Shown: one piece after another, positions 1 through 64,000 of the stretch | Layout of the letters: every line of letters begins with the position of its first letter | How positions within the stretch are numbered: position 1 is the stretch's first letter | Assembly: GCF_000280925.3 (NCBI RefSeq) | Contig: NZ_CP012109.1 | Coordinates: forward strand, 2,314,501 to 2,378,500 | Reading direction: 5' to 3' | Origin: Myxococcus hansupus | GTDB lineage: Bacteria > Myxococcota > Myxococcia > Myxococcales > Myxococcaceae | DNA length: 64,000 nucleotides | Notes under the pieces: model-generated | What the model was told of the DNA's origin: nothing | Database searches by the model: none | Seen by the model: only the letters and a program-made list of their open reading frames with translations | Position numbers and translations under genes: made by a program

Positions 1-204
1 GCCGTCGCGCTCGGTGTCACAGCCCATGGTGCGCAGCACCTTGAGCATGGTGGCGACGTCCGCCAGGTCCGGCACGTTGCGGTAGGTGGAGGTGCCGTCC
101 GCCAGCAGCGCCGAGGCGAGAATGGGCAGCGCCGCGTTCTTCGCGCCCGAGACCTGCACCTCGCCGTGCAGCGCCTGGCCGCCCTTGATGACAATCTTGT
201 CCAT
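1..204 (-). CDS. murA: UDP-N-acetylglucosamine 1-carboxyvinyltransferase MurA, N-terminal part
   Basis: First committed step of peptidoglycan synthesis in the cytoplasm: transfer of enolpyruvate from PEP to UDP-GlcNAc. Only the first 68 codons lie in the window; the gene runs off the left edge. The start reads [20 protein letters not shown] and is followed by [16 protein letters not shown], the conserved N-terminal substrate-binding stretch of MurA with the invariant Lys-Asn pair. It starts 14 bp after the prmC stop on the same strand, so it is probably the third gene of a prfA-prmC-murA operon. The active-site Cys loop lies outside the window, so the paralogue type (MurA or MurZ) cannot be checked. 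Confidence 0.93.
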
Positions 205-218
205 GGTCCCCTGCGTCT

Positions 219-1100
219 TCAGCCCTGTGGCCCGCTGGCCACGGGCTGTGTCCCAAAAGCCATTCGCTCCCGCCGCTCCAGGTCCTTCTCCACTCTGACG
301 TCCGCGTAGCCCGCGGCCCGCAGGAGCTCCAGGAGGGCAGGGCCCTGGTCCTCGCCAATCTCCATTGCAAGGAGCCCGCCAGGCTCCAACCACTGGCGCG
401 CACCCGTCACCACCCGCCGCACGGCCACCAGTCCGTCCGGGCCGCCGTCGAGCGCCAGCTTCGGCTCGCGGCGCACCTCGGCGGACAGGCCCGGGATGTC
501 CCCGGAGGCGATGTACGGCGGGTTGGACACCACCACCTGGAAGCGCGCGTCCGCCGGCACCGGGGCGAAGAGGTCGCCTTGCAGCACCGTCACCCGGTCC
601 GCCACGCCCAGCGCCTGGGCGTTCTCCTGGGCCAGGGCGCAGGCGTCCGGCGACAGGTCCGTGGCGATGACGGTGGCCTGGGGCCGCTCGGCCGCGAGGC
701 TGATGGCGATGCAGCCCGAGCCGGTGCACACGTCCAGCGCGCGTCCGGGCGCGTCCTTGGGAAGCATGCGCAGCGCCGCCTCCACCAGGAGCTCCGTCTC
801 CGGCCGCGGAATCAGCACCCGGGCGTCCACCTTGAAGGGGCGGTTGTAGAACTCACGCACGCCCGTCAGGTACTGCGTGGGCTCGCCCGCCATGCGCCGC
901 TCGATGAGGGCACGGTAGGCGCCCAGCTCCTCCTTGGAGAGCGGGCGGTCCAGGTCCACGTACAGCCGGACGCGGCTGAGCTTGAGCACGAACGACAGGA
1001 GGATTTCCGCGGTGAGACGCGGCGCGTCCACCTGTCGCTTCTCGAAGTGCTGGGTCGTCCAGGTGAGGACCTTGCGGATGGTCCAGGGCTCGCTGCTCAT
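219..1100 (-). CDS. prmC: Peptide chain release factor N5-glutamine methyltransferase PrmC (HemK)
   Basis: Methylates the Gln of the GGQ motif in release factors, using S-adenosylmethionine. The 293-aa product has an N-terminal helical domain and a Rossmann methyltransferase domain with the SAM loop [16 protein letters not shown]. The catalytic NPPY motif is present in [15 protein letters not shown] chose the ATG at 1100 because it forms an ATGA overlap with the prfA stop and gives the family's usual length and N-terminus ([12 protein letters not shown]). The open frame runs further upstream, but that part is only antisense-like sequence within prfA. Its substrate, the prfA product, is encoded immediately upstream, a common pairing that supports both calls. 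Confidence 0.96.
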
Positions 1101-2185
1101 GCGGAGGGCTTCGAGCCGCCAGCCGTCTGCGCCTTGAGCGCCTCGGCCTGATAGTAGGTCCGGCAGGCGGTGAGGATGTCTTCCACGTCCCCCGCCATGA
1201 CGCCCGGCAGGTTGTGCACCGTGAGGCCGATGCGGTGGTCCGTCAGGCGGTCCTGCGGGAAGTTGTAGGTGCGAATCTTCTCGCTGCGGTCGCCCGTGCC
1301 CACCTGCGCGCGGCGGGCGGAGTCGCGCTCGTTGCGGATGCGCTCCTGCTCGATTTCGTAGAGCTTCGCCCGCAGCATGCGCATGGCCATGGTGCGGTTC
1401 TTCAACTGGCTCTTCTCCTGCTGGCACTTCACCACGATGCCCGTCGGGTGGTGGATGAGGCGCACCGCGGAGTCCGTGGTGTTGACGCTCTGGCCGCCCG
1501 AGCCCGTGGAGCGCATCACCTGCATCTCGATGTCCGCCGGGTTCACCTGCACGTCCACGTCCTCCGCCTCCGGCATCACCGACACGGTGATGGTGGACGT
1601 GTGGATGCGGCCCTGCGTCTCCGTGGCCGGCACGCGCTGCACGCGGTGGACGCCGGACTCGTACTTCATGTTGCTGAACACCGCGTCGCCGGACAGCGTC
1701 ACGGTGGCGTCCTTCACGCCGCCCGCGTTGCCCGGGCTCATGTCCAGGATGTCCGCCTTCCAACCCCGGCGGTCCGCGTAGCGGAGGTACATCTGCATGA
1801 CCTCCTCGGCGAAGAGGGCGGCCTCGTCCCCACCCGCGCCCGCGCGGATTTCCAGGATGACGTTCTTTTCGTCATTCGGGTCCTTGGGCAGGAGGAGAAT
1901 CTTGAGGCTGGCCTCCATCTCCTCGCGCTGCTCCTTGAGGCCGGGGAGGGACTCGCGGGCGAAGGCCTTCTCGTCGGCGTCGCCGCTGCCGAGCCAGGTC
2001 TCCACCTCTTCCATGTCGGAGATGACCTTGCGGTAGGCGCGGAAGGCCTCGACCAGCTTCTCCAGGCCCGCGCGCTCCTTGGAGACCTTCTGGAGCCTCG
2101 CCGAGTCGCTGAGTACCTCGGGGTTCGACAGGTCGGCGGTCAGGCGTTCGAACCGGCGCTCGACGTCTTCGAGTTTGTCAATCAT
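1097..2185 (-). CDS. prfA: Peptide chain release factor 1
   Basis: Recognises UAA and UAG stop codons on the ribosome and triggers peptide release. The product is 362 aa, normal for RF1. The GGQ motif sits at residues 230-232 in [16 protein letters not shown], and the anticodon-like tripeptide region reads [10 protein letters not shown], the PxT type of RF1 rather than the SPF of RF2. The start chosen is [15 protein letters not shown]; upstream in-frame codons give low-complexity sequence unlike the family. It overlaps prmC by 4 bp (ATGA), so the two are very likely translationally coupled. Confidence 0.96.
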
Positions 2186-2275
2186 CGTCGTTCCGGGGGG
2201 TATTGCCCCTTTGCCGGCCCTCTGGCAAGGGCGGGCGGAGTCAAGAAAATCCTTGGACGCTTGGGCGGGAGCATG

Positions 2276-2313
2276 AAAAAAGGCCGCCCTCACCGCGCTC
2301 TGCGGTCGTTTTT
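2276..2313 (+). other. A-rich/T-rich hairpin ahead of the small basic gene
   Basis: AAAAAAGGCCGC can pair with GCGGTCGTTTTT across a 14-nt loop, with one mismatch and one G-T pair. On the plus strand the stem is followed by a T-run, so it looks like an intrinsic terminator or attenuator. It lies between the divergent prfA start and the gene at 2341, only 27 bp before that gene's ATG, which is an odd place for a simple terminator. Confidence 0.4.
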
Positions 2314-2340
2314 CACATCACCTACACGGAGTCCTTCCAC

Positions 2341-2463
2341 ATGCCCGCCCAGAAGGGAAATCGTTCCAAGAAGAAGGTCGCCAACCGCGCCAAGGGCCGG
2401 AAGGCCCAGCTCAAGCGCCGCCGCAACCGCGCCAAGAAGGGCCAGTCCAACAACAAGGTCTAG
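2341..2463 (+). CDS. Small highly basic protein of unknown function (40 aa)
   Basis: The product is MPAQKGNRSKKKVANRAKGR followed by KAQLKRRRNRAKKGQSNNKV. About half the residues are Lys or Arg, with no acidic residue, no hydrophobic segment and no signal peptide. GGAG stands 7 bases before the ATG, at a good ribosome-binding distance. It is divergent from prfA. Such composition fits nucleic-acid or ribosome binding, as in very small ribosomal proteins, but I do not recognise a named family. The shortness makes it easy to miss in annotation. A chance frame of this composition with a good ribosome site is unlikely but not excluded. Confidence 0.7.
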   Translation: MPAQKGNRSKKKVANRAKGRKAQLKRRRNRAKKGQSNNKV

Positions 2464-2471
2464 CGCGTGCG

Positions 2472-3691
2472 CTACTCCCTCCCTCGGACTTCGGGGGAGG
2501 GAGGCGGACGGGCCCACGGCTCCAACTCGGGCAGCATCCGCTCCACGCCTTCAGAGGACTCCGCCAGGAGCCGCAGCACCGCCTCCGCCGCCTCGCCCGT
2601 GACGGGCACCGGCTGGAAGGGCAGCTCCGGGAAGCGGTCGGTCCTCAAGGGCAGCACCTCGCTGGACACGTAGGCGCCGTCGGGTCCGAAGTGGCCCTTC
2701 CACAGCGCGCCGCGCTTGTCGCGAGGGTTCCAGTTCCCCCGAAGACGAAGTTCCCCAGCGAGTAGACGACGGGCTTGCCCTGGTACAACTCCATGGCCTG
2801 GAGGACGTGCGGGTGGGCGCCCAGCACACCTGAGGCGCCCGCGTCGATGGCCGCGTGGGCCAATTGGACCTGGTAGGGCTCCGGCGTGTAGGTGCCCTCG
2901 CGGCCCCAGTGGAAGTAGGGCAGGACGATGTCCGCCTGGGCCCGGGCCGCGGCGATGTCCTCGCGCAGCATCTGCTCCATGAGGGCCACGTCGGAGAAGT
3001 GGCCGGCGACGCCGGGCGTCGTCTCCGTGGCGTACACGCCGGGCGGCTCGATGTTGCGCGTGCCGAGGAAGAAGTAGCCCAGCAGCGCCACCCGCTGGCC
3101 CTCCACGGTGAGGATGGCGGGGCGGCGGGCCTCCGCCATGTTCCGGCCTGCGCCGAAGTAGGGGATGTTCGACGCGTCCAGCGTGTCCAGGGTGTCCAGC
3201 AGGCCCTGGGCGCCAAAGTCCATCAGGTGGTTGTTGGCCAGGCTCACCACGTCCACGCCGCCCGCGGTGAGGATGCCCACCAGCTCCGGCTTCGCGCGGA
3301 AGTTGAAGTTCTTGGGCAGCTTCTCGCCGCGCTCGGTGAAGGGGCACTCCAGGTTGACGACGAAGAGGTCGGCCGCGTCCGTCAGGGGCTTCACCTCCTG
3401 GAAGCCGTAGGCCATCAGGGCCTCCTGGGGGCGCCCCTTGGCCAGCTCCGCGTCGTAGTGCGTCTGGTAGTTGTGCCCCAGCGTCACGTCGCCGCCCACG
3501 ATGATGGAGATGGGGCGGGCGGGCGGGCCGGCGTCTGGCGCCTCGGCGGGGGCAGGCGTGGCCTCCGGGCCCGCATCCCCTGGGGCGGGGGACTGTCGAG
3601 CGGGCTCCTCCGCTGGGGGCGGCACGGGGGAAGGGACGGCGCGGGGGTGACAGGCGGACAACAGGAGCAGCAGTAGGGCGGCGTGGCGCAT
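2472..3691 (-). CDS. CapA-family (poly-gamma-glutamate synthesis-like) lipoprotein, frameshifted as sequenced
   Basis: The N-terminus MRHAALLLLLLSACHP is a lipoprotein signal with lipobox LSAC. A Pro/Ala-rich linker leads to a CapA-type metallophosphatase-like domain: IIVGGDVTLGHNYQ, then VVNLECPFT, SLANNHLMDFG and VLGAHPHVLQ. After SLGNFVFGG the reading frame breaks. Frame 1 continues as unrelated sequence to a stop near 2645. The expected continuation NWNPRDKRGALWKGHFGPDG lies in the next frame and stops at 2472. One extra G (in the C-run at 2736-2740 on the plus strand) would restore a 406-aa protein. CapA relatives act at the cell surface in polymer export or are simply phosphatase-like; the exact role here is unknown. 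It is divergent from the TPR gene at 3754. Confidence 0.85.
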
Positions 3692-3753
3692 GGGCGGGGG
3701 GAAACTCTACCTTGCACCCCTTGGAGCGCGGCGCGTAGATTGCCCGCGCGCTC

Positions 3754-4569
3754 ATGGCCCGCGAAAAGGACAACATCGCTCTCTCCGACGAGCACAACAC
3801 TCGTGGAATCGAGCTGGCGGACCGGGGTTGGCTCGACGAGGCCATCAAGGAGTTCAAGAAGGCCATCGACCTCGACCCGAGCTCCGCGCACGCTCACGAC
3901 AACCTTGCGACCGTCTACGCGGAGAAGAAACTCTTCCGGGACGCACTCTCCGAGTACCTCACGGCTTTGAAGCTGGAGCCGGAGAGCGCCACGGCGCACT
4001 ACAACCTGGCCTGCTTCCTCTCCACCCACGCGGGGGAGATGGCCGTGGAGGAGTACAAGGAAGCCATCGAGTTGGATCCGGAGTACCCGGACGCCCACCT
4101 CAACCTGGGCCTCACCTACGCGGACCAGGGCCGGGTGGAGGAGGCGATGCGGGAGCTCCAGACGGCCATCGAGCTGGACTCCCAGGACGCCTTCCCCCGT
4201 CACGAGCTGGCCGCGTTGATGATGGACGAGGGCGACTACCGCTCTGCCATCACCCAGTTGAAGGAAGTGGTGCGGCTGGAGCCGGACAACTTCGAGGCGC
4301 AGCTCGACCTGGGCATCTGCTACGCCCAGAAGGGCTTCTACGCGGAGGCGGAGCGCGCCTATGAGCGGGCGCGGGCGCTGAATCCGGAAGACCTGCTGCT
4401 CAACTACAACCTGTCCGCGCTGTTCGCGCTGTGGGGGCGTCCCAAGGACGCCGTGCAGTACCTGCAGAAGTCGCTCACGGCGGACCGTCCGAAGGTCATG
4501 GGTTGGCTGGCCACGGACCCCATGTTCGACGCCCTCAAGGGTGACCCGGACTTCGAAGCCTTGTTCTAA
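3754..4569 (+). CDS. Tetratricopeptide repeat protein
   Basis: A 271-aa protein made almost entirely of TPR units, for example RGIELADRGWLDEAIKEFKK followed by AIDLDPSSAHAHDNLATVYA, repeated about six times to residue 240. There is no signal peptide or membrane segment, so it is probably a cytoplasmic scaffold. It ends 3 bp before the CNNM-type membrane gene and is probably co-transcribed with it. No clear Shine-Dalgarno precedes the ATG, so a leaderless or weakly translated start is possible. The partner is unknown. Confidence 0.85.
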   Translation: MAREKDNIALSDEHNTRGIELADRGWLDEAIKEFKKAIDLDPSSAHAHDNLATVYAEKKLFRDALSEYLTALKLEPESATAHYNLACFLSTHAGEMAVEEYKEAIELDPEYPDAHLNLGLTYADQGRVEEAMRELQTAIELDSQDAFPRHELAALMMDEGDYRSAITQLKEVVRLEPDNFEAQLDLGICYAQKGFYAEAERAYERARALNPEDLLLNYNLSALFALWGRPKDAVQYLQKSLTADRPKVMGWLATDPMFDALKGDPDFEALF

Positions 4570-4572
4570 GCC

Positions 4573-5964
4573 ATGGGCAACGAGTGGTTGTTCCTCGGGC
4601 TGGCGATTCTCCTCGTATTCGCCAACGGGTTCTTCGTGGCGACCGAGTTCGCCATCGTGAAGATTCGCGCCACGCGCCTTCAGGCGCTGGTGGACGAAGG
4701 CGCTCCGGGCGCCCCCGCGGCGATGAAGATGGTGGAGAAGCTGGACGCGTATCTCTCCGCCACGCAGTTCGGCATCACCCTGGCGTCGCTGGGCCTGGGC
4801 TGGCTGGGTGAGCCCGCCTTCGCGCGCCTGCTGGAGCCGGTGCTGGTGCAGTTGGTGCCGGAGGGCGCCGCCACCACGGTGGCCCACACCGCGGCGGTGG
4901 TGATCGGCTTCAGCATCATCACCTTCCTGCACATCGTGCTGGGGGAGCTGGCGCCCAAGAGCCTGGCCATCCAGCGCCCCGAGGACACGACGCTCGCGGT
5001 GGCGCTGCCGATGCGGTTCTTCTACTACCTGTTCTACCCGGCCATCGTCCTGCTCAACGGGCTGGCGGCGTGGGTGCTGAGGGTCTTCGGGCTCCAGTCG
5101 GTGGGAGAGGCGCACGAGGCGCACAGCGAGGACGAGTTGCTCGTCATCCTCCACAGCTCCGCGCAGGCGGGGGCCATCACCACGGCGCGCGCGGAGCTGC
5201 TGGAGCGCGCGCTGGAGATGGCGCAGAAGACGGCGCGGCAGGTGATGGTGCCGCGCAACCAGGTGCGCTTCCTGGACGTGGAGGAGCCGCTGGAGAAGTG
5301 CATCGCGGACGCGCGCGCGGCGGGCCACACGTGGCTGCCGGTGTGCCGGGGCAACCTCGACGAGGTCGAGGGCCTGGTGAACGCGAAGGACCTCTTCTTC
5401 CTGCTGTCGCGGGGCGAGCTGCGCAGCCTGGCGCAGGTGCAGCGGCCGGTGTTGTTCATTCCGGAGGGCGCGACGCTGGAGCAGTTGCTCGCGGAGTTCC
5501 GTCGCCGTCGCCGGCAGACGGCGCTGGTGGTGGACGAGCACGGCGGAACGTCCGGGCTGGTGACCATCGCGGACGTGGTGGCGGAGGTCGTGGGCGACGT
5601 GGCGGAGCTGGGCCGGCGCATGGACGAGGTCCGCGCGCTGCCAGGGGGCCGCTTCGAGCTTCCAGGCACGGCGCAGTTGGATGACCTGGAAGAGCGCCTG
5701 GACGTCAACTTCGACCTGGACGAGGACGAAGAGGGCGAGGTGACGACCATCGCCGGCTACCTCATGACGCGGCTGGGGCGCGTTCCCGTGAAGGGGGACA
5801 CGCTGCGGCTCGACATGTGGCGCATCGTCGTGGACGAAGTCGAAGGGCCGCGCGTCGTGCGCGTCACGGTGGAGCCGCAGTCGAGGACGGCGCCGCGCAC
5901 CGTGGCGGATGGCTCGGGTTCGCCGGGGGACGGGTCCTCGGGCGCGTCTGGCGAGTCCCTGTAG
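4573..5964 (+). CDS. CNNM/CorC-type membrane protein with CBS pair (hemolysin family)
   Basis: The 463-aa product has an N-terminal CNNM (DUF21) membrane domain with hydrophobic segments at about residues 4-24, 55-80, 97-118 and 135-160, including the conserved ATEFAIVKIR and FLHIVLGELAPKSLAIQ. A CBS pair follows at about 210-340 (RQVMVPRNQVRFLDVEEPLE; QTALVVDEHGGTSGLVTIAD), then a C-terminal CorC/HlyC transporter-associated domain (VTTIAGYLMTRLGRVPVKGD). Members are linked to magnesium or other divalent-ion export. Older annotations call them hemolysins without good evidence. It is the second gene after the TPR gene. Confidence 0.92.
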   Translation: MGNEWLFLGLAILLVFANGFFVATEFAIVKIRATRLQALVDEGAPGAPAAMKMVEKLDAYLSATQFGITLASLGLGWLGEPAFARLLEPVLVQLVPEGAATTVAHTAAVVIGFSIITFLHIVLGELAPKSLAIQRPEDTTLAVALPMRFFYYLFYPAIVLLNGLAAWVLRVFGLQSVGEAHEAHSEDELLVILHSSAQAGAITTARAELLERALEMAQKTARQVMVPRNQVRFLDVEEPLEKCIADARAAGHTWLPVCRGNLDEVEGLVNAKDLFFLLSRGELRSLAQVQRPVLFIPEGATLEQLLAEFRRRRRQTALVVDEHGGTSGLVTIADVVAEVVGDVAELGRRMDEVRALPGGRFELPGTAQLDDLEERLDVNFDLDEDEEGEVTTIAGYLMTRLGRVPVKGDTLRLDMWRIVVDEVEGPRVVRVTVEPQSRTAPRTVADGSGSPGDGSSGASGESL

Positions 5965-6003
5965 CGTCGTTGCCGCGGTGGGTCGTGCTTCGGCGCCGCT
6001 CCG

Positions 6004-6195
6004 TGTCGGAGGCGGCCGTAGCGCACGTGCCGTGAGGTCCGCGTGCGCGGCCTCGGCACACTGTGTGTCGGAGGGGCCCGTAGTGCACGTGCCGTGAGGT
6101 CTGCGTACGTGGCCTGGGGCACTGCATGTCGGAGGCGGCGGTAGCGCACGTGCCGTGAGGCTCGCGTGCGTGGCCTGGGCACACTGCGTGCGATG
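6004..6195 (+). repeat. Three imperfect tandem repeats of about 62 bp
   Basis: Units begin at 6004, 6066 and 6127, each with TGTCGGAGG. Each then holds TAGYGCACGTGCCGTGAGG (with a CACGTG palindrome), a GCGTNCG tract and GGCCT near the end. A degenerate fourth start (TGTCGGCACC) is at 6196. The array lies in the gene-free gap between the CNNM gene and smc. No protein frame through it looks real. Function unknown; protein-binding sites or slippage-expanded DNA are both possible. Confidence 0.85.
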
Positions 6196-6672
6196 TGTCG
6201 GCACCCTCGGTTCCATGCGCGCGCCAGTGCTTGCGCGCAGCGGCCGCGCGCATCGAATCAAGCGCTTCGGAACCACCCCATGTGACGTCGCCAGGCGCCG
6301 CGCGGCCTGCCTGGCAGGTGGGACGCGGAGCGCGACGTCGGAGGCATGTCAGACCGGAATGCTAGGTCCCGTGCGGTGATGCCTCTACGTAGCGCAACAG
6401 GACTCCACAGGGCTGCAACGCGGTCATCCGCGTGGAGGACGTCCCAAGCACGTGAAACACTGTGGAATCACCACCCCGCAGGGTCCGCGCTACAGGTCGC
6501 GTCCGCTCTGTCGCGGACCAGGCAACCAAACGTATGGCGATGCGTGGCATGGCCACGCTTGATCGCTCGGAAGGTGGCTGGTACTCCTTTTCGTCAGACG
6601 CTCCGGAGCCGATTTTTCGGCCTCGCGCGCGTTTCTCTTCTCGTACAGAGCCCGCTCTAGGAGCCCGCTGGC
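6196..6672. other. Intergenic region upstream of smc, no gene seen
   Basis: No frame here shows family resemblance. The sequence is less GC-biased than the neighbours near 6340-6480, and probably carries the smc promoter. I could not pick a confident -35/-10 pair. AGGAG at 6661-6665 is the likely ribosome-binding site of smc. Confidence 0.5.
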
Positions 6673-9600
6673 ATGCGAATCAAGCGGTTGGACATCACCG
6701 GCTTCAAGTCCTTCATGGAACGGAGCGTCTTCACGTTCGACGAAGGCGTGACGGGCATCGTCGGGCCCAACGGCTGCGGCAAGTCCAACGTCGTCGACGC
6801 CATCCGCTGGGTGATGGGCGAGCAGAGCGCGAAGAACCTCCGTGGCCGCGGCATGGAGGACGTCATCTTCAACGGCTCGGAGAACAAGCCGCCGCTGTCC
6901 ATGGCGGAGGTGTCGCTCACCTTCATCGTGGACGAAACGGACCAGCTCTCGCCCCAGTACCAGGGCTTCTCCGAAGTCACCGTGACGCGGCGCCTGTTCC
7001 GCAACGGTGACTCCGAGTACCTCATCAACAAGACGCAGTGCCGCCTGCTGGACATCACCGAGTTGTTCCTCGGCACGGGCGTGGGCACCAAGGCGTACTC
7101 CATCATCGAGCAGGGCCGCGTCGGCCTCATCGTGTCCAGCAAGCCGGAGGACCGGCGCCACCTGCTGGAGGAGGCCGCGGGCGTCACCAAGTACAAGGCG
7201 CGCCGCAAGGCCGCCGAGCGGAAGATGGAGGCGACGGACGCGAACCTCCTGCGCGTCACCGACATCACCAACGAGCTGGAGAAGCGGCTCGAGGCGCTGT
7301 CCCGCCAGTCGAAGAAGGCGGAGAAGTACAAGAAGCTCAAGTCGCGCATGCGGGACATCGACCTGCACGCGGCCACCCACCGTCAGTTGGAGCTGATGGC
7401 GGAGAAGAAGATGCTCCAGTCTCGGCTGGAGAACCTGGGCTCCGAGGAGCGTGAGAGCCTGGACCGCGTGAAGGAGCTGGAGGAGACCATCACCCGCCGC
7501 CGCGCCGAGTTGGAGACGGAGACCGCCGCCCTCCAGGCGCTGGCTGCCGAGGTCCACACGCTGGAGAGCTCGCTGCAGCGTGACACCCAGGAGATGTCCT
7601 TCGGACAGCGCAACCTGGAGGAGACCCGCGCCCGCGTGGCCGCCGCCCAGGCGGAGCTGGACGGCCTGGTGGCGCGCAAGACGGAGATGTCCGACGCCAT
7701 GGCCGCCCGTGAGGCGGAGCTGTCGGGCATCGCCGGCTCGTGGAAGGAGGACGAGGTCGCGATGCAGGTGGCGCAGGAGGAGCTGCGCCGCGTGTCCCAG
7801 CTCCAGACGGAGGTGGCGCTGCGCCTGGAGCAGGAGCGCGCCGGCCTCGTCGCCGTGGCCACGCGCCTGGCCAACCACGAGAGCAACCTGGTCAACCTCG
7901 CGCGCCAGCGCGGGGACCTGGATGGCCGCCGCGCCAAGCTCCAGGGTGAGCTGGAGACGCTGCGCGCCCAGGAACTGGAGCTGGAGAACGTCCGCGGCGA
8001 CGTGGCGAAGCGGGTGGAGGACACCCGGCACCTCGCCGCGGAGCTGGCCGAGCGCAAGGGCCAGGAGGAGGACGCGCTCACCCGGACGCGCACCGCCTTC
8101 ACGGAGAACGAAATCGAGGTCATCGCGCTGCGCGAGGAGCTGAGCGACAAGCGCAGCCGCCTGTCCACGCTCGAGGACATCCAGAAGAACTACGACGGCT
8201 TCGACCGCGGCGTGCGCGCGGTGATGACGCGCGCCGGCGTGACGCCCCGCGAGCAGGGCATCTTCGGCCTGGTGGCGGACGTCATCACCGTGACGCCGCG
8301 CTACGAGCGCGCCGTGGAGGCCGCCCTGGGCGAGCGGCTCCAGCACGTCATCGTGGAGAGCCGCGACAAGGGCGTGGAGTTGGTGGAGTACCTCAAGGGC
8401 CACGCCGAGGGCCGGGGCAGCTTCCTCCCGGTGCCCGCGCTGGACGCGCTGCCGCCCCCGCTGGAGCCGGACTTCAGCCGCCCGGGCGTGCTGGCCCATG
8501 CCCTGCGTGAGGTGACGTGCGAGGAGGCCCTGACGCCGCTCGTCCAGTTGCTGCTGGCCGACGTCATCGTGGTCCAGGACGTGGCCACCGCGCGCGCCTG
8601 GGCCGAGTCCGGCGGGCCGGCGTGCACGCTGGTGACGCAGGAGGGCGAGGTCTTCCGCCCGACGGCACCATCGTCGGCGGTGAGCGCGAGGGCGCGGCCG
8701 TGGGCGCGCTCCAGAAGAAGCGCGAAATCGCCGAGCTGGCCACCGAGGTGGCCCGGGTGGAGGAGCGCTACAACGAGATTCTCACCCGCCACTACACGCT
8801 CCAGAAGCAGATGGGGCACGCGGAGGGCGTCCTCAAGGGCCTGGCCAAGAACCAGCACGCCGAGGAGCTGAACCTCGCCAGCCAGGAGAAGGACCTGCAC
8901 AAGGCGGGCGAGGACCTGGCCCGCGTGCGCGAGCGGGTGCGGGCGCTGGAGGTGGAGGAGGGGCAGTTGACCCAGAGCGCCACCGCGCTGGAGCACGAAG
9001 AGGAGATGAGCCGCGGCGAGGTGGCGCACGGCCAGGCGGACCGCGAGGGCCGCGAGGAGCGCGTCAAGCAGCTCGTGGGCGAGCAGGAGTCGCTGCGCCT
9101 GCGCACCGAGACGGCCAATGGCGAGCTGACGGGCCTGCGCATCAAGGTGGCCGCCGGCAGCGAGCGGGGTGAGTCCGCGCGCAAGGAGCTGGAGAGCCTG
9201 GTCACCCAGCGGCAGGACATGGAGACGCGCATCGCCCGGCTCCAGGCCACCGTGGTGGAGGGCGCCACCCGCACCGAGGAGCTGGAGCGCCGCATCTCCT
9301 CCACCGAGGGCGGCCTGTCCCAGCGCGCCGAGGAGCACAAGCTCGCCGCCGAGGGGCTGGAGTCCCGCCGCGCGGCGCACACCACCGCCTCCGCCGAGGT
9401 GCGCGAGCAGGACACGCTGTTCCGTGACTTGCGCGGCCGCGTGGACGAGCTGATGCAGGGCCTGTCGCAAATCTCGCTGCGCGAGCGCGAAATCGCCCTG
9501 GAGCTGGAGCACCTGGCGGCGGGCATCCGCGAGCGGCACCAGGTGGAGCTGGCGAACGAGCTGCACAAGTACCACCTGCTGCCCGCGCTGGCGCCGGAGA

Positions 9601-10274
9601 CGGAGGCGGAGCTGAAGGACCTGCGCGCGCAGGTGGAGAAGATGGGGGAGATCAACCTCACCGCCATCGACGAGCACGCGGAGCTGTCCAAGCGCTACGA
9701 CTTCCTCATCGCGCAGAAGCAGGACCTCCAGTCCTCCATCGAGCAGCTCAAGGACGCCATCCAGCGCATCGACGCCACCAGCCGCGAGCGCTTCAAGCAG
9801 ACCTTCGACGTGGTGAACGAGAAGTTCCAGGCCATCTTCCCCCGCCTGTTTGGCGGCGGCCGGGCCAGCCTCATCCTCACCAACGACGGCCCTGGCGGAG
9901 AGCCGGGCGTGGAAATCGTCGCCCAGCCGCCCGGCAAGAAGCTGCAGAGCGTCAACCTGCTGTCCGGTGGCGAGAAGGCCCTCACCGCCGTGGGCCTCAT
10001 CTTCGGCATCTTCCTCATCAAGCCGACGCCCTTCTGCCTCCTCGACGAGGTCGACGCCCCGTTGGATGAAGGCAACGTGGGCCGCTACAACGACATGGTG
10101 AAGGAGATGAGCAAGCAGTCGCAGTTCATCCTCATCACCCACAACAAGCGCACCATGGAGGTCTCCAACACCCTCTACGGCGTCACCATGGAGGAGCCGG
10201 GCATCTCCAAGCTCGTCAGCGTGCGCATGCGCGAGGCGGGCGCGGCCAACGACGACAAGGTGACGGCGGCCTAG
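6673..10274 (+). CDS. smc: Chromosome segregation protein SMC, frameshifted as sequenced
   Basis: ATPase that, with ScpA and ScpB, compacts and separates chromosomes. The N-terminal head carries the P-loop GPNGCGKSN at residues 31-39. Long coiled coils flank a hinge near residues 510-640 (QGIFGLVADVITVTPRYERA). The C-terminal head has the signature LSGGEKALTAVGLIFG and Walker B FCLLDEVDAPLDEGN. The frame breaks at codon 663: GEVFRP is followed by out-of-frame sequence to a stop near 8871, while the expected DGTIVGGEREGAAVGALQKK continues in the next frame. Adding one C or G at 8658-8661 gives a normal 1200-aa SMC. Because smc is usually important for growth, a sequence error is more likely than a natural null. 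It may be preceded by AGGAG. Confidence 0.94.
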
Positions 10275-10345
10275 CCACGTCGGGCGGGCCGGGCACCGGG
10301 TTCTCCGGTGTCCGCCTCACCGGCGGTGTCCGCTGGCATCCCCCT

Positions 10346-10399
10346 AAAACACCGAAGGCGCGGGCCCCGGACTTCCGGGCTCCCGCGCCTTCGTGTTTT
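10346..10399 (+). terminator. Strong bidirectional terminator between smc and the convergent lipoprotein gene
   Basis: A long inverted repeat, AAAACACCGAAGGCGCGGG against CCCGCGCCTTCGTGTTTT (one unpaired base), flanks an inner GC stem. It has A-run and T-run flanks, so it can end transcripts from both sides. It lies between the two convergent stop codons. Confidence 0.88.
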
Positions 10400-10413
10400 C
10401 CGCCGTGGGGGGA

Positions 10414-11610
10414 CTACTTGAAGTTCTTCTTCGGGCAGGCGGACTTGTCCTGCGCGGCGATCTTCTCCGCGTCGGCCAGCTCCTTCACCGACTCCTCCAC
10501 GTTCTTCTGGGTGGCGGCGACGACGTCACCCCAGTTCTCCGCGTCCTTGGCCGCCATCTCCGTGGCCAGCGTCAGCGCGGCCTGGTCCGTGGCCTGGCGG
10601 GCCTTGATGGAGTCCAGGACGCCCGTGTCGGCCTTCACCAGCGCGTCGCACTTGCTGGACATCTCGTCGAACAGCCGCCAGTTCTTCGTCTTCTGGTAGC
10701 GGTCCACGACCTCGGCGTACGCCAGGGCCGCCGGGGTGCGGGCGCCGTCGGCGATGGCCGTGTCCGCCGCGCGCTGGGTGCGGTTGAGGTCCAGTTGGAG
10801 GAAGCGCAGCTCGGGCGGCAGGTTGGCCGAGGCCGCGTCCGGCGCGGCCGAGTCGAAGTGCACGAAGCGGTAGGAGAAGCCGAGCTCGTCGGAGTTCAGC
10901 TTCGCCGGCAGCGCGGCGATCTTCGGCTGGAGGCAGGCGGCGAGCTGGTCCGCCTCGGTGTTCCCGGAGGGCTCGAACGTCACCTCGGCGGGGGTCGGCT
11001 GCGCCTTCAGCAGCTTGATCTTCGCCGTCAGCGGCGGCGGGACCTGCTCCTTGAAGGGCGCGTAGCACTCACACCAGCTCGCCTGCGCCAGGCGCACCGC
11101 GCCGGTGAAGTCCGAGCCCTCGTTGATGCCGAAGGTGACGGAGTTGAGGCCGCTGGTGGTGTGCTCGAAGGGGATGGCGGCTTCCACCGGCTGCGCGCCC
11201 TTGGGCAGCGCGGCCGGCTTCACGTTCGCGTCCACCACCTTCTGGATGCACGCCTGACCTTCCGGGGTGAGGTTCTGCCCGCTGACGGCGTGCGTGGCGC
11301 CCTGGTCCGTGACGGTCGTCTTCACTTCCACGTTGGTGGTCTTCTCGGTGCCCCGGTGCTTCGGGTCCACGAGGCACTCCATCACCAGCGGACGGGTCGT
11401 CAGCAGCGCGCCCAGCACGACGCCCTGGCTCGCCTGCGCCGGGAGCTGAAGCTCGCGCGGCATGCAGTTGACGAGGTCGAACGGGGGCTGGTTGGTGATG
11501 CGGACCCGCTCCTCGGTCGACGTGGGCTGGCCGGCCTGGGGGGCAGGCTTCTGCTGACCGGCGCAAGCGGCGGTGAAGACGACGGAGGCTACGGCAACGC
11601 GACGCAACAT
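10414..11610 (-). CDS. Predicted lipoprotein of unknown function
   Basis: A 398-aa product with signal MLRRVAVASVVFTAACAGQQ; the lipobox TAAC predicts lipidation and export. The mature part has several Cys residues (NCMPREL, MECLVDP, ACIQKVV, CECYAPF, AACLQPK, SKCDALV, SACPKKN), which could form disulfides in the periplasm. I recognise no family. The start is set by GGGAGA 6 bases upstream of the ATG. It lies 41 bp downstream of the FHA/AAA+ regulator gene on the same strand and may be co-transcribed. A strong terminator follows it. Confidence 0.82.
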   Translation of the reverse strand: MLRRVAVASVVFTAACAGQQKPAPQAGQPTSTEERVRITNQPPFDLVNCMPRELQLPAQASQGVVLGALLTTRPLVMECLVDPKHRGTEKTTNVEVKTTVTDQGATHAVSGQNLTPEGQACIQKVVDANVKPAALPKGAQPVEAAIPFEHTTSGLNSVTFGINEGSDFTGAVRLAQASWCECYAPFKEQVPPPLTAKIKLLKAQPTPAEVTFEPSGNTEADQLAACLQPKIAALPAKLNSDELGFSYRFVHFDSAAPDAASANLPPELRFLQLDLNRTQRAADTAIADGARTPAALAYAEVVDRYQKTKNWRLFDEMSSKCDALVKADTGVLDSIKARQATDQAALTLATEMAAKDAENWGDVVAATQKNVEESVKELADAEKIAAQDKSACPKKNFK

Positions 11611-11651
11611 GCGGTTGATCTCCCTAGGGGTGGTCCAGCGTGCGGACTTCT

Positions 11652-13031
<1,380 letters not shown>

Positions 13032-13102
13032 ATCGGGTCCTCTTTAGGTGCGAGTCGCATGGGCGGGCAAGCCCGACGCGAGGCTCTTCACAACGGGAAT
13101 CC

Positions 13103-13906
13103 TCACGGCAGTACGAGCGGAACAATCCTGCCTGAGGGTTGTTGAACGCGCGCGTCGACGGGCACGGGTGCCAGCCTCGCGCGAGCCAGTGTTGGGGGAC
13201 GTGCGGGCGCTCGCGGCGGCGGCCCATGGCTGGACAGGCCTCGGAGCGCCTCGCGCGTGAGCTCCTCCATCAGGAGTGTCAGCTCGGGGGTCGGGTCCGC
13301 GCCTTCGTCGATGATGTCCGCGTCGGGATTCATCGTGGCCTCTCCGAAGACCTCCAGCACCACGTCTTGCGTGGCGGGATGGAGGACCTCCACATGGCCC
13401 ACGTACATCACCACCTCGGTGGCGCGCTGGCCCACCGAGTGTCCCCTGGTGTCCATCAGTTCACGTTCGCCGGCATGGCCGCGCCGCTCCGCCCAGGGCC
13501 GCAGCAGCAGGGCGTCTTCGGGACGCACGCCGCGGGACGCCAGCAGCGCCACCGCGTCGCCGGTCAGCCGCGCGTCGCCGGTGCGGGGCACCCGCACGTC
13601 CGTGGGACCGAAGAAGAGGGCGGCTTCACCCGCCTGCGCCTGGGCAACGCCCACCAGCCGCTGTGACAGCGCCAGCGCGCGCCAGTCCGGCTCTTCCCAT
13701 TGGAAGCCGAAGGGCGCGATGAGCACCGCCGACACGCCCGACGCCGCGGGCACGGCGCCACGCGCCGGAGTGGGCGTGCTCCGGCAGGCCAGGGCCAGGA
13801 CGGCCACCAGCCACAACGTCAGGCGTGAAGGGTGAAAGAGGAGGGTGTGTTTCAAGACCCCCCATCCAAGACGAACGTTCGGCCAGAATCCAGAATCCTG
13901 CGTCAC
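13103..13906 (-). CDS. Predicted lipoprotein of unknown function
   Basis: The hydrophobic run LTLWLVAVLALAC ends in a lipobox, so the mature protein is probably lipid-anchored. The ATG at 13906 leaves an unusually long stretch before the signal; a TTG at 13855 would give the more typical KHTLLFHPSRLTLWLVAVLA. The mature part includes SAVLIAPFGFQWEEPDWRAL and VVMYVGHVEVLHPATQDVVL and ends in a Pro/Arg-rich tail. I recognise no family. It sits between the FHA regulator and a small conserved gene, all on the minus strand. Confidence 0.68.
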   Translation of the reverse strand: MTQDSGFWPNVRLGWGVLKHTLLFHPSRLTLWLVAVLALACRSTPTPARGAVPAASGVSAVLIAPFGFQWEEPDWRALALSQRLVGVAQAQAGEAALFFGPTDVRVPRTGDARLTGDAVALLASRGVRPEDALLLRPWAERRGHAGERELMDTRGHSVGQRATEVVMYVGHVEVLHPATQDVVLEVFGEATMNPDADIIDEGADPTPELTLLMEELTREALRGLSSHGPPPRAPARPPTLARARLAPVPVDARVQQPSGRIVPLVLP

Positions 13907-13953
13907 TCCGCATCAGAAGCGACGCAGGAGGCTGGGTGGTGGCCCACTGGGAC

Positions 13954-14364
13954 TCAGTAGCGGGCCGGCGGGTCGCTGGCGGGGAACGTCTCCAGCAGCT
14001 CCTCGTCGACGGCGTCGCGCGCCGTGCCATCGCCTCCCGAATCCACACTCGCCGTGGTGGGCTGCTTTTCCTTGGAAGCCGTGGCGTCGCGCTGCTTGCC
14101 GCCGGTGGACGCGCGCTTGCGGCCCGTTCCCGCCCGGGAGACGCCCGCCATGCGGGCGCCGAGCAGGTTCTTCGCCCGCTCAGCGAGATTCCGCTGCTCC
14201 TCCTGCCAGTCTCGGAAGAACTGGGCGAGCTCCGGGTCGCCGTTCTCCTCGGCGTCCCGGATGTAGGCCTCGCTCGTCGAGGCGCCCTTGAGGAGGTGAT
14301 ACAGGGCGCTGATGAGGTTGTATTGCTCGTCCCGGGTCCCCGTCTGCCGTGCTTCGACTGCCAT
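13954..14364 (-). CDS. Small conserved protein with FPASDPPA C-terminus
   Basis: A 136-aa product. Residues 1-70 are helical and charged (DEQYNLISALYHLLKGASTS; LAQFFRDWQEEQRNLAERAK). The middle is Lys/Ser/Thr-rich and disordered. The end, DEELLETFPASDPPARY, carries a FPASDPP tail that recurs in small bacterial proteins of unknown role. The start is set by GGGAGG 5 bases before MAVEARQTG; longer in-frame options read as non-coding. Function unknown, though the helical part resembles ferritin-like or stress-associated small proteins in general shape only. Confidence 0.8.
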   Translation of the reverse strand: MAVEARQTGTRDEQYNLISALYHLLKGASTSEAYIRDAEENGDPELAQFFRDWQEEQRNLAERAKNLLGARMAGVSRAGTGRKRASTGGKQRDATASKEKQPTTASVDSGGDGTARDAVDEELLETFPASDPPARY

Positions 14365-14458
14365 GCCGCCTCCCGTGGATGAATGAAATGCCGCGGGAGG
14401 AAAGCTATGCATGCCGCGCCGGAGGCGTCGGGTGGGGCGGCTGGCCGCCTGCCTGTGC

Positions 14459-14716
14459 TCAGGCCTGGAGCATGGGCTCCAGGCGGCCCTCGGAGTCCAG
14501 ACGGGACAAGTCGGAGTAGCCACCGACGTGCGTGTCGCCAATGAAGATTTGCGGCACGGTGCGCTGGCCTCCGCTCATCTCCACGAGCTTCGTGCGCATG
14601 TCGTCGTCCGAGGTGACGTCCACCTCCTCGAAGTCCACGCCCTTGCGCTTGAGCAGGTCCTTGGCGCGCACGCAGTAGCCACAGTAGGTGGTCGTAAAAA
14701 TCTTCACGGGCTTCAC
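14459..14716 (-). CDS. grxC: Glutaredoxin (GrxC type)
   Basis: Small thiol-disulfide oxidoreductase of 85 aa, reduced by glutathione or a similar thiol in the cytoplasm. The active site is CGYC at residues 12-15 in TTTYCGYCVRAKDLL. The cis-Pro motif TVPQIFI and the glutathione-binding GGYSDL follow at the expected spacing. The start MKPVKIFTTTYC is preceded by GGAGGA. It lies downstream of groEL on the same strand, with a hairpin between them, so it is probably transcribed separately. Confidence 0.93.
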   Translation of the reverse strand: MKPVKIFTTTYCGYCVRAKDLLKRKGVDFEEVDVTSDDDMRTKLVEMSGGQRTVPQIFIGDTHVGGYSDLSRLDSEGRLEPMLQA

Positions 14717-14788
14717 GGTGTCTCCTCCTTCGTCTTCAGCAAGTTAAGGGGCAGGGGGCCTTGTCGCCACCCGGCCCGCAAAGACGAC

Positions 14789-14822
14789 GGCCCCCGGTTC
14801 CCATGAGAGGGAGCCGGAGGCC
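14789..14822 (-). terminator. Hairpin downstream of groEL, probable terminator
   Basis: On the minus strand GGCCTCCGGCTCCC pairs with GGGAACCGGGGGCC around a 6-nt loop, with two G-T type mismatches. The T-tract after it is poor (GTCGTCTTTG). It lies 46 bp after the groEL stop and before grxC. Confidence 0.65.
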
Positions 14823-14867
14823 GCGTTCAGGACGTCACCCGGGCGGGAGGCCTGGGTGAAGGGCTGA

Positions 14868-16529
<1,662 letters not shown>

Positions 16530-16554
16530 TTAAGGAAGGGTGGGGGAAGCCGGA

Positions 16555-16845
16555 TTACTTCTCGATGACGCCGAGCACATCCTCTTCACGGAGGATGAGG
16601 TGCTCCTCGCCGTCGAGCTTGATCTCGGTGCCCGCGTACTTGCTGAACAGGATGGTGTCGCCGGCCTTGATGTCCAGCGGGCGGACCTTGCCGTCCTCCT
16701 GCACCTTGCCGTTACCCACGGCGATGACCTTGCCCTCGAGGGGCTTCTCCTTCGCCGTGTCGGGGATGAAGAGGCCGCCCTTGGTCTTGTTCTCCTCGGC
16801 GACGCGCTTGACGATGAGCCGATCCTGCAGGGGACGAATCTTCAT
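16555..16845 (-). CDS. groES: Co-chaperonin GroES (Hsp10)
   Basis: Heptameric lid of GroEL. The 96-aa product begins [20 protein letters not shown], contains the mobile-loop region [15 protein letters not shown], and includes [20 protein letters not shown] and [13 protein letters not shown]. First gene of groES-groEL. Its leader holds a CIRCE operator 91 bp upstream of the start codon, just after a good sigma-70-like promoter. Confidence 0.97.
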
Positions 16846-16935
16846 GGCCTGCTCCTTACATGTCGCTTCCGGCGCCGCTTGGATGGCGGCCGGACGCTGC
16901 TTGGGGGTTGAAAAAGGGCCTCGTGGCCCGTGGGG

Positions 16936-16962
16936 TTAGCACTCGAACCTCGTGAGTGCTAA
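16936..16962 (-). promoter_or_regulatory. CIRCE operator for groESL (HrcA site)
   Basis: TTAGCACTC, 9 bp, GAGTGCTAA: a perfect match to the CIRCE inverted repeat bound by the heat-shock repressor HrcA. It begins 16 bp after the -10 box of the groESL promoter, so a bound repressor would block initiation and early elongation. Confidence 0.96.
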
Positions 16963-16978
16963 CGCCCAGGCGCGGCGG

Positions 16979-17006
16979 ATAATAACCAGCGAAGTTGACC
17001 CGTCAA
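16979..17006 (-). promoter_or_regulatory. groESL promoter, vegetative sigma type
   Basis: On the minus strand TTGACG (-35, 17006-17001) and TATTAT (-10, 16984-16979) are separated by 16 bp. The AT-rich -10 stands out in this GC-rich DNA, and the CIRCE lies directly downstream. Confidence 0.85.
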
Positions 17007-17119
17007 GCGACGCTGGCCGAGCTTGCCCGCACGTGCCAACTGCGCGGCATTGCTGGGCTTTTCGTCGGCGTTACCCGCGCCCCACGGTGGGCTCCGTCGG
17101 CGCGTCCAAAGGCCTCCGG

Positions 17120-17146
17120 TTGGCACTCCAGGTCCCCGAGTGCTAA
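17120..17146. promoter_or_regulatory. Second CIRCE-type operator between groES and the divergent gene pair
   Basis: TTGGCACTC, 9 bp, GAGTGCTAA: one mismatch to the CIRCE consensus in the left arm. Its centre is about 184 bp from that of the first CIRCE. It could serve groESL as an auxiliary site or repress the plus-strand genes starting at 17258. Confidence 0.85.
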
Positions 17147-17177
17147 CGCAAGTGCCTGGAATCACTGGGGTCACCTT

Positions 17178-17206
17178 TTGCCCTGCTCCCGCTCGATTGC
17201 TACCCT
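17178..17206 (+). promoter_or_regulatory. Possible promoter of the 17258 gene pair
   Basis: TTGCCC and TACCCT are 17 bp apart, a moderate match to a vegetative promoter, about 50 bp before the ATG at 17258. The match is weak and rests on position as much as sequence. Confidence 0.35.
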
Positions 17207-17257
17207 TGCGGGGTCTCCTCCGGGCGACTTCCGCCCGGGGAATGACGGGAGGTGTCA

Positions 17258-17857
17258 ATGAGTGGACTGGTGGCGTCCCTGTCTCTGAAGGAGTTCTTCA
17301 AGTCTCTTCTGGGCGAGGTCACGGGGCGGCAACGGGTGCAACTGGCGGAGGTGACGGAGTTCTACCTGGTGAACCTGCTGTCCGAGTTCGCCGTCACCGA
17401 CAAGCTGTTCACCCGTGAGGAAGACGGCCGCAAGGACCACGAGCCGCTGGCCATCCTCTACCACCAGGCCCTGCAGCAGGAGCGCGCCGAGCGCATCCGC
17501 ACCCTGCGCCGGCTGGGCGATGTCTCGCTGTACACCGCGGGCTTCTTCTCCGGCGCGCTGCAGGCCGGCGTGGTGGGGCCGGACTACTACATCCGGATGG
17601 GCGGCACGGCCTACGGCCACGTGGCGGAGCTGACGCCCGCGGCGGCCTTCGCGCAGGTGTACCGGGAGCTGTGCGAGAAGTTCCGCGAGGTGGTGGAGGT
17701 GCTGGAGGAAATCGCCGCCCGGGGCATGGTGCAGGCGGGCCCCAGCAGCGCGCTGAAGGTGTACGAGGCCTGGGTCCGCACCGGCAACGACCGGCTGGAG
17801 CGCGTCCTGCTGGACGCGGGGATGATGCCGCGTCCCAAGGGGCCGCTCGCCAACTAG
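17258..17857 (+). CDS. Conserved helical protein of unknown function
   Basis: A 199-aa predicted cytoplasmic protein starting MSGLVASLSLKEFFKSLLGE, with GGGAGG 5 bases before the ATG. Helical segments include VTEFYLVNLLSEFAVTDKLF and AFAQVYRELCEKFREVVEVL. A distinctive central patch reads YTAGFFSGALQAGVVGPDYY. No signal peptide or membrane span. I recognise no family with confidence. It is followed 15 bp later by another unknown gene and lies downstream of a CIRCE-type site, so a link to heat shock is possible but unproven. Confidence 0.8.
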   Translation: MSGLVASLSLKEFFKSLLGEVTGRQRVQLAEVTEFYLVNLLSEFAVTDKLFTREEDGRKDHEPLAILYHQALQQERAERIRTLRRLGDVSLYTAGFFSGALQAGVVGPDYYIRMGGTAYGHVAELTPAAAFAQVYRELCEKFREVVEVLEEIAARGMVQAGPSSALKVYEAWVRTGNDRLERVLLDAGMMPRPKGPLAN

Positions 17858-17872
17858 CCGGAGGTGGTGGAC

Positions 17873-18514
17873 ATGATTGGCCGCGTTCAGGACCACCTGG
17901 AGGCCATCTACGGCTTCACGTGCGAGGCAAGGGCGGAAGTCTTCGTGGTGGACACGGAGGCCGCCGCCCGGCTCGGAGGCACCGGCCGCGCCGAGGAGGA
18001 GCTGCTGGTCCACGAGGCGGACGACGCGCTGGAGCTGGCCCTCTACCTGTCCCCCGCGCTGCTGGACAGGCTCAAGCCCTACGAGTCCGGTCCGCTGGGG
18101 TATGTGCTCGACAGCGACCTGGCCGGCTACTGCCAGCTCGCGGAGGGCGTGAGCCACTTCCTCTATGTGGCCCACACCGCCGCCCACGGCCGGACGGTGT
18201 CGCTGCTGGAGCTGGAGGCCCAGGCGGAGGTGGACAAGTTCGCGGTGTGCCTGCTGCACCGGTGGGGCGAGGGCGTGGGGGCCTGGGCGCGGGAGCTGCT
18301 CCAGCGCCTCTTCGACCGAATCTCCTACCGCAAGCAGCTTTCCGCGCAGGAGCGGTGGCGCTACGAGGAGGCGAACCGGCTCTCACGCCGCTTCTGCGCG
18401 CGGCTGATGGGGCATGTCGCGGCGCGGCGGTTGGACCGGCTCCTGTCGGATTTGCGGTACGCGTACCGGCTGGGGGCCGAGGCCAAACTGCGTCATTTCG
18501 CGCACGGCGGTTGA
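17873..18514 (+). CDS. Protein of unknown function, partner of the preceding gene
   Basis: A 213-aa product. The ATG at 17873 is chosen because GGAGG stands 8 bases before it; a GTG at 17864 is in frame but overlaps that site. Visible features are VFVVDTEAAARL, VSHFLYVAHTAAHGRTVSLL and a basic helical C-terminus (RRLDRLLSDLRYAYRLGAEA). No membrane span. The gene is probably co-transcribed with the one before it. The VAHTAAHG patch may be a functional site, but I do not recognise the family. Confidence 0.8.
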   Translation: MIGRVQDHLEAIYGFTCEARAEVFVVDTEAAARLGGTGRAEEELLVHEADDALELALYLSPALLDRLKPYESGPLGYVLDSDLAGYCQLAEGVSHFLYVAHTAAHGRTVSLLELEAQAEVDKFAVCLLHRWGEGVGAWARELLQRLFDRISYRKQLSAQERWRYEEANRLSRRFCARLMGHVAARRLDRLLSDLRYAYRLGAEAKLRHFAHGG

Positions 18515-18550
18515 GCACCTTTCCGTCCGCATCGGGTAGGGTGGGCACGT

Positions 18551-19030
18551 ATGCCACGCGAGGCGTCCGCAGGCGGTGTCGTCATCCGGGAGAGTGCCGG
18601 CCACTGGGAGGTGGCCGTCATCCGTCCCCATGGGCGACTCCTGTGGGCGCTGCCCAAGGGCCACGTGGACCCGGGCGAGACGCCGGAACAGACGGCCAGC
18701 CGCGAGGTGCGCGAGGAGACCGGCCTCACCGTGGCGCTGATGGCCCCGCTGGGCGAGATTCGCTACGTGTACCAGTTCCGCGGACAGCGCATCTTCAAGC
18801 GCGTCCACTTCTTCCTGTTCCGCTATCAGGAGGGGGACTTGGGGCCGCTGCCGGGGCCGCGCATCGAGGTGGACGAGGTGCGCTGGGTGCCGGTGGTCCA
18901 ACTGGTGCCGATGCTGGGCTACAAGGGTGAAAAGGCCGTCGCCTCGCGCGCGATGCGCTGGCTGCGCTCCCAGGGCCTGATACCCGAAGCCCCTTCCCCG
19001 GCGAAGGAGGCCGGAAAGGAAGGGGCTTGA
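18551..19030 (+). CDS. Nudix hydrolase
   Basis: Hydrolyses a nucleoside diphosphate linked to another group; the substrate is not evident. The 159-aa product has the Nudix box GHVDPGETPEQTASREVREE followed by TGL, matching GX5EX7REUXEEXGU. The N-terminus REASAGGVVIRESAGHWEVA and KGHVDP fit the (di)adenosine polyphosphate or MutT-like branch that sits next to general housekeeping genes. It is convergent with rpoZ, and its stop overlaps the shared terminator. Confidence 0.92.
   Translation: MPREASAGGVVIRESAGHWEVAVIRPHGRLLWALPKGHVDPGETPEQTASREVREETGLTVALMAPLGEIRYVYQFRGQRIFKRVHFFLFRYQEGDLGPLPGPRIEVDEVRWVPVVQLVPMLGYKGEKAVASRAMRWLRSQGLIPEAPSPAKEAGKEGA
18987..19028. terminator. Terminator hairpin shared by the Nudix gene and rpoZ
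   Basis: AAGCCCCTTCC and GGAAGGGGCTT form a perfect 11-bp stem around an inner CCGG/CCGG stem. It overlaps the last codons of the Nudix gene and lies between convergent stops, so it may act in both directions. T-tracts are short. Confidence 0.7.
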
Positions 19031-19054
19031 GGGAAACAGCGGTGAAGTGAAGGC

Positions 19055-19291
19055 CTACTTGGCCTCGTCGCCGGTGTACTTGCCGGACAGCGCCTCGCGC
19101 ACGTCACGGTCGAACTTCACGCGGCCGGTGGCCACCTCGCGCAGGGACAGCACGGGGGGCTTGTTCTTGGACTGCTCGATGATGGGGCGGGCCCCCGCCA
19201 TCAACTGCCGCGCGCGCTTGGCGCCGAGCAGCACCAGCGCGAACCGGTTGTCGACGAGGGGGAGGCAGTCTTCGACGGTAACGCGAGCCAT
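19055..19291 (-). CDS. rpoZ: DNA-directed RNA polymerase omega subunit
   Basis: Small subunit that aids assembly of the beta-prime subunit and is part of a ppGpp-binding site in many bacteria. The 78-aa product starts [20 protein letters not shown] and continues [16 protein letters not shown] and [16 protein letters not shown], typical of omega. Single gene, convergent with the Nudix gene and separated from DoxX by 116 bp. Confidence 0.95.
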
Positions 19292-19407
19292 GGAACGTCC
19301 TTCGGAATTCGGTGGAGCTACTGGAAGCCTGTGAACCTAAAGAGCACCCCCCGGCGAGTCAAGGAAGGACGCACGGGGGGGCCGCCGGGCGGACAGGCGC
19401 CCGGGCT

Positions 19408-19770
19408 TCAGGTGTATTGCCACGCCCAGAAGATGAGGACGCCCTGGAGCGGCAGCCGCAGCCAGAGCAGGGCCCGGGGAATCTTCCGGAACCGCTCCGG
19501 GTGCTGGACCATGTAGAGGTTGGCTGGGAAGACGGCGATGAACAGGGCGATGAGCCCCCAGGCGGCCAGCCGGCTCGTCTCGGGGATGATGAGCCCCACG
19601 CCCAGCAGCACCTCCGCCACCCCGCTCCAGAACACCAGCGGCCCGTGCCACGGCAGGTACGGCGGCATGATGCGCTCGTACATGCGCGGGGCGCGGAAGT
19701 GGTTCAGCCCCGCGCCCATCATCAGCGCCGCGAGCACGAGCTTGAGGATGAAGCGCAGGTCCCCACTCAC
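19408..19770 (-). CDS. DoxX-family small membrane protein
   Basis: A 120-aa protein with four predicted membrane helices: about residues 7-22, 43-62, 67-84 and 100-117 ([58 protein letters not shown]). The NHF and FPANLYM patches match DoxX/MauE-like proteins, which are linked to redox or oxidative-stress functions in general. Its start overlaps the end of the phosphoglucomutase gene by 4 bp (ATGA), so the two are translationally coupled. Confidence 0.85.
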
Positions 19771-21404
19771 GAGGCCGCGAACGCCGCGCCGACGATGGCG
19801 CGCGCCTCCTCGAGGATGGCCTGGAGGTGGTTCTCGTCGCGGAAGCTCTCCGCGTAGATTTTGTAGACGTCCTCGGTGCCGGACGGGCGCGCCGCGAACC
19901 AGCCGTTCGCCGCCACCACCTTGAGCCCACCGATGTCCGCGTCATTCCCGGGCGCGCGGGTGAGGCGCTGGAGGATGGGCTCACCGGCCAGCGTGGTGGC
20001 CTTCACCGCGTCGGGGGACAGCTTCTTCAGCGCGGCCTTCTGCGCCGAGGTCGCCGGCTGGTCGATGCGCGTGTAGTGCGGCGCGCCGAACTTCGCCGCC
20101 AGCGCCTGGTAGTGCTCGCCGGGGTCCTTGCCGGTGCGCGCGAGGATTTCCACCGCGAGCAGGTCCAGGATGATGCCGTCCTTGTCCGTGGTCCACACGG
20201 TGCCGTCCCGTCGGAGGAAGGACGCGCCCGCGCTCTCCTCGCCGCCGAAGCCCAGCGAGCCGTCCAGCAGCCCGTCCACGAACCACTTGAAGCCCACCGG
20301 CACCTCGACGACGCGGCGGCCCAGGTCCTTCGCCACGCGGTCGATGAGGCTGCTGCTCACCAGCGTCTTGCCCACCGCGGTGCCGGGCTTCCAGCCGGGC
20401 CGGTTACGGTACAGGTAGTCGATGGCGACCGCCAGGTAGTGGTTCGGATTCATCAGCCCCAGGCTGCGGGTGACGATGCCGTGCCGGTCCGAGTCCGCGT
20501 CGTTGCCGAAGGCGATGTCATACGCGTCCTTCAGCCTCACCAGGTTCGCCATGGCGTAGGGGGACGAGCAGTCCATCCGAATCTTCCCGTCGTGGTCCAA
20601 CGGCATGAACCGGAACGTCGGGTCCACCGTGGGGTTCACCACGTGCAGGTCGAGCCCATAGCGCGTGGCGATGGGCTCCCAGTACGCGACGTTGGAGCCG
20701 CCGAGCGGGTCCGCGCCGATGCGCAGCTTCGCGCCGCGCAGGGCCTCCATGTCGATGACGCTCTCCAGGTCCTCCACGTACGGGGTGATGAAGTCGTACG
20801 GCTTCACCGTGGGCGCGGTGCGCGCGCGCTCGTAGGGGATGCGCTGCACGCCCGCGTTGCCCGCGCCCAGCAGCGCGTTGGCGCGCTTCTCGATGAGGGA
20901 CGTGACATTCGTGTCGGCGGGGCCGCCGTTGGGCGGGTTGTACTTGATGCCGCCGTCCTCGGGCGGGTTGTGGGACGGGGTGATGACGATGCCGTCCGCG
21001 AGCCCCGCGGTGCGGCCCCGGTTGTGCGTGAGGATGGCGTGGGAGATGACGGGCGTGGGCGTGGCGCCGTCCGTGAAACGCACCTGCACGCCGTGCGCGG
21101 CGAGCACCTCCAGCGCCGTCTGCTGCGCGGGGGCGGAGAGGGCGTGGGTGTCCATGCCCAGGAAGAGCGGCCCATCGATGCCCTGCTGCTGGCGGTACTC
21201 GCAGAGGGCCTGCGTCACCGCGAGGATGTGGGCCTCGTTGAAGCTGGTGCGCGCCGAGGAGCCGCGGTGCCCGGAGGTGCCGAAGGCGACGCGCTGCTCG
21301 GGCACGCCCACGTCGGGCCTGCCGGAGAAGTACGCGGCGCGCAGCTTCTCGGGGTCGATGAGGAAGTCTTCCGGTGGGGGCTTGCCAGCGAGCGGGTGTG
21401 CCAT
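19767..21404 (-). CDS. pgm: Phosphoglucomutase, alpha-D-glucose phosphate-specific
   Basis: Interconverts glucose 1-phosphate and glucose 6-phosphate for glycogen and polysaccharide metabolism. The 545-aa product is the usual length of the large Pgm type. Landmarks: [20 protein letters not shown] near residue 40, the phosphoserine loop [20 protein letters not shown], the metal-binding [13 protein letters not shown], the sugar-binding [17 protein letters not shown], and [18 protein letters not shown] at the phosphate-binding end. It overlaps the downstream DoxX-like gene by 4 bp and follows the AmpG-like transporter by 96 bp. Confidence 0.97.
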
Positions 21405-21500
21405 GGCCGCACACCATAGCCACGCCGCGCGGCGGTTGGCTCACCGATTCTGGCGAGCGTGCACCGCGTTACACCAGAGGGCCGCGCCGGCCGCGGTGCC

Positions 21501-22784
21501 TCAGCGGGCGACCGCCACCGAGCTCGACTGGGGCGGCGCGGCGGGCTCGGGCTCCTCATCGGAGGGCGTGGCGGCGTCCTTCGGGAGGAAGGCGAGCAGA
21601 ATCAGCGCCGGGCCCGCGAGCAGCACGGTGCCGGCGAAGAAGGTGGGCCAGCCGAGCCACTCGGCCAGGTAGCCGGAGCTGGCGGAGATGAGGCGGTTGG
21701 CCACCGTGCCCAGGGCGGACAGCAGCGCGTACTGCGTGGCGCTGAAGCTCTTGTGGCACAGCGACATCAGGTACGCGGCGAAGGCCGTCACCGCCAGTCC
21801 TCCGCAGAGGTTGTCCACGGTGATGGTGGCCGCCAGCATCAAGTCATTCTTCCCCACCAGCGCCAGCCCCATGAACATCAGGTTGGTGAGGGCCTGCGCC
21901 GCGCCGAAGATGAAGAGGCTGCGCCGGGTGCCCAGCTTCACCATCAGCACGCCGGCCAGCAGGCCGCCCGCGATGGTGGACACCATGCCCAGGCCCTTGC
22001 TGAGCGCGCCAATTTCCGTGTTGGAGAAGCCGAGCTCCTTGTAGAAGGGCGTCACCATGCCCGCGGCGATGGCGTCCCCCAGCTTGTAGAGGACAAGGAA
22101 CAGCAGGACGGGCACGGCGCCCTTGCGCGTGAAGTACTCCGCGAAGGGCTTCACCACCGCGTCCGCGAGGTTGCGCGGGGGCTTGGTGCCTTGGGGCTCG
22201 GTGGCCAGCAGCGTGGCCACCACGCCCACGCCCATCAGCAGGCCCATGATGAAGTACGTCTGCGACCAGCCGACGACGTCCGACAGCGTCAGGGCCAGGG
22301 CGCCCGCGGTGAGCATGCCCAGGCGGTAGCCGGTGATGTAGGTGGAGTTGCCGAGTCCGCGCTCCTCCACGGTGAGGATGTCCGTGCGCCACGCGTCCGC
22401 GACGATGTCCTGGCTGGCGGACAGGAACGTCACCAGCACCGCCATGGCGGCCATGGCCACCGGCGCCTCGCGCGGATTCAAGAGGCCCATGGCGGCGATG
22501 GCGCCCATGAGCAGCACCTGCGTCACCAGCATCCAGCCCCGCCGCCGCCCCAGGAAGGGCAGGGTGTAGCGGTCCATCAGCGGCGCCCAGAGCACCTTGA
22601 AGGTGTAGGGCATGCTCACGAGGGCGAAGACGCCAATCGTCTTGAGATTGACGCCTTCGTCCTTCATCCACGCCGACAGCGTGACGCCCGTCAACCACAG
22701 GGGCAGGCCCGAGGCGAAACCAACGGCCACGAGCAGCCAGATGCGCGGGCTCTTGAGAACGGCGAGGAGGGAGGGCTTGGACAT
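21501..22784 (-). CDS. AmpG-like MFS transporter (muropeptide permease family)
   Basis: A 427-aa inner-membrane protein with about 12 hydrophobic helices. The first loop SGLPLWLTGVTLSAWMKDEG and the following TFKVLWAPLMDRYTLPFLGRR match the AmpG/AT-1 branch of the major facilitator family, which imports anhydro-muropeptides during cell-wall recycling. The helix pair with SASQDIVADAWRTDILTVEE also fits AmpG. Substrate is inferred from family only. It lies 87 bp after the lipoprotein gene of the caspase operon and could be read from it. Confidence 0.88.
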   Translation of the reverse strand: MSKPSLLAVLKSPRIWLLVAVGFASGLPLWLTGVTLSAWMKDEGVNLKTIGVFALVSMPYTFKVLWAPLMDRYTLPFLGRRRGWMLVTQVLLMGAIAAMGLLNPREAPVAMAAMAVLVTFLSASQDIVADAWRTDILTVEERGLGNSTYITGYRLGMLTAGALALTLSDVVGWSQTYFIMGLLMGVGVVATLLATEPQGTKPPRNLADAVVKPFAEYFTRKGAVPVLLFLVLYKLGDAIAAGMVTPFYKELGFSNTEIGALSKGLGMVSTIAGGLLAGVLMVKLGTRRSLFIFGAAQALTNLMFMGLALVGKNDLMLAATITVDNLCGGLAVTAFAAYLMSLCHKSFSATQYALLSALGTVANRLISASSGYLAEWLGWPTFFAGTVLLAGPALILLAFLPKDAATPSDEEPEPAAPPQSSSVAVAR

Positions 22785-22871
22785 GGAGGGCGCGGGAAAA
22801 CAGCGGCCAGCATAGAGAATCCACCCCGCGCGTCACCATTCATGCGCGGGAATGTCCGCTCGGCCGCTTTC

Positions 22872-23831
22872 CTAGCCGTCCAGCGCGGAGAAGTCCGGGC
22901 AGGTGGCGCGCTCGCCCTCGGTGGGGTTGAAGAAGTCCCAGCTTCGCGCCGTGAAGGTGACGCGGCCCTGGGCGTTCCAGCACTCGGTGTACCTCGCCCC
23001 CCGGATGTCGCCGCTCAGCACGTCCAGCACCGCCATGCCCCGGCCGTCCGGCGCCCAGCGCGTCGTCAGGCCCAAATCCTCCAGCAGGCCGCCCGGGACG
23101 AGGTCCTGCCCCGGCATGAGGAAGTGCATCTCGCCCAGACCGCCCTGGGCCTCCCGGTATGTGTAGCGCGACACGGGGAAGGCGCCGTCCTTGGGCGTGA
23201 AGGTCAGCTCCACGCGGGTGGGCAGGGCCTTCGTCTGGTAGTGGATGTCCAGGCGCCGCAGCACCGTCACGTCGGTGGCGGGGAGGCCTTCCCGCTCCGA
23301 GCGCTCCACGTCCAGGTGGAGGCTCCCCACGCCCTTGCGGATGCCCGCGTCCGCCTCGAAGGTGCCGCTCAGGAAGGCCCACCAGGCCGCATCGCCGCCG
23401 CCCGTCTTGCGGTACTCGAGCTGGTAGTCGAAGCGCATCACCTCGCGCGTCATGACGAAGCGCACGTCGAAGCCCGCGTGGTTCTGGGCGCGGAACGGCC
23501 CCCAGACGCGCCGGTCCGGCTCGCGTGTCGTGGGCGGGAGGCTCCGGATGTCCTCCAGCAGGGACAGCAGCGCGTCCACGCCCGCGTTGAAGGCGCGGCC
23601 CGTCTCCTCCGTGTCGCCCATCAGCTCGGACGTCTCGCCCAGGCGCACCACCAGTCCGGACGTGCGCGTCGCCAGCCCGCCGCCAGCGCGGCCCTGGCCC
23701 TTCTGGGGGAGCTTCGCGGCCAGGTCCTCGCGGCGTGGCAGCGCGTTGAGGAACTCCAAGTCATCGTTGGAGAAGTCGCCGCCGCACGCGGCCAGCGCGA
23801 GGCACAGACAGGCCACCGGAAGGTGTCGCAT
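22872..23831 (-). CDS. Predicted lipoprotein, paralogue of the one at 26788-27768
   Basis: A 319-aa product with signal MRHLPVACLCLALAACGGDF (lipobox AAC). GGAG lies 6 bases before the ATG at 23831; an upstream in-frame ATG at 23846 overlaps the caspase stop and has no ribosome site. The mature protein has FNAGVDALLSLLEDIRSLPP, RVWGPFRAQNHAGFDV, WAFLSGTFEADAGIRKG and GDIRGARYTECWNAQGRVTF. The same landmarks occur in the same order in the lipoprotein at the other end of this operon. Last gene of the five-gene run. Biochemical role unknown; position implies an envelope role linked to the caspase and sigma factor. Confidence 0.85.
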   Translation of the reverse strand: MRHLPVACLCLALAACGGDFSNDDLEFLNALPRREDLAAKLPQKGQGRAGGGLATRTSGLVVRLGETSELMGDTEETGRAFNAGVDALLSLLEDIRSLPPTTREPDRRVWGPFRAQNHAGFDVRFVMTREVMRFDYQLEYRKTGGGDAAWWAFLSGTFEADAGIRKGVGSLHLDVERSEREGLPATDVTVLRRLDIHYQTKALPTRVELTFTPKDGAFPVSRYTYREAQGGLGEMHFLMPGQDLVPGGLLEDLGLTTRWAPDGRGMAVLDVLSGDIRGARYTECWNAQGRVTFTARSWDFFNPTEGERATCPDFSALDG

Positions 23832-23842
23832 CACGTGCTCCT

Positions 23843-25444
23843 TCATGGCTGGTACGTCACCAGCGCGCCCAGCTCCCAGAAGCCCAGCGAGCGTTGCGCG
23901 TCGACGTTGTAGAGGAGGTAGTGCGCCCGGGCGCGCGCGGTGAGGTGCAGCCGGGAGAACGGATTCCAGCGCACCCCCGCCACCACGCCGGGGGAGAACA
24001 TGGCGAAGGTCTGGTCCGGAAACGCCGCGTCCTCGAAGTCGCGGCGCATGTGGAGCCACGCCACCCGCGCGCCCAGGAACGGCGCCACCCGTCCCAGGGG
24101 CCACTCGGACGTCAGCGTCGTTCCCACGCTCGTCATCGCGTAGCGGTATGCCGGGCCGGTCAGCGACGGCAGCATCAGCACCGCGCGCCGGCTGCCCGTG
24201 GCCGCGTCCACGCCCCACACCCAGTCGCGGCGGAAGTAGTCGTGGAGTTGCGCCTCAGCGCCCACCATGCCCACCGACAGGAACAGCGCGTCGCGCGTGG
24301 GCGCATCGAAGTAGGACTGCACGCCGCCGGACAGTCCCACCGTCCACCATGCGCCGCCGTCGCCGCCGCGAAGGGCGCCTTTCACCGGGTCATCGGAGAA
24401 GGGCGCGTCCTGGAGGCGGGACTCCTGGAGCACCGCCTGCTGGCCCCGGCGCACCTCCACCTCGCCAATGCGCAGGCGGTCCGGCAGCCGGCGCTTCACG
24501 CGGTACGTTCCGGGCGCCAGGGCCACGCGGCGCTCCACGTCCGCCGCCTTGTCCAGCTCCGCAACCACAAGCCCGCCGCCGTCCACGAAGTAGTAGGTGC
24601 CCACCGGCGCCGCGCCTGGCACCACCAACCCACCGCCGCTGGCGCGGAGGTCCGTGAGCACCAGGTCGCCGTTGCCCGCGAGGTCGTAACTGAACGTCGG
24701 ATGCTGCGGCCCCGCGGAGCTGGCGGCCGTGTCCGCGACGGTGCGTGCGTACGCATGGGAGTACGCCTCGAACAGCGTCACCCGCCCGTCGCCGCTGCGG
24801 TCCGCGTCCCCCAGCAGGCCGCTCGTCAGGTGGTGCGAGAAGTAGCTGCCCGCCAGCGCGTCGGACTCCTGGGAGTCCTCGTCCGCCGCGCTGGAGGTGA
24901 GGATGACCAGCCCGCGTGCGTCGCGTCCCGCGCCGGATTCGATGTCGAACGCGGGCGCGCGCCGAGCGCCCTTGGCGCGCGTCATCGCGCCCGAGCGGCA
25001 GGAGTCCAGGATGGCGATGCGGATGTCCGAGGGCGCGTCCGCCAGCCGGCGCTTGAGGTCGTCGAAGGCCAGCCGCGTGGCGCCTAGCCGCAGCGCGCCG
25101 TCCTTCGCGTGGCCGGAGTAGTAGACGAACAGCGCGGTGCGCTCGCCTCGCTCCCGGGCCGCGCGGGCGCGCTGCTCCAGCTCCGACAGCGCGGCGAGGA
25201 AGCCCCGCGCGTCCTCGTTCAACAGCAGCTTCGCGTCCGCGGGGGCCACGCCGCCCAGGCGCTGGAGGAGCGCGTGCATCTTCCTCGCGTCGTCCCTCGC
25301 GAAGCGCAGCGGGCGCGTGTCGGCGCCGCCCTCGTCGTTGCCGGCCACCAGCGCGAAGCGGTGCAGCACCTCCGCGTTCGCGGTGCTCGCCACCAGGATG
25401 AGCGCCATCGACAGGGCGCGCGCGAAGGCGGGCAGGGGACTCAT
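23843..25444 (-). CDS. Exported caspase-family (C14) protease with predicted C-terminal beta-barrel
   Basis: A 533-aa protein with a signal peptide ending near STANA-E. Residues 26-250 form a caspase/metacaspase-like fold: FALVAGNDEGGADTRPLRFA, the catalytic His at 112 in FVYYSGHAKDG, and the catalytic Cys at 149 in IAILDSCRSGAM. Residues 250-340 form a beta-rich linker (GTYYFVDGGGLVVAELDKAA). From about residue 360 alternating hydrophobic and aromatic strands (AWWTVGLSGGVQSYFDAP; APFLGARVAWLHMRR; LGFWELGALVTYQP) suggest an outer-membrane beta-barrel. Its start overlaps the anti-sigma stop by 4 bp. Bacterial C14 proteases usually cleave after basic residues; the target here is unknown. Confidence 0.88.
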   Translation of the reverse strand: MSPLPAFARALSMALILVASTANAEVLHRFALVAGNDEGGADTRPLRFARDDARKMHALLQRLGGVAPADAKLLLNEDARGFLAALSELEQRARAARERGERTALFVYYSGHAKDGALRLGATRLAFDDLKRRLADAPSDIRIAILDSCRSGAMTRAKGARRAPAFDIESGAGRDARGLVILTSSAADEDSQESDALAGSYFSHHLTSGLLGDADRSGDGRVTLFEAYSHAYARTVADTAASSAGPQHPTFSYDLAGNGDLVLTDLRASGGGLVVPGAAPVGTYYFVDGGGLVVAELDKAADVERRVALAPGTYRVKRRLPDRLRIGEVEVRRGQQAVLQESRLQDAPFSDDPVKGALRGGDGGAWWTVGLSGGVQSYFDAPTRDALFLSVGMVGAEAQLHDYFRRDWVWGVDAATGSRRAVLMLPSLTGPAYRYAMTSVGTTLTSEWPLGRVAPFLGARVAWLHMRRDFEDAAFPDQTFAMFSPGVVAGVRWNPFSRLHLTARARAHYLLYNVDAQRSLGFWELGALVTYQP

Positions 25445-26226
25445 GGCTTCAGCAGCACCCAGTGCGTCTGTTCGCCGGGGACCTCCAGCGGGGCCATGCG
25501 CACCACCTCGCCGTCGGCCTTCTCGAAGGCACGCCGGGCGGCCTCCGCCAGCGTTTCCATGGGCAGCGGCTCATCGCTGAGGACCAGGATGACTCGCTCG
25601 GCGCCGGAGCCGGTGAACTCCCAGCCGCTGGGCAGCCACTGTTGGTCGCTGCCGGGCCCCACCGGGGCGCTGGCGCCGCTCTCCGGGTGCAGCGGTGACA
25701 CCTCGCCAATGGCGTCCACGGACAGGGCCGCCACGTAGCGGTGGGTCCCCGCCTTGTAGCCCAGCATCACCCGCTCACCGGGGTCCAGCGGTTCGGGGGT
25801 TCCGGGCGTCGCCTCTCGTTGCGGTCCCAGCCCGCCGCCGATGCGCAGCTCCGCCGCCGTGCCGCCCTTGAGCCGGTTGAGGCCCAGACCTTCCGTGGAC
25901 GTGGCGTCCGGGGTCAGGAGCGGGCGCACCAGCACCACCACCAGGAGCGACGCGGCGATGGCCACCGTCGTAGCCACCCAGCGGCGCGGGGGCGGGCGCG
26001 CGGCGTCCTGGCGCCGCTGACGTTGCAGGGCGCGCTCCACGCCGGCTTCGAAGCGTTCGAAGGGCACCTCCGCTTCGAAGCGCGCCTGGGCGTCGTCGAG
26101 CCCGCGCAGGGCCTGGGCGCACGTCTCGCATCCGGCCGCATGGGCCTGGACGCGGGCGGCCTCGGCGGCGGCCAGCTCTCCGGCGCGCAGCCGGCGCAGG
26201 GTCCATTCCGATTCATGCGCGCTCAT
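25441..26226 (-). CDS. Anti-sigma factor with N-terminal zinc-binding motif and one membrane span
   Basis: A 261-aa product. HAAGCETC (His29, Cys33, Cys36) is the H-x3-C-x2-C zinc motif of ZAS-type anti-sigma factors. A single membrane helix lies at about 84-101 (ATTVAIAASLLVVVLV), placing residues 102-261 outside the cytoplasm (YKAGTHRYVAALSVDAIGEV). It overlaps the sigma-factor gene by 4 bp (ATGA) and the caspase gene by 4 bp. It is therefore very likely the regulator of the sigma factor just upstream, releasing it when the outer domain senses a signal. The start MSAHESEWTL is chosen from the overlap. Confidence 0.88.
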   Translation of the reverse strand: MSAHESEWTLRRLRAGELAAAEAARVQAHAAGCETCAQALRGLDDAQARFEAEVPFERFEAGVERALQRQRRQDAARPPPRRWVATTVAIAASLLVVVLVRPLLTPDATSTEGLGLNRLKGGTAAELRIGGGLGPQREATPGTPEPLDPGERVMLGYKAGTHRYVAALSVDAIGEVSPLHPESGASAPVGPGSDQQWLPSGWEFTGSGAERVILVLSDEPLPMETLAEAARRAFEKADGEVVRMAPLEVPGEQTHWVLLKP

Positions 26227-26765
26227 CGGACCGTCAGCTCCTCTCCGCCCAGCTCGGCGAAGCGCTCCAGCCGCTTGCGGATGGTGGGCACCGAGCGCCC
26301 CAGCAACGCGGCCACCTCTTCCAGTGTCATCCCATCCACGTGGTAGTGGACGGCGGCCGCCTGCGTCTCCGCGTCCACGCGCCCGAGCAGCCGCCGCACC
26401 AGGTCCCGCGTCTCCATGTCGTCCTGTCCGCCATGGCCTTCGGGGCGGGTGGCGGCGTCCCGCTCGAACCACTGGCGCCAGCCCGCGCGCTCACCGCGGA
26501 GCTGGTTGAGGCAGTGGTGGGTGGCGATCTTCATCAGCCACGTCAGCGGCGAGGCGTCGGCGCGGAAGTCCTCGGCGTGGGTGAGGGCGCGGGCGAACAC
26601 GTCATGCATCGCATCCTCCGCCTTCGCCGGGTCCTTCAGCAGATAGCGGCAGCGTCCTAGCACGCTGCCGCCGTGTTTCGTATACAGCTCCCGCAGGAAG
26701 TCCCGCCGGTCCAGTCGTGGACCGCCGGGAACGACCTGCAGGGATGGCCCACGTGTTCCCGTCAC
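26223..26765 (-). CDS. ECF-type RNA polymerase sigma factor
   Basis: A 180-aa sigma-70-family factor with only regions 2 and 4. Region 2: RYLLKDPAKAEDAMHDVFAR, then ASPLTWLMKIATHHCLNQLR, the -10-binding helix. Region 4: VHYHVDGMTLEEVAALLGRS and VPTIRKRLERF, a helix-turn-helix for the -35 element. It is followed by its anti-sigma gene with a 4-bp overlap and preceded 22 bp upstream by a lipoprotein gene. This packing suggests the sigma factor controls its own five-gene operon, but I could not identify its promoter sequence. Confidence 0.93.
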   Translation of the reverse strand: MTGTRGPSLQVVPGGPRLDRRDFLRELYTKHGGSVLGRCRYLLKDPAKAEDAMHDVFARALTHAEDFRADASPLTWLMKIATHHCLNQLRGERAGWRQWFERDAATRPEGHGGQDDMETRDLVRRLLGRVDAETQAAAVHYHVDGMTLEEVAALLGRSVPTIRKRLERFAELGGEELTVR

Positions 26766-26787
26766 GCGGCGCAGACTACCGCGCGTG

Positions 26788-27768
26788 TCACAGCGTGGAG
26801 TAGACAGCCGTGCTGAAGTTTCCGCAGGCGCTCACCGCGCCGTATCCCAGGGCCGGGTTGACGCTGACGATGAAGTAGGCGCTGAGGAAGTTGCTGTCCC
26901 AGCATTCGCTCAGAGTCGCCTCACCGAACAGGTCCCCGCCCGACACCTTGATGTCCGAGCGGCCAGCCCCCGTGGCCTCCCAGCGGCTCTTGATGGACAG
27001 ATTCTCCAGCGCCGAGCGCAGCGGGTCGGTGTCGATGTTCTTGCGGATGACGAAGTCCAGCTCCCCACCCGCGTTTGCCTCCTGGTGGAAGCGGTAGTCA
27101 GCGTCCACGCGCGAGCCCGGCCGCTCCTCGTCACGCACCTGCCGGAACTCCGCCTCCACCGACGCCTCCGCGGACGCGTTGGCGCGCGCGTAGCGAATCT
27201 CCGCCGTGCCCACGTCGTCACCACTCACGCCGGGCAGCGTCTGGGCCTTGTCCCAGTCGATGAGCAGCTCGCCTGCGCCGAAGCCGCGCACGCGCTCGCC
27301 GTTGGCGTCCACCGAGGCGGTGTGAGTGCCGGAGAGGAAGGCCACGAAGGCGCTGTCCGCCTCGTTCTTGCCCTTGCCCTCCAGGACCCAGGTGTAGCTG
27401 TTCGCTTCGGTGCGGGTGACGGTCAGCTTCCACGTCACGGCGTCGAGCGCGCCGGTGTGTGGGCCCCACACCGCGACATCCCCTTCGATGGACGTGGGCA
27501 CGTGCCGGACGATGTCCTCGATGAGGTTGAGCACGCTCGCGGCGCCGCCGTTGAAGGTGGCCGCCGCCGCCACCGTGGCGCGGTAGTACTCCGCCTGCTC
27601 TCCCTCTCCGTAGAAGGCCGTCAGGGCCTGGCCGTTGTTCCTGGAGGGCGAGCGCATCTCCACCGACTGCTTCGAGGGCAGTCCGTCCCGGAAGCCGTCC
27701 TCCTCGCTATTGGTGGCGTCACAACCCGTCAGCAGTACGGCGGCACACAACAGGCTCTTGCGCAGCAT
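26788..27768 (-). CDS. Predicted lipoprotein, paralogue of the one at 22872-23831
   Basis: A 326-aa product with signal MLRKSLLCAAVLLTGCDATN (lipobox LTGC). The mature part has FNGGAASVLNLIEDIVRHVP, VAVWGPHTGALDAVTW, AFLSGTHTASVDANGERV, and GGDLFGEATLSECWDSNFLS. These align in order with the lipoprotein at the far end of the operon. A C-terminal addition (GYGAVSACGNFSTAVY) is not shared. It is the first gene of the caspase/sigma operon, ending 22 bp before the sigma factor, and is divergent from the nucleotidyltransferase. Function unknown. Confidence 0.85.
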   Translation of the reverse strand: MLRKSLLCAAVLLTGCDATNSEEDGFRDGLPSKQSVEMRSPSRNNGQALTAFYGEGEQAEYYRATVAAAATFNGGAASVLNLIEDIVRHVPTSIEGDVAVWGPHTGALDAVTWKLTVTRTEANSYTWVLEGKGKNEADSAFVAFLSGTHTASVDANGERVRGFGAGELLIDWDKAQTLPGVSGDDVGTAEIRYARANASAEASVEAEFRQVRDEERPGSRVDADYRFHQEANAGGELDFVIRKNIDTDPLRSALENLSIKSRWEATGAGRSDIKVSGGDLFGEATLSECWDSNFLSAYFIVSVNPALGYGAVSACGNFSTAVYSTL

Positions 27769-27975
27769 GGTCCACGTTTCCTTCGAACGGCCCCCGGCGG
27801 GCCGTGCAGCAGCGTGTCTGCCTTCATGGACACAGCACGGCCGGAAAACAGAAAAGGCGCCCGCCGGGTGCGCGAAACGCCCTGAATCCCGATGCTTGTA
27901 GGTTGGCTGCCCGCTCCCCAGGCATCTATTCCCCGCAGGCAGACGGCCGAAATTCGCAGTCCCTACCTTTCGGCC

Positions 27976-28833
27976 ATGGAAAAGAGACACCCCAACCATC
28001 CCGGCGAGATGGGTACGGACGCGAAGCTGGCCGAGCGTGAGCGAGCCCCGGACGAAATCAACGCCCGGGCCAGGGCCGTCGGGCTGTTGCTCGACGCAGG
28101 GGTGCCCTTCGTGGTGGGCGGTGCCTATGCCTATGCCACGTACACCGGCATCTACCGCGACACGAAGGACCTGGACCTCTTCCCACGCAAGGCGGACGCG
28201 CTGCGGGCGCTGCAAGTCCTGGAGCAGGACGGCTGGCGCACCGAGCGCGCGGACGAGGTCTGGCTCTACAAGGCCTTCAAGGGCGACTACTTCGTCGACT
28301 TCATCTTCTCCTCCGGCAACGGCGTGGCGGTGGTGGACGACGAATGGTTCGAGCACGCCCCCAGCGCCACCATCTTCGGCCACGAATGTCTGGTGGCCCC
28401 CGCCGAGGAGATGATCTGGTCCAAGGCCTTCGTGAATGAGCGCGAGCGGTATGACGGCGCGGACGTCAACCACCTGCTGCTCAAGGCGGGCCCCGACATG
28501 GACTGGGAGCGGCTGCTGCGCCGCTTCGACCGGTATTGGGAAGTGTTGCTCAGCCACCTGATGATGTTCCGCTTCGCCTACCCGTCCGAGCGGGACCTCG
28601 TCCCAGAGTGGGTGATGGCGGAGCTGATGAGCCGCACGCTGCACACCCTCCGAGAGGGTCGCTGGGAGGAGAAGCTGTGCCGCGGCAACCTGATTTCACG
28701 GGTGAACTATCACGTGGACATCCACCACTGGGGCTTTGGTGACGGGCGCTCCTGGGACGAGAACGAACGACAGCAGGGGGATGAGCGTGGCGCGAGATCC
28801 GGGCTCGAAAATTCGGTTGGCGGCGGTCGGTGA
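27976..28833 (+). CDS. Nucleotidyltransferase family protein
   Basis: A 285-aa product. PFVVGGAYAYATYTGIYRDT followed by KDLDLFPRK is the GG-x-x-[YL] plus D-x-D signature of nucleotidyltransferase-fold proteins, including MNT/AbiEii-like families. A third acidic residue may lie in FVDFIFSSG. The C-terminal half is helical (YWEVLLSHLMMFRFAYPSER). No antitoxin-like gene lies next to it, so a toxin role is not supported directly. The last 53 bp overlap the metallophosphoesterase gene. The start at MEKRHPNHPGEMG is the only ATG giving the full fold. Confidence 0.82.
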   Translation: MEKRHPNHPGEMGTDAKLAERERAPDEINARARAVGLLLDAGVPFVVGGAYAYATYTGIYRDTKDLDLFPRKADALRALQVLEQDGWRTERADEVWLYKAFKGDYFVDFIFSSGNGVAVVDDEWFEHAPSATIFGHECLVAPAEEMIWSKAFVNERERYDGADVNHLLLKAGPDMDWERLLRRFDRYWEVLLSHLMMFRFAYPSERDLVPEWVMAELMSRTLHTLREGRWEEKLCRGNLISRVNYHVDIHHWGFGDGRSWDENERQQGDERGARSGLENSVGGGR

Positions 28834-29521
28834 CCTGCACTGCCGTGAGGACCACCACGGCCGCTTCCGGCAACTGGTGAAGCAGGTGAACGCCTCGGCG
28901 GACCTGCTCGTGTTGTGTGGTGACCTCACCGACAGGGGCATGATTGAGGAGGGGAAGGTGCTCGCGGAGGAGCTCTCCGCCCTCCGGGTGCCGTGCGCCG
29001 CGGTGCTGGGCAACCACGACTACGAGCACAACCAGGTGAAGGACATCTGCGGCGAGCTGGCCAAGGTGGGCGTCCATGTGTTGGACGGCGACCACTTCAT
29101 CTTCGAGAAGACGTTGGGCGTCGCCGGCGTGAAGGGCTTTGGCGGGGGCTTTGGCAACGCCACGCTCCAGGCCTTCGGCGAGGGTCAGACGAAGGGCTTC
29201 GTGCAGGAGGCCGTCACCGAGTCGCTCAAGCTGGAGGCCGCGCTGAGCCACCTCGACGTGGAGCGGAAGGTGGTCATCATGCACTACGCCCCCATTCCGG
29301 AGACGTTGGAGGGAGAGAACATCGAGATTCGTCCCTTCCTCGGCACCAGCCGCCTGTCCATGCCCATTGACCACTACGGCGCGGAGGCGGTGTTCCACGG
29401 CCACGCCCACCACGGCGCTCGCAACGGGACCACGAAGAGCGGCATCCCCGTCTACAACGTGGCCATGCCCCTGTTGGCGAAGCACACCCCGGACCAGCGC
29501 TTCGTCCTGCTGGAGGTGTAG
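28781..29521 (+). CDS. Metallophosphoesterase
   Basis: A 246-aa calcineurin-type phosphoesterase. Motifs in order: AVGDLHCRED (D-x-H), LCGDLTDRG (GD), LGNHDYEHN (GNHD), IMHYAPIPE (H) and FHGHAHHGAR (GHxH), giving a two-metal site. The ATG at 28781 is preceded by GGGGG with almost no spacing and lies inside the nucleotidyltransferase gene; in-frame upstream codons exist but add no family sequence. Substrates of such enzymes include cyclic nucleotides and nucleotide polyphosphates; the one here is unknown. The overlap suggests paired expression with the nucleotidyltransferase. Confidence 0.9.
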   Translation: MSVARDPGSKIRLAAVGDLHCREDHHGRFRQLVKQVNASADLLVLCGDLTDRGMIEEGKVLAEELSALRVPCAAVLGNHDYEHNQVKDICGELAKVGVHVLDGDHFIFEKTLGVAGVKGFGGGFGNATLQAFGEGQTKGFVQEAVTESLKLEAALSHLDVERKVVIMHYAPIPETLEGENIEIRPFLGTSRLSMPIDHYGAEAVFHGHAHHGARNGTTKSGIPVYNVAMPLLAKHTPDQRFVLLEV

Positions 29522-29753
29522 CGGCCCCGTGGGGTGACGGAGTGTCGCACGGCCGACATTGTGCGACATGTCCGAAGAGGGGGCGCCTGGAGACCCAGGA
29601 GGCCTGTGGTACGCGACAGGCTGTTGCGTCGACCCCCCGCTACTGGACGCGTCTCAACATGACAGGTGTTCCTCAGTGCCTCGTGGGCGGCTCGGTCGGC
29701 CGCTCGTGCCGTCGCGGAAGTGTGCGTGCCCACCGGGGCGAGCAGGAGGCGCG

Positions 29754-33209
<3,456 letters not shown>

Positions 33210-33225
33210 GGACACACGGCGCCGC

Positions 33226-34044
33226 ATGGCAACCAAGGACCTGGACATCGAGCTGAAGCTGCTGCTCGACGCCATCTACCTGAAGTACCACTACGACTTT
33301 CGTGGCTACGCCATGGCGTCGCTCAAGCGCCGCATGACGCTGGCCGCGGACCACTTTGGTTGCCGCACGCTGTCCCAGCTCCAGGACCGCATCCTCCACG
33401 AGCCGCCCCTGTTCCCCGAGCTGCTCAACTACCTCACCGTGCAGGTGAGCGAGATGTTCCGGGACCCGACCTACTTCCGCTCACTGCGTGAGAGCGTCAT
33501 CCCCCTGCTGCGCACGTATCCTTCGCTCAAGGTCTGGGTCGCGGGGTGCAGCACGGGCGAGGAGGTCTACTCCCTGGCCATCCTGCTGCGAGAGGAGGGG
33601 CTGCTGGAGCGCACCCTCATCTACGCGACGGACATCAACACCCAGGCGCTCCAGAAGGCGGAGGCGGGGGTCTACGCGGTGGACCGGATTGCCGCCTTCA
33701 CCCAGAACCACAGCCAGTCGGGTGGCCATGCCTCGCTGTCGGACTACTACACGGCGGCCTACGGCAACGTGGTGTTCGACCGCGCGTTGAAGAAGCACAT
33801 CGTCTTCTCGGACCACAGCCTCGCCACCGACAGCGTCTTCGCCGAGGTGCAGTTGCTGTCCTGCCGCAACGTCCTCATCTACTTCAATCGCGAGCTGCAG
33901 GAGCGGGCCCTCGGGCTCTTCAAGGACTCGCTCTGCCGCAGGGGATTCCTGGGCCTGGGGGCCCGTGAGTCCCTGCGTTTCTCCCAACATGCCCCGGCGT
34001 TCTCCTCCCTCGTCTGGGAGGACCGCATCTTCCAGAAAGGGTAG
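33226..34044 (+). CDS. cheR: CheR-type protein-glutamate methyltransferase
   Basis: Transfers methyl groups from SAM to glutamates of receptors or receptor-like sensors. The 272-aa product has the N-terminal helical domain (YHYDFRGYAMASLKRRM) and the methyltransferase core: VWVAGCSTGEEVYSLAILL (SAM loop), LIYATDINTQALQKAEAG and LLSCRNVLIYF. It follows the hybrid kinase by 16 bp and precedes cheB by 7 bp. No chemoreceptor, CheA or CheW gene lies in the window, so this is not a classical chemotaxis operon. The CHASE3 part of the kinase is a candidate substrate by position only. Confidence 0.94.
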   Translation: MATKDLDIELKLLLDAIYLKYHYDFRGYAMASLKRRMTLAADHFGCRTLSQLQDRILHEPPLFPELLNYLTVQVSEMFRDPTYFRSLRESVIPLLRTYPSLKVWVAGCSTGEEVYSLAILLREEGLLERTLIYATDINTQALQKAEAGVYAVDRIAAFTQNHSQSGGHASLSDYYTAAYGNVVFDRALKKHIVFSDHSLATDSVFAEVQLLSCRNVLIYFNRELQERALGLFKDSLCRRGFLGLGARESLRFSQHAPAFSSLVWEDRIFQKG

Positions 34045-34051
34045 GGCGTTC

Positions 34052-34671
34052 GTGGACTTTGAAAGCCCCACGGGCATCCAAGCTGCCGCCCTCGCGGGCC
34101 GCATCGACGCGGTGGTGGTGGGTGCGTCCGCCGGTGGCGTGGAGGCGCTGGGCACGTTGTTGCCCGCGCTCCCCCGAGGGTTTCGTCCCGCGGTGCTCGT
34201 CGTCCTCCACCAGCCCCGCGAGCGACGCAGCCTGCTGGTCGACATCTTCTCGAGCCGGTGCGCGCTGCCTGTCCAGGAGGCGCAGGACAAGGAGCCCGCC
34301 CAGCCGGGCACCATCTACTTCGCGCCCCCGGACTACCACCTGCTGGTGGATGACGGCCCCTCCCTGGCCTTGTCGGCGGATGAGCCCGTGCTCTTCTCCC
34401 GGCCGTCCATCGACGTGCTCTTCGAGTCGGCCGCGGACACCTATGGCCACCGGCTGGCGGGGCTCATCCTCACGGGCGCGAACTCGGATGGCGCGCGGGG
34501 CCTGGCGGCGGTCCGCGAGGCAGGCGGGGTGACGCTGGTGCAGCGCCCGGACACCGCGATGGTGGCGACCATGCCCACGGCCGCGCTGGCGCGAGGGCGG
34601 CCGACTTCGTGCTCTCGCTCGAACAGATGGCCCAGCTCCTGCGGATGATGGGAGGCGGGCATGAAGGTTGA
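34052..34671 (+). CDS. cheB: CheB-type methylesterase without receiver domain, frameshifted as sequenced
   Basis: Removes methyl esters from glutamates (or deamidates). Starting at a GTG, the protein shows the catalytic triad at family spacing: Ser26 in VVGASAGGVEAL, His53 in LVVLHQPRERRS and Asp147 in LTGANSDGARG. There is no N-terminal receiver, so it would not be phospho-controlled by itself. Near the C-terminus the frame changes: TMPTAALARG is followed by out-of-frame residues to a stop at 34648. One extra G at 34596-34601 would read ADFVLSLEQMAQLLRMMGGG and stop at 34671, overlapping the next gene by 11 bp. The loss affects only the last helix. Confidence 0.88.
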
Positions 34672-35815
34672 CGTTTTCGGGAAGGAATCTGCTTCCATGA
34701 CGCCACGGGTGAAATGCCTCCTTGTCGATGACCTCGAGGAAAACCTCATCGCGCTGGGGGCCTTGCTCCGCCGCGAGGACGTGGAGGTGCTCCAGGCCCG
34801 CTCGGGCGCTCAGGCCCTCGAGCTGTTGCTCGAACACGAGGACGTCGCGCTCGCGTTCCTCGACGTGCAGATGCCGGAGATGGACGGCTTCGAGCTGGCG
34901 GAGCTGATGCGCGGCTCGGAGCGCACGCGCCACATCCCCATCATCTTCGTCACCGCCGGCGCCCACGACCAACGGCGGCGCTTCAAGGGCTATGACGCCG
35001 GCGCGGTGGACTTCCTCTACAAGCCGCTGGAGCCACATGTCCTCCGGAACAAGGCGGAGGTCTTCTTCCAGCTCTATCGGCAGAAGCAGCAACTGGCGCA
35101 GCAGCTCGAGGAGCTGACGGAGACGCTGCGCCTCAACGAGATGTTCACCGCCGTGCTGGGGCACGACCTGCGCAATCCGCTGAGCGCCATCCTCACCGCG
35201 GCGGACCTGCTCTACCGCCGCACCGAGGACCCCGCCGTGCGCAAGAGCGCCATCCGCATGCTGACGAGCGGCAAGCGGATGGGGCGGATGATCGAGGACG
35301 TCCTCGACCTGGCCCGAGCCCGGCTCGCGGGCGGCATTCCCCTGCGCCGCAGTGAGACGGACTTCTCCCAGCTCGTCCACCGCATGGTGCAGGAGCACCA
35401 GACGGCGTTCCCCCAGCACTCCATCGAGGTCCGGCAAGACGGGGACCTGGTGGGGGACTGGGACGCGGACCGGCTGGCGCAGGTGGCGTCGAACCTGATT
35501 GGCAATGCGCTCCAGCACGGCGACGCCAGCGAGCCTGTCCAACTGCGCCTCGACGGCAGCAAGACGGACGCCGTCTCCTTCTCCGTGTCCAACGTGGGCG
35601 TGATTCCCACCGAACTCCAGCCCTACCTCTTCGACCCGTTCCGGCGAGGCTCCCAGCAGCGCGGCCGCACCGGGGGGTTGGGCTTGGGCCTCTACATCGT
35701 CCAGCAGATCATCCATGCGCACCACGGCAGCGTGGATGTGGACTCGGGCGCCAGCCGGCATACGACGTTCCGCGTCGTGCTCCCGCGCCGAGGAACGGAG
35801 GTCGTCAAGCTCTGA
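34661..35815 (+). CDS. Receiver-histidine kinase protein
   Basis: A 384-aa protein. Receiver domain at about residues 18-135 with phospho-acceptor Asp68 (LAFLDVQMPEMDGFEL) and KPLEPH. A short coiled coil links to a HisKA domain with His168 in VLGHDLRNPLS and an HATPase (NLIGNALQHG; GGLGLGLYIVQQI). The start MKVDVFGKE is favoured by GGGAGG 6 bases upstream; MTPRVKCLL at 34697 is an alternative. It overlaps the end of cheB. No membrane span, so it is a cytoplasmic signal integrator, last gene of the unit. The phosphorylation partner is probably the hybrid kinase or its receivers. Confidence 0.92.
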   Translation: MKVDVFGKESASMTPRVKCLLVDDLEENLIALGALLRREDVEVLQARSGAQALELLLEHEDVALAFLDVQMPEMDGFELAELMRGSERTRHIPIIFVTAGAHDQRRRFKGYDAGAVDFLYKPLEPHVLRNKAEVFFQLYRQKQQLAQQLEELTETLRLNEMFTAVLGHDLRNPLSAILTAADLLYRRTEDPAVRKSAIRMLTSGKRMGRMIEDVLDLARARLAGGIPLRRSETDFSQLVHRMVQEHQTAFPQHSIEVRQDGDLVGDWDADRLAQVASNLIGNALQHGDASEPVQLRLDGSKTDAVSFSVSNVGVIPTELQPYLFDPFRRGSQQRGRTGGLGLGLYIVQQIIHAHHGSVDVDSGASRHTTFRVVLPRRGTEVVKL

Positions 35816-35893
35816 GTCCCGTCAGGTCCTTGTCCTTCGTCAACGCCTGTGACGGGATGCCACGCAAAGACGACGTGGACAGGAGATGCATGC

Positions 35894-37180
35894 GTGCGAG
35901 TGGCCCGGCCCCTGAGCCCCAACGAGGCGGAGTTTGAGTTCTACAACAGCCACCTGAGCGGCGCGCTGCAGATGCAGTTGTGCCTCCGGGTGGAGGGGCC
36001 GCTCGACTTTGGCATCCTCGAACGCGCGTTGCGGCTGCTCCAGCAGGAGCACACGTTGCTCCAGGCGCGGATCGCCGGGCCTGAAGGTGCGCCTCACTAC
36101 GAGGTCGACCCGGACCTGCGCATCCCCGCCCAGCAGATTCCCCGTGAGCAAGCCGAGCAATGGCGGGCCGTGATGTCGGACGCGCTGAACGCCTCGCTGG
36201 ACACGTCACGGGGATTGCTTCGCGTCAGCTACATCCCCGCGGGCCAGGGTGCGGCGTGGCACGACGTGGTCATCAAGTCACACCACGGCATCATGGACGC
36301 CGCCGTGATGATGCGCGTGTACGGGCGTTTGTTGGAGCTATGTGGAGCGCTGGCCGAGGGACGCGAGCCGGCACTGTCGCCCGCGCGTCCGGTCTCTCCG
36401 CCCACGACGGAGCTGTTGCCCCTGAGCGGGTGGGCGTTGCGCGCGAAGGTGGCCCGGTTCATGGCTCACATGGGGTGGACGATGCTCACGCGGAGGCCCC
36501 AGCCGATGCCGCTGAAGGACTTCGTGCCCGTGAGCGAGCAGCAGTCGAGCTTCCTCGACATCCAGTTGCCGTCCGAGCTGCTGTCGAGCCTGGTCGCGCG
36601 TGCGCGGCAAGAGCGCACCACGGTGACGGGGGCCCTTGCTGCGGCGATGCTGCTCACCATCCGGAAGGAGCTGGGCGGGGTGGGGCGGATGAATCTCGGC
36701 TGGCTTTCGCCCATGAGTTACCGCAACGCGCTGCCTGCGGACTTCGCGGACCCGTCGAACCTGGCCTTCGCTTTCGGCACGGGAATGTTCGTCAACGCCG
36801 TCGAAGCCCGGGACGGTGGCTTTTGGGAGTTGGCCCGCGCAACGAAGGCGAACTTCGAAGCCGCCCGCGAGTCCGAGCTGCACTACACCACCCCGCATCT
36901 GGCGAAGCTGCGCATGTCCTTCTTCCGGAAGGAGCAGGCCCCGCCGATGTCGCTGTCCTTCTCGAACATGGGCACCTTTCAGGTCCCCGCATCGCTGGGG
37001 CCGCTGTCGCTCCAGGAGATTCAGTTCACGCCGTCCATCCGGGGCTACGGCCCCTTGTGGGTCGTGCACGCGTACACCTTCCGAGACGCGCTCAACATCC
37101 ACCTGGGCTTCACCGAGCCCCTGCTGCGCCCCGAAGCCGCGCGCCAATGGTTGGACTCGGTGGTGGCGCTCTTGAAATAA
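35894..37180 (+). CDS. Condensation-domain-like acyltransferase (HHxxxDA type)
   Basis: A 428-aa protein starting at a GTG that has AGGAG 8 bases before it. HHGIMDA at residues 130-136 in VIKSHHGIMDAAVMM matches the HHxxxDG active-site motif of NRPS condensation domains, with Ala for the last Gly. The rest has the two-lobed CoA-dependent-acyltransferase layout (NLGWLSPMSYRNAL, LSFSNMGTFQVP). It stands alone, without carrier or adenylation domains, as in PapA-like and alcohol O-acetyltransferase proteins. The acyl donor and acceptor are unknown. It is convergent with a TetR regulator across a short terminator. Confidence 0.82.
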   Translation: MRVARPLSPNEAEFEFYNSHLSGALQMQLCLRVEGPLDFGILERALRLLQQEHTLLQARIAGPEGAPHYEVDPDLRIPAQQIPREQAEQWRAVMSDALNASLDTSRGLLRVSYIPAGQGAAWHDVVIKSHHGIMDAAVMMRVYGRLLELCGALAEGREPALSPARPVSPPTTELLPLSGWALRAKVARFMAHMGWTMLTRRPQPMPLKDFVPVSEQQSSFLDIQLPSELLSSLVARARQERTTVTGALAAAMLLTIRKELGGVGRMNLGWLSPMSYRNALPADFADPSNLAFAFGTGMFVNAVEARDGGFWELARATKANFEAARESELHYTTPHLAKLRMSFFRKEQAPPMSLSFSNMGTFQVPASLGPLSLQEIQFTPSIRGYGPLWVVHAYTFRDALNIHLGFTEPLLRPEAARQWLDSVVALLK

Positions 37181-37186
37181 GCCCTG

Positions 37187-37906
37187 GTCTGAGTCGGATA
37201 CGCGCGCCCGGCTGGCCCCTTCCCGCGAAGGGGCCGTGGCCGCTCCTGGGTGAGGCGCGGCCGTCTCGTGCGTTCGAGGGGCTCCATCCGGCGTCGTGCC
37301 CCCGTGCCCCTTGGGCCCGGTCGGGCTGTCCGGCGTCAGGGCTCGCCAGAGCGACTGGGCTGCGTCGAGGACATCCGTGTCGGTGACCTCCTCGCCCTCG
37401 GTCACACGGCGGGCCAGTTCCAGAACGAGACCCCACGCCAGGCACTCGTGCGTCCGAAGGCGGCCCTTCATCAGCGCGCCCTCGCGCTCGCCATGGACGA
37501 GCAGTTGCCGCACCACCGCCCGGATAGGGCCCGTCGGATTCTCAGGGTCGGTGCTCTCCGGATGCCAGTGCAGGAAGGCGAAGCTGAAGAGCGCGGGGTG
37601 CTGGATGGCCCACCACGCGACTTCACACCAGACGTCGAAGAACACCCCTCGGAATCCATGGGTCCGCGCGTAGTCAAGTGACACCTGGAACGCGACGTTC
37701 CCCACGTGCGCGAGTTCACCCTCGGCATACCTTCTTATCGCCGTCGCGAAGCCCTGTTTGCTGCCGTAGCGCCGGTACATCGAGCCGATCGACATCCGCA
37801 CGGCTTGAGCGAGCTCTCCAGCCTGAACATTGTCGAAGCCCTTCCGTGCGAGCACCGTCGCGGCGTCCCGCATGTGGAAGCCCATCAACATGGCTGGACT
37901 GAACAT
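37187..37906 (-). CDS. TetR/AcrR-family transcriptional regulator, 3' end uncertain
   Basis: The N-terminus carries a TetR helix-turn-helix: AATVLARKGFDNVQAGELAQ followed by RMSIGSMYRRYGSKQGFATA. The ligand-binding part runs to about residue 190 (SLWRALTP), the normal size for this family. Yet there is no in-frame stop after that. The frame stays open through Pro/Arg/Gly-rich sequence and into the opposite strand of the acyltransferase gene, to 36338 (522 aa if translated). The end given here is the approximate end of the region before that overlap. A lost stop or one-base indel is possible. GGAAGG precedes the ATG. A perfect palindrome lies 34 bp upstream. Confidence 0.75.
37212..37233. terminator. 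Hairpin between the convergent acyltransferase and TetR genes
   Basis: GGCCCCTTC and GAAGGGGCC form a perfect 9-bp stem with a 4-nt loop. No T-run follows in either direction, so termination strength is uncertain. Confidence 0.55.
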
Positions 37907-37940
37907 CGGCCTTCCCCCCTCACCGTTCGCGGACGGACTT

Positions 37941-37966
37941 GCGTGGAAGGAACGTTCCTTCCACGC
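37941..37966. promoter_or_regulatory. Perfect 26-bp palindrome upstream of the TetR gene, candidate operator
   Basis: GCGTGGAAGGAAC is followed directly by its exact complement GTTCCTTCCACGC. TetR-family repressors bind such inverted repeats, usually next to their own gene. A shorter inverted repeat, CGTTCCGCGGAACG, lies at 38074-38087 and shares GTTCC/GGAAC half-sites in the reverse order. Confidence 0.82.
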
Positions 37967-38510
37967 CTCCCTGTCTACAGGGTGGGGCTGACATGAGGTG
38001 CTCGGCCAAGTCGCGAACCCCTGTGGACGCGAGTGCCGGTGGCCATGCGTCCACGCGTTTGGCCAGGGGGCGTCGTTCCGCGGAACGCGCTGGAGCAGGC
38101 GCGCCGTGGCGGCTGGGGCCTGACCTCGTGCATCAATCGATGCGCGCTCAGCTCCCGGTTACGGTTGCCTGAGTGGCTGATGCGGCAGACGGATGCGCGC
38201 GACATCGTGCGAAAAGTCGGTACCCGTGTGGGGCGACCCGGCAGATGGAGCTGACTTCCGAGACGATTCAGATTCGGTTGTGTGCGTCACCGTCGGAGCC
38301 ACGACGTGGCGGCTCGGGGGCCGTCGCTCGCCGGAGGACCTCTGACGCCACTTGGGTTCTGGCGGGCGCGTTGCGCACGTCGCAGACGGTGAGCAGGTGT
38401 GGCTACTTGGGCGCGTCTGGGATCCGGCACGCGGGAACCGTGGCCTGCGCGAGCGCCTCTTGGCTGCTGGAGCCCCGCTGCGTGGCCGAGGCGAGAGCAG
38501 GGCAATGGCG
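37967..38510. other. Gene-free region between the TetR promoter and the DUF4340 gene
   Basis: I found no frame with family resemblance on either strand; the open frames present lack codon-position bias and good starts. Contents are the small palindrome at 38074-38087 and otherwise unassigned DNA. A small RNA or decayed gene cannot be excluded. Confidence 0.5.
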
Positions 38511-40046
38511 TCAAGGTGTTGGCTTGGTTTGCGCGCCTTCCTTGGAGGTGTCCGGGACGTTCTCCAGAAGTTCCTCGGGTCGGGTTGGGAGTACCACCTT
38601 GGCTTCGGGGACTTTGAGGACATCGGCTCCCGAGCCTCGTGCGTACAGCGCGCCGGGCTCATCCGGCACTTCGCTGCCCAACCAGAGTCTTGCCAGTTCC
38701 TTGCCATCCTCGCCCAGCAGCACGACGCCTGGGGAAGTCGCGCTCACTCCGTACCGAGCCCAGTTCTTCGGGGCTGTTTCCCCAAAGCCCGTTGCCTTCA
38801 ACGTCTCCAGCGCACGCAGCAGTGACGCGAGCTTGAAGTGTTGCGCCTTGCCCTGCCGAGGCGATTCCATGTCCCAATGGCCAACGCCGTCGTTCGTGCC
38901 CGCGGCGCTCACAACTGTGATGGCGGGTGCGTCGCCCCCAGGGTGAACCACGACGCGGCGGACGTCCTTGCGCTGGAAGTCGAGCACGCGCCGGTCCTTC
39001 AATTCGCGGGCGCCCACGTCCAGCACGCTCAGGGCGTCTTCGGCGATTTCACCCAGCAGGGCCTGCGTTCCCTGCTCACGCAATGCGTAGGCGCGTGTGA
39101 CGCCTGCCTCCGTCACCCGGGACATCCTCACGCGCACGGGCTCGTCCGCGTCGCTGGTGAATCGTGCATCCACCGACGGCGTTTCGAGGCCCAGCCGCTT
39201 ACGAGCCTCCGGGGTGTCCTCGGGGAACGACAGGGCTCGCTGCTCGACCAGGGTCTTCACCAAGCCAGCGACGCGCGCCGTGTCCGCGCTGGCGGCCACC
39301 GGCTCCACCAGGCGCCAGCCCGTGCCGTCCGCCGCCCGGGCCAACTGGTACGACTGTAGACCCGCCTTCACCTCGATGCGCTTCAACGCGCGTTCATCCA
39401 GAGGGCCCAGGAGGGCCTTGGATCGCAGGGCGAAGGTGTCCCGGTCCAGCGCCCACCGGACCGTTCCCGCGGCGGCGTAGACCGTGGGCTCCTCATCACG
39501 GCGCACATAGACGGAGCCGTCGTAGGTGTTCTCGCGACCGCCATGGAGTGTCACCGTCCGCTGGCGCTCGGCGTCTTGCGCTCCTCCGCCCTGGGCATCG
39601 GGAACGTAGGCTCGGGCGGTAACCGTGAAGACGGGTGGTTTGAGGCCGAACGCCGCCAGGTCAGCTTCGGTAGGCGCCTCCTTTACGGTGGCGCTGAACG
39701 TCGAGGACGCGAGCGTGCTGATGATGGACTCAACCACGACGGCCTCCGCGCGAGCCGCCACCGGCGCGGTCACCCTCCAGGTGCCATCCTTCTCGCGAAT
39801 CAGCTCCGTCGTGACGCCTTGGGCGCGGACCGACAGGTGCGTGAAGACCGGCTTCGCCCGGGCGCTTCCTTCTCCACCCTGGGCATTCGGTTCGCCCGTA
39901 GCGAAGAGCTGCTGAGACGTCGCGTTGTCCTTGCCCGGCTCACGGGATTTGCCTGCGCGCTCCTCGGTGCATGCGGAGAGCGCCAGGCACGCCGCGGCGG
40001 CCACCGCGAGTGTGCTCCGGAGCGGATGTCTTCTCGAAGGGCTCAC
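38511..40046 (-). CDS. DUF4340-type lipoprotein of a Gld-like ABC operon
   Basis: A 511-aa product with signal LAVAAAACLALSACTEERAG (lipobox LSAC). The mature part repeats a beta-rich unit: VFTHLSVRAQGVTTELIREK and LKRIEVKAGLQSYQLARAAD followed by GWRLVEPVAASADTARVAGL, as in the DUF4340 family. Such genes typically end operons encoding GldA/GldF/GldG-type ABC transporters, as here: it overlaps the GldG-like gene by 4 bp (ATGA). Probably an exported or membrane-linked partner of the transporter; biochemical role unknown. Confidence 0.85.
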   Translation of the reverse strand: MSPSRRHPLRSTLAVAAAACLALSACTEERAGKSREPGKDNATSQQLFATGEPNAQGGEGSARAKPVFTHLSVRAQGVTTELIREKDGTWRVTAPVAARAEAVVVESIISTLASSTFSATVKEAPTEADLAAFGLKPPVFTVTARAYVPDAQGGGAQDAERQRTVTLHGGRENTYDGSVYVRRDEEPTVYAAAGTVRWALDRDTFALRSKALLGPLDERALKRIEVKAGLQSYQLARAADGTGWRLVEPVAASADTARVAGLVKTLVEQRALSFPEDTPEARKRLGLETPSVDARFTSDADEPVRVRMSRVTEAGVTRAYALREQGTQALLGEIAEDALSVLDVGARELKDRRVLDFQRKDVRRVVVHPGGDAPAITVVSAAGTNDGVGHWDMESPRQGKAQHFKLASLLRALETLKATGFGETAPKNWARYGVSATSPGVVLLGEDGKELARLWLGSEVPDEPGALYARGSGADVLKVPEAKVVLPTRPEELLENVPDTSKEGAQTKPTP

Positions 40047-41614
40047 TTGTTCCGCCTCGCCAGCCAGATGGCCAGGCCGATGCCCAGAAGGGACAGGGGC
40101 ATCAGGTCGGTGGTGACGAACCGGATGCCGCTGAGCGTCGCCGCGTCGAGTTCCAGCGTGGACACCTCACGGTCCGGGGGGCGGATGGTGATTTTGGTGA
40201 CCTGATTGGATGCCCAGCCCAGCGCGTTCATCACCAGATTCCGGTTCGGCTCATGGCCCCAGTTTGGATCGAGGAGGATTTCCGAGTCCCCCATCACCAC
40301 GAGCCGGCCTTCGTCGAAGCGCTTGCCCGGAGCGTCCTTCGTGTCACGTGTCACGGCCGCCACGAGGATGAGCTGTCCCGTCTTCTCGCCCGCGGAGGGC
40401 AGGGCGTTCTCCTCGGGGGTGCTCTCCAGCCAGCCATGCTGCGAGGTGAGGACCACCGGCTCCACCTGGACGCCCGGCGCCAGTCCCTGGCGCAGCAGGG
40501 AGAGGCTGCGGGAGGTCGGGAACTCCACGTTGAGCGCCTGTTGGCGTAGCGGCTGGCCAATCTCGTGGTCGCTGTAGAAGAGCGACAACACGACGAAGGG
40601 ATTGCCGCTGTTGAATTGCGCGTCGGCGACGATGCCTTCGTCCACCTGCACGCCGTGCTCCGCCAGCAGCGCGTCCAGGCCGTCCCGGAGTCCCGCGTCC
40701 GCGAAGTAGAGCAGGCGACCTCCGGAGGCGAGATAGCGCCGGAGGGAGTCCTTCTCCGGGGCCACGAAAGGGACGCGGGCGCCCGCGATGACCACCAGCG
40801 CGGCGTCCTTCGGCACATCCGCGACGCCCGCGAGGTGAAGGGGCTCGGCGGCGTAGCCTTCCTGTGTCAGTTGCCGTCGGAACTCGGACAGGCTGGCGCC
40901 CGGGTCGTTGGGCGGTGCCTGCTCCTTGTCGAGCGGCCACTCTCCGTGGCCCATGACGAAATAGACCTTCTGCGTGCCCACCGCGTTGAGCTTGATGAGC
41001 GCTTGCGTCAGCTCCTGCTCGGAAACGGTGTGCAGCGTGGTGTGTGAGGCGTGTTCACCCTCGCCACGCGCCAGGACCACCGCCGTCTGTCCCTCGCGGA
41101 CCTGGTACTTCGCGGCCAGGTCCGGGCTCCGGCGTGGGTCCTTGAAGGTGAACTCGAAGCGCTCCGGTGCCTCCGCGCGGTAGAGCTGGAAGAGCGCTTC
41201 CAACTGGCCATATTGGGGATGCGCCGGGGTGATGAATCCAATGGCGCGCACCGGGTCGGGGATGGCGGTGAGCGTGGACACTGTCTGCGGCGAGAGCGTG
41301 TGGATGCGCGCCTGCGTCAAGTCCCAACGCCGGTTGAGCTTGAAGGCCAGGGCGTTCACCGCCACCAGGGCCGCGAGGACGCCGAGCGTGAGGAGCACCG
41401 TGGTGCCAAAGGCCCGCCCCGTCTTGCGCGTGGCGAACTGGTTGAGCTGCCGGAAATTTGTCGCGACGTAGACGCCCACCAGCACCAGGCCCACGCCCGC
41501 CTTCACCGCGGCGGCGAGGTGGCTGTCCGAGGTGACCAGCAGGGTGAAGGGGCTCGACAGCAGGAGCAGCAGTCCGAACGCGCCCAGGACCTTCCCAAGG
41601 TTGCCGGTCTTCAT
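40043..41614 (-). CDS. GldG-like membrane component of an ABC transporter
   Basis: A 523-aa protein. Two N-terminal hydrophobic segments (LGAFGLLLLLSSPFTLLVTS; AGVGLVLVGVYVATN), another near residue 73 (TVLLTLGVLAALVAVNALAF), then a large outer domain with RWDLTQARIHTLSPQTVSTL and DKEQAPPNDPGASLSEFRRQ, and a C-terminal helix at the end (LMPLSLLGIGLAIWLARR). This layout and the DLT..R.HTLS motif are typical of GldG/ABC_transp_aux proteins. It begins 1 bp after the permease stop and overlaps the DUF4340 gene by 4 bp. Confidence 0.88.
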   Translation of the reverse strand: MKTGNLGKVLGAFGLLLLLSSPFTLLVTSDSHLAAAVKAGVGLVLVGVYVATNFRQLNQFATRKTGRAFGTTVLLTLGVLAALVAVNALAFKLNRRWDLTQARIHTLSPQTVSTLTAIPDPVRAIGFITPAHPQYGQLEALFQLYRAEAPERFEFTFKDPRRSPDLAAKYQVREGQTAVVLARGEGEHASHTTLHTVSEQELTQALIKLNAVGTQKVYFVMGHGEWPLDKEQAPPNDPGASLSEFRRQLTQEGYAAEPLHLAGVADVPKDAALVVIAGARVPFVAPEKDSLRRYLASGGRLLYFADAGLRDGLDALLAEHGVQVDEGIVADAQFNSGNPFVVLSLFYSDHEIGQPLRQQALNVEFPTSRSLSLLRQGLAPGVQVEPVVLTSQHGWLESTPEENALPSAGEKTGQLILVAAVTRDTKDAPGKRFDEGRLVVMGDSEILLDPNWGHEPNRNLVMNALGWASNQVTKITIRPPDREVSTLELDAATLSGIRFVTTDLMPLSLLGIGLAIWLARRNK

Positions 41615-41615
41615 C

Positions 41616-42419
41616 TCAGGCCCACCGCTGCGCTTCCACCGTGCGGTGGGTGAGGAAGAGGGAGAACACGATGACGGAGGCGAAGAACACCAGCGACTGC
41701 AGCTCCATCACGCCCTTGATCATCCCCTGGAGCTGGAGGTCGCAGGCGACGTAGGCCAGTGCCGAGCGCAGGGGCTCGTCCGCGCGCCGGGCGAGCTGGC
41801 CCAGCAGCATCCACGCCAGCAGGGTGCAGAAGGTGAGGAAGGCCGCCAGCATCTGGCTCTCCGTCAGCGCGGAGATGAACAAGCCCACGGCCATGCAGGT
41901 GGCGCCCCAGAGCAGCAGCGCGCCGTAGCCCAGCAGGACGGTGGACCACTCCAGCGCGAGGCCGGATTCGGCGCGGCCGAACACGGACAGGAGCAGGGGG
42001 AAGACGAGCGTGAGTCCCAGCGTGGCGGTGATGACGCCCAGGCCGCCCAGGTACTTGCCGAGCACGATTTCAATGGGGCGCACGGGCGCCGTCATCAGCA
42101 GCTCGAAGGTGCGGTTGCGCTTCTCCTCCGCGAACAGCCGCATGGACAGGAAGGGCGTGACGACCAGGGTGATGACGAGCACGCTGCCCCAGAGCTCCAC
42201 CACCACCCCGTCCGTGAGGTTGCGGTACATGTTGAAGTCCGGGGACATCTGGGACCAGCCCACCCGGCGCGCCACGGCCTGGACCTCATTGAAGCCTTGC
42301 AGCAGGTCCGTGAAGTAGAAGGCCGTCAGCGCCGCCATCGCCGTGAAGACCGCGTAGGCCCACGGGGTGGTGAAGTAGATGGACAGTTCCTTGCGGGCAA
42401 TCGCCAGGGCGGTGCGCAT
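41616..42419 (-). CDS. ABC-2 type permease (GldF-like)
   Basis: A 267-aa inner-membrane protein with about six helices: FTAMAALTAFYFTDLL, VVVELWGSVLVITLVVTPFL, YLGGLGVITATLGLTLVFPL, GYGALLLWGATCMAVGLFIS, LAAFLTFCTLLAWMLLG and LVFFASVIVFSLFL. The cytoplasmic loop RLFAEEKRNRTFELLMTAPV is the conserved ABC-2 permease motif next to the ATPase contact. It lies between the ATPase and GldG-like genes with gaps of 30 and 1 bp. Confidence 0.9.
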   Translation of the reverse strand: MRTALAIARKELSIYFTTPWAYAVFTAMAALTAFYFTDLLQGFNEVQAVARRVGWSQMSPDFNMYRNLTDGVVVELWGSVLVITLVVTPFLSMRLFAEEKRNRTFELLMTAPVRPIEIVLGKYLGGLGVITATLGLTLVFPLLLSVFGRAESGLALEWSTVLLGYGALLLWGATCMAVGLFISALTESQMLAAFLTFCTLLAWMLLGQLARRADEPLRSALAYVACDLQLQGMIKGVMELQSLVFFASVIVFSLFLTHRTVEAQRWA

Positions 42420-42449
42420 GGAGTTGGGGTCCTCGAAGGGAGGCCGCGT

Positions 42450-43178
42450 TCAGGCGGCGGTCAGCTTGATGAAGACTTCTTCCAGCGACGCGCTCTCCGC
42501 CTGGCCATGAAGGCGGGCCAGTTGGTGGATGTCGTCGTAGGCCGCCATCTTCCCTTGGTGGATGATGAGCACCTTCTCGCACGTCATCGTTACTTCCGGG
42601 AGGATGTGCGTGGAGAGGATGACGGTGTGCTTGCCGGCCAGGCCCTTGATGAGCGCGCGCAGCTCGGCGCGCTGCGCCGGGTCCAGGCCTTCGGTGGGCT
42701 CGTCCAGGATGAGCACCGGCGGTGAGCCGAGCAGGGCCTGCGCGATGCCCACGCGCTGCTTGTAGCCCTTGGACAGATTCTGGATGACGCGGTCCATGAC
42801 GTGCGTCACCCCCATGAGGTTGGCGACGCGCTCCAGCTCGGCGGCGAGCGCCCGCCCGGACAGGCCCTTCAGCGAGGCGACGAAGCGCAGATAGCCGCGG
42901 ACCGTCATCTCCACGTAGAGCGGGGGCATCTCCGGCAGGTAGCCGATGCGGCGCTTTACCTCGAGCGGCTGCGCCTCCACGTCGTAGCCCCCGACGCGCA
43001 CCACCCCCTCCGACGGGGGGATGAAGCCGGTGAGCATCTTCATGGTGGTGGACTTGCCGGCGCCGTTGGGTCCGAGGAAGCCGAGTATCTGCCCCTCCTC
43101 GACCTGGAAGGTGAGGTCGTCCACGGCCACCCGGTCTCGGTATCGCTTGGTGAGGTACTGGACCTCAATCATCGGCAT
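42450..43178 (-). CDS. ABC transporter ATP-binding protein (GldA-like)
   Basis: A 242-aa ATPase. Walker A GFLGPNGAGKST, Q-loop GYLPEMPPLY, signature LSKGYKQRVGIA, Walker B PVLILDEPTEGLDP and H-loop ILSTHILPEV all present and in order, ending in a short C-terminal extension. It is the first gene of a four-gene operon with permease, GldG-like and DUF4340 genes. In Bacteroidetes the equivalents are needed for gliding; in other bacteria relatives serve other export tasks, so the substrate here is unknown. An ATG six bases inside is an alternative start. Confidence 0.93.
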   Translation of the reverse strand: MPMIEVQYLTKRYRDRVAVDDLTFQVEEGQILGFLGPNGAGKSTTMKMLTGFIPPSEGVVRVGGYDVEAQPLEVKRRIGYLPEMPPLYVEMTVRGYLRFVASLKGLSGRALAAELERVANLMGVTHVMDRVIQNLSKGYKQRVGIAQALLGSPPVLILDEPTEGLDPAQRAELRALIKGLAGKHTVILSTHILPEVTMTCEKVLIIHQGKMAAYDDIHQLARLHGQAESASLEEVFIKLTAA

Positions 43179-43392
43179 GGGGGCTTCCGGTGAAGGATGC
43201 GGTCATCGCTGGGCCGCCGGGGTGTTTCTCCGGACGGCCCCGGAGAGGGGGGCCGGTATTAAACCCGACATTCGGATGTTTAGGCGACCCTGACTCCGGG
43301 TACGGGCTTCGCTCGCGCACTGGCCAGACTTCTGCAAGAAGGGCCACCGGTGTGGTTTTCCGGACACACCGAACAGGGGTAGTGAGGCGCGT

Positions 43393-44586
43393 ATGCCAAT
43401 CGTGGTCCAGAAGTACGGCGGTTCGTCCGTCGCTGGCGTGGAGAAGCTCCGCAAGGTCGCCCAGCGGGTGAAGGCCCGGCGCGAGGCGGGCTATCAGGTG
43501 GTCGTCGTGGTGAGTGCCATGGGCGACACCACGGACGAGCTGCTGGCGCTGGCCAAGGGCGTTTCGCCGGACCCGCCGCGCCGCGAACTGGACATGCTGC
43601 TCACGTGCGGCGAGCGCATCTCCATGGCGCTGCTCTCCATGGCGCTCCAGGAGATGGAGGTGCCGGCCATCAGCTTCACCGGCAGCCAGAGCGGCATCAT
43701 CACCACGGACGCGCACTCGCAGGCGCGCATCGTGGAGGTGAGGCCCTTCCGCATCCATGACGAGCTGGCGCGGGGCAAGGTCGTCATCGTCGCGGGTTAC
43801 CAGGGCGTGTCCTTCAAGAAGGAAGTGACGACGCTGGGGCGCGGCGGCTCGGACACCACGGCGGTGGCCCTGGCGGCGGCGTTGGACGCGGAGGCGTGTG
43901 AAATCTATTCGGACGTGGACGGCGTGTTCAGCGCGGACCCCCGGGTGGTCCCCGATGCGCGCAAGCTGGAGACGCTGAGCTACGACGAGATGCAGGAGTT
44001 GGCGAGCGCGGGCGCCAAGGTGCTCAACGCCCAGGCGGTGGAGTGGGCCAAGGCCCGCGGCATCACCATCCTCGCCCGTTCGGCGCATGGCGAGGGGACG
44101 GGGACCGCGGTGCAGGAGCTGACCGTGCCTTCGGAGAGCCGGCTCAAGGGCGTCACCGCCGACGCGGAGATGGCGGTGCTGACGGCGGCCGAGCCCGTCC
44201 CTCTGGCCGAGCTGCTGGAGTTCCTGGACGCGCGCGTCGTGCGAGGCCGGACGCTGGACTTCGAGGGGCCCACGGGGGGCGCGCGCCGGACGGCCATCAC
44301 CATCCCGCTGGCGGACGTGCATGGCCCGGACGCCCTGCGCCGTGAACTGGTCACGCGCTTTGGCGACGCCGTGTCATGGCGCGAGGACCTGGGGACCGTC
44401 ACCTGTGTGGGCGTGGGGCTGAACTCGGACTGGGCTCCGCTGCGCCGGGCGCTGGTGGCCGCGGAGGAGCTCTCAGCCCCTGTGTATTCGGTCCACACCT
44501 CGCCCTTGCAGCTCACGCTGCTCGTGGACAAAGCGCACTTGAAAGCGCTGACGGCCCGGCTGCACCGGGAGCTGCTCGGAGGGTAG
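43393..44586 (+). CDS. lysC: Aspartate kinase
   Basis: Phosphorylates aspartate, the first step towards lysine, threonine, methionine and diaminopimelate. The 397-aa product has [17 protein letters not shown] near the start, [15 protein letters not shown], and [20 protein letters not shown] followed by [15 protein letters not shown], the kinase core. C-terminal ACT-type regulatory sequence follows from about residue 260 ([30 protein letters not shown]), so feedback inhibition is likely. Single gene, divergent from the ABC operon; its promoter must lie in the 214-bp gap. In myxobacteria the product also supplies DAP for the cell wall. Confidence 0.95.
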
Positions 44587-44715
44587 GAACTTTCCCATTC
44601 TGGGCATTCCAGCGCCCCGCCATCCCAATCCCCCCGCACGGGGAGGGTACCCCGCTTCCCTCCCTGGGGTTCGTGCCTACCGTCCGGTCCTGGATGTGTG
44701 GCTGGGAGGAACGGG

Positions 44716-47283
44716 ATGGCGAAGGCAAGCCGTTGGGCAGGGTGGGTGTGCGGGCTCGCCCTCGTGATGCTGGGCAGTGGCTGTGACGAGGCCGCCGTCC
44801 GCCCGGTGATTCCGGGAGACCGGCATGACACGCCGCCCCTGAATGACGGCTACGACGGCGGCGACGGTGAGCCGCACCCGGGCCTCATCGACGCGGGTTC
44901 GCCCGACGCGGGAACCGGGGATCCCGAGCCGCCCGACGCCGGCCCGGTGGAGCCGCCCCCGCGGGATTCGGGCGCCGTGCGCGAGGAGAACCGCCGCCCC
45001 GGCACGACGGCGTGGCGCATCACCCGCAACGCCCACAGCCGTGAAATCGAAGGCTATGCGCTGAAGGCCACGCTGACGCAGGGCGAGACGCTGCGCGTCG
45101 CGGTGTCGGTGTCCGAGGCCCGCTCCTTCCGCTGGTACGTGTACCGGATGGGCTACTACGCAGGCACGGGGGCCCGCGAGGTGGCGCGAGGCGGCCCGGT
45201 GCCCGGCGTGCGCCAGGGCGACTGCCCCGCGGACCGGGCCACCGGTGCCGTGGCCTGTACCTGGGCGCCCACGTTGGAGGTGCCCGTCGGAGAGGACTGG
45301 GTCCGCGGCGTGTACGTGGTGAAGCTGGTGCGCGAGGACAACCACCAGCGCTACGTGCCCTTCTTCGTGCGGGACGCGAACCCGCGCGCGGAGGTGGCCG
45401 TGCTCATCCCCACCGCGACGTGGGCCGCCTACAACACCTGGGGCGGCACCAGTCTCTATGACGACCGGGACCGGGTGATGCGCGAGCACGGCGTGAGCCG
45501 CGCTTTCAAGGTCTCCTATGACCGGCCCAACTCCCGGGGCCACGGCAGCGGACACCTGCTGACGGATGACCTGAGCCTGGTGCAGTGGCTGGAGTCGCAG
45601 GACCTGGACGTGGGCTACTTCACCGACGAGGACCTGGACGCCAGCTACGACTTCCTGGCCGGGGCGAAGGCCTTCTTCATGTCCGGCCATGACGAGTACT
45701 GGAGCCCCCGCATCCGCGAGTACGCGGACCGGGCCGTGGCGGAGGGCCGCTCGCTGCTCAACCTCGGCGCGAACAATGCCTATTGGCAGGTGCAGATGGA
45801 GCCGTCCAAGGACGGCCGGGCCCGCCGTGTCATCGCCTGCTACAAGGGACACGCGAATGACCCGTACCAGGGCCCCCAGCGCACGGTGAAGTTCCGCGAG
45901 CGCGTGGTGGGGCGGCCGGAGAACGCGCTGCTCGGCGTGCAGTTCTCCAGCCGCTGGCACCAGTTCGGCTTCCCGGCCGTCATCACCAACCCGGGGCACT
46001 GGGCGCTGGCGGGCTCGGGGTTGAAGGCCGGTGACACGCTGTGGATGGCCAACGGCTACGAGGTGGACCAGCTCGCGAGCAACGGCCACTCCCCGGATGG
46101 CGTGGACGTGCTGGCCGAGTCCCCTCTGCTGTCGCTGCAGGGCGCCTTCGGCTTCGGTCACATGGTGCTGCGCAAGCAGGGCGGCGCCTACGTGTTCTCC
46201 TCGGGCGGCATCGACTTCGTGCGCACGCTGGCCTCCGAGGACATGGCGGACCCGCGCGCGGCGCGCATCGTGGCCAACGTGCTCTACAAGGCCCTGGGCC
46301 GGGCGGTGCCCGACACCCTGGTGCGCTTCGAGCGGCAGAACCGCGCCAGCGCCCAGGGGCCCTTCGCGGCGCAGGTGCGGACGGTGGCCGGTGTTCCCGG
46401 GCAGCGCAGCCGGGCCGGGGCCTCCGTGCCCGGCAACGCGCTGGGGGCGCCCACGGCGGTGGCGCTGCTCCCCGAGGGTGGCCTCGTGGTGGCGGACGGT
46501 TATGGCAACGCGGTGAAGCGGGTCGCGGCCGGGGGCGAGGTGACGACGCTGGCCTCGGGGCTCAACGGGCCCATGGGCATCGCCACGGACGCCGCGGGCA
46601 ACGTGTATGTGTCCGACACGGACCACTACGTCATTCGCCGCATCGACCCGGAAGGGAAGGTGGAGCTGTTCGCCGGAAGCACGCCCGGGCTGCAGGACGG
46701 CCCCGCGAAGCAGGCGGCCTTCAACCAGCCCGCGGGCCTGACGGTGACTCCGGACGGCAGCGCGCTGCTGGTGGCGGACCTGAACAACGGGGTGATTCGC
46801 CGCATCGACCTGGTGGCGGAGGGCCACCCGGTGACGACGCTGCAGGGTGACTGGCTGTACCGGCCCTCGGGGGTGACGGTGAGCGAGGACGGCGGCACGC
46901 TCTACGTCGTCGAGTCCGGCATGTCGCGGGTGGTGCGCATCCGTGACGGCGTCACCTCGGTGGTGGCGGGCACGACGCCGGGCTTCCGCGACGGCGCCCC
47001 CGAGTCGTCACAGTTCCTGCCGTACCTGGGCATCGCGGTGCTGAAGGACGGCTCCCTCGCGGTGTCGGACCCGGGCAACTACCGCGTGCGTCGCATCCAC
47101 CTGGATGGGAACGGGCAGGCGCGCAAGGTGACGACGCTCGCGGGCAGTGGAACCTACGGCCACGCGGACGGGCCGGGAGAGGACGCGCAGCTCGTTCTCC
47201 CGGCCGGTCTGGTGGTGGGGCCGGATGGCCGCCTCTACGTGGCGGACTCCGGTAATGCGTTGGTGCGCACCATCACTCCATGA
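44716..47283 (+). CDS. Secreted lipoprotein: N,N-dimethylformamidase-beta-like domain plus NHL repeats
   Basis: An 855-aa protein with lipobox LGSGC and a Pro/Asp-rich linker. A first large domain at about residues 95-545 carries RWYVYRMGYYAGTGAREVAR and PTATWAAYNTWGGTSLYDDR followed by AFFMSGHDEYWSPRIREYAD, matching the N,N-dimethylformamidase large-subunit-like domain. From about 565 to the end five NHL-type beta-propeller units follow (MGIATDAAGNVYVSDTDHYV; GLVVGPDGRLYVADSGNALV). Anchored on the envelope or secreted; the enzymatic activity is inferred from the domain only. GGGAGGA precedes the chosen ATG. Its stop overlaps the 3' end of the convergent beta-helix gene by 11 bp. Confidence 0.82.
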   Translation: MAKASRWAGWVCGLALVMLGSGCDEAAVRPVIPGDRHDTPPLNDGYDGGDGEPHPGLIDAGSPDAGTGDPEPPDAGPVEPPPRDSGAVREENRRPGTTAWRITRNAHSREIEGYALKATLTQGETLRVAVSVSEARSFRWYVYRMGYYAGTGAREVARGGPVPGVRQGDCPADRATGAVACTWAPTLEVPVGEDWVRGVYVVKLVREDNHQRYVPFFVRDANPRAEVAVLIPTATWAAYNTWGGTSLYDDRDRVMREHGVSRAFKVSYDRPNSRGHGSGHLLTDDLSLVQWLESQDLDVGYFTDEDLDASYDFLAGAKAFFMSGHDEYWSPRIREYADRAVAEGRSLLNLGANNAYWQVQMEPSKDGRARRVIACYKGHANDPYQGPQRTVKFRERVVGRPENALLGVQFSSRWHQFGFPAVITNPGHWALAGSGLKAGDTLWMANGYEVDQLASNGHSPDGVDVLAESPLLSLQGAFGFGHMVLRKQGGAYVFSSGGIDFVRTLASEDMADPRAARIVANVLYKALGRAVPDTLVRFERQNRASAQGPFAAQVRTVAGVPGQRSRAGASVPGNALGAPTAVALLPEGGLVVADGYGNAVKRVAAGGEVTTLASGLNGPMGIATDAAGNVYVSDTDHYVIRRIDPEGKVELFAGSTPGLQDGPAKQAAFNQPAGLTVTPDGSALLVADLNNGVIRRIDLVAEGHPVTTLQGDWLYRPSGVTVSEDGGTLYVVESGMSRVVRIRDGVTSVVAGTTPGFRDGAPESSQFLPYLGIAVLKDGSLAVSDPGNYRVRRIHLDGNGQARKVTTLAGSGTYGHADGPGEDAQLVLPAGLVVGPDGRLYVADSGNALVRTITP

Positions 47284-48913
47284 GCGCCGCGGTCGCGGTG
47301 TCGGGGCAGTCGGACTCCACCGCGCCGATGTCGGGCGCGGCGCCGCAGTAGGGCAGGCCCAGGTCCATGCCCCGGTCCACCGCGCTCGCACCGGGCATCA
47401 GCGTGTCCAGGTCCACCAGGGGCTCGCCGCTTTCACCCGAGCCCAGCTCGACGCCGTTCGTCAGCCAGGCGGCGAGTCTGGCGCCGACCCAGTTACTCTG
47501 GGTGGACACGAAGATGCCCGTGTTGAAGGCCGCGTCCGTCAGGTAGAGGTTGGACTCCATGCGGAGGCCCGGGGCGGACAAGCCCATGCTGACCGCGTTG
47601 CGCGTGGCGAACAGGTTGTTGCGCACCGCCACGTTGCTGGAGGCCCCGCCGGTGCCGTGGCCCACCACGAACGCGAAGCCGTCCGTGCCCACGACGGTGT
47701 TGTGCAGCACGCGCACGTCGCTGCCATTTTCAATGCGGATGCCGGAGCCTTCGGGCGTCTTCAAGTCGTGGATGCGGTTGCGCCGGATGGAGATGTTGGT
47801 GGGCGGCGCGCCCACGCGGTTTCCGCCCACGGCGATACCAATGGAGGAATCGAAGATGTCGTTCTCCTCGATGACGACATTCTTCGCGGAGTAGTGCACC
47901 ACCACGGCCTCGCCGCGTGACGAGGTGGACTTGGTGAACCCGTACATGCGGTTGCCGCGCACGACGACGTCGTGACACGTCTTGAGGTCCACGGCGTTCT
48001 CCCGGTTGTCGTACATCTCGTTGTCCTCGATGACGACGCCGCGCGCCGGGGCGTTGTTGCTGAAGCCCTCGGGCCCGAGGCACTGCACCGAGTCACCCGA
48101 GTTGTCGTGGATTTCGTTGCCGCGGATGGTGATGTCCGACGACGTGGGGGCAATGACGATGCCGTGCGAGTCCACGTTGCCACGCGCGAAGTGGTGGATG
48201 TGGTTGTTCTCGAAGGTGAGGCCCTTGGCGCCGTAGTCGGTGCTGATGCCGCTGCCGAACGCGCCGTGGTGCAGCTCGTTGTCCGCGACGACGGTGCCCT
48301 CGGTGTTGCCGGAGAACGTCATGGCGACCTGCCGCTGCCCGCGGACATCGAACTCGAAGCCCTCGATGCGCCAGTGCGGCCGCTGCACGTGGGCCATGAA
48401 CCAGCCGCTGGAGGTGGGGACCACCTTGGGCGCGCCTTCACCGCGCAGGGTGATGGGCGCGGACGCGGTGCCCGCCTGGGCGCTCGCGTCGATGACGAGC
48501 TTCTCCTCGTAGGTGCCCTTCTGGACGCGGATGATTTCGCCCGGGCCCACGAGCGTCAGGGCCTTGGAGATGGTGCGCAGGGGCTTGTCTTGGGTGCCAT
48601 TCGCCGAGTCGTTGCCGGACGGGCTGACGTACCACTCACGCGCGTACGTGGGGGGCGCGGGCGGCTCGTCAGGGCGGGGGACTGGCACGGGAGGCGGCTG
48701 CTCCGCGACGGGAGGACCGTCGCTCGTGTCGTCGTTGCCCTGCGGCTGGGGTGTGGGCGCGGGCTCGGTGGGGGCCGAGGGTTGGCGTGAGCCCGGGAAG
48801 CTGGGCAACGGGTTCTCGCCGGATGCGGGAGCAGGCTCCTGCGGGCTGCTAGAGCAGGCGACGCCACCCACGGACATGAGTCCGAGGAGGCACAAGCTGC
48901 GCAGTCTGGACAT
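47273..48913 (-). CDS. Right-handed parallel beta-helix lipoprotein
   Basis: A 546-aa protein with signal LCLLGLMSVGGVACSS (lipobox GVAC) and a long Pro/Pro-Glu linker to residue 90. WYVSPSGNDSANGTQDKPLR opens the typical polysaccharide-lyase-like beta-helix domain, with repeats such as NNHIHHFARGNVDSHGI, RGNEIHDNSGDSVQC, EDNEMYDNRENAV and RNRIHDLKTPEGSGI. Such proteins bind or degrade polysaccharides; catalytic residues cannot be assigned. It may act on matrix polysaccharide. It is convergent and 3'-overlapping with the dimethylformamidase-like gene. Confidence 0.88.
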   Translation of the reverse strand: MSRLRSLCLLGLMSVGGVACSSSPQEPAPASGENPLPSFPGSRQPSAPTEPAPTPQPQGNDDTSDGPPVAEQPPPVPVPRPDEPPAPPTYAREWYVSPSGNDSANGTQDKPLRTISKALTLVGPGEIIRVQKGTYEEKLVIDASAQAGTASAPITLRGEGAPKVVPTSSGWFMAHVQRPHWRIEGFEFDVRGQRQVAMTFSGNTEGTVVADNELHHGAFGSGISTDYGAKGLTFENNHIHHFARGNVDSHGIVIAPTSSDITIRGNEIHDNSGDSVQCLGPEGFSNNAPARGVVIEDNEMYDNRENAVDLKTCHDVVVRGNRMYGFTKSTSSRGEAVVVHYSAKNVVIEENDIFDSSIGIAVGGNRVGAPPTNISIRRNRIHDLKTPEGSGIRIENGSDVRVLHNTVVGTDGFAFVVGHGTGGASSNVAVRNNLFATRNAVSMGLSAPGLRMESNLYLTDAAFNTGIFVSTQSNWVGARLAAWLTNGVELGSGESGEPLVDLDTLMPGASAVDRGMDLGLPYCGAAPDIGAVESDCPDTATAALME

Positions 48914-49168
48914 GGGGGTCGGCTCCTGGGGAGGTAAGGGGCGAGCCGAGAACGTCCCCGCGGTTGAGTCCTATTCTGCTTCCCGCTCATGCCCGCACCC
49001 TCGTGCAGCAGGCGACCTGCCGCGCGATGCAGGCCCGGCGCGGGCGCCATGGCTCCACCGCTCCTCTGTGGAACGGCGCGGCGGTGGGGCCTCGCGGCCG
49101 CCCGCTCGTCCTACTGGGGGAGTGGAGAGCGTGTGGAGTGTCGCCCGGAGGGGCAGGGGCCGTGGCCG

Positions 49169-49495
49169 TCAGTCCGGGGCGCGCGTGCTGGCCAGAATCC
49201 AGGACAAATAGGGCGCATGTCCGTCCGCGACGTCCAGGCGCAGCACCTCCGGGACGTCGTAGGGGTGAAGCTCGACGATGCGGGCGCGCAGCGGCTCGAA
49301 GAGGGCGGCGCGTGTCTTGAGGATGAGCAACACTTCGGCCTCATCTTGGACGTGTCCCTCCCACCGGTAGATTGAGCGCACGCCGGGGACGAGGTTGCCA
49401 CACGCGGCGAGCTGCTCCTCCACGAGCGCGCGCGCCAACTCGGCGGCCTTGTCCGTGGAGGGGGCGGTGACGAGGACGATGATGGCGTCGGTCAT
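49169..49495 (-). CDS. cutA: Divalent-cation tolerance protein CutA
   Basis: A 108-aa trimeric cytoplasmic protein, linked to copper tolerance by name though its true role is debated. Landmarks: [60 protein letters not shown] and PYLSWILAST, all conserved CutA stretches. The start MTDAIIVLVTAP is chosen by homology; longer in-frame sequence reads as the opposite side of the neighbour gene. It lies 55 bp downstream of the DnaC-like gene. Confidence 0.94.
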   Translation of the reverse strand: MTDAIIVLVTAPSTDKAAELARALVEEQLAACGNLVPGVRSIYRWEGHVQDEAEVLLILKTRAALFEPLRARIVELHPYDVPEVLRLDVADGHAPYLSWILASTRAPD

Positions 49496-49550
49496 GGGCG
49501 GAAGGATGCGTGAAGCCGTCCTTGCCCGTCGAGCCACCCGTGCGCGGGGC

Positions 49551-50513
49551 TCAGCGGCCCAGGGGCCGCCCGTGGCCCGAGGGATGGCGCATGGGGGCCT
49601 CCATCTCCTGGCGGGTCCGGCGCAGATCCGGTGTGTCCTTCGGGAACTCGATGAAGGTGCACAGCTCGCACAGCCGGCTGTAGATGCGCTCACCCACGCG
49701 CTCGCGCAGCAGTTCCATTTCACGGACCGCGCCGCGCGCGTCCTCGGTGGTCCGGTAGCCCGAAGGCGCCGCGCTCCGGACGGCTCGCTTCTCCGGCTCC
49801 AGCGAGTAGTTCGTCGCGAACAGCGTGGTGCGTCCCGCGTTGTAGCGGCGGGCAATCAGCTCATCGAGCGTCTCCATCTCGAAGGGACTGCCGCGCCCCT
49901 TGCCCATCTCGTCGATGGCGAGGACCTCGACCTCCGACAGCGGCCCGATGATTTCTCCGCCGCTCTTGCCCTCCTGGAAGCCGCGCCGGATGGTGGCGTA
50001 GAGCAGGGAGATTTCGACGTAGCGGCCGCGCACGCCCAGCTCCAGCGCGAGGTGCGCGAGCGTCGCCGCCAAAAGGTGCGTCTTCCCCGTGCCGACAGGG
50101 CCACTCAGGATGAAACCCTTGGACGAATTGCCCTGCACGTACTGATAGGCGAACTGCATCGCCACGTTCCGGCCCCGGTCCTGTTCTTCCTTGGACGCGC
50201 GGTAGTTGTCGAACGTGGCGTGCGCGGCCGAGGCGGGGATGCCCAGGGCATCGAAGCGGGAGATGCGCTTGCGCAGCTTCGTGCACGTGCACTGCTCCAT
50301 CACCTCGTAGCGGCGGGGGCCAACCTTCTGGCTGAACTCACCCTCGCGCTCGACGAGCACGTGCCCGCGTCCGCCGCACACCGAGCAATGTTCGGAGCAC
50401 GCGCAGATGCGTGCCTGGGCCTGGTCCCCACGGCGCTCGATGACATAGGTCCGCCCGCCGCACACACCACACGCCTCGCCATTCGCCTTTGGAGCCATCT
50501 CACGCACCGCCAT
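49551..50513 (-). CDS. DnaC/DnaI-like ATP-binding protein (helicase loader type) with Cys-rich N-terminus
   Basis: A 320-aa protein. The N-terminal part has zinc-binding-like cysteines: CGVC (15-18), CACSEHCSVC (37-46) and CTC (75-77). The AAA+ domain follows: Walker A GPVGTGKT (138-145), VEVLAIDEMGKGRGSPFEME as Walker B, and TLFATNYSLEPEKR with sensor motif. DnaC and DnaI load the replicative helicase DnaB; the zinc module and ATPase fit DnaI in particular. The preceding gene, 59 bp upstream, encodes a helical protein that may be a partner. Transposon IstB-type ATPases are the main alternative, but no transposase is near. Confidence 0.85.
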   Translation of the reverse strand: MAVREMAPKANGEACGVCGGRTYVIERRGDQAQARICACSEHCSVCGGRGHVLVEREGEFSQKVGPRRYEVMEQCTCTKLRKRISRFDALGIPASAAHATFDNYRASKEEQDRGRNVAMQFAYQYVQGNSSKGFILSGPVGTGKTHLLAATLAHLALELGVRGRYVEISLLYATIRRGFQEGKSGGEIIGPLSEVEVLAIDEMGKGRGSPFEMETLDELIARRYNAGRTTLFATNYSLEPEKRAVRSAAPSGYRTTEDARGAVREMELLRERVGERIYSRLCELCTFIEFPKDTPDLRRTRQEMEAPMRHPSGHGRPLGR

Positions 50514-50571
50514 ACCAGAGCCTCCCTCGGCCGTCAGTCCACTGAACGGGCGGGCAGGCGAAAGTGCCCGC

Positions 50572-51228
50572 CTACATCTCCTTCATGCCGAGCCGCCGCC
50601 GCACCGTGGCCAGCACCCGGAACCGCCGCGCCACCTTCCGCGCGCGCGGCGACATCACCTGCTGCTCGGTGGACGCGGCCATGGCCTCGCGCCACAGCGC
50701 GCAGCGATCCGTAAAGGGCAGGGCGCGCAGCAGCAACAGGAAGGCCAGGGCTTCCTGGGCATCCATGGCCGCCGGTTCCTCCGGGACATGGGTCAGGAGG
50801 GTGATGCGCAGGCTGCGCACACGGTGCGCAAGTGCCTCCTCCCGCCCCGCCAGGTCCTCGAGCGCGGTGCAGAGCCGCGCGTGCCGCGTCTCCTCCCAGG
50901 AGCGGGTGCGCTTGCGCCGGGGCGAGGAGGCCTCCTCGGTGCCCGCGCCCGCCGCCAGCTCTCGGTACTTCTTGATCTCCGACTCCACCTGCCGGCGACA
51001 GGCGCGCAGCGAGCGGAGCACCGGCTCACCGGGGCGCGCGTCCCAGAGGGCCTTCTCCGCGGAGCGGGAGATGCCCTTGGCCACCACCTCGAAGGGAACC
51101 CCTTCCCGGGCCCAGGTCGTCAAAAGCTCGGTGTCCAGCGCGGAGAGCATCAGCCCCGCGCCACGCACGGCGAGGAAGTAGTCCTGGACCAGCTCTTCGA
51201 AGCTGGCGCTTTCGGGGAGGAGACTCAT
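50572..51228 (-). CDS. Unknown protein, possible DnaD-like partner of the helicase-loader gene
   Basis: A 218-aa product starting MSLLPESASFEELVQDYFLA. The segment GLMLSALDTELLTTWAREGV followed by PFEVVAKGI resembles the pattern of DnaD-type replication restart domains (leucine-rich helix, W, then E-x-I), but the match is only by eye. The rest is basic and helical (SPRARKVARRFRVLATVRRR). No signal or membrane span. It lies directly upstream of the DnaC/DnaI-like gene on the same strand. The start with GGGGAGGAG upstream was preferred over an ATG 75 bases further out. Confidence 0.72.
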   Translation of the reverse strand: MSLLPESASFEELVQDYFLAVRGAGLMLSALDTELLTTWAREGVPFEVVAKGISRSAEKALWDARPGEPVLRSLRACRRQVESEIKKYRELAAGAGTEEASSPRRKRTRSWEETRHARLCTALEDLAGREEALAHRVRSLRITLLTHVPEEPAAMDAQEALAFLLLLRALPFTDRCALWREAMAASTEQQVMSPRARKVARRFRVLATVRRRLGMKEM

Positions 51229-51511
51229 GATCCGACGCGTACTCCAGTGCAGGGAGGCCGGACAACCGACCGTCCGCTCCCCCATACCTGGCAGGTCCGA
51301 CATGGCAACTCCAGCACGCCGTTTTTCACAGCGGATCTGGAAGATTTCGAACCGACGATTCCCCAGGGAAGCAGGCGGCCAGTCAGTGTTGACCCGTCGC
51401 GCGAAAACCGCGCATAGTGAGGGTCCCCGAATGGAAATTCCCGAAGATTCCCGGACACTTGCCTACCAGGCAAGCGGCCGGGAACGCCGGTGCCCCTCTC
51501 TTAGGAAGACC

Positions 51512-54500
51512 ATGCGCCGTTCGCTTCTCGTCTGCCTCGTGCTCCTGGCCACGGCCGCCACCGCCCAGGAGAAGAAAGCCCCGCGCGATGCCGATCTCGG
51601 CCGGAAGTCCACCACCTCGGTGGACAAGTCCCTGGCCGGCGACATCACCCGCGAAAAGAAGAAGGAAGAGGTCGCCCCCGCGCTCCAGTACGACCAGTTC
51701 CGGCTGGGCGTGGAGCTGCAGGTGGCCTCCAAGCGGCGTGAGCAGATCCAGTCGCTGAAGAAGATCATCTCCCTGTCGCCGGATCCGAAGGAGGCCCCCA
51801 GCCTCCTGTTCCGGCTCGGCGAGTTCTACTGGGAGGAGTCGAAGTTCTTCTTCTTCGAGGCGAACCGGAAGGATGACGACCTCATCCAGGCCATGAACCG
51901 CAACGACGCGGCGGGCCAGCAGCAGGCCAAGGCGGAGAAGGCGGAGTTCGTCGCGAGGCAGAAGGAGTACGGCAAGCTCGCGGTGGAGCAGTACACGAAG
52001 ATCGTCCAGGAGTACCCGTCCTTCGAGCGCACCGACGAGGTGCTCTTCTTCCTCGGCCAGTACCTCATGGAGGACGGCCAGGACCGCAAGGCGCTGGTGG
52101 CCTTCAAGCGGCTGGTGGAGAAGCACCCGCAGTCCAAGTTCATCCCGGACGCCTACTTCGCCTTCGGCGAGTACTACTTCAACAACTCCAAGGGGAAGCG
52201 CCCGGAGCTGGAGAAGGCGCTGGTGGCCTACAAGAAGGCCGCCGAGTTCCCGGAGAGCCAAGTGTACGCCTTCGCCCTCTACAAGCAGGGCTGGTGCCAC
52301 TACAACATGGGCGACTTCGAGTCGGCCAAGGACAAGTTCAAGACGGTGGTGCTCTACGGTGAGCTCGCCGGCGCCAACGCCCTGGAGAAGGACGGCGGCG
52401 CCAGCAAGGGCGGCCGCGGCTCGCTGCTGCGAGAGGCGCGCACCGACTACGTGCGAGCGTACGCGCACCAGGGTGACGTGGCGCAGGCCCGGGCCGAGTT
52501 CGGCAAGGTGGCCACCAACCCGGACGACCGCTTCACGATGCTGAAGCAGTTGGCCAACCTGTACTACGGCGATGGCAAGGACCGCGAGGCGGCCATCACC
52601 TACAACGGCCTCATCAAGGAGAAGCCGCTGTCGCCCGAGGCGCCCGGCTTCCAGGGCCGCATCGTCGACTGCATCCTCCGCATGGGCAACAAGGAGCGCA
52701 CCGTGGTCCAGGTGCGCCGGCTCGTGAAGATCATGAAGGAGGTCGAGTCCTCTGGCGTCATCAAGGAGGACAAGGACAAGAAGCTGCTGGCGGAGGCGAA
52801 GGAGCTGTCCGAGCGCACGCTGTCCAACCTCGCCGTGACCTGGCACAACGAGGGCAAGAAGACGCGCAACGAGGAGACGTTCCGTTACGCGGACGCGGTG
52901 TACAGCGACTACCTCACGCTCTTCCCGGAGAACCCCAAGGCGTACGATTTGCGCTTCTTCTGGGCGGAGCTCCTCAACGACAACCTGCAGAACTTCGAGA
53001 AGGCCGCCGCCAACTACACGCTCGTCGTGCTCCAGGACGCCAAGGTGCTGGAGGCCAAGGACGACCAGGGCAAGGCGAAGCCGGGCAAGCCGGGCAAGTG
53101 GCTGCAGAACGCCGCCTACAACGCGGTGCTCTCCTACGACGAGGTCGTCAAGGCCGCCGAGGCGCGCGGCGAGGCCAAGAGCGAGTCGGTGGGCTCGGAC
53201 ATCACGAAGAAGGCCTCCATCCCCACGCTGAAGAAGGCGCTGCTCGACGCGTGCGAGCGCTACCTCAAGTACGTGCCCAAGGGGGACAAGCGGGTGGAGA
53301 TCGCCTTCAAGGCGGCCAACATCTACTACCGCCACAACCACTTCGACGAGGCGGTGCTGCGCTTCAGCGAAATCGCGCTCGGCTACCCCGAATACAAGTT
53401 CGAGAACGGCGAGCGCGCGGCGGAGATCTCCGCCAACCTCATCCTCGACTCGTACCACCTGCTGCAGGACTACGCGAAGGTGAACGAGTGGGCGCGGCGC
53501 TTCTACGCCAACGACAAGCTGGCGGTGGGCAAGTTCCGCGACGACCTGGCCAAGCTCATCGAGCAGTCGTCCTTCAAGCTCGTCAGCCAGTTGGAGGAGA
53601 AGAAGGAGTTCGAGAAGGCCGCCGAGGCGTACCTGGCCTTCGTGAAGGACTTCCCCCAGACGGAGATCGCCGACCTGGCGCTCTACAACGCGTCTGTCGA
53701 CTACTACAAGGCGAAGCGCCTGGATAAGGCCATCGAGGTGCGCAAGCGCCTGTTCGCCGAGTACCCGCGCTCCAAGCACGTGCCGGACTCCATCTACGCC
53801 AACGCCGAGGCGCTGGAAGCCATTGGCGACTTCGAGGACGCGGCCACCACCTACGAGGCCTACGTGCGCGGCTACGAGCGCAGCCTCGGGGAGAAGGGCA
53901 CGGCGAAGTCGCGGGGCAGCGCCAAGAAGAAGGGCAAGGCGCCCGCGGACGACAAGCCGGGGGTGGTGCAGAAGTGGGACGAGTCCAAGGCGCAGATCGC
54001 CCTGTTCAACGCCGCCACCTACCGCGAGGGCCTGGGCCAGACGAAGGCGGCGCTGCGCAACCGCGAGCACTACCTGGAGCTGTGGCCTCGCGCGAAGGAC
54101 GCGGATGACATCCGGCTGTCCATCATCGACCTGACGGCCAAGAGCGGCGCGGCCTTCAAGGCCATCAAGATGCTGGAGGAGTACGAGCGCGACAACATGC
54201 GTTCGCCCAGCCGGTTCCTGGCCGCCGAGGGCCGCATCGTCGAGCTGTACAAGAAGCTGGGCAAGACGCGCGACGTGGTCCGCATGCAGAAGCGCATCTT
54301 CGACCACTTCGACCAACTGCCCCGCCGCGTGCAGGGCTCGCTGGAGAAGCCGGCGCTCGCCACGGCCGCGCAGGCGCAGTTCCTGTCGGTGGATGCGGAC
54401 TGGAACGAGTACCGCCGCCTGAAGCTGTACTGGGGCGCTCCGCCGTCGCCGGACCGCTTCAAGGCGAGCATCCAGGACAAGAGCCGCGCGCTCCAGGTGG

Positions 54501-55090
54501 TGGAGAAGAAGTACGTGCAGACGGTGACGCTGGGCGCGCCCGAGCCCGCCATCTGCGCGCTGCACCGCATTGGCCTGGCGTATGACCACTTCGCCGACCG
54601 GCTCATCAACTCGCCCATGCCTCGCGGCCTGGACGAGGAGTCGCAGCAGGCGCTGCGCGACGAGTTCACCAACCAGGCGCAGCCGCTCAAGGACAAGGCG
54701 GCCGAGGCGTTCTCCGCCACGGTGGCCAAGAGCCGCGAGCTGGACGTGTACAACGACTGCGCCGCGGAGAGCCTGAAGCTGCTGCGCACCACGTACCAGC
54801 CGGACCGCTACCCCGAGATGCCCGAGGAGAAGGTGGCGCTGAAGGGCCGCGTGCAGTTGATGGGCGGCGACCTGCTGGCCACCATCCAGGACGTGCCGCC
54901 GCCGGCGCCCAAGGCGGCGGACGCGCAGCAGGCCCGCGCGGCGACGATGCAGGAGGACCTGACGGACCTCACCGCGCAGCTTCGCTCGCAGACCGAGACC
55001 CAGGTGGACGCCCGCCCGGCGGCCCCCGCCAACGGCACCACTCCCGCGAAGCAGGGCGGGAGTGACGAGGAGCCGGAGGACTTCCTCTAA
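51512..55090 (+). CDS. gltD: Large exported TPR protein of the gliding-motility cluster, GltD (AgmU) type
   Basis: A 1192-aa protein with signal MRRSLLVCLVLLATAATAQE and many TPR-like helical pairs throughout (LLFRLGEFYWEESKFFFFEA; AIEVRKRLFAEYPRSKHVPD). A Thr/Pro/Ala-rich tail ends the protein. In M. xanthus, GltD/AgmU is a large periplasmic TPR protein of the Agl-Glt gliding machine that tracks focal adhesions, and is followed by the same set of genes as here. AGGA precedes the ATG. First gene of the run, overlapping the next by one base (TAATG). Identification rests on size, composition and gene order. Confidence 0.82.
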   Translation: MRRSLLVCLVLLATAATAQEKKAPRDADLGRKSTTSVDKSLAGDITREKKKEEVAPALQYDQFRLGVELQVASKRREQIQSLKKIISLSPDPKEAPSLLFRLGEFYWEESKFFFFEANRKDDDLIQAMNRNDAAGQQQAKAEKAEFVARQKEYGKLAVEQYTKIVQEYPSFERTDEVLFFLGQYLMEDGQDRKALVAFKRLVEKHPQSKFIPDAYFAFGEYYFNNSKGKRPELEKALVAYKKAAEFPESQVYAFALYKQGWCHYNMGDFESAKDKFKTVVLYGELAGANALEKDGGASKGGRGSLLREARTDYVRAYAHQGDVAQARAEFGKVATNPDDRFTMLKQLANLYYGDGKDREAAITYNGLIKEKPLSPEAPGFQGRIVDCILRMGNKERTVVQVRRLVKIMKEVESSGVIKEDKDKKLLAEAKELSERTLSNLAVTWHNEGKKTRNEETFRYADAVYSDYLTLFPENPKAYDLRFFWAELLNDNLQNFEKAAANYTLVVLQDAKVLEAKDDQGKAKPGKPGKWLQNAAYNAVLSYDEVVKAAEARGEAKSESVGSDITKKASIPTLKKALLDACERYLKYVPKGDKRVEIAFKAANIYYRHNHFDEAVLRFSEIALGYPEYKFENGERAAEISANLILDSYHLLQDYAKVNEWARRFYANDKLAVGKFRDDLAKLIEQSSFKLVSQLEEKKEFEKAAEAYLAFVKDFPQTEIADLALYNASVDYYKAKRLDKAIEVRKRLFAEYPRSKHVPDSIYANAEALEAIGDFEDAATTYEAYVRGYERSLGEKGTAKSRGSAKKKGKAPADDKPGVVQKWDESKAQIALFNAATYREGLGQTKAALRNREHYLELWPRAKDADDIRLSIIDLTAKSGAAFKAIKMLEEYERDNMRSPSRFLAAEGRIVELYKKLGKTRDVVRMQKRIFDHFDQLPRRVQGSLEKPALATAAQAQFLSVDADWNEYRRLKLYWGAPPSPDRFKASIQDKSRALQVVEKKYVQTVTLGAPEPAICALHRIGLAYDHFADRLINSPMPRGLDEESQQALRDEFTNQAQPLKDKAAEAFSATVAKSRELDVYNDCAAESLKLLRTTYQPDRYPEMPEEKVALKGRVQLMGGDLLATIQDVPPPAPKAADAQQARAATMQEDLTDLTAQLRSQTETQVDARPAAPANGTTPAKQGGSDEEPEDFL

Positions 55091-56514
55091 TGAACCGGAC
55101 GATTCGCACCATGCGCCTGTTCCCCTTGTTGGCGGCGGTCTCCCTGGCCGCCGCCGGTTGTTCCTCCTCCACGGCCACCGGCCCCACCGGCCCGAAGACA
55201 GCGGACCCGAACGCTGGCAAGGCCGCGGCGGCGGCGCCCATCTCCAACACGGCCAAGGCCCGCTTCGAGGACGCGCTGAAGGCGTTCGACACGCAGAAGA
55301 AGGCCAAGGCGATTGACTACCCGGCGCTGGAACGGAAGTTCCAGTCCGCGCTGGAGGCGGACGCCAACCTGGCGGAGGCCGACTACAACCTGGGCGTGCT
55401 GGCCGAGCGCCAGGGCAAACTCCCGGAGGCGCGCAACCACTACAAGGCGGCGCTCACCAAGAAGCCCTCGCTGCGTCAGGCGTCGGAGAACCTGGCGGTG
55501 ATGGAGCAGAACGCGGGCAACGTCGCCGGCGCGGTGGCGCTGTACCAGGAGGTGCTCCAGCGCTACCCGGATGACGCGCAGTCGCGCGCGCGGCTGGCGG
55601 AAATCTACCGGCAGCAGGGTGACCACACCAAGGCCATGGACCTGTCGCGCGCCGCGCTGATGCGCGACCCGCAGTCCACCACCGCGCTGAAGGTGATGAT
55701 TCGCAGCTACCTGGAGCGCAAGCAGCTCGCCATGGCGAAGCTGGTGGCGCTGCGAGGCGTGAAGCTGGACGGCATGGACCCCGAGCTCCACCACGCGGTG
55801 GGCCTCATCCTGCTGCAGGAGGGCGACGTCGACGACGCGCGCCTGTCCTTCAAGAAGGCGCTGGAGGTGCGTGAGGACTACGTGCCGTCGCACGTGGAGC
55901 TGGCGCAGTTGGCCATGCAGGCGGAGAACTTCCCCACGGCCGAGCAGCACCTGCGGCGCATCCTCCAGGCGGACGGCAAGAACGCCGCCGCGCACCTGGA
56001 CCTGGGCATCGCCTACAAGGGCATGGGCCAGTTCGACAAGGCCATGCAGGAGTACGACGAGGCGGAGAAGCTCGACCCGGAGATGGCCGCGGTGAACCTC
56101 AACCGCGCCATCATCCTTCACCGCGTGAAGGACGCGCCCGAGCGCGCCTCGGAGCTGTACCGCAAGTACATCGCCATGGCCGGCGGCGAGGTCGCCCTGC
56201 CCGCCGAGGCGCCTGTGTACGCCCTGTTGCGCGAGGTGGAGGTCATCGTCAACGCCAAGCGCGAGGCCAAGTTCGCCGAGGAGCAGGCCAAGCAGATGGA
56301 AGAGCTGCAGAAGCAGCAGCAGGCCCAGATGCAGGCCGCGGAGAAGGCGGCCGCCGGGAAGACCCCGGCGACGCCCGCCACGGGCAACGCCACCGCGCCT
56401 CAGGCCACGCCCGCGGGCGGCACCGCGCCGGTGCAGGCACCCGCGAACGGGACGTCCAACCAGAAGAATGCAGGCACGGCGGAACCCGGTGAGCCAGAAG
56501 ACGACCTGCTGTGA
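55090..56514 (+). CDS. gltE: TPR lipoprotein of the gliding cluster, GltE (AglT) type
   Basis: A 474-aa product with lipobox AAGC in LFPLLAAVSLAAAGCSSS. Several TPR units follow (ALEADANLAEADYNLGVLAE; AAHLDLGIAYKGMGQFDKAM) and then a coiled-coil and Ala/Pro/Thr-rich tail (EEQAKQMEELQKQQQAQMQA). In M. xanthus the gene after gltD encodes such an outer-membrane TPR lipoprotein needed for gliding. Overlaps the gltD stop by one base, so translation is coupled. Start could also be the internal ATG giving MRLFPLLAAV. Confidence 0.82.
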   Translation: MNRTIRTMRLFPLLAAVSLAAAGCSSSTATGPTGPKTADPNAGKAAAAAPISNTAKARFEDALKAFDTQKKAKAIDYPALERKFQSALEADANLAEADYNLGVLAERQGKLPEARNHYKAALTKKPSLRQASENLAVMEQNAGNVAGAVALYQEVLQRYPDDAQSRARLAEIYRQQGDHTKAMDLSRAALMRDPQSTTALKVMIRSYLERKQLAMAKLVALRGVKLDGMDPELHHAVGLILLQEGDVDDARLSFKKALEVREDYVPSHVELAQLAMQAENFPTAEQHLRRILQADGKNAAAHLDLGIAYKGMGQFDKAMQEYDEAEKLDPEMAAVNLNRAIILHRVKDAPERASELYRKYIAMAGGEVALPAEAPVYALLREVEVIVNAKREAKFAEEQAKQMEELQKQQQAQMQAAEKAAAGKTPATPATGNATAPQATPAGGTAPVQAPANGTSNQKNAGTAEPGEPEDDLL

Positions 56515-56639
56515 AAGTTGAGCCGCCCCGGGTGCCTTCGCTGTGGCGGGGCCTCGGGGAAGATGCGAACCTTGTGTTTCCCCCTCATCCGGGGATTCGG
56601 TGTGGGATGGGCCCTGCGAGGCCCGTCTGGGAGGCAGTG

Positions 56640-56909
56640 ATGCGGAAGGCGTTGATGCTGTGTGCGGCGCTCGCGGTGACGCCGGCCCTGGCCCAGGACG
56701 AGGGCTCCAACCCGGGTGGTGCCGGGGAGGGCAATGTGCGCTACTCCAAGACGACCAACATCGACTTCGAGGACGACACCATCGAGGGTGACCTCACGAA
56801 GCCGGATGGCGAGTACATCGAAGCGCGTGACAAGGTGAAGCACTCGAACCTCATCCGCATCCGCGAGGACTTCGAGGACAAGGTGATGCAGTCCGTGGGC
56901 GAGCTGTAG
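56640..56909 (+). CDS. gltF: Small exported protein of the gliding cluster, GltF type
   Basis: An 89-aa product with signal MRKALMLCAALAVTPALAQ and an acidic mature part (TNIDFEDDTIEGDLTKPDGE; RIREDFEDKVMQSVGEL). No known fold. It holds the same place as gltF in M. xanthus, between gltE and the FHA/TonB-like gltG, and an exported small protein is what is expected. GGGAGG is 5 bases before the ATG; the frame upstream is open but lacks coding character. Confidence 0.8.
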   Translation: MRKALMLCAALAVTPALAQDEGSNPGGAGEGNVRYSKTTNIDFEDDTIEGDLTKPDGEYIEARDKVKHSNLIRIREDFEDKVMQSVGEL

Positions 56910-56986
56910 CCAGCGCGGCGAATGGGCGGGAACCCACCGCCACCAGCGTTGTCTGTCACCGTACCCACCTTTTGTAGGAGCCCCCC

Positions 56987-58900
56987 ATGGCCGTTCCTCT
57001 GACACTCAAGGTCTTCAAGGGCGACTCGATGGTCGCCTCCAAGGACTACGAGCGCGACATCATCAAGATTGGCCGTCTGTCCTCCGCGCACCTGTGCCTG
57101 GAAGACGACAAGGTCAGCCGCATCCACTCCGTCATCGAGGTCGCCGGCGACGGCGCCATGTCCATCATCGACATGGGCAGCGTCGAGGGCACGTACGTCA
57201 ACGGCAAGCGCGTCACCAAGGGGCAGTTGTCCTTTGGCGATGAGATTCGCGTGGGTGGCACCACCATCCGCCTGGAGAACCCGGCCGCCGTGGCCGCGGT
57301 GAACCTGGCCGCCGCCGCCGCCAGCTCCGACGTGGAGACGGAGAAGAACGCGGTGGTCGCCGCCGCGGCGCCGGCCGTGAGCCTGGCGCAGGCCGCGGTG
57401 GCCGCCCCGGTCGAGGCCGCCATCGACCCGTCCTTCGCCGCCACGCAGGAGAGCGCGGTGATTGCCGCCGCGCCCGAGCCCGCCCCGGTCGCTCCCGTGG
57501 AAGCCGCGCCGCGCGTGCGCACCGTGCGCCGCGCCAAGTCCAGCGGCCCGATGGGCGTCGCCCTGCACTTCATGTGGGGTGAGCAGCGCGTGGGCGAGTT
57601 CTTCATGGCGCCCGGCAAGAAGCGGATCTTCACGGTGGGCAGCCAGAAGGGCGTGGACTTCGTCATGGGCGACTCCCGGCTGGGAGGCCCGAAGTTCGAC
57701 GTGCTGCGCTCGGACGGCCAGTCCTTCGTCGTGCGCTTCAGCGCGAAGATGAAGGGCGAGCTCACCCGCAAGGGCGAGACGCTGGACCTCAAGGCCGTCA
57801 TCGAGTCCGGCAAGGCGTCGCACGAGGGTGACGCGTACTCGCTCACGCTCGAAGCGGATGACTTCATCTGGGTGGACCTGGGCGGCGTGTCGGTCGAGGC
57901 GGGCTTCGAGCCCGTGCCCAAGCGCGTCGTGGTGCCGCTGGGCGAGTCGATGGACTACACCGCGCTCAACATCTTCCTGGTGCTGTTCTTCATCGCGACG
58001 GCGTTCGTCATCACCGCGATGAACCGCTCGGGCGCTGGCGACGAGTACGCGGACGAGCTGTCGTCCGACAACGCCCGCATCGCCAAGCTCATCATCAAGC
58101 CGCCGGAGACGCAGAAGAACAAGTTCCTCGAGCGGCTCAACCAGCAGAAGGAGCAGAAGAAGAGCGGGGAGATGGCCGCGAAGAGCCGCGGCGACGAAGG
58201 CCAGATGGGCAAGAAGGACGCGCCCAAGACGAACAACCGCACCGCGCCCAAGGGCGACCCGAACAAGAAGGACGAGGCGCGCGCGCTGACGGCCAAGATT
58301 TTCGGCGGCGGCAAGGGCGGCATCTCCACCGTGTTCGGAAAGAGCGGCCTGGGCGGCGACCTGAAGAGCGCCATGGGCAACATGTTCGGCGCCAAGGCGG
58401 GCACGTCGGGCGGCTTCGGCGGCCTGGGGCTGCGCGGCGGCGGCGGTGGCGGTGGCGGCACCGGTGACACCATCGGCATCGGGGGCATTGGCACCAAGGG
58501 CCGTGGCGGCGGCACCGGCTCCTACGGCAGCGGCGTGGGCGTGCTGGGTGGCAAGCAGAGCGTCGACGTGGGCATCACGTCCTCGGAGCCGGAGGTCATG
58601 GGCTCGCTGGACAAGGAGCTCATCCGCAAGGTCATCCACATGAACCGCGGGCAGATCCGCTACTGCTACGAGAGCATGCTCAACCGCTTCCCGAAGCTGG
58701 GCGGCAAGGTGGCGGTGAAGTTCGTCATCGCCGCGAACGGCTCGGTCGCCTCGTCGTCGGTGGCTCAGTCCACCGCCGGCAACGCGGAGCTGGAGACGTG
58801 CGTGGCCGGCCGTGTGCGCACCTGGAAGTTCCCCGAGCCGAAGGGCGGCGGCGTGGTGGTCGTCACGTATCCGTTCATCTTCAAGCAGTCCGGCGAATAG
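56987..58900 (+). CDS. gltG: FHA / transmembrane / AgmX-PglI C-terminal protein, GltG type
   Basis: A 637-aa protein. N-terminal FHA domain (about 20-100: IGRLSSAHLCLEDDKVSRIH), an Ala/Glu/Pro linker, a second beta-rich domain near 190-300, a single membrane helix at about 326-346 (LNIFLVLFFIATAFVITAM), a Lys-rich then Gly-rich periplasmic stretch, and a C-terminal TonB-like AgmX/PglI domain (MNRGQIRYCYESMLNRFPKL; TWKFPEPKGGGVVVVTYPFI). GltG in M. xanthus spans the inner membrane and, with GltJ, links the cytoplasmic motor platform to the outer membrane through this domain. TAGGAG precedes the ATG. Confidence 0.88.
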   Translation: MAVPLTLKVFKGDSMVASKDYERDIIKIGRLSSAHLCLEDDKVSRIHSVIEVAGDGAMSIIDMGSVEGTYVNGKRVTKGQLSFGDEIRVGGTTIRLENPAAVAAVNLAAAAASSDVETEKNAVVAAAAPAVSLAQAAVAAPVEAAIDPSFAATQESAVIAAAPEPAPVAPVEAAPRVRTVRRAKSSGPMGVALHFMWGEQRVGEFFMAPGKKRIFTVGSQKGVDFVMGDSRLGGPKFDVLRSDGQSFVVRFSAKMKGELTRKGETLDLKAVIESGKASHEGDAYSLTLEADDFIWVDLGGVSVEAGFEPVPKRVVVPLGESMDYTALNIFLVLFFIATAFVITAMNRSGAGDEYADELSSDNARIAKLIIKPPETQKNKFLERLNQQKEQKKSGEMAAKSRGDEGQMGKKDAPKTNNRTAPKGDPNKKDEARALTAKIFGGGKGGISTVFGKSGLGGDLKSAMGNMFGAKAGTSGGFGGLGLRGGGGGGGGTGDTIGIGGIGTKGRGGGTGSYGSGVGVLGGKQSVDVGITSSEPEVMGSLDKELIRKVIHMNRGQIRYCYESMLNRFPKLGGKVAVKFVIAANGSVASSSVAQSTAGNAELETCVAGRVRTWKFPEPKGGGVVVVTYPFIFKQSGE

Positions 58901-58921
58901 CGCCGGGTGGCCTTTCTTTCG

Positions 58922-58991
58922 GGTGGGCGGGCCTGAATGCGGGTCCGCCCACCGCGCCTTTCCCCGGCTCTCACTCCCCCCGGGAGCCGGG
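58922..58991 (+). other. Two tandem hairpins between gltG and gltH
   Basis: Stem one: GGTGGGCGG with CCGCCCACC (58922-58953). Stem two: CCCGGCTC with GAGCCGGG (58963-58991). Both stand in the gap before gltH without a strong T-run. They may be partial terminators or protect mRNA ends to set different levels of gltG and gltH. Confidence 0.55.
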
Positions 58992-59007
58992 CCAACGTCA
59001 GGACCGC

Positions 59008-59637
59008 ATGAAAGCCCTCGCCTCACTTGCCCTGTGCGCCTCGTTCCTCCTCCCCACGGTCGCGAGCGCCCAGACGCCCACCAATGCCCCGGGGGATCGC
59101 CCCGCCGTCACGTTCGATGAAATCGAGCGGGGCATCTACTTCGGGGTGCTCGGTGGGCCCTTGTTCCTCACCAACCCCCCGGCGCCCGCGGGCACGCCGC
59201 GTCCGTTCTCCTCCGGGCCCATGGCGCAGGTGGAAGTGGGCATCGACCTGGGTGAGCGCCTGTCCGTCGGCCTGTTCATCATGGGCTCGAGCATCCGGAC
59301 GAGCGCTGACTACGTCGGCAACTCGGGCGGCGCGGTGTCCGGTGACTTCTCCGCCCTGGTTCCCGGCGCGTCGCTGCGTGCTCGGCTGGTGGGCTTCGCG
59401 GACAGTCAGGAAGTGAAGCGCACCTGGTTCTATCTCCGCGCGGGTGCTGGCTATGCGATGTTTTCGCCGAAGCGGCTCCTCCCCGATTCCGACATTCTTG
59501 TGTTTGCCGGGCCCGGAGTGGAGTACTACACACGGCTGCGCCACTTTTCCGTGGGGCTCGAGGTGACGGGGAGCTACCTCGTCTCCGGGGGCTCGTTCGG
59601 GTTCGCGGTGGCGCCGAACATTCGCTACGCGTTCTAG
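59008..59637 (+). CDS. gltH: Small outer-membrane beta-barrel protein, GltH type
   Basis: A 209-aa product with signal MKALASLALCASFLLPTVAS, then alternating amphipathic strands (IYFGVLGGPLFLTNP; RLSVGLFIMGSSIRTSADYV; HFSVGLEVTGSYLVS) ending in FAVAPNIRYAF, whose terminal Phe is the usual barrel-assembly signal. In M. xanthus GltH is an outer-membrane component of the gliding machine. AGGA precedes the start. Position after gltG supports the call. Confidence 0.82.
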   Translation: MKALASLALCASFLLPTVASAQTPTNAPGDRPAVTFDEIERGIYFGVLGGPLFLTNPPAPAGTPRPFSSGPMAQVEVGIDLGERLSVGLFIMGSSIRTSADYVGNSGGAVSGDFSALVPGASLRARLVGFADSQEVKRTWFYLRAGAGYAMFSPKRLLPDSDILVFAGPGVEYYTRLRHFSVGLEVTGSYLVSGGSFGFAVAPNIRYAF

Positions 59638-59649
59638 CGGGAGACAGAC

Positions 59650-61518
59650 GTGCCTCAGGAGAATGGAAGCGGTGGGCCGCGCCCGGGTGGGCGCGGTCGT
59701 GACGGGGGTGCACCGGGCCAGGGTCCTCGCCGTGACGGACCGGGTGGTGGATTTGGTGGGCGGGGTGGTCCAGGACGCGGCGAAGGCCGTGGGCGTGGCG
59801 ACGGACGTGGACGCGGGCGTGATCGTGAAGAGGGCCCGGTGGGCCCCGGTCAGCGCGTCATCTCCGAGCTGAGCATCCTGGAGAAGGCACTCTCCAAGAC
59901 GGATTTCGGCGCGGAGAAGGGCCCGCTGCAGGCCATTGTCCGCTCGCTGCGGCCCATGCGCCTGAAGTCCCTGGACGACCTGGACCTCAACACGCGTGGC
60001 CGCCTCATCACCACGCTGCTGCGCGTTCAGCGCCAGCCCAAGCCGGCCGCCCCCGAGGCGGGTTCGGCCGAGGCCGCCGCGCCCGCCGAGGCGCCTGCCC
60101 CCGCTGAGGTCGAGACGCCCGCCGAGGCGCCTGCCGCGGCCGAGGGTGAGGCGGCCGCGCCCGCGGAGGCCGCTGCTCCGACGGAGGCCGCCGCGCCCGC
60201 AGTGGACCCCGCGCGCGAGAAGTTCGAGGCCTGGACGGACGTCCTCTTCCTGGTGGGCCAGGCCTGGCGCGCCGCGGGTGATTCCGAGCGCGCCGAGGCG
60301 GCCTTCGCCGCGAGCGGCCGCCAGCCGGGCGCCGAGGTGGAGGAGCCCGTCGCGGCGCCTCGCGAGGAGCGCCGTGAGCGTGGCGAGCGCCCGGAGCGCG
60401 GTGAGCGTCGCGAGCGTCCGGCTCGGGGTGAGCGCCCGGAGCGTGGCGAGCGCGCGGCTTCGGGTGAGCGCCGCGAGCGTGGCGAGCGCCCGGAGCGGGG
60501 TGAGCGCCGCGAGCGTCCGGCTCGGGCTGAGCGCCCGGAGCGTGGCGAGCGTCCGTTGCCGGAGCTGACCGGCACCTGGGACGAGCAGGCCAAGCAGCTC
60601 GAGACCATGGGCCGCACCCGTGACGCGGGTCGGCTGCACGAGCGGAACAACTCCTTCGCGGAGGCCGCGCGCCTCTTCGAGGCGGGTGGTGACCTGAAGA
60701 GCGCGCTGCGCAACGCCCTGTCGGGGAGCGACAACGACATGGCCCGCCGGTTGGTGGGCACGCTGCCTCCGGATCAGCTCGCGCCCACGCTGGAGAAGGC
60801 CGGTGCCTACGAGCTCCTCATGGAGCACTACGTCGGCAAGGCGGACTTCGAGAACGTGGCCCGGCTCTACGAGCGCGCGCGCCAGTTCGACCAGGCGGCG
60901 CTCGCCTACGAGCGCTCTGGCAAGCTGACCCTGGCGCGCAAGTCGTACGAGCGCGCGCGGGACATCGCCAGTGCCAACCGCATCCGGGGGCTCGAGGTGA
61001 AGAGCCTGGTGGAGCGGGGTGATCGGCTCGGCGCAGCGACGCTGCTCGCGGCGGTCGGTCAGCGCCGTGAGGCCGTCGAGGTCCTCAGCCCGCTGCCTCC
61101 GCCCAAGGCCTTCCACTTCATGCAGCGTCTGAAGCTGGACGACGAGGCGAAGGAGCTGGCGCAGAAGGAGCTGGCTCGGGCGGAGCAGGAGCAGAAGCCC
61201 GCGGGCCGCGCCCGTTGGCTGGAGCTGCTGGGCGACGTCACCGCCGCCGCCGAGGCGTGGGAGACGGCGGGCCGCAAGGACAAGGCGCTCCCGCTGCACG
61301 AGAAGCTCGGCAACCTGCCGCGCGCCGCTCAGCTCGCGGAGGAGCTGCAGCAGCGTGACAAGGCCATCGCCCTCTACACCCAGTTGAACGACAGCGCCGG
61401 TGTGGAGCGTGCGAAGGCGCTTCCTGAGACCGCGGCTGCCCCTGCCCCCACGGCGGACGCGGCGGATGGAAGCGCGGGTGACGAGACGTCGCCTGACGAC
61501 GCTCCCTCGGCTGGGTAG
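59650..61518 (+). CDS. RG-rich, repeat-containing protein with helical C-terminus, unnamed gene of the gliding cluster
   Basis: A 622-aa product from a GTG with GGGAGA upstream. Residues 1-60 are Gly/Arg-rich ([20 protein letters not shown]). A helical segment and an Ala/Pro/Glu-rich stretch follow. Residues 235-304 are built of GER/RER repeats ([20 protein letters not shown]), and the C-terminal half has TPR-like helices ([40 protein letters not shown]). No signal peptide, so cytoplasmic. It lies 12 bp after gltH, but two terminator-like hairpins follow it. Arg/Gly-rich regions often bind RNA or drive condensates; its role in gliding is not known to me. Confidence 0.8.
60379..60561 (+). repeat. 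Tandem 99-bp repeat coding for a charged GER/RER segment
   Basis: A copy starts at 60379 and again at 60478 with CGTGGCGAGCGCCCGGAGCG, exactly 33 codons apart. The second copy is nearly complete, with few differences, mainly third-position. Within each copy are shorter GAGCG-type sub-repeats. The period is a multiple of three, so expansion or contraction keeps frame. Confidence 0.85.
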
Positions 61519-61535
61519 CAAGAAGGTCAATGATT

Positions 61536-61608
61536 CCCGCCGTTTGGCGGGTTTTGCACGATTGCTCGGGGGCGCTGGCGACCGGTAGAGTTCCGGTCAC
61601 TGGCGCCC
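61536..61608 (+). terminator. Two tandem terminator-type hairpins before the long TPR gene
   Basis: First: CCCGCC, GTTT loop, GGCGGG, then TTTT (61536-61555), a textbook intrinsic terminator. Second: GGGCGCTGGCGACCGG with CCGGTCACTGGCGCCC (61570-61608), a 16-bp stem with one mismatch, followed by a T-rich tract to 61624. They separate the RG-rich gene from the next gene by 128 bp. Confidence 0.85.
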
Positions 61609-61646
61609 TCGCTGCTTTTCTTTTCCATTCCAAGGCCCGCCCCTCC

Positions 61647-64000
61647 ATGCAACAGCCCACGCCCTCGTCGCGTCCCACGCTGCGCGTGTCCGATGACCGC
61701 ACCTTCGTCGAAACCGAAGCGGCTCTCGAAAAGGCCGGCCGTATCGAGGAATTGATCCGCCTGTACGAGGGGCGTTCCCGCGACGTGGTCTCCGACGAGG
61801 CGGTGCGCCTGCTGTGCCGCGCCGCCGAGCTCGCGCATGACCGTCAGCGCAACACGCAGCGCGCGGAGGAGCTGCTCAAGCGCGCGTTGCTGGTGGCGAA
61901 GGACCCACTGCCCGCGCTGCGCGGTCTGAAGCGGCTGCACGAGTCTCGGCAGGATGGCGCCGCGCTGGCGGACATCCTGGAGCGCCTGGGCGGTGTCACG
62001 CAGGGCGAGGAGTGCGCGGGCCACTACCTGAAGGCCGCGGACGTCTACGAGCAGAAGTTGTTCCGTCGCGACCGGGCGGTGCTGTGCCTGCAGCGCGCGG
62101 CGCGAGCGAAGCCGGACCGGGCCGTCTTCCGGCGCGTGCGGCAGTTGCTGCTGTCGGAAGAGCGCTTCCAGCCGGCCTTCGAGGCGCTGGAGCGTGAGCG
62201 CGCGGCGCTGGGCGACGCGGGCATGGCCGAGGAGTACGCGGCGCTCGCCGAGCGGCTGGTGGATGACCCCACCGAGCACGAGCTGGCGCAGAGCGTGGTG
62301 GAGGTCGCCCGGGTGCTGGAGCCGCAGAACGCGCGCCTGGAGAAGGCGGCGCGGGCGCTGCAGCGCTTCGAGCAGACGTGGCGCGACCGCGTGCGGATGC
62401 TGCGCAGCATGTCGCTGGAGGAGCGGGACCGGAAGAGCGCGGCGCGGTTGTCGCTGCTCGTGGCGAAGCTCTTCGCCTGGTACGACCCGGGCTCGGCGGC
62501 CAAGGTGAAGGAGGCGTTGGACCGCTGCTTCCTGCTGTGGCCGGGCATGCCGGAGGGCCTGTCGCTCATCGAGAAGTTGACGCTGCGCGCGGGCGGCGAT
62601 TTCGCGCCGGCGATTGCGCAGATTGAAGCGATGGCGGGCGAGGTGAAGGACCGCAACGCGCAGGTGGACCTGTGGCTGCGCGTGGGCACGCTGCGGCTGG
62701 GCCGGTTGAACGACGCGGACGGCGCGCTGGCGGCCTTCGAGAAGGCGGTGGCGGCGGACCCCTCGCGTGCGGACGCGGCGAGCCTGACGGCGGAGCAGCT
62801 CCTGGAGAAGGGCCGCGCTCCGGAGGCCGTGGCGGTGCTGGAGCGCTACCTGGCGACGGTGAAGGACCGCTCGGCGCAGGCGGCGATGCGGCTGCGCCTC
62901 GCGGACCTCTTCCTGACGCAGCTTCGCGACGCGGACGCCGCGCGCGAGCACCTGGAAGCGGCGCTGAAGCTGGACCCCACGCAGGCGCTCGCGGCCTTCC
63001 AACTGGCGCGGCTGCTGGCGGAGGACGAGAACCTGGACGCGGTGGTGCCGCTGCTGGACCTGGCGCTGCTGGCGCCGCGCCCGCGGCCGGAGCGTGTGGC
63101 CTTCTGCGAGGCGCTCGCGCTGATGTTCGAGGAGAAGGACGACGCGCGCGGCGCCTTCGAGGTGCTGTCACGCGCGCTGGAGCTGGAGCCGGGTCGGCCG
63201 CTGCTGCTGGGCTCGGTGGTGGAGCACGCGGAGAAGGCCCAGGTGCAGCCCGCGCTGGCCCTGGCGCTGCAACGCGCGGCGCAGGCGGCCCCGGTGCCGG
63301 AGGTCGCGGCCACGTTGTGGCGGCAGCTCGCGCAGTTGCTCCAAGGCCCCTTGGCGGACCCCTCGCGCGCGGAGGCCGCGTGGCGGGAAGTGCTGGCCCG
63401 CGTCCCCGGAGACGCGGCGGCGATGGAGGCGGTGAAGTCGCTCCAGGCGGCCGCGGCGCTCGCGGATGACCCGAAGGCCCGACTGGAAGCGGACCTCGCG
63501 CGGCGCGAGGCGGCCAGCACGGCGCCCGAGGAGTTGGAGCCGCTCGCGCGTCAGTTGGTGCAGATGGCGCCGGATGACGCGGCGGCGGTGCAGCGGCTCC
63601 AGGCGCTCTGCGTCTCCCTGTCGAAGTTCGACGAGGCGGCGGCGCTGGCCGGGCGCCTGGCGGGGCTGGCCGAGACGCAGTTGGAGCGCAACGAGTGGAC
63701 GGCGCGCCAGGCGAAGCTCTACGCGGAGCGGCTGGGCCGTCAGGAGGACGCGACGGACCTGTTCCTCGGCCTGCTCGCGGAGAACGTCTCCACGGGCGTG
63801 GTGGTGGGCGGCCTGGAGCGGCTGGCCGCGGCGGGCATTCGCACGCCCGAGGTGACCGAGGCGCTGGCGGCGCACTACGGCCGCAGTGGCGACCACCAGC
63901 GTCAGGTCGCCGCGCTCCACCAGCAGTTGGAGGTGACGACGGAGGCCTCGGCCCGCAAGCGCCTCTTCTCGCTGATGGCCAGCGTCCATGAGAAGCAGTT
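61647..64000 (+). CDS. gltI: Long TPR protein, partial at right edge, GltI (AgmK) candidate
   Basis: The frame from the ATG at 61647 stays open to the end of the window: 784 codons, 3' end missing. It starts [20 protein letters not shown] and is helical throughout, with TPR units ([60 protein letters not shown]). No signal peptide or membrane span, so it is probably cytoplasmic. In M. xanthus the gltD-gltH genes are followed after a short interval by gltI/agmK, a giant TPR protein, which fits. No strong ribosome site is visible at the ATG (AAGG 12 bases away), and the frame is open upstream, so the start is not certain. Confidence 0.75.

Follow-up and report, generated by a model that had tools for sequence, protein, structure and literature searches.

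An ECF sigma factor operon of Myxococcus hansupus may encode a self-releasing, outer-membrane-tethered caspase that acts on its anti-sigma factor

Why would a caspase-like protease share an operon with an ECF sigma factor, a putative anti-sigma factor and two lipoproteins? We addressed this question in a 64,000-nucleotide stretch of the Myxococcus hansupus genome (contig NZ_CP012109.1, positions 2,314,501 to 2,378,500 of the forward strand; hereafter the window), where five genes on the minus strand, at positions 22872-27768, follow one another with gaps of 22, -4, -4 and 11 bp (Table 1). A first-pass annotation made from the sequence had listed them as lipoprotein A, ECF sigma factor, zinc-motif anti-sigma factor, exported C14 caspase and lipoprotein B, and our analysis confirmed the coordinates, the spacing and the five product assignments. 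The spacing is not a matter of chance, because gaps of equal or nearly equal size were found at orthologous loci. The annotation had overlooked the barrel of the caspase, the homology between lipA and lipB, the DUF4384-like domain of the anti-sigma factor, a conserved promoter and a recurring Lys-Gly pair. We propose, with a probability of roughly 0.55, that the operon encodes a transenvelope switch whose site-1 protease, acting on the ECF anti-sigma factor, would be a caspase that is tethered to the outer membrane and releases itself; we infer every proteolytic step of this switch from the sequence.

Table 1. Positions of the operon genes and of their predicted or candidate parts in the window.
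Feature	Position	Strand	Description or basis
lipA, lipoprotein A	26788..27768	-	326 aa, lipobox LLTGC; lipB homologue
ECF sigma factor	26223..26765	-	180 aa, GTG start; regions 2 and 4
Zinc-motif anti-sigma factor (putative)	25441..26226	-	261 aa; H29-x3-C33-x2-C36, one span, DUF4384-like periplasmic domain
R118-L-K120-G121 of anti-sigma factor, candidate site-1 cleavage site (after Lys)	25864..25875	-	Lys-Gly conservation
Exported caspase-like protease with C-terminal outer-membrane barrel (predicted)	23843..25444	-	533 aa
Caspase (C14) domain, residues 29-252	24689..25360	-	Pfam, alignments, fold comparison
R156-A-K158-G159, candidate self-activation site	24968..24979	-	Disordered loop past catalytic Cys149
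K355-G356, candidate self-release site	24377..24382	-	Disordered linker, beta domain to barrel
8-stranded outer-membrane beta-barrel (predicted), residues 366-531	23852..24349	-	AlphaFold2, Foldseek, Pfam matches in homologues
lipB, lipoprotein B	22872..23831	-	319 aa, lipA homologue
Bipartite promoter-like site TTTCTGTTT-N12-GTGTCCAT	27826..27854	-	Upstream alignment; 57 nt upstream of lipA start codon

The complete order lipoprotein, ECF sigma factor, anti-sigma factor, caspase, lipoprotein was present at 42 of 79 independently found loci. It occurs also in other families and other orders of Myxococcota, and the flanking genes vary while the five-gene block stays intact. Throughout the phylum, the anti-sigma and caspase genes adjoin each other near-constantly. 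The sigma, caspase and lipB genes were lost jointly in four genomes, the caspase gene is broken by an insertion in a fifth, and in one entire Myxococcus clade the operon is gone except for remnants; M. xanthus probably lacks the five-gene copy. The earlier reading of the locus as a self-contained envelope system is supported by this retention of the genes together across families with varying flanks, by the decay or interruption of the operon as a whole and by a promoter-like site that is unique in the genome. Co-conservation was looked for in relatives and the operon genes were not found dispersed. Members of the LipA/LipB family do lie away from caspases in several genomes, so that a strict rule confining these lipoproteins to caspase loci was rejected. 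An AmpG-like transporter was likewise rejected as a sixth operon member, because it adjoins the operon only in Myxococcus, Corallococcus and Citreicoccus. The role in predation, sporulation or kin contact suggested by the annotation gained no support, as nothing was found that bears on any of the three.

The sigma factor consists of Sigma-70 regions 2 and 4 only, and both Pfam matches are above their cut-offs (Sigma70_r2, E=8e-15; r4_2, E=1e-6). Its gene is overlapped by 4 bp by the next one, whose 261-aa product we regard, by motif and span, as a putative zinc-associated single-span anti-sigma factor. C33 and C36 are invariant and H29 nearly so; the zf-HC2 score of the window protein, 21.6 bits, is just under the cut-off of 22.2. 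Hydropathy indicated one hydrophobic span at about residues 82-102, and a DUF4384-like periplasmic domain was recognized in 18 of 24 orthologues. The PF14326 profile at its default threshold found no DUF4384 match in the M. hansupus genome, and therefore a profile built from the domain itself was used instead.

The caspase domain matched PF00656 above the cut-off (E=6e-11), and its predicted model superimposed on caspases with Z about 20 and an rmsd of about 3 A over about 200 residues. The catalytic dyad H112/C149, invariant in 57 sequences, is carried by SGH and D-x-C-x-[SA]-G motifs that align with those of solved metacaspases, and an EF-hand-like loop (D215-E226) lies within the domain. 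The protein begins with a signal-like helix. In the AlphaFold2 model its C-terminal part forms eight strands with mostly high pLDDT, which Foldseek matched to NspA (TM(target) 0.81, E=1.5e-8) and also to OmpA and OmpX; homologues of the caspase match the Opacity porin and OMP_b-brl families of Pfam. From these models, the caspase domain is strongly predicted to be exported to the periplasm, with a flexible linker between it and the 8-stranded outer-membrane barrel. The annotation had placed the protease at the outer membrane without having seen the predicted barrel, which now backs that placement.

Metacaspases are known to cleave after Lys or Arg (PMC3501461). In the caspase, K158-G159 of the loop past the catalytic Cys was found in 57 of 57 sequences and the linker dipeptide K355-G356 in 55 of 57, with 2.98 Lys-Gly per protein where composition alone would give 1.15; as the sequences counted here and below are related, such counts are not independent, and they refer to this caspase group and its distant relatives, the unrelated-caspase control (plasmids) consisting of two records. 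Both sites fall in segments modelled with pLDDT below 50 (residues 151-174 and 355-362). Distant caspases have Lys-Gly at both equivalent positions, the linker one 195-216 residues past the Cys in most full-length proteins. The divergent M. hansupus caspase L037 is without both sites, while its neighbouring anti-sigma factor keeps Gln-Lys-Gly, and the caspase L038 is without the linker site. In the anti-sigma factor, K120, some 15 residues beyond the membrane span on its periplasmic side, is invariant in 24 orthologues, and Lys-Gly was present in 102 of 105 caspase-adjacent anti-sigma factors, the remaining three having Arg-Gly, Arg-Gly and Lys-Ser. A strict R-x-K-G motif was discarded, since R at -2 is not universal across the wider phylum, and the motif was relaxed to Lys-Gly.

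This dipeptide is short, and it could have a structural role instead of being cleaved. The explanation that competes best with the proposed switch takes up this point: the caspase and the lipoproteins would be output only, the sigma and anti-sigma factors would sense stress by other means, the caspase would be induced for quality control or processing in the envelope, and Lys-Gly of the anti-sigma factor would mark the start of a folded domain. The dipeptide does come immediately ahead of the strand with which the DUF4384-like domain is predicted to begin, it is kept in two anti-sigma factors with no caspase nearby (L170, in the M. hansupus genome, and L232), and the probable promoter drives the entire operon. 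However, Lys-Gly was found in 0 of 10 DUF4384 proteins other than anti-sigma factors, two further caspase-less anti-sigma factors (L240 and L241) have lost it, and two unstructured segments of the caspase conserve Lys-Gly as well. The anti-sigma factors L170 and L232 may possibly be cut in trans by a paralogous caspase. On balance, we consider the output-only explanation rather unlikely.

In the proposed switch, the caspase would be activated when the barrel, lipoproteins A and B, or both sense a signal at the outer membrane. The enzyme would cleave itself after K158, in the loop past the active site, for self-activation, and after K355, in the linker, for release from the barrel. With the barrel on the outer membrane and the anti-sigma factor on the inner one, the geometry would fail without such a release, and the K355 site would solve the problem of how an outer-membrane protease could reach a site beside the inner membrane. 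The freed caspase would cross the periplasm and cut the anti-sigma factor between K120 and Gly, close to the outer face of the inner membrane. Further cuts, by a general site-2 protease of the M50 type and by cytoplasmic proteases, would then set the sigma factor free to transcribe its own operon in a positive feedback. RseA-type proteolysis consists of a site-1 cut in the periplasmic domain and a subsequent cut by a site-2 M50 protease; observed here were a conserved candidate site-1 site and M50 homologues in the M. hansupus genome. Conserved Lys-Gly in both the caspase and the anti-sigma factor suggests that the protease frees itself and then flips the switch. Our extension of this reading to the phylum, that barrel caspases cut themselves at two Lys-Gly sites and the anti-sigma factor at a third, freeing a sigma factor dedicated to the operon, is more tentative and has somewhat less than even odds.

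Over the two decades since bacterial metacaspases became known, few native substrates have been assigned to them. If the proposed switch is real, this one would be a native bacterial metacaspase acting as a signalling protease, and the release of a tethered protease would be a new route for signals from the outer membrane to the cytoplasm. The sequence itself points to a candidate substrate (the neighbouring anti-sigma factor), to three candidate cut sites and to a readout (the operon promoter), which narrows the long-standing question about metacaspases to a few point mutants.

DegS of Escherichia coli is an inner-membrane serine protease that senses unfolded porins. In the DegS-RseA-RpoE system the initial cleavage of a single-span anti-sigma factor falls to an envelope protease (PMC10028731), as it would in the proposed switch, whereas the candidate here joins a cysteine protease domain to a predicted outer-membrane barrel. 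Such general site-1 proteases serve other ECF systems (DegS/RseA; PMC10028731), and the self-processing sites of the caspase show the strongest conservation; it may be, then, that the caspase processes only itself and leaves the initial cleavage of the anti-sigma factor to another periplasmic protease, as with DegS and RseA. We regard this as quite improbable, given that cleavage-like sites of the same type are found in both the caspase and the anti-sigma factor and that their genes so regularly adjoin. Least of all do we favor a cell-death or developmental lysis effector, that is, a prokaryotic metacaspase expressed under sigma control as in the general proposal for Myxococcus metacaspases (PMC3501461): the enzyme has its own regulator and promoter and a predicted place in the periplasm, bound to the outer membrane, a whole Myxococcus clade does without the operon, and nothing here links it to death.

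The positive feedback of the proposed switch is consistent with the region upstream of the first gene. There, TTTCTGTTT and GTGTCCAT, separated by a fixed 12-nt spacer, were found as one strict pattern in 34 of 57 upstream regions, and variants were visible in several others. With up to two mismatches, the pattern had a single match in the M. hansupus genome and the reversed-pattern control had none. The same search gave one match per genome in five genomes and three in a sixth, and a wider regulon was therefore rejected. A site that is conserved and unique in the genome suggests autoregulation; it is a probable autoregulated ECF promoter, and we infer that the ECF sigma factor of the operon uses it. 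It is atypical for ECF sigma factors in that its -35 region is without AAC.

The two lipoproteins are homologous (BLASTP, E=2e-21), and lipA matched no Pfam or NCBIfam family. In M. xanthus, Lys at +2 has been reported as the inner-membrane signal and Ala at +7 as the matrix signal of lipoproteins (PMC3222651); lipA has Asp at +2 and Glu at +7, and so carries neither of these signals. LipB was modelled with pLDDT 89 and showed no clear fold match; the Foldseek search with the lipoprotein fold returned nothing significant. In structural comparison OspA came out on top (Z 8.0, 4.5 A over 161 residues), but at chance level, and for this reason no fold is claimed.

The closest known mechanism is that of the CRISPR-associated Csx29/Csx30/CASP-sigma system (PMC10028731), where a caspase-like protease cleaves a sigma inhibitor. 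Csx29, however, is a cytoplasmic CHAT protease, RNA-activated via Cas7-11, and that system has no barrel, membrane anti-sigma factor or lipoproteins, whereas the protease here belongs to C14. Membership in CRISPR type III-E was rejected, as the protease is PF00656 and not CHAT and no cas-like neighbour was found among the ORFs at 19.8-33 kb of the window. ECF54 sigma factors with CHAT or subtilase neighbours (PMC8999054) also place caspase-like proteins in an ECF context, with proteolytic control proposed, but they are described as lacking an anti-sigma factor (PMC8999054), for which the operon here has a putative gene. In our literature search of open-licence papers, we found neither a metacaspase linked to anti-sigma cleavage nor a described mechanism for sigma/metacaspase operons.

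The annotation had stated that it knew of no named system composed in this way. This holds for all five genes together, but not for the pairing of sigma factor and metacaspase, which has been known since 2012: operons of a sigma-70-family gene and a metacaspase were reported for four of five metacaspases of M. xanthus DK1622, and also in Anaeromyxobacter, Haliangium, Sorangium, Ralstonia and Fibrobacter (PMC3501461, Asplund-Samuelsson). The core trio is of the same kind, with a metacaspase and a sigma-70-family gene in one predicted operon, although that text mentions no anti-sigma factor and gives no mechanism. The predicted outer-membrane barrel, the lipoprotein pair, the candidate Lys-Gly sites and the putative promoter are additions made here. 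In the M. hansupus genome, five of six C14 genes adjoin a sigma gene or a gene for a DUF4384-like anti-sigma factor.

The five minus-strand genes have the positions and the spacings of 22, -4, -4 and 11 bp that the first-pass annotation gave (table). The window (contig positions 2,314,501-2,378,500) belongs to a single-contig genome of 9.49 Mb with relatives in Myxococcus and neighbouring genera. Both the ECF sigma factor and the caspase of the window are supported by Pfam; the zinc motif of the window anti-sigma factor falls slightly under the Pfam cut-off, and its cysteines are invariant across orthologues. No family was matched by the lipA and lipB products, which are themselves homologues (27% identity, E=2e-21).

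Coordinates of the operon, its promoter-like site, the adjoining gene and related loci
Feature	Position	Strand	Remark
lipA	window 27768-26788	-	
ECF sigma	window 26765-26223	-	
anti-sigma	window 26226-25441	-	
caspase	window 25444-23843	-	
lipB	window 23831-22872	-	
promoter-like site TTTCTGTTT-N12-GTGTCCAT	window 27826-27854	-	single occurrence in own genome
AmpG-like transporter gene	window 21501-22784		87 bp 3' of lipB
extra sequence in L101 (one MAG)	L101 6020-6860		~840 bp between anti-sigma and caspase
divergent ECF sigma / anti-sigma-like / caspase operon	L037 7301-10373		own genome, ~30 kb before window
sigma, anti-sigma, 204-aa barrel-like protein without caspase domain	L170 5091-7038		own genome, 8.32 Mb
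739-aa caspase-barrel protein	L041 7053-9272		no adjoining anti-sigma gene

Conservation was assessed in 40 stretches around own-genome paralogues and relatives and in 79 loci identified by an independent scan, where lipA-sigma-anti-sigma-caspase-lipB was the dominant order. The complete set was found in order at 42 loci, most with both 4-bp overlaps. Almost every genome of the family has an orthologous caspase. The five-gene form is not restricted to this family, being present in Anaeromyxobacter (L126, L127, L260, L261) and, at L269, L270, L273, L274, L275 and L282, both in further families of the order and beyond the order. Two loci (L280, L286) have the variant order sigma-anti-sigma-caspase-lip-lip, and some Archangium-type genomes carry a second copy lacking lipA (L054, L055, L058). 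Only Myxococcus, Corallococcus and Citreicoccus have the transporter gene next to the operon, and the divergent upstream gene was not found in more distant loci; the flanks therefore vary while the five genes stay constant. In some Myxococcus and Pyxidicoccus loci the transporter is replaced by a homologue of ~35% identity. Contig L077, recorded as Comamonas sp. KCTC 72670, has the operon at 96% identity and most likely comes from a mislabelled myxobacterium.

Within Myxococcus, four genomes (G065, G075, G076, G078) have no intact operon. What persists in them is codons 1-63 of lipA together with the anti-sigma region, whereas the sigma gene has lost its beginning and the caspase and lipB genes are mostly missing. 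In a fifth genome (G077) the caspase is broken by an insertion with an IS66-like transposase. M. xanthus is probably among the four, judging in part from the five metacaspases counted in DK1622 in 2012 (PMC3501461) against six C14 genes in the window's genome.

The site TTTCTGTTT-N12-GTGTCCAT, its spacer of constant length, is shared by the regions upstream of lipA in genera from Myxococcus through Corallococcus to Archangium, and in several metagenome assemblies. We infer that it is recognised by the operon's own sigma factor, whose main and perhaps sole target would be this operon. One Corallococcus-type genome (G018) has two further matches, at 1 and 2 mismatches (L254, L255), which are possible extra targets.

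The folds, export and location of the operon proteins are predicted. In the AlphaFold2 model of the caspase (mean pLDDT 82), a signal-like helix is followed by the caspase domain (Z about 20 against caspases), a small beta domain (~270-347) and eight strands (366-531), which in Foldseek match 8-stranded outer-membrane barrels, namely NspA (TM-score 0.81, normalised to the target length), OmpA and OmpX. By sequence, caspase homologues match two Pfam families, Opacity porin and OMP_b-brl. All 57 sequences have H112 and C149, and also D215, D219 and E226 of an EF-hand-like loop (D215-E226) with weak Pfam EF-hand support. Neither lipoprotein has the +2 Lys or the +7 Ala reported in M. xanthus as inner-membrane and matrix signals, respectively (PMC3222651), which makes the outer membrane their likeliest location.

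Two of the few caspase segments with pLDDT <50 are residues 151-174, which directly follow the catalytic Cys and contain K158-G159 (conserved in 57/57 sequences), and residues 355-362, which link the beta domain to the barrel and contain K355-G356 (55/57). Lys-Gly occurs on average 2.98 times per caspase against 1.15 expected by composition. Nearly all distant caspases examined in the phylum have Lys-Gly 7-13 residues after the Cys, and most full-length ones a second 195-216 residues after it, with different residues around both positions. Of 105 anti-sigma factors encoded beside a caspase, 102 have Lys-Gly 5-29 residues past the membrane span, and the remaining three have Arg-Gly (two) or Lys-Ser (one). 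Lys-Gly was found in none of ten DUF4384 proteins other than anti-sigmas; among four anti-sigmas without a nearby caspase, L170 and L232 keep it and L240 and L241 lack it. Since the sequences share ancestry, all these counts point to constraint and are not a calibrated probability.

Gene content, order, conservation and the invariant residues are observed; the following mechanism is a proposal. A signal at the outer membrane, received perhaps by the barrel or the lipoproteins, would activate the tethered caspase, which might cut its own loop at K158 and free itself by a cut at K355. After crossing the periplasm it could cleave the anti-sigma factor at K120, whereupon a general site-2 protease would release the sigma factor, which would autoregulate the operon. 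This hypothesis is directly testable because both proteins carry conserved cleavage-like sites. DegS/RseA serves as the general model. Sigma/metacaspase operons, to whose kind this one belongs, were noted in 2012 as a common theme, with no mechanism given (PMC3501461). The nearest mechanism is that of CRISPR-associated Csx29, which cleaves Csx30, an inhibitor of CASP-sigma (PMC10028731); the operon would work similarly, yet does not belong to the CRISPR kind. The first-pass annotation's reading as an envelope-sensing system holds in outline; its guesses about predation, sporulation or kin contact are unsupported.

Three further loci are listed in the table. In L037 the caspase has a barrel-like C-terminal region and neither Lys-Gly site, and the anti-sigma has Gln-Lys-Gly after the span. 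L170, whose anti-sigma reads Arg-Ile-Lys-Gly, looks as if it had lost a caspase. The L041 protein keeps Lys-Gly after the Cys and has a second Lys-Gly 243 residues after that Cys.
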